This document shows, piece by piece, positions 1 to 5,132 of a stretch of DNA of 5,132 bases; the first letter of the stretch is position 1; each line of letters opens with the position of its first letter. The stretch spans positions 1 to 5,132 of the forward strand of contig JAGSHR010000146.1 of assembly GCA_029855985.1 (NCBI GenBank), written 5' to 3'. The notes below the pieces were generated by a model, which was not told the origin of the DNA, did no database searches, and saw only the letters and a program-made list of their open reading frames with translations. Source of the stretch: Candidatus Njordarchaeota archaeon. GTDB lineage: Archaea > Thermoproteota > JANJXX01 > Panguiarchaeales > Panguiarchaeaceae. The translations under genes were made by a program, and so were the position numbers.

Positions 1-28
1 GATTTCTCAAAGCCAACTCAATCAGCAT
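1..28 (-). CDS. FtsX/MacB-type ABC permease, N-terminal fragment (runs off window)
   Basis: Only nine codons are present, reading MLIELALRN from an ATG at 28 down to the window edge. The ATG lies inside the end of the ATPase gene, so the two genes overlap by 11 nt, which indicates translational coupling. A start of the form (M)xxELALRN(L) is typical of MacB/FtsX-family permeases, where it is the short cytoplasmic helix before the first membrane segment, and such a permease is the expected partner of a LolD/MacB-type ATPase. The stretch GGTGTGATAC before the ATG is a fair ribosome site. The assignment rests on a short peptide plus context, so the family is likely but not proven. Confidence 0.55.
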
Positions 29-653
29 GTATCACACCGTCCCTTATTTTGACCACCCTGTCTGCATAGATTTTTAGTGATGGATCGTGAGTGACTAAAA
101 CGACTGTAACCCCTCTCTCAACATTCAATCTCTTTATTATCTTCATAACTGGTTCGTCGCAGAGCAGTATTGACGGATTGTTGGCCAAAGCCCTTGCGAT
201 AGTAACTCTCTGCTGTTCCCCTCCGCTCAATTCGTTAGGCTTTCTATCTTTTTTGCTACCTAATCCAACCATTTCAAGCAATTCTTCAGCCCTCTCAATC
301 CTCTTAACTTTCGGAACACCCTTAAAAACCATCGGCAACTCTACGTTCTCCAAAGCGGTCAGAGTTGGGATGAGGTAGTACTGCTGGAAGATGAAGCCGA
401 TTTTATCCCTTCTGAGTTCGGTTAGTTGTTTTTCGTTTAGTGTAGAAGTGTTCTGCCCATCTATAATTACACTACCTTTGGTTGGCTTGTCCAAGCAACC
501 GATGAGGTATAGTAATGTGGATTTACCGCTACCGGATGGACCCATTATTGCGACGAATTCTCCTTTTTCTATTCTGAGGTTGATTCCTTTTAAAGCTGGT
601 ACTTCGTACGCTCCGACCTTGTAAATCTTGTAAACGTTTATTAGTTCGATCAT
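18..653 (-). CDS. ABC transporter ATP-binding protein, LolD/MacB type, lacking the D-loop
   Basis: This 211-residue cytoplasmic ATPase would power a LolD/MacB-type transporter with the permease that starts at its 3' end. Visible motifs are Walker A GPSGSGKS (38-45), the Q-loop glutamine (90), signature LSGGEQ (142-147), Walker B ILLCDE (162-167) with the catalytic Glu167, and the switch His189 in VTHD. The IGCLDKP stretch and RRDKIGFIFQQ are typical of this subfamily, of which Methanocaldococcus MJ0796 is the structural reference. Family members usually have about 11 more residues after Walker B, of the form TGxLDSKTGEx, carrying the D-loop. Here DEP (166-168) runs directly into VMKIIKRLN. 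The deletion is in frame, and everything on both sides aligns well. The ATG overlaps the upstream TGA in an ATGA junction, with AGAAGGA just before it. The protein may have altered or lost hydrolysis; whether it works cannot be told from sequence. Confidence 0.93.
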   Translation of the reverse strand: MIELINVYKIYKVGAYEVPALKGINLRIEKGEFVAIMGPSGSGKSTLLYLIGCLDKPTKGSVIIDGQNTSTLNEKQLTELRRDKIGFIFQQYYLIPTLTALENVELPMVFKGVPKVKRIERAEELLEMVGLGSKKDRKPNELSGGEQQRVTIARALANNPSILLCDEPVMKIIKRLNVERGVTVVLVTHDPSLKIYADRVVKIRDGVIHAD

Positions 654-1999
654 TTCCTTCTCTTTACGGCTAATACTATTAGGAAGGCTACTAAAACCAA
701 CACGGCCAAACTTACGCCGATTGCAACGTAATCTACATTACCAGTGGACTCCACTTGAATCTGGTGGGATGGAACCTTAAAGACTTTAGAAGTTTCGAAT
801 ACTTCACCAATCTCGTTCGTCCACTTAACGTGCAAGGTGATGGTGTTCGAGTAGTTGGTGAAAGTAAATTCGAAGGTATCGAAGTCTGAAGGATCTAAGC
901 TGTCTATGTAGTAAGTTTTAGTTTGTCTGGATGTTGAGGCTGTGACGAATATGTTGTAGACTTTAGTTCTGCCGTTGTTGCTAACATCGCCAGTTACCGT
1001 TAAACCTTCTAAACTCGGCTTGATTTCTAAACTGCTGAACTGTAAAGCTGTCTCGTTTAACACTTCAATTGTAACGACTTTTTTCTCACGGTAATGGTTG
1101 TTAAACTCGTCCCGATAGCTTACTTCAATTACAATCTCTTTATTACCACTGCTTTTGAAACAGAGGTTGAACTCAGTTTTGACAGTTTCTCCGGATTTTA
1201 TCATGGGAATTTGGGCTCTATTTTTCGAGAATATTCCGTTGGACGCGGTAACGTTGACGGAGTAAATCGTATCTCCTCTCAAGTTGGCAATTTCTACGTT
1301 TATCTTATCTACATCGCCTATCAACGTGATTGGGTATTGGGGGGTGACGTTTATTAGGACTCCTTTACTTTCGATGTAGGTAACGTTAACGGTTCTAATT
1401 ACCTCGTGGTAGTTATTACCGTTGTAGAAACAGATCTTGAACTTGAGCGGTTCTGGTTTTGTAGGTTCGAATTTGAAAGAACCTTTTCCGTTTTGAACGT
1501 ATATGATCCTAGGATTAGCGTCGAAAAGGGGTTCTACTATTATGTTGCTGATGGGGAGAGGTGAGGTTATCGTGAATTGGACTGTGTTTACTTCGTTTAG
1601 AGCTAAAACGGTTTTGTCTAAGACTATATCGGGCATTTGGTTTAAAACTCTGATGGTTAGAGACTGCTTTATCGTTCCGTTTAGGGTGTTGATGTAAATT
1701 GTTAGAGTGTAAATTCCACTCTTCTTAGCTTTGATCGTGAAGGGAAATTCGTAGCTTGCACCAGAGGAAATCCATCCGATTCCAGAAAAGGAAGATGGAA
1801 TAACTTGAACCTCTTGAGGATGGAATATTGTGATACCACTAACGTAAGTCGTCTGTTGGGCTGTGAATACGAGTTTACAATCTGCAACATCGTTTGGAAG
1901 CAGTGTTTGCGGATTTACCTCCACCTTCACAACTTGTGCTGATGCAGTTTGTATAACTAAAAATAAAAGGAATATTACTGGAAGGACTCTTTTAAGCAT
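650..1999 (-). CDS. Secreted, membrane-anchored Ig-like/S-layer-domain-like protein (COG1361 type)
   Basis: This 449-residue protein has a signal peptide (basic MLKR, hydrophobic core 5-18, likely cleavage at TASA|Q near residue 21). A long beta-rich extracellular region follows, with repeating Ig/CARDB/NEW3-like units, for example the stretch around GDVSNNGRTKVYNIFV (337-352). It ends in one transmembrane helix (424-445) and a basic KRRK tail, so nearly the whole chain faces outside. Six N-glycosylation sequons are visible (NGT, three NVT, NET, NYS), fitting an archaeal surface protein. Such proteins are often encoded beside LolD/MacB-type ABC genes in Euryarchaeota. Here it sits between a Yip1-family gene and the ATPase, and probably serves as the extracytoplasmic part of the transporter. 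The start is well supported by AGGTGAT a few bases upstream. The ligand is unknown and no catalytic motif is seen. Confidence 0.85.
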   Translation of the reverse strand: MLKRVLPVIFLLFLVIQTASAQVVKVEVNPQTLLPNDVADCKLVFTAQQTTYVSGITIFHPQEVQVIPSSFSGIGWISSGASYEFPFTIKAKKSGIYTLTIYINTLNGTIKQSLTIRVLNQMPDIVLDKTVLALNEVNTVQFTITSPLPISNIIVEPLFDANPRIIYVQNGKGSFKFEPTKPEPLKFKICFYNGNNYHEVIRTVNVTYIESKGVLINVTPQYPITLIGDVDKINVEIANLRGDTIYSVNVTASNGIFSKNRAQIPMIKSGETVKTEFNLCFKSSGNKEIVIEVSYRDEFNNHYREKKVVTIEVLNETALQFSSLEIKPSLEGLTVTGDVSNNGRTKVYNIFVTASTSRQTKTYYIDSLDPSDFDTFEFTFTNYSNTITLHVKWTNEIGEVFETSKVFKVPSHQIQVESTGNVDYVAIGVSLAVLVLVAFLIVLAVKRRK

Positions 2000-2012
2000 G
2001 TAATCACCTACT

Positions 2013-2660
2013 TTAAAGGATTTTTAACAAGTTCCATAATTGGTAAATTCCAAAGAGTACGGTAGGGATCAAAGCGGTAATGAATGCTTTTCTTAATTCG
2101 ATTTCTCTTGCATGTTTTATGGCGAAAGTCCAGATGGTAAGAGACCATGCTGTTATTGTGAGATTTATGATAAGGTTTGAGTAGATGAGGGATTTTGGAA
2201 TTAGGGAGAGCATTATAGTTTTTATTATGCTGGGATTTTGTTGTAGCTGAGCAATGGTGATTTTAGGCATTTCAGCTTTGGAGATGTAGTAGATGGACAT
2301 TGGGACGGTTATTATAGAACCGATTAAGGAGGGGAGGAAACCATAACCTGTGAATTCGAAGGTTCTTCTGAAGGAACCTTTACCATCGAAGAAAGAAGAG
2401 ATGCCGTGCATTATCACCGCCAGTATTAACCAGACGGCAAATATGCCGATGAAGGAGCCTATTATCCCTATGTAAGCCCCAACGAGGAAGAATCTGGCCA
2501 ACTCGGATGGGAAAGCTTGTGATAGCTTGTCCATTAGGAAATACTGATAAGTTGCCAAAATCACTGCCAGTAACAGAACTATTACCAACGGTTTCCTTAT
2601 CCTAACCTCTTTTTGTTTTAGCTCCTCGAAAAATGCATTCGGATTTGTTATTAGCTTCAT
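2013..2660 (-). CDS. Yip1-family multi-pass membrane protein
   Basis: This 215-residue integral membrane protein has a short cytoplasmic N-terminus, LITNPNAFFEELKQKEVRIRKP, followed by about five membrane segments (roughly 24-42, 57-85, 105-126, 160-180 and 190-212). The opening motif NPNxFFEELK, the arrangement of helices, and the FTGYGFLPSLIG stretch (103-114) are typical of prokaryotic Yip1-domain proteins. Their molecular role is poorly known. It is the first gene of the minus-strand operon and lies 13 nt before the surface-protein gene, whose ribosome site fills that gap. Association with an ABC transporter suggests a role in assembling or gating the export complex, but this is inference. 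GGATGGGG lies 5 nt upstream of the ATG as a moderate ribosome site. Confidence 0.8.
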   Translation of the reverse strand: MKLITNPNAFFEELKQKEVRIRKPLVIVLLLAVILATYQYFLMDKLSQAFPSELARFFLVGAYIGIIGSFIGIFAVWLILAVIMHGISSFFDGKGSFRRTFEFTGYGFLPSLIGSIITVPMSIYYISKAEMPKITIAQLQQNPSIIKTIMLSLIPKSLIYSNLIINLTITAWSLTIWTFAIKHAREIELRKAFITALIPTVLFGIYQLWNLLKIL

Positions 2661-2717
2661 AGTTTCCCCATCCGATTAATCAATATTTTAATCTTATCTT
2701 TATTTATCGAAAATTAA

Positions 2718-2727
2718 CTTTTTATAG
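2718..2727 (-). promoter_or_regulatory. Candidate TATA box for the minus-strand operon
   Basis: On the minus strand this reads CTATAAAAAG, a good archaeal TATA match, preceded by a T10 run and CTAA. Transcription would start near 2696, giving a leader of about 36 nt that contains the GGATGGGG ribosome site. TAAAATATT closer to the gene is a weaker alternative. Confidence 0.45.
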
Positions 2728-2765
2728 TTAGAAAAAAAAAAGTATAGATAAATTGACAATATGTT

Positions 2766-2782
2766 GGAAATCTTTATATATT
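2766..2782 (+). promoter_or_regulatory. BRE/TATA promoter of the plus-strand cassette
   Basis: GGAAATCTTTATATATT combines a purine-rich BRE-like element (GGAAA) with a strong TATA box (TTTATATA, centre near 2777). Transcription would start near 2803, giving a leader of about 25 nt. It diverges from the minus-strand promoter about 50 bp away, so both operons could be controlled from one 167-bp region. Confidence 0.65.
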
Positions 2783-2815
2783 TGCTGTGGTAAAACTTAT
2801 CAAGGATAAGGTTGA

Positions 2816-2820
2816 GGAGG
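2816..2820 (+). promoter_or_regulatory. Ribosome binding site of the 99-residue peptide gene
   Basis: GGAGG lies 7 nt before the ATG at 2828. It is the only full GGAGG ribosome site among the genes of the window and fixes this start. It suggests the small peptide is made at a high level. Confidence 0.7.
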
Positions 2821-2827
2821 GGATAGA

Positions 2828-3127
2828 ATGTATGCCCACGTGAGTAGGGAAGAGTGGTTGTTTAGAGGTCTCGCCATCGCTATGTGCCTGGCTATGTTAG
2901 GATTGGCTGTGATGCCTTTGGCTGTTGGCGATATAGTTGGAGGACTGTATATAGCGGGAGTTGTGAACGACAGAGGTGCTGTGGCTGCTGGACTTGTTGG
3001 TGCTGGATGGTCAGCAATAGGTAGTGGTATTTGGGCACTTTACGGAAATGAAGTAGTTCTGTTAGGTTTAACTGGCGCTACGCTAGGTGGTGCCATACTT
3101 ATTGGTGTTGGGATAGGATTACTATAA
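2828..3127 (+). CDS. Hydrophobic Gly/Ala-rich small peptide, candidate circular-bacteriocin-like precursor
   Basis: This is a 99-residue product without a family I can name with certainty. Residues 1-34 look like a leader: a polar start (MYAHVSREEW), then a hydrophobic helix (12-33) ending in LAVG. Residues 35-99 are about 65 residues of Gly, Ala, Val, Ile and Leu with small-residue packing motifs (GLVGAG, IGSG, LGGAILIGVGIG), few charges (D35, D48, R49, E75) and a hydrophobic C-terminus (GLL) right at the stop. A core of 58-72 residues, helix-rich, with hydrophobic residues at both ends, is the pattern of circular bacteriocins such as AS-48 and of the acidic or neutral gassericin A group. 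The SAIGSG stretch (62-67) recalls TAVGSG in AS-48. The next two genes fit that pathway. A plain small membrane protein remains possible. It has a strong promoter and ribosome site of its own, and its base composition is more GC-rich than that of the SpoIIM-family gene downstream. Confidence 0.7.
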   Translation: MYAHVSREEWLFRGLAIAMCLAMLGLAVMPLAVGDIVGGLYIAGVVNDRGAVAAGLVGAGWSAIGSGIWALYGNEVVLLGLTGATLGGAILIGVGIGLL

Positions 3128-3138
3128 AACTATAAAAA

Positions 3139-3145
3139 TTTTTTT
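3139..3145 (+). terminator. Possible oligo-U partial terminator between first and second cassette genes
   Basis: A run of seven T residues lies 12 nt after the stop of the 99-residue peptide gene. Archaeal RNA polymerase can terminate at oligo-U without a hairpin. Because the next gene follows 13 nt later with its own ribosome site, partial termination here could give more precursor message than downstream message. The motif is short and may be chance. Confidence 0.3.
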
Positions 3146-3152
3146 AGGTGAT
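3146..3152 (+). promoter_or_regulatory. Ribosome binding site of the 59-residue peptide gene
   Basis: AGGTGAT is complementary to the archaeal 16S rRNA 3' end and lies 5 nt before the ATG at 3158. It is the main support that this short frame is translated. Confidence 0.65.
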
Positions 3153-3157
3153 AATAA

Positions 3158-3337
3158 ATGTTGTCCTATTTACTTGGATTTAGTTATATGATTGTAGGGA
3201 GCTTCCTTATTTACTATGGTATGAAGGGCATTAAAAAACAAAAAGAGTTAAGCAAGCGTGATTTGCTATTACTTTCTTTTGTTACAGTAGTAATTACTTT
3301 TAGCATAGTCTTGGCTTCGATTATTGCATCGAGATAA
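3158..3337 (+). CDS. Small basic two-helix membrane peptide, immunity-like candidate
   Basis: This 59-residue frame begins MLSYLLGFSYM and ends ASIIASR. It forms two membrane helices (about 3-20 and 36-56) joined by a strongly basic loop, MKGIKKQKELSKRD (22-35); the net charge is about +5. It has an AGGTGAT ribosome site, starts 30 nt after the 99-residue peptide gene and ends 16 nt before the likely start of the SpoIIM-family gene, so the three are probably one transcript. In circular bacteriocin loci the self-immunity protein is a basic membrane peptide of about 50-60 residues (As-48D1 is the well-known case), which matches size, charge and position. There is no residue-level similarity I can claim. 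It could instead be an assembly partner of the SpoIIM-family protein. Confidence 0.65.
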   Translation: MLSYLLGFSYMIVGSFLIYYGMKGIKKQKELSKRDLLLLSFVTVVITFSIVLASIIASR

Positions 3338-3353
3338 CTACTTTAGCCAGATT

Positions 3354-3959
3354 ATGAATGTACTGAAATTACTTAAAAATAATTACAAAATCATTTTAGC
3401 ATCTGTGCTATTGTACCATATATGTATAGTTCTCGGATTTTGCATGTATCTCGCTGTAGCACCCAATATCTCTGCTACTGTTTTGGATATAGCTGTAGTA
3501 AATAATACAAAAATATATTTTATAAATGTAAGTAGCAACTTAACTTCAATATTATGCAACAATATTATTTTGATAATCCAACTAATTGGTGGTTCAATAT
3601 TATTTGGAATTCCTACATTTTGTCTGTTGATATATAATGGTATAACTTTCGGTATAATCCTTGCAAGCACTGTTGAAAGTAAAACTGCACTCAGTAAAAT
3701 TTTTCTTTTAACCATCCCTCACGGTATCTTCGAAATCCCCGCCATAATAATAGCTGGTGCTGCTGGCTTCAAAGTCCCCTATGAAATAATTCGCTATTTA
3801 GCTGGAAGGAAAGAACAAATTCTAACTAAAGAAGACATTAAGGAATACCTAACAATGGCTCTGATTTCAATAATTCTGATTATAATAGCAGCGTGGATAG
3901 AAGCTAATATAACGCTAAAGATAGCTAAGGAGATGTTAAATTCGACGAAAGGAGTTTAA
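3354..3959 (+). CDS. SpoIIM/DUF95-family membrane protein
   Basis: This 201-residue multi-pass protein belongs to the stage II sporulation protein M family (DUF95). The diagnostic stretch is IPHGIFEIPAIIIAGAAG (121-138), preceded by a long hydrophobic region with FGIP and YNGITFGIILAS (84-105). Membrane segments lie near 12-36, 64-92, 95-110, 122-140 and 167-184. In Bacillus SpoIIM acts in septal peptidoglycan remodelling, but archaea do not sporulate; other members, such as As-48C, are needed for circular bacteriocin production. Here it is the third gene of the cassette. I chose ATG 3354 (MNVLKLLKNN). A TTG at 3324 would add ten residues and overlap the previous gene by 14 nt, and neither start has a convincing ribosome site. 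The gene is AT-rich (14 G or C in 3541-3600), unlike the precursor gene, which may reflect separate origin or relaxed selection. Confidence 0.85.
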   Translation: MNVLKLLKNNYKIILASVLLYHICIVLGFCMYLAVAPNISATVLDIAVVNNTKIYFINVSSNLTSILCNNIILIIQLIGGSILFGIPTFCLLIYNGITFGIILASTVESKTALSKIFLLTIPHGIFEIPAIIIAGAAGFKVPYEIIRYLAGRKEQILTKEDIKEYLTMALISIILIIIAAWIEANITLKIAKEMLNSTKGV

Positions 3960-4135
3960 AATTAATAACATTCTGGCAATTCCTTGAAAGACCTTGATAT
4001 AATTGTGGATATAATTTAGGAAATTAATTCCAAATCCGTGAAATAGTTCATTCGTGTAATTTTCAGAAATTGTAGTATCTTATTTTCCAACTTGTATAGT
4101 CAGTTATAAGTTTCATTTAGTGTAAGGATGGTATA
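3960..4135. other. AT-rich intergenic stretch
   Basis: There is no credible gene in these 176 bases. They contain a 9-bp direct repeat GATATAATT (3996-4004 and 4008-4016, 12-bp period) and, near the right end, the probable promoter of the first hicB. No clear terminator follows the SpoIIM-family gene. Confidence 0.5.
4104..4113 (+). promoter_or_regulatory. Candidate TATA box for first hicB
   Basis: TTATAAGTTT is centred about 27-28 nt before the ATG at 4136. That places the transcript start at or just before the start codon, so the message would be nearly leaderless. AAGGATGG (4124-4131) could act as a weak ribosome site only if transcription starts further upstream. Confidence 0.4.
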
Positions 4136-4348
4136 ATGAAGTTCAGGGTAGTTCTTGAGGAGGCTGAAGAGGGAGGGTATGTTGTTTACGTTCCGGCTCT
4201 GCCTGGATGCGTTTCTCAAGGTGAAACTAAAGAAGAGGCTCTTGAGAACATTAAGGAGGCGATAGAGGTCTATCTTGACGTTGATGAAGCAGAAATAGAA
4301 GCAGAAATTAAAGGCAAGAAGGCTGAGATTATCGAGATTATACTCTAA
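4136..4348 (+). CDS. hicB: HicB-family antitoxin (UPF0150), apparently orphan
   Basis: This 70-residue product has the compact HicB fold signature: strand MKFRVVLEEAEEGGYVVYVPALPGC (1-25), then VSQGETKEEALENIKEAIEVYL (26-47), which is the helix following the PxLPGCxSxGxT motif. An acidic, lysine-rich tail follows. HicB proteins of this kind bind and neutralise HicA mRNA interferases. It ends at the helix-plus-tail stage and has no ribbon-helix-helix or helix-turn-helix domain, so it is unlikely to repress its own promoter by the usual DNA-binding route. No intact hicA follows: the reading frame 3 nt downstream gives only MSDLKLPVVFD before a stop. It could be a solitary antitoxin, neutralise the product of the second locus, or be a relic. 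Confidence 0.88.
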   Translation: MKFRVVLEEAEEGGYVVYVPALPGCVSQGETKEEALENIKEAIEVYLDVDEAEIEAEIKGKKAEIIEIIL

Positions 4349-4351
4349 TTG

Positions 4352-4387
4352 GTGAGTGATTTGAAGTTGCCTGTAGTGTTTGATTAA
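4352..4387 (+). pseudogene. Probable 5' stub of a hicA toxin gene
   Basis: A GTG located 3 nt after the hicB stop opens an 11-codon frame reading MSDLKLPVVFD then TAA. HicA toxins commonly begin M(S)xLPVVSGKEV, and the intact copy here begins MSKLPKLSGEEV. The match covers only about eight residues, but it lies exactly where hicA should start and in the right orientation. None of the rest, including the GSH active-site motif, is found downstream. I read this as a deletion remnant of the toxin gene. Chance similarity cannot be excluded at this length. Confidence 0.4.
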
Positions 4388-4404
4388 CAGTAGTTGTTAA
4401 TCAA
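4380..4404. repeat. Perfect 10-bp inverted repeat with 5-nt loop
   Basis: TTGATTAACA (4380-4389) and TGTTAATCAA (4395-4404) are exact reverse complements around GTAGT. The arms begin at the end of the hicA-like stub and include its stop codon. The repeat could be an operator, a weak AT-rich hairpin ending the hicB message, or a scar of the event that removed hicA. Confidence 0.7.
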
Positions 4405-4424
4405 TCTATGATGGTTAGTAAATT

Positions 4425-4456
4425 ATTATTTTGAATTAATATTATTTTGAATTAAT
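4425..4456 (+). repeat. Perfect tandem repeat, 2 x 16 bp
   Basis: The unit ATTATTTTGAATTAAT occurs twice without a mismatch (4425-4440 and 4441-4456). It ends just before GGAGATAAGATATATAAG, the promoter region of the zinc-ribbon gene, so it could be a paired regulator site. It could equally be a recent slippage duplication, which its perfect identity suggests. Confidence 0.8.
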
Positions 4457-4464
4457 GGAGATAA

Positions 4465-4473
4465 GATATATAA
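4465..4473 (+). promoter_or_regulatory. Candidate TATA box for the zinc-ribbon gene
   Basis: GATATATAA is centred about 28 nt before the ATG at 4498. The upstream GGAGATAA could be a BRE. With this element transcription would start near 4497, giving a leaderless message from ATG 4498 and arguing against the GTG at 4474, which lies inside the expected unwritten promoter. Confidence 0.45.
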
Positions 4474-4497
4474 GTGAATTCAGCGATAAAAATGGAT

Positions 4498-4716
4498 ATG
4501 AGATACGCGGTAGTTGAATGTCCCATTTGTGGGAGATATCTTGCTGTGGACTCCAAAATCGGTTATAGGAAATGTCCTTATTGTGGTTACGTTAATAAGA
4601 TCGAAGTTTCGAGGATAGTAAAGACGTTTAAGAGTCCGAAAGAAGCTTCCGAACTCGTTAGACTGCTCAACTCCAGTAACGACTCGTTTAGACCTTTAAG
4701 CTTGAACAATGGCTAA
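4498..4716 (+). CDS. Small zinc-ribbon protein, DUF1922-like
   Basis: This 72-residue protein has two CPxC knuckles, CPIC (8-11) and CPYC (26-29), separated by 14 residues. They make a four-cysteine zinc ribbon on a short beta scaffold (MRYAVVECP, RYLAVD, YRKCPYCGYVNKI). The ribbon is followed by an Arg/Lys-rich strand, SRIVKTFKSP, and a helix, KEASELVRLLNSS (48-60). The ribbon followed by a basic strand and an EASELVR helix resembles the archaeal DUF1922 family, known structurally but not functionally. It probably binds nucleic acid or protein; no enzyme motif is seen. It stands alone between the two hicB loci. I chose ATG 4498 because the TATA box predicts a leaderless start there; ATG 4492 (two residues longer) and GTG 4474 (eight longer) are alternatives. 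Confidence 0.8.
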   Translation: MRYAVVECPICGRYLAVDSKIGYRKCPYCGYVNKIEVSRIVKTFKSPKEASELVRLLNSSNDSFRPLSLNNG

Positions 4717-4787
4717 ATCTGTTCAACATTCTATTTAATTTTCAACAGAGCAAGGTAAGTAGATTTATTTAAGAGTTTGGATTAAAG

Positions 4788-4796
4788 TTTTTATTA
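4788..4796 (+). promoter_or_regulatory. Candidate TATA box for the hicBA operon
   Basis: GTTTTTATTAG (core 4788-4796) is centred about 27 nt before ATG 4819, preceded by ATTAAA as a possible BRE. It again predicts a leaderless start, and no ribosome site precedes that ATG. TTTATTTAAG near 4764-4773 is a second possibility. Confidence 0.35.
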
Positions 4797-4818
4797 GTTG
4801 ATTAGTCTACTGAAATTA

Positions 4819-5019
4819 ATGAAGCTTAACGTTGTGATTTGGAAAGAAGAGGATATGTTTGTAGTAAAGGAAGTGTTTACAGGGGTGACTACACAAGGAA
4901 AAACAATAGAAGAAGCTTTAGAGAATATTAAGGAAGCCGTTGAGTTATATTTGGAGGAACTACCAGAATTGAAAGAAGAACTGGAAAAGAAGGAGATTAT
5001 CGGTGTCATGAATGTCTAA
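4819..5019 (+). CDS. hicB: HicB-family antitoxin of an intact hicBA pair
   Basis: This 66-residue product has the HicB pattern: strand MKLNVVIWKEEDMFVVKEV (1-19), then TGVTTQGKTIEEALENIKEAVELYLEE (21-47), then a charged helix LPELKEELEKKE. It shares TQGKTxEEALENIKEAxExYL with the first copy but lacks the usual PxLPGC turn, which here is VFTGV. This is a known variant form in archaeal HicB proteins. It neutralises the HicA whose gene overlaps its last 8 nt, giving antitoxin-before-toxin order and translational coupling. Like the first copy it has no C-terminal DNA-binding domain. ATG 4819 was chosen because homologues begin MKLxVVIW. A TTG at 4798 would add seven residues that do not fit the fold. 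Confidence 0.88.
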   Translation: MKLNVVIWKEEDMFVVKEVFTGVTTQGKTIEEALENIKEAVELYLEELPELKEELEKKEIIGVMNV

Positions 5020-5132
5020 ACTTCCGAAACTCTCTGGAGAAGAAGTTATCAAAATTCTTGTAAAGAAGTTCGGCTTTAAAGTAAGCAGACAAAAGGGAAG
5101 TCACGTAACTCTAGTGAAACACGAAACTGGAA
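5012..5132 (+). CDS. hicA: HicA-family mRNA interferase toxin, 5' part (runs off window)
   Basis: Forty codons are visible, beginning MSKLPKLSGEEVIKILVKK. HicA toxins are small (60-80 residue) double-stranded-RNA-binding-fold RNases that cleave mRNA when not bound by HicB. The signature is present: SGEEVIKIL helix (8-16), FGFKVSRQKGSHVTLVK (20-36), and the catalytic His31 in GSH. So the visible half looks intact. The start overlaps the hicB stop by 8 nt. GGTG at 5002-5005 lies 6 nt before the ATG as a ribosome site. The C-terminal part, usually IPxHxxxxxGTLxxIL, lies beyond the window. Confidence 0.9.
   Translation, partial: MSKLPKLSGEEVIKILVKKFGFKVSRQKGSHVTLVKHETG

Follow-up and report, generated by a model that had tools for sequence, protein, structure and literature searches.

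What kind of product do the three closely spaced genes at this archaeal locus encode? To our knowledge few archaeal antimicrobial peptides have been described, and the original prediction had read the locus as a circular-bacteriocin-like cassette. The window (the whole stretch of DNA analysed, 5,132 nt) carries on its plus strand the ORF of a 99-aa precursor (2828-3127), the ORF of a 59-aa basic small membrane protein (3158-3337; net charge about +5 by manual count), presumed to be the cognate immunity protein, and a gene for a 201-aa SpoIIM/DUF95 protein (3354-3959; Pfam PF01944, E 2e-26). The ORF listing confirmed this predicted layout and its coordinates, with 30 nt between the precursor and the 59-aa ORF and 16 nt between that ORF and the SpoIIM start at ATG 3354, and the basic 59-aa peptide and the DUF95/SpoIIM identity of the third gene were likewise as predicted. 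The SpoIIM ORF has two in-frame starts (TTG 3324 and ATG 3354), of which we took the latter because the closest relative, at locus L085, has Met at the same position. Ahead of the precursor gene lies a promoter-like stretch with putative ribosome-binding purines (2766-2827, plus strand), comprising a BRE/TATA-like stretch, GGAAATCTTTATATAT (2766-2781), and a purine-rich ribosome site (about 2814-2823); this promoter-like block is partly common to relatives, some of them with other cores. The window's 99-aa and 59-aa proteins had no match in Pfam (E<=1) or NCBIfam (E<=5), and no peptidase or cyclase was found among the window proteins scanned in Pfam. The host of the cassette is a heat-loving archaeon.

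A conserved leader stands before unlike cores

A protein search with the 99-aa ORF returned 36 entries, the window's own and 35 others, the weakest at E 4e-5. Five others matched over the whole length (67-81% identity), and in 22 of the remaining 30 homologues the alignment covered no more than 51% of the query, in essence the leader MYAHVSREEWLFRGLAIAMCLAMVGLAVMP, which in these proteins stands before unlike hydrophobic cores. Residues A22, G25 and P30 are invariant in the alignment of the 36 sequences (A1). When genome copies were added (A3, 65 sequences), a second leader type, of the kind ...NWNEEVIKWLAVGMVLAMVGMAVMP, appeared, and M1, E9, L15, A16, L21, A22, G25 and P30 were each present in at least 90% of the sequences. 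The alignments and the DNA comparisons described below divide the window precursor into a conserved leader of residues 1-30, up to Pro30 (2828-2917), and a hypervariable hydrophobic core of residues 31-99 (69 aa; 2918-3127 with the stop codon), the presumed bacteriocin. The predicted split into leader and core thus stood, with its border moved: a core of about 65 aa and leader removal near residue 34 had been proposed, and Pro30, where the conserved part meets the variable one, fits better. Across 30 cassettes, cores counted after Pro30 were 57-78 aa long, with a median GRAVY of 1.07 and charges of -4 to +1, mostly acidic; the last residue was Leu in 16 and Ala in 6.

Between the window and L085, which share a core type, amino-acid identity was 77% in the compared part of the leader and 86% in the core, and the core gave dN 0.08 and dS 0.64 (dN/dS about 0.12). 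By this comparison the core type is under purifying selection between the two loci, which suggests that a core type is conserved once present and that replacement is the source of diversity. A chance ORF was ruled out by the same purifying selection and by the 35 other matching proteins. Within the titles, abstract starts and passages covered by a literature search there was no report of this leader/core family; a 2019 mBio survey, reportedly of archaeal antimicrobial peptides and toxins, may hold an earlier mention.

The cassette recurs in Archaeoglobales

A scan of species genomes found five loci, in three Archaeoglobaceae MAGs, one Desulfurellaceae MAG and, in decayed form, one Thermoproteota MAG. 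Within Archaeoglobales the precursor profile marked 44 places in 22 of 57 genomes (weakest E 0.008), and at 35 of the 44 a SpoIIM/DUF95 gene lay 255-800 nt downstream on the same strand. Two of the nine places without SpoIIM are at contig ends (G059:C11 and G036:C28), three have inner stops (G047, G019 and G034:1778; a SpoIIM piece lies further downstream in G047) and four have no SpoIIM within 2 kb (G006:C6, G043:C80, G043:C63 and G029:1688670). SpoIIM itself occurs in 56 of the 57 genomes, in 115 stretches. We rejected the notion of SpoIIM as a mere housekeeping neighbour, since 35 of these stretches pair with a precursor and 80 do not.

For the reading of genes, the 44 Archaeoglobales places and one in G002 made 45 (a remnant in G004 was not counted), of which 34 were taken, together with the window; the 11 excluded had internal stops, ran into contig ends or had genes that were short or broken. 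One of these 35 cassettes had no ORF and four had no SpoIIM ORF by motif, leaving 30, including the window, for statistics. In the recurring plan a leader and core are followed by small membrane-protein ORFs and these by SpoIIM, whose first part is variable and whose end is conserved. Small membrane-protein ORFs lay between precursor and SpoIIM in 27 of the 30 cassettes; the 33 middle ORFs encode 43-194 aa with charges of -1 to +14, the other three cassettes having none by our ORF filter. The expectation that related genomes keep the genes together was accordingly borne out for both SpoIIM (35/44 places) and the small membrane proteins (27/30 cassettes), and the opposing case, homologues mostly lacking a DUF95 neighbour, did not arise. 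Like cores are accompanied by like small proteins in different genomes: G009:C29 and G007:C11:12548 (71 aa each), G018 and G002 (67 and 68 aa), and G010:C27 and G007:C11:10653 (194 and 193 aa). At least three precursor places, some in tandem, were present in each of G006, G007, G029, G034 and G043, and remnants were numerous.

A wide archaeal spread of the precursor was considered and rejected: of 392 genomes in the phylum, profile A3 matched 24, including the 22 Archaeoglobales already found, and the other two matches were weak (E 9e-5 and 2.5e-4) with no cassette around them in the filtered ORF list. In the class of the Thermoproteota MAG, A3 matched one of 26 genomes, that MAG itself, where a short match lies near a SpoIIM piece (L005, 3177-4073, with SpoIIM and leader pieces). 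The Desulfurellaceae locus (L002/L053) is an Archaeoglobales-type cassette on a 3.2-kb contig, which is perhaps misbinned or else a recent transfer. Among viral contigs, 17 stretches fitted a pattern and none was a relative of the precursor. Plasmid records gave no match to the window DNA and none to the window SpoIIM protein at E<=10, the latter search being blind to distant SpoIIM because the SpoIIM-bearing plasmid of plantacyclin was among the records yet unmatched. Five loci with additional SpoIIM genes (L171-L175), from three other archaeal genomes and in some cases truncated at a contig end, had no small hydrophobic peptide gene beside SpoIIM.

The core co-varies with its partners between two DNA borders

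We compared the parts of the 30 cassettes in all 435 pairs by normalised alignment scores, with matrix permutations. The SpoIIM gene was divided into a variable N-terminal part (3354-3716 in the window) and a conserved C-terminal part that starts with PHGIFEIP (3717-3959). Mean normalised similarity was 0.56 for the leader, 0.15 for the core, 0.11 for the small protein, 0.21 for SpoIIM-N and 0.84 for SpoIIM-C. Core similarity followed that of the small protein (Pearson 0.79) and of SpoIIM-N (0.49), with 0 of 2000 permutations as high in either case; it did not follow that of SpoIIM-C (0.06, 316/2000), and leader and core were weakly correlated (0.155, 10/2000). The rank correlation was weak between core and small protein (0.19, 9/500) and absent between core and SpoIIM-N (-0.07, 377/500), because the co-variation rests on seven like-core pairs of about five core types; the like-core pairs behind the core/small-protein co-variation number five.

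DNA comparisons placed two borders around the co-varying parts. In five loci with other cores the leader-side match to the window ends at 2916, 2916, 2917, 2934 and 2936; a sixth such locus, which is a remnant, stops matching at 2883. The matches restart on the SpoIIM side at 3686-3718 in all other-core loci that match there. The Pro30 codon ends at position 2917, and the Pro codon that opens PHGIFEIP begins at 3717. With L085, of the window's core type, the match runs straight through. Among 421 pairs of cassettes with unlike cores, the distance from the end of the Pro30 codon to the end of the leader-side match has a median of 0 nt (range -40 to +28; 159 matches), and that from the PHGIFEIP codon to the start of the SpoIIM match a median of -3 nt (range -354 to +159; 428 matches); none of the DNA matches is confined to the stretch between the two points. 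Comparison of the window with G003:C6 (L087) gives what looks like a picture of an exchanged block: DNA identity is 82% over part of the YIP1 gene described below, 90% in the leader and 87% from the SpoIIM end through the HicB gene, with no DNA match between leader and SpoIIM end. L087 itself (8164-8822) lacks the first codons of its leader together with the intergenic region and the 5' part of YIP1, and so may be silent. The simplest reading of these borders would be that cassettes are swapped by recombination in conserved ends. Overall, the comparative evidence makes a swappable, SpoIIM-linked, bacteriocin-like cassette a well supported interpretation.

Neighbouring genes

Divergent from the precursor gene is a gene for a YIP1/YknW-like membrane protein (2013-2660, minus strand; Pfam PF04893, E 8e-29), a recurrent partner: of 34 cassettes, the window among them, 21 have such a gene or a piece of it no more than 1.5 kb upstream, and in 19 of these the distance is at most 300 nt. 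Three of the 13 cassettes without it have at most 240 nt of upstream sequence, and some stand behind another cassette. Further along the minus strand are genes for a CARDB-domain protein with a C-terminal hydrophobic stretch, a possible exporter partner (650-1999; PF07705, E 2e-7), and an ABC transporter ATPase (18-653; PF00005, E 6e-37). This pair resembles the accessory transporters of bacterial circular clusters. A dedicated place in the cassette was not supported for the pair: relatives of the CARDB protein occur in 54 of 57 Archaeoglobales genomes, usually away from cassettes, so that the protein is not cassette-specific. By position comparison, the window and L045 are the only two places with a CARDB relative next to a cassette; in G035 one adjoins a SpoIIM piece. 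Among the cassettes fetched, an ATPase at least 45% identical to the window's is nearby only in L045. Four archaeal loci (L167-L170) have YIP1/CARDB/ABC-like sets with no SpoIIM in the stretch shown, so YIP1/ABC sets are not diagnostic.

Downstream of the cassette the window contains a HicB-like gene (4136-4348) with no HicA gene directly after it, and a gene for a zinc-ribbon protein (4474-4716; DUF1922, E 4e-9), of which L004 has a longer relative upstream of its cassette. The stretch 4798-5132 holds another HicB-like gene, followed by an ORF from 5012 that looks HicA-like by eye and runs off the window.

A locus on plasmid pMETHO01 of Methanomethylovorans hollandica (L127, 5458-12430) encodes SpoIIM and YIP1 proteins, twin hydrophobic peptides of 66 aa and a membrane protein of 80 aa, along with a CARDB-protein relative, an ATPase and a MacB-type permease. 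Identity to the window is 37% for SpoIIM, 32% for YIP1, 25% for the CARDB protein and 53% for the ATPase; the 66-aa peptides differ from the window precursor in having no Archaeoglobales leader, and the plasmid proteins are annotated as hypothetical, not as bacteriocins. At E<=1 the 66-aa peptide had two relatives; neither PDB nor the family databases gave a significant match to it, and of 384 genomes in the phylum only its own had a strong one. Some 2 kb past the locus is a viperin-family gene. L127 is possibly a separate archaeal bacteriocin locus of similar plan.

Profile and structure searches

Comparison with circular bacteriocin profiles, suggested with the original prediction, did not support it: for the 65 precursors no circular-bacteriocin family was among the matches listed (25 of 30 NCBIfam and 25 of 36 Pfam families), the other families being single-member and weaker than E 2.2 (NCBIfam) and 0.44 (Pfam). 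The positive control, plantacyclin, matched PF12173 in Pfam (E 2e-26) and no circular model in NCBIfam. No bacteriocin family reached a meaningful E-value with the 65 precursors, the best listed being Bacteriocin_IIc (E 0.27) and E492 microcin (1.1); the glycine-zipper family PF13441 matched two of them (best E 1.6e-05). Alignment A2 gave nothing against plantacyclin in hhalign, and PDB sequence searches with the 99-aa protein and with profile A3 gave nothing significant. On the saposin-like bundle of four or five helices that the original prediction had proposed to look for, AlphaFold models were too weak to speak either way, with three helices for the full-length window precursor (pLDDT 62, pTM 0.37) and one helix for the core alone from a single sequence (pTM 0.39); a PDB fold search returned three matches (best E 6.2). 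The predicted kinship with circular bacteriocins thus retains the gene layout and the core size, and lacks a circular profile among those listed and, with mostly acidic cores, the charge.

Discussion

We consider it probable that the window genes form a polymorphic archaeal peptide-bacteriocin (archaeocin) cassette, SpoIIM-dependent, with cognate immunity, and swapped as cassettes. Bacteriocin action is likely; killing, secretion, cleavage and cyclisation of the core peptide are inferences. The conserved leader would hold the precursor inactive, hand it to shared export or maturation machinery, or both; cleavage at or just after Pro30 would then release the hydrophobic Gly/Ala-rich core (31-99), which would act on the membranes of closely related organisms. 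Cognate immunity or recognition may fall to the basic 59-aa protein and the variable half of SpoIIM, and common export to the conserved half of SpoIIM; the YIP1 protein and ABC exporter might add protection or export. The core may be a head-to-tail circle, as in SpoIIM-dependent circular bacteriocins; such closure, and the ligation of the last Leu to the first core residue that it would entail, is a guess. More specifically, Archaeoglobales may hold a polymorphic arsenal of circular-bacteriocin-like archaeocins in which core, immunity protein and SpoIIM N-half are exchanged together when recombination takes place in two conserved ends, the left of which lies at the leader cleavage site, a proposal that we hold to be somewhat less likely than not.

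The same cassette logic could serve a linear, leader-cleaved, pore-forming archaeocin that is never cyclised, with SpoIIM needed for export or immunity only. Acidic cores and the glycine-zipper matches in two precursors suit pore formers of this kind, and no circular family was among those listed; the core lengths of 57-78 aa, however, fit circular cores, the cores end in Leu (16/30) or Ala (6/30), and SpoIIM is called class-defining for circular bacteriocins in a passage of PMC13289728, so that we regard a linear product as unlikely, if a serious contender. All variable parts are hydrophobic, and SpoIIM is nearly universal in Archaeoglobales (56/57) and mostly away from precursors (80/115 stretches), as would suit variable membrane proteins with no antagonistic role, for instance a SpoIIM-based complex that varies to escape viruses or to adapt the envelope. 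We find this improbable: a signal-like leader before unlike cores, with co-varying small proteins, suggests a secreted effector and cognate immunity, and some genomes hold several unlike copies. The many remnants, and the HicB-like genes that follow in the window and the HicB- or VapBC-like genes after several relatives (as read from translations), recall a selfish addiction or toxin-antitoxin-like membrane cassette acting in its own cell and kept among HicBA/VapBC-type modules. The leader/core split and the SpoIIM and YIP1 partners point instead to export, and the toxin-antitoxin genes vary between loci, which leaves such a cassette a very slight chance.

If the archaeocin reading is right, a natural set of different cores that share a leader type and a SpoIIM C-half would separate what the common machinery recognises from the specific parts, and the set of cassettes would provide ready-made candidate toxin/immunity pairs. 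The cassette also offers a role for DUF95 proteins (arCOG01996), which a passage of PMC4158269 lists for 17 archaeal 'dark matter islands' and calls an uncharacterised membrane protein. For the maturation of circular bacteriocins, PMC8659200 states that no enzyme for cleavage and closure has been identified, even in bacteria.

Passages of published work list as parts of circular clusters a precursor, SpoIIM/DUF95, an ATP-binding protein, a small immunity protein, YIP1 and an accessory ABC transporter (PMC8534725, PMC5695211, PMC8659200), the transporter having three genes (PMC8534725, PMC8659200; SpoIIM also in PMC7132975). The clusters of enterocin AS-48, leucocyclicin Q and plantacyclin B21AG share with the window a leader before a hydrophobic core of similar length, SpoIIM/DUF95, a small protein (presumed in the window to confer immunity) and YIP1; their ABC-type accessory transporter may have a counterpart in the window's CARDB/ABC pair. 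Plantacyclin has a 33-aa leader and a 58-aa core (PMC7452424), and the original prediction gave 58-72 aa for circular cores, a range that holds the window core (69 aa if cut after Pro30). A conserved leader before a hypervariable core is the reverse of the leaders highly disparate in length and sequence that a passage of PMC6131525 reports for known circular bacteriocins. Unlike the bacterial circular clusters, the cassette has an archaeal host and mostly acidic cores. In most subgroup i circular bacteriocins the cores are not acidic in this way. YknWXYZ-type transporters likewise have an ABC ATPase near the YIP1 gene, although the window YIP1 protein matches NCBIfam YknW (E 3e-11, 43 bits) below the model cut-off of 110, and they carry a HlyD-like partner where the window has the CARDB protein. 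Polymorphic toxin and RiPP precursor families, like the archaeal cassette, combine a conserved leader with a swapped effector and cognate immunity; here, by contrast, the division also runs through the SpoIIM gene itself, whose N-half is variable and whose C-half is conserved.
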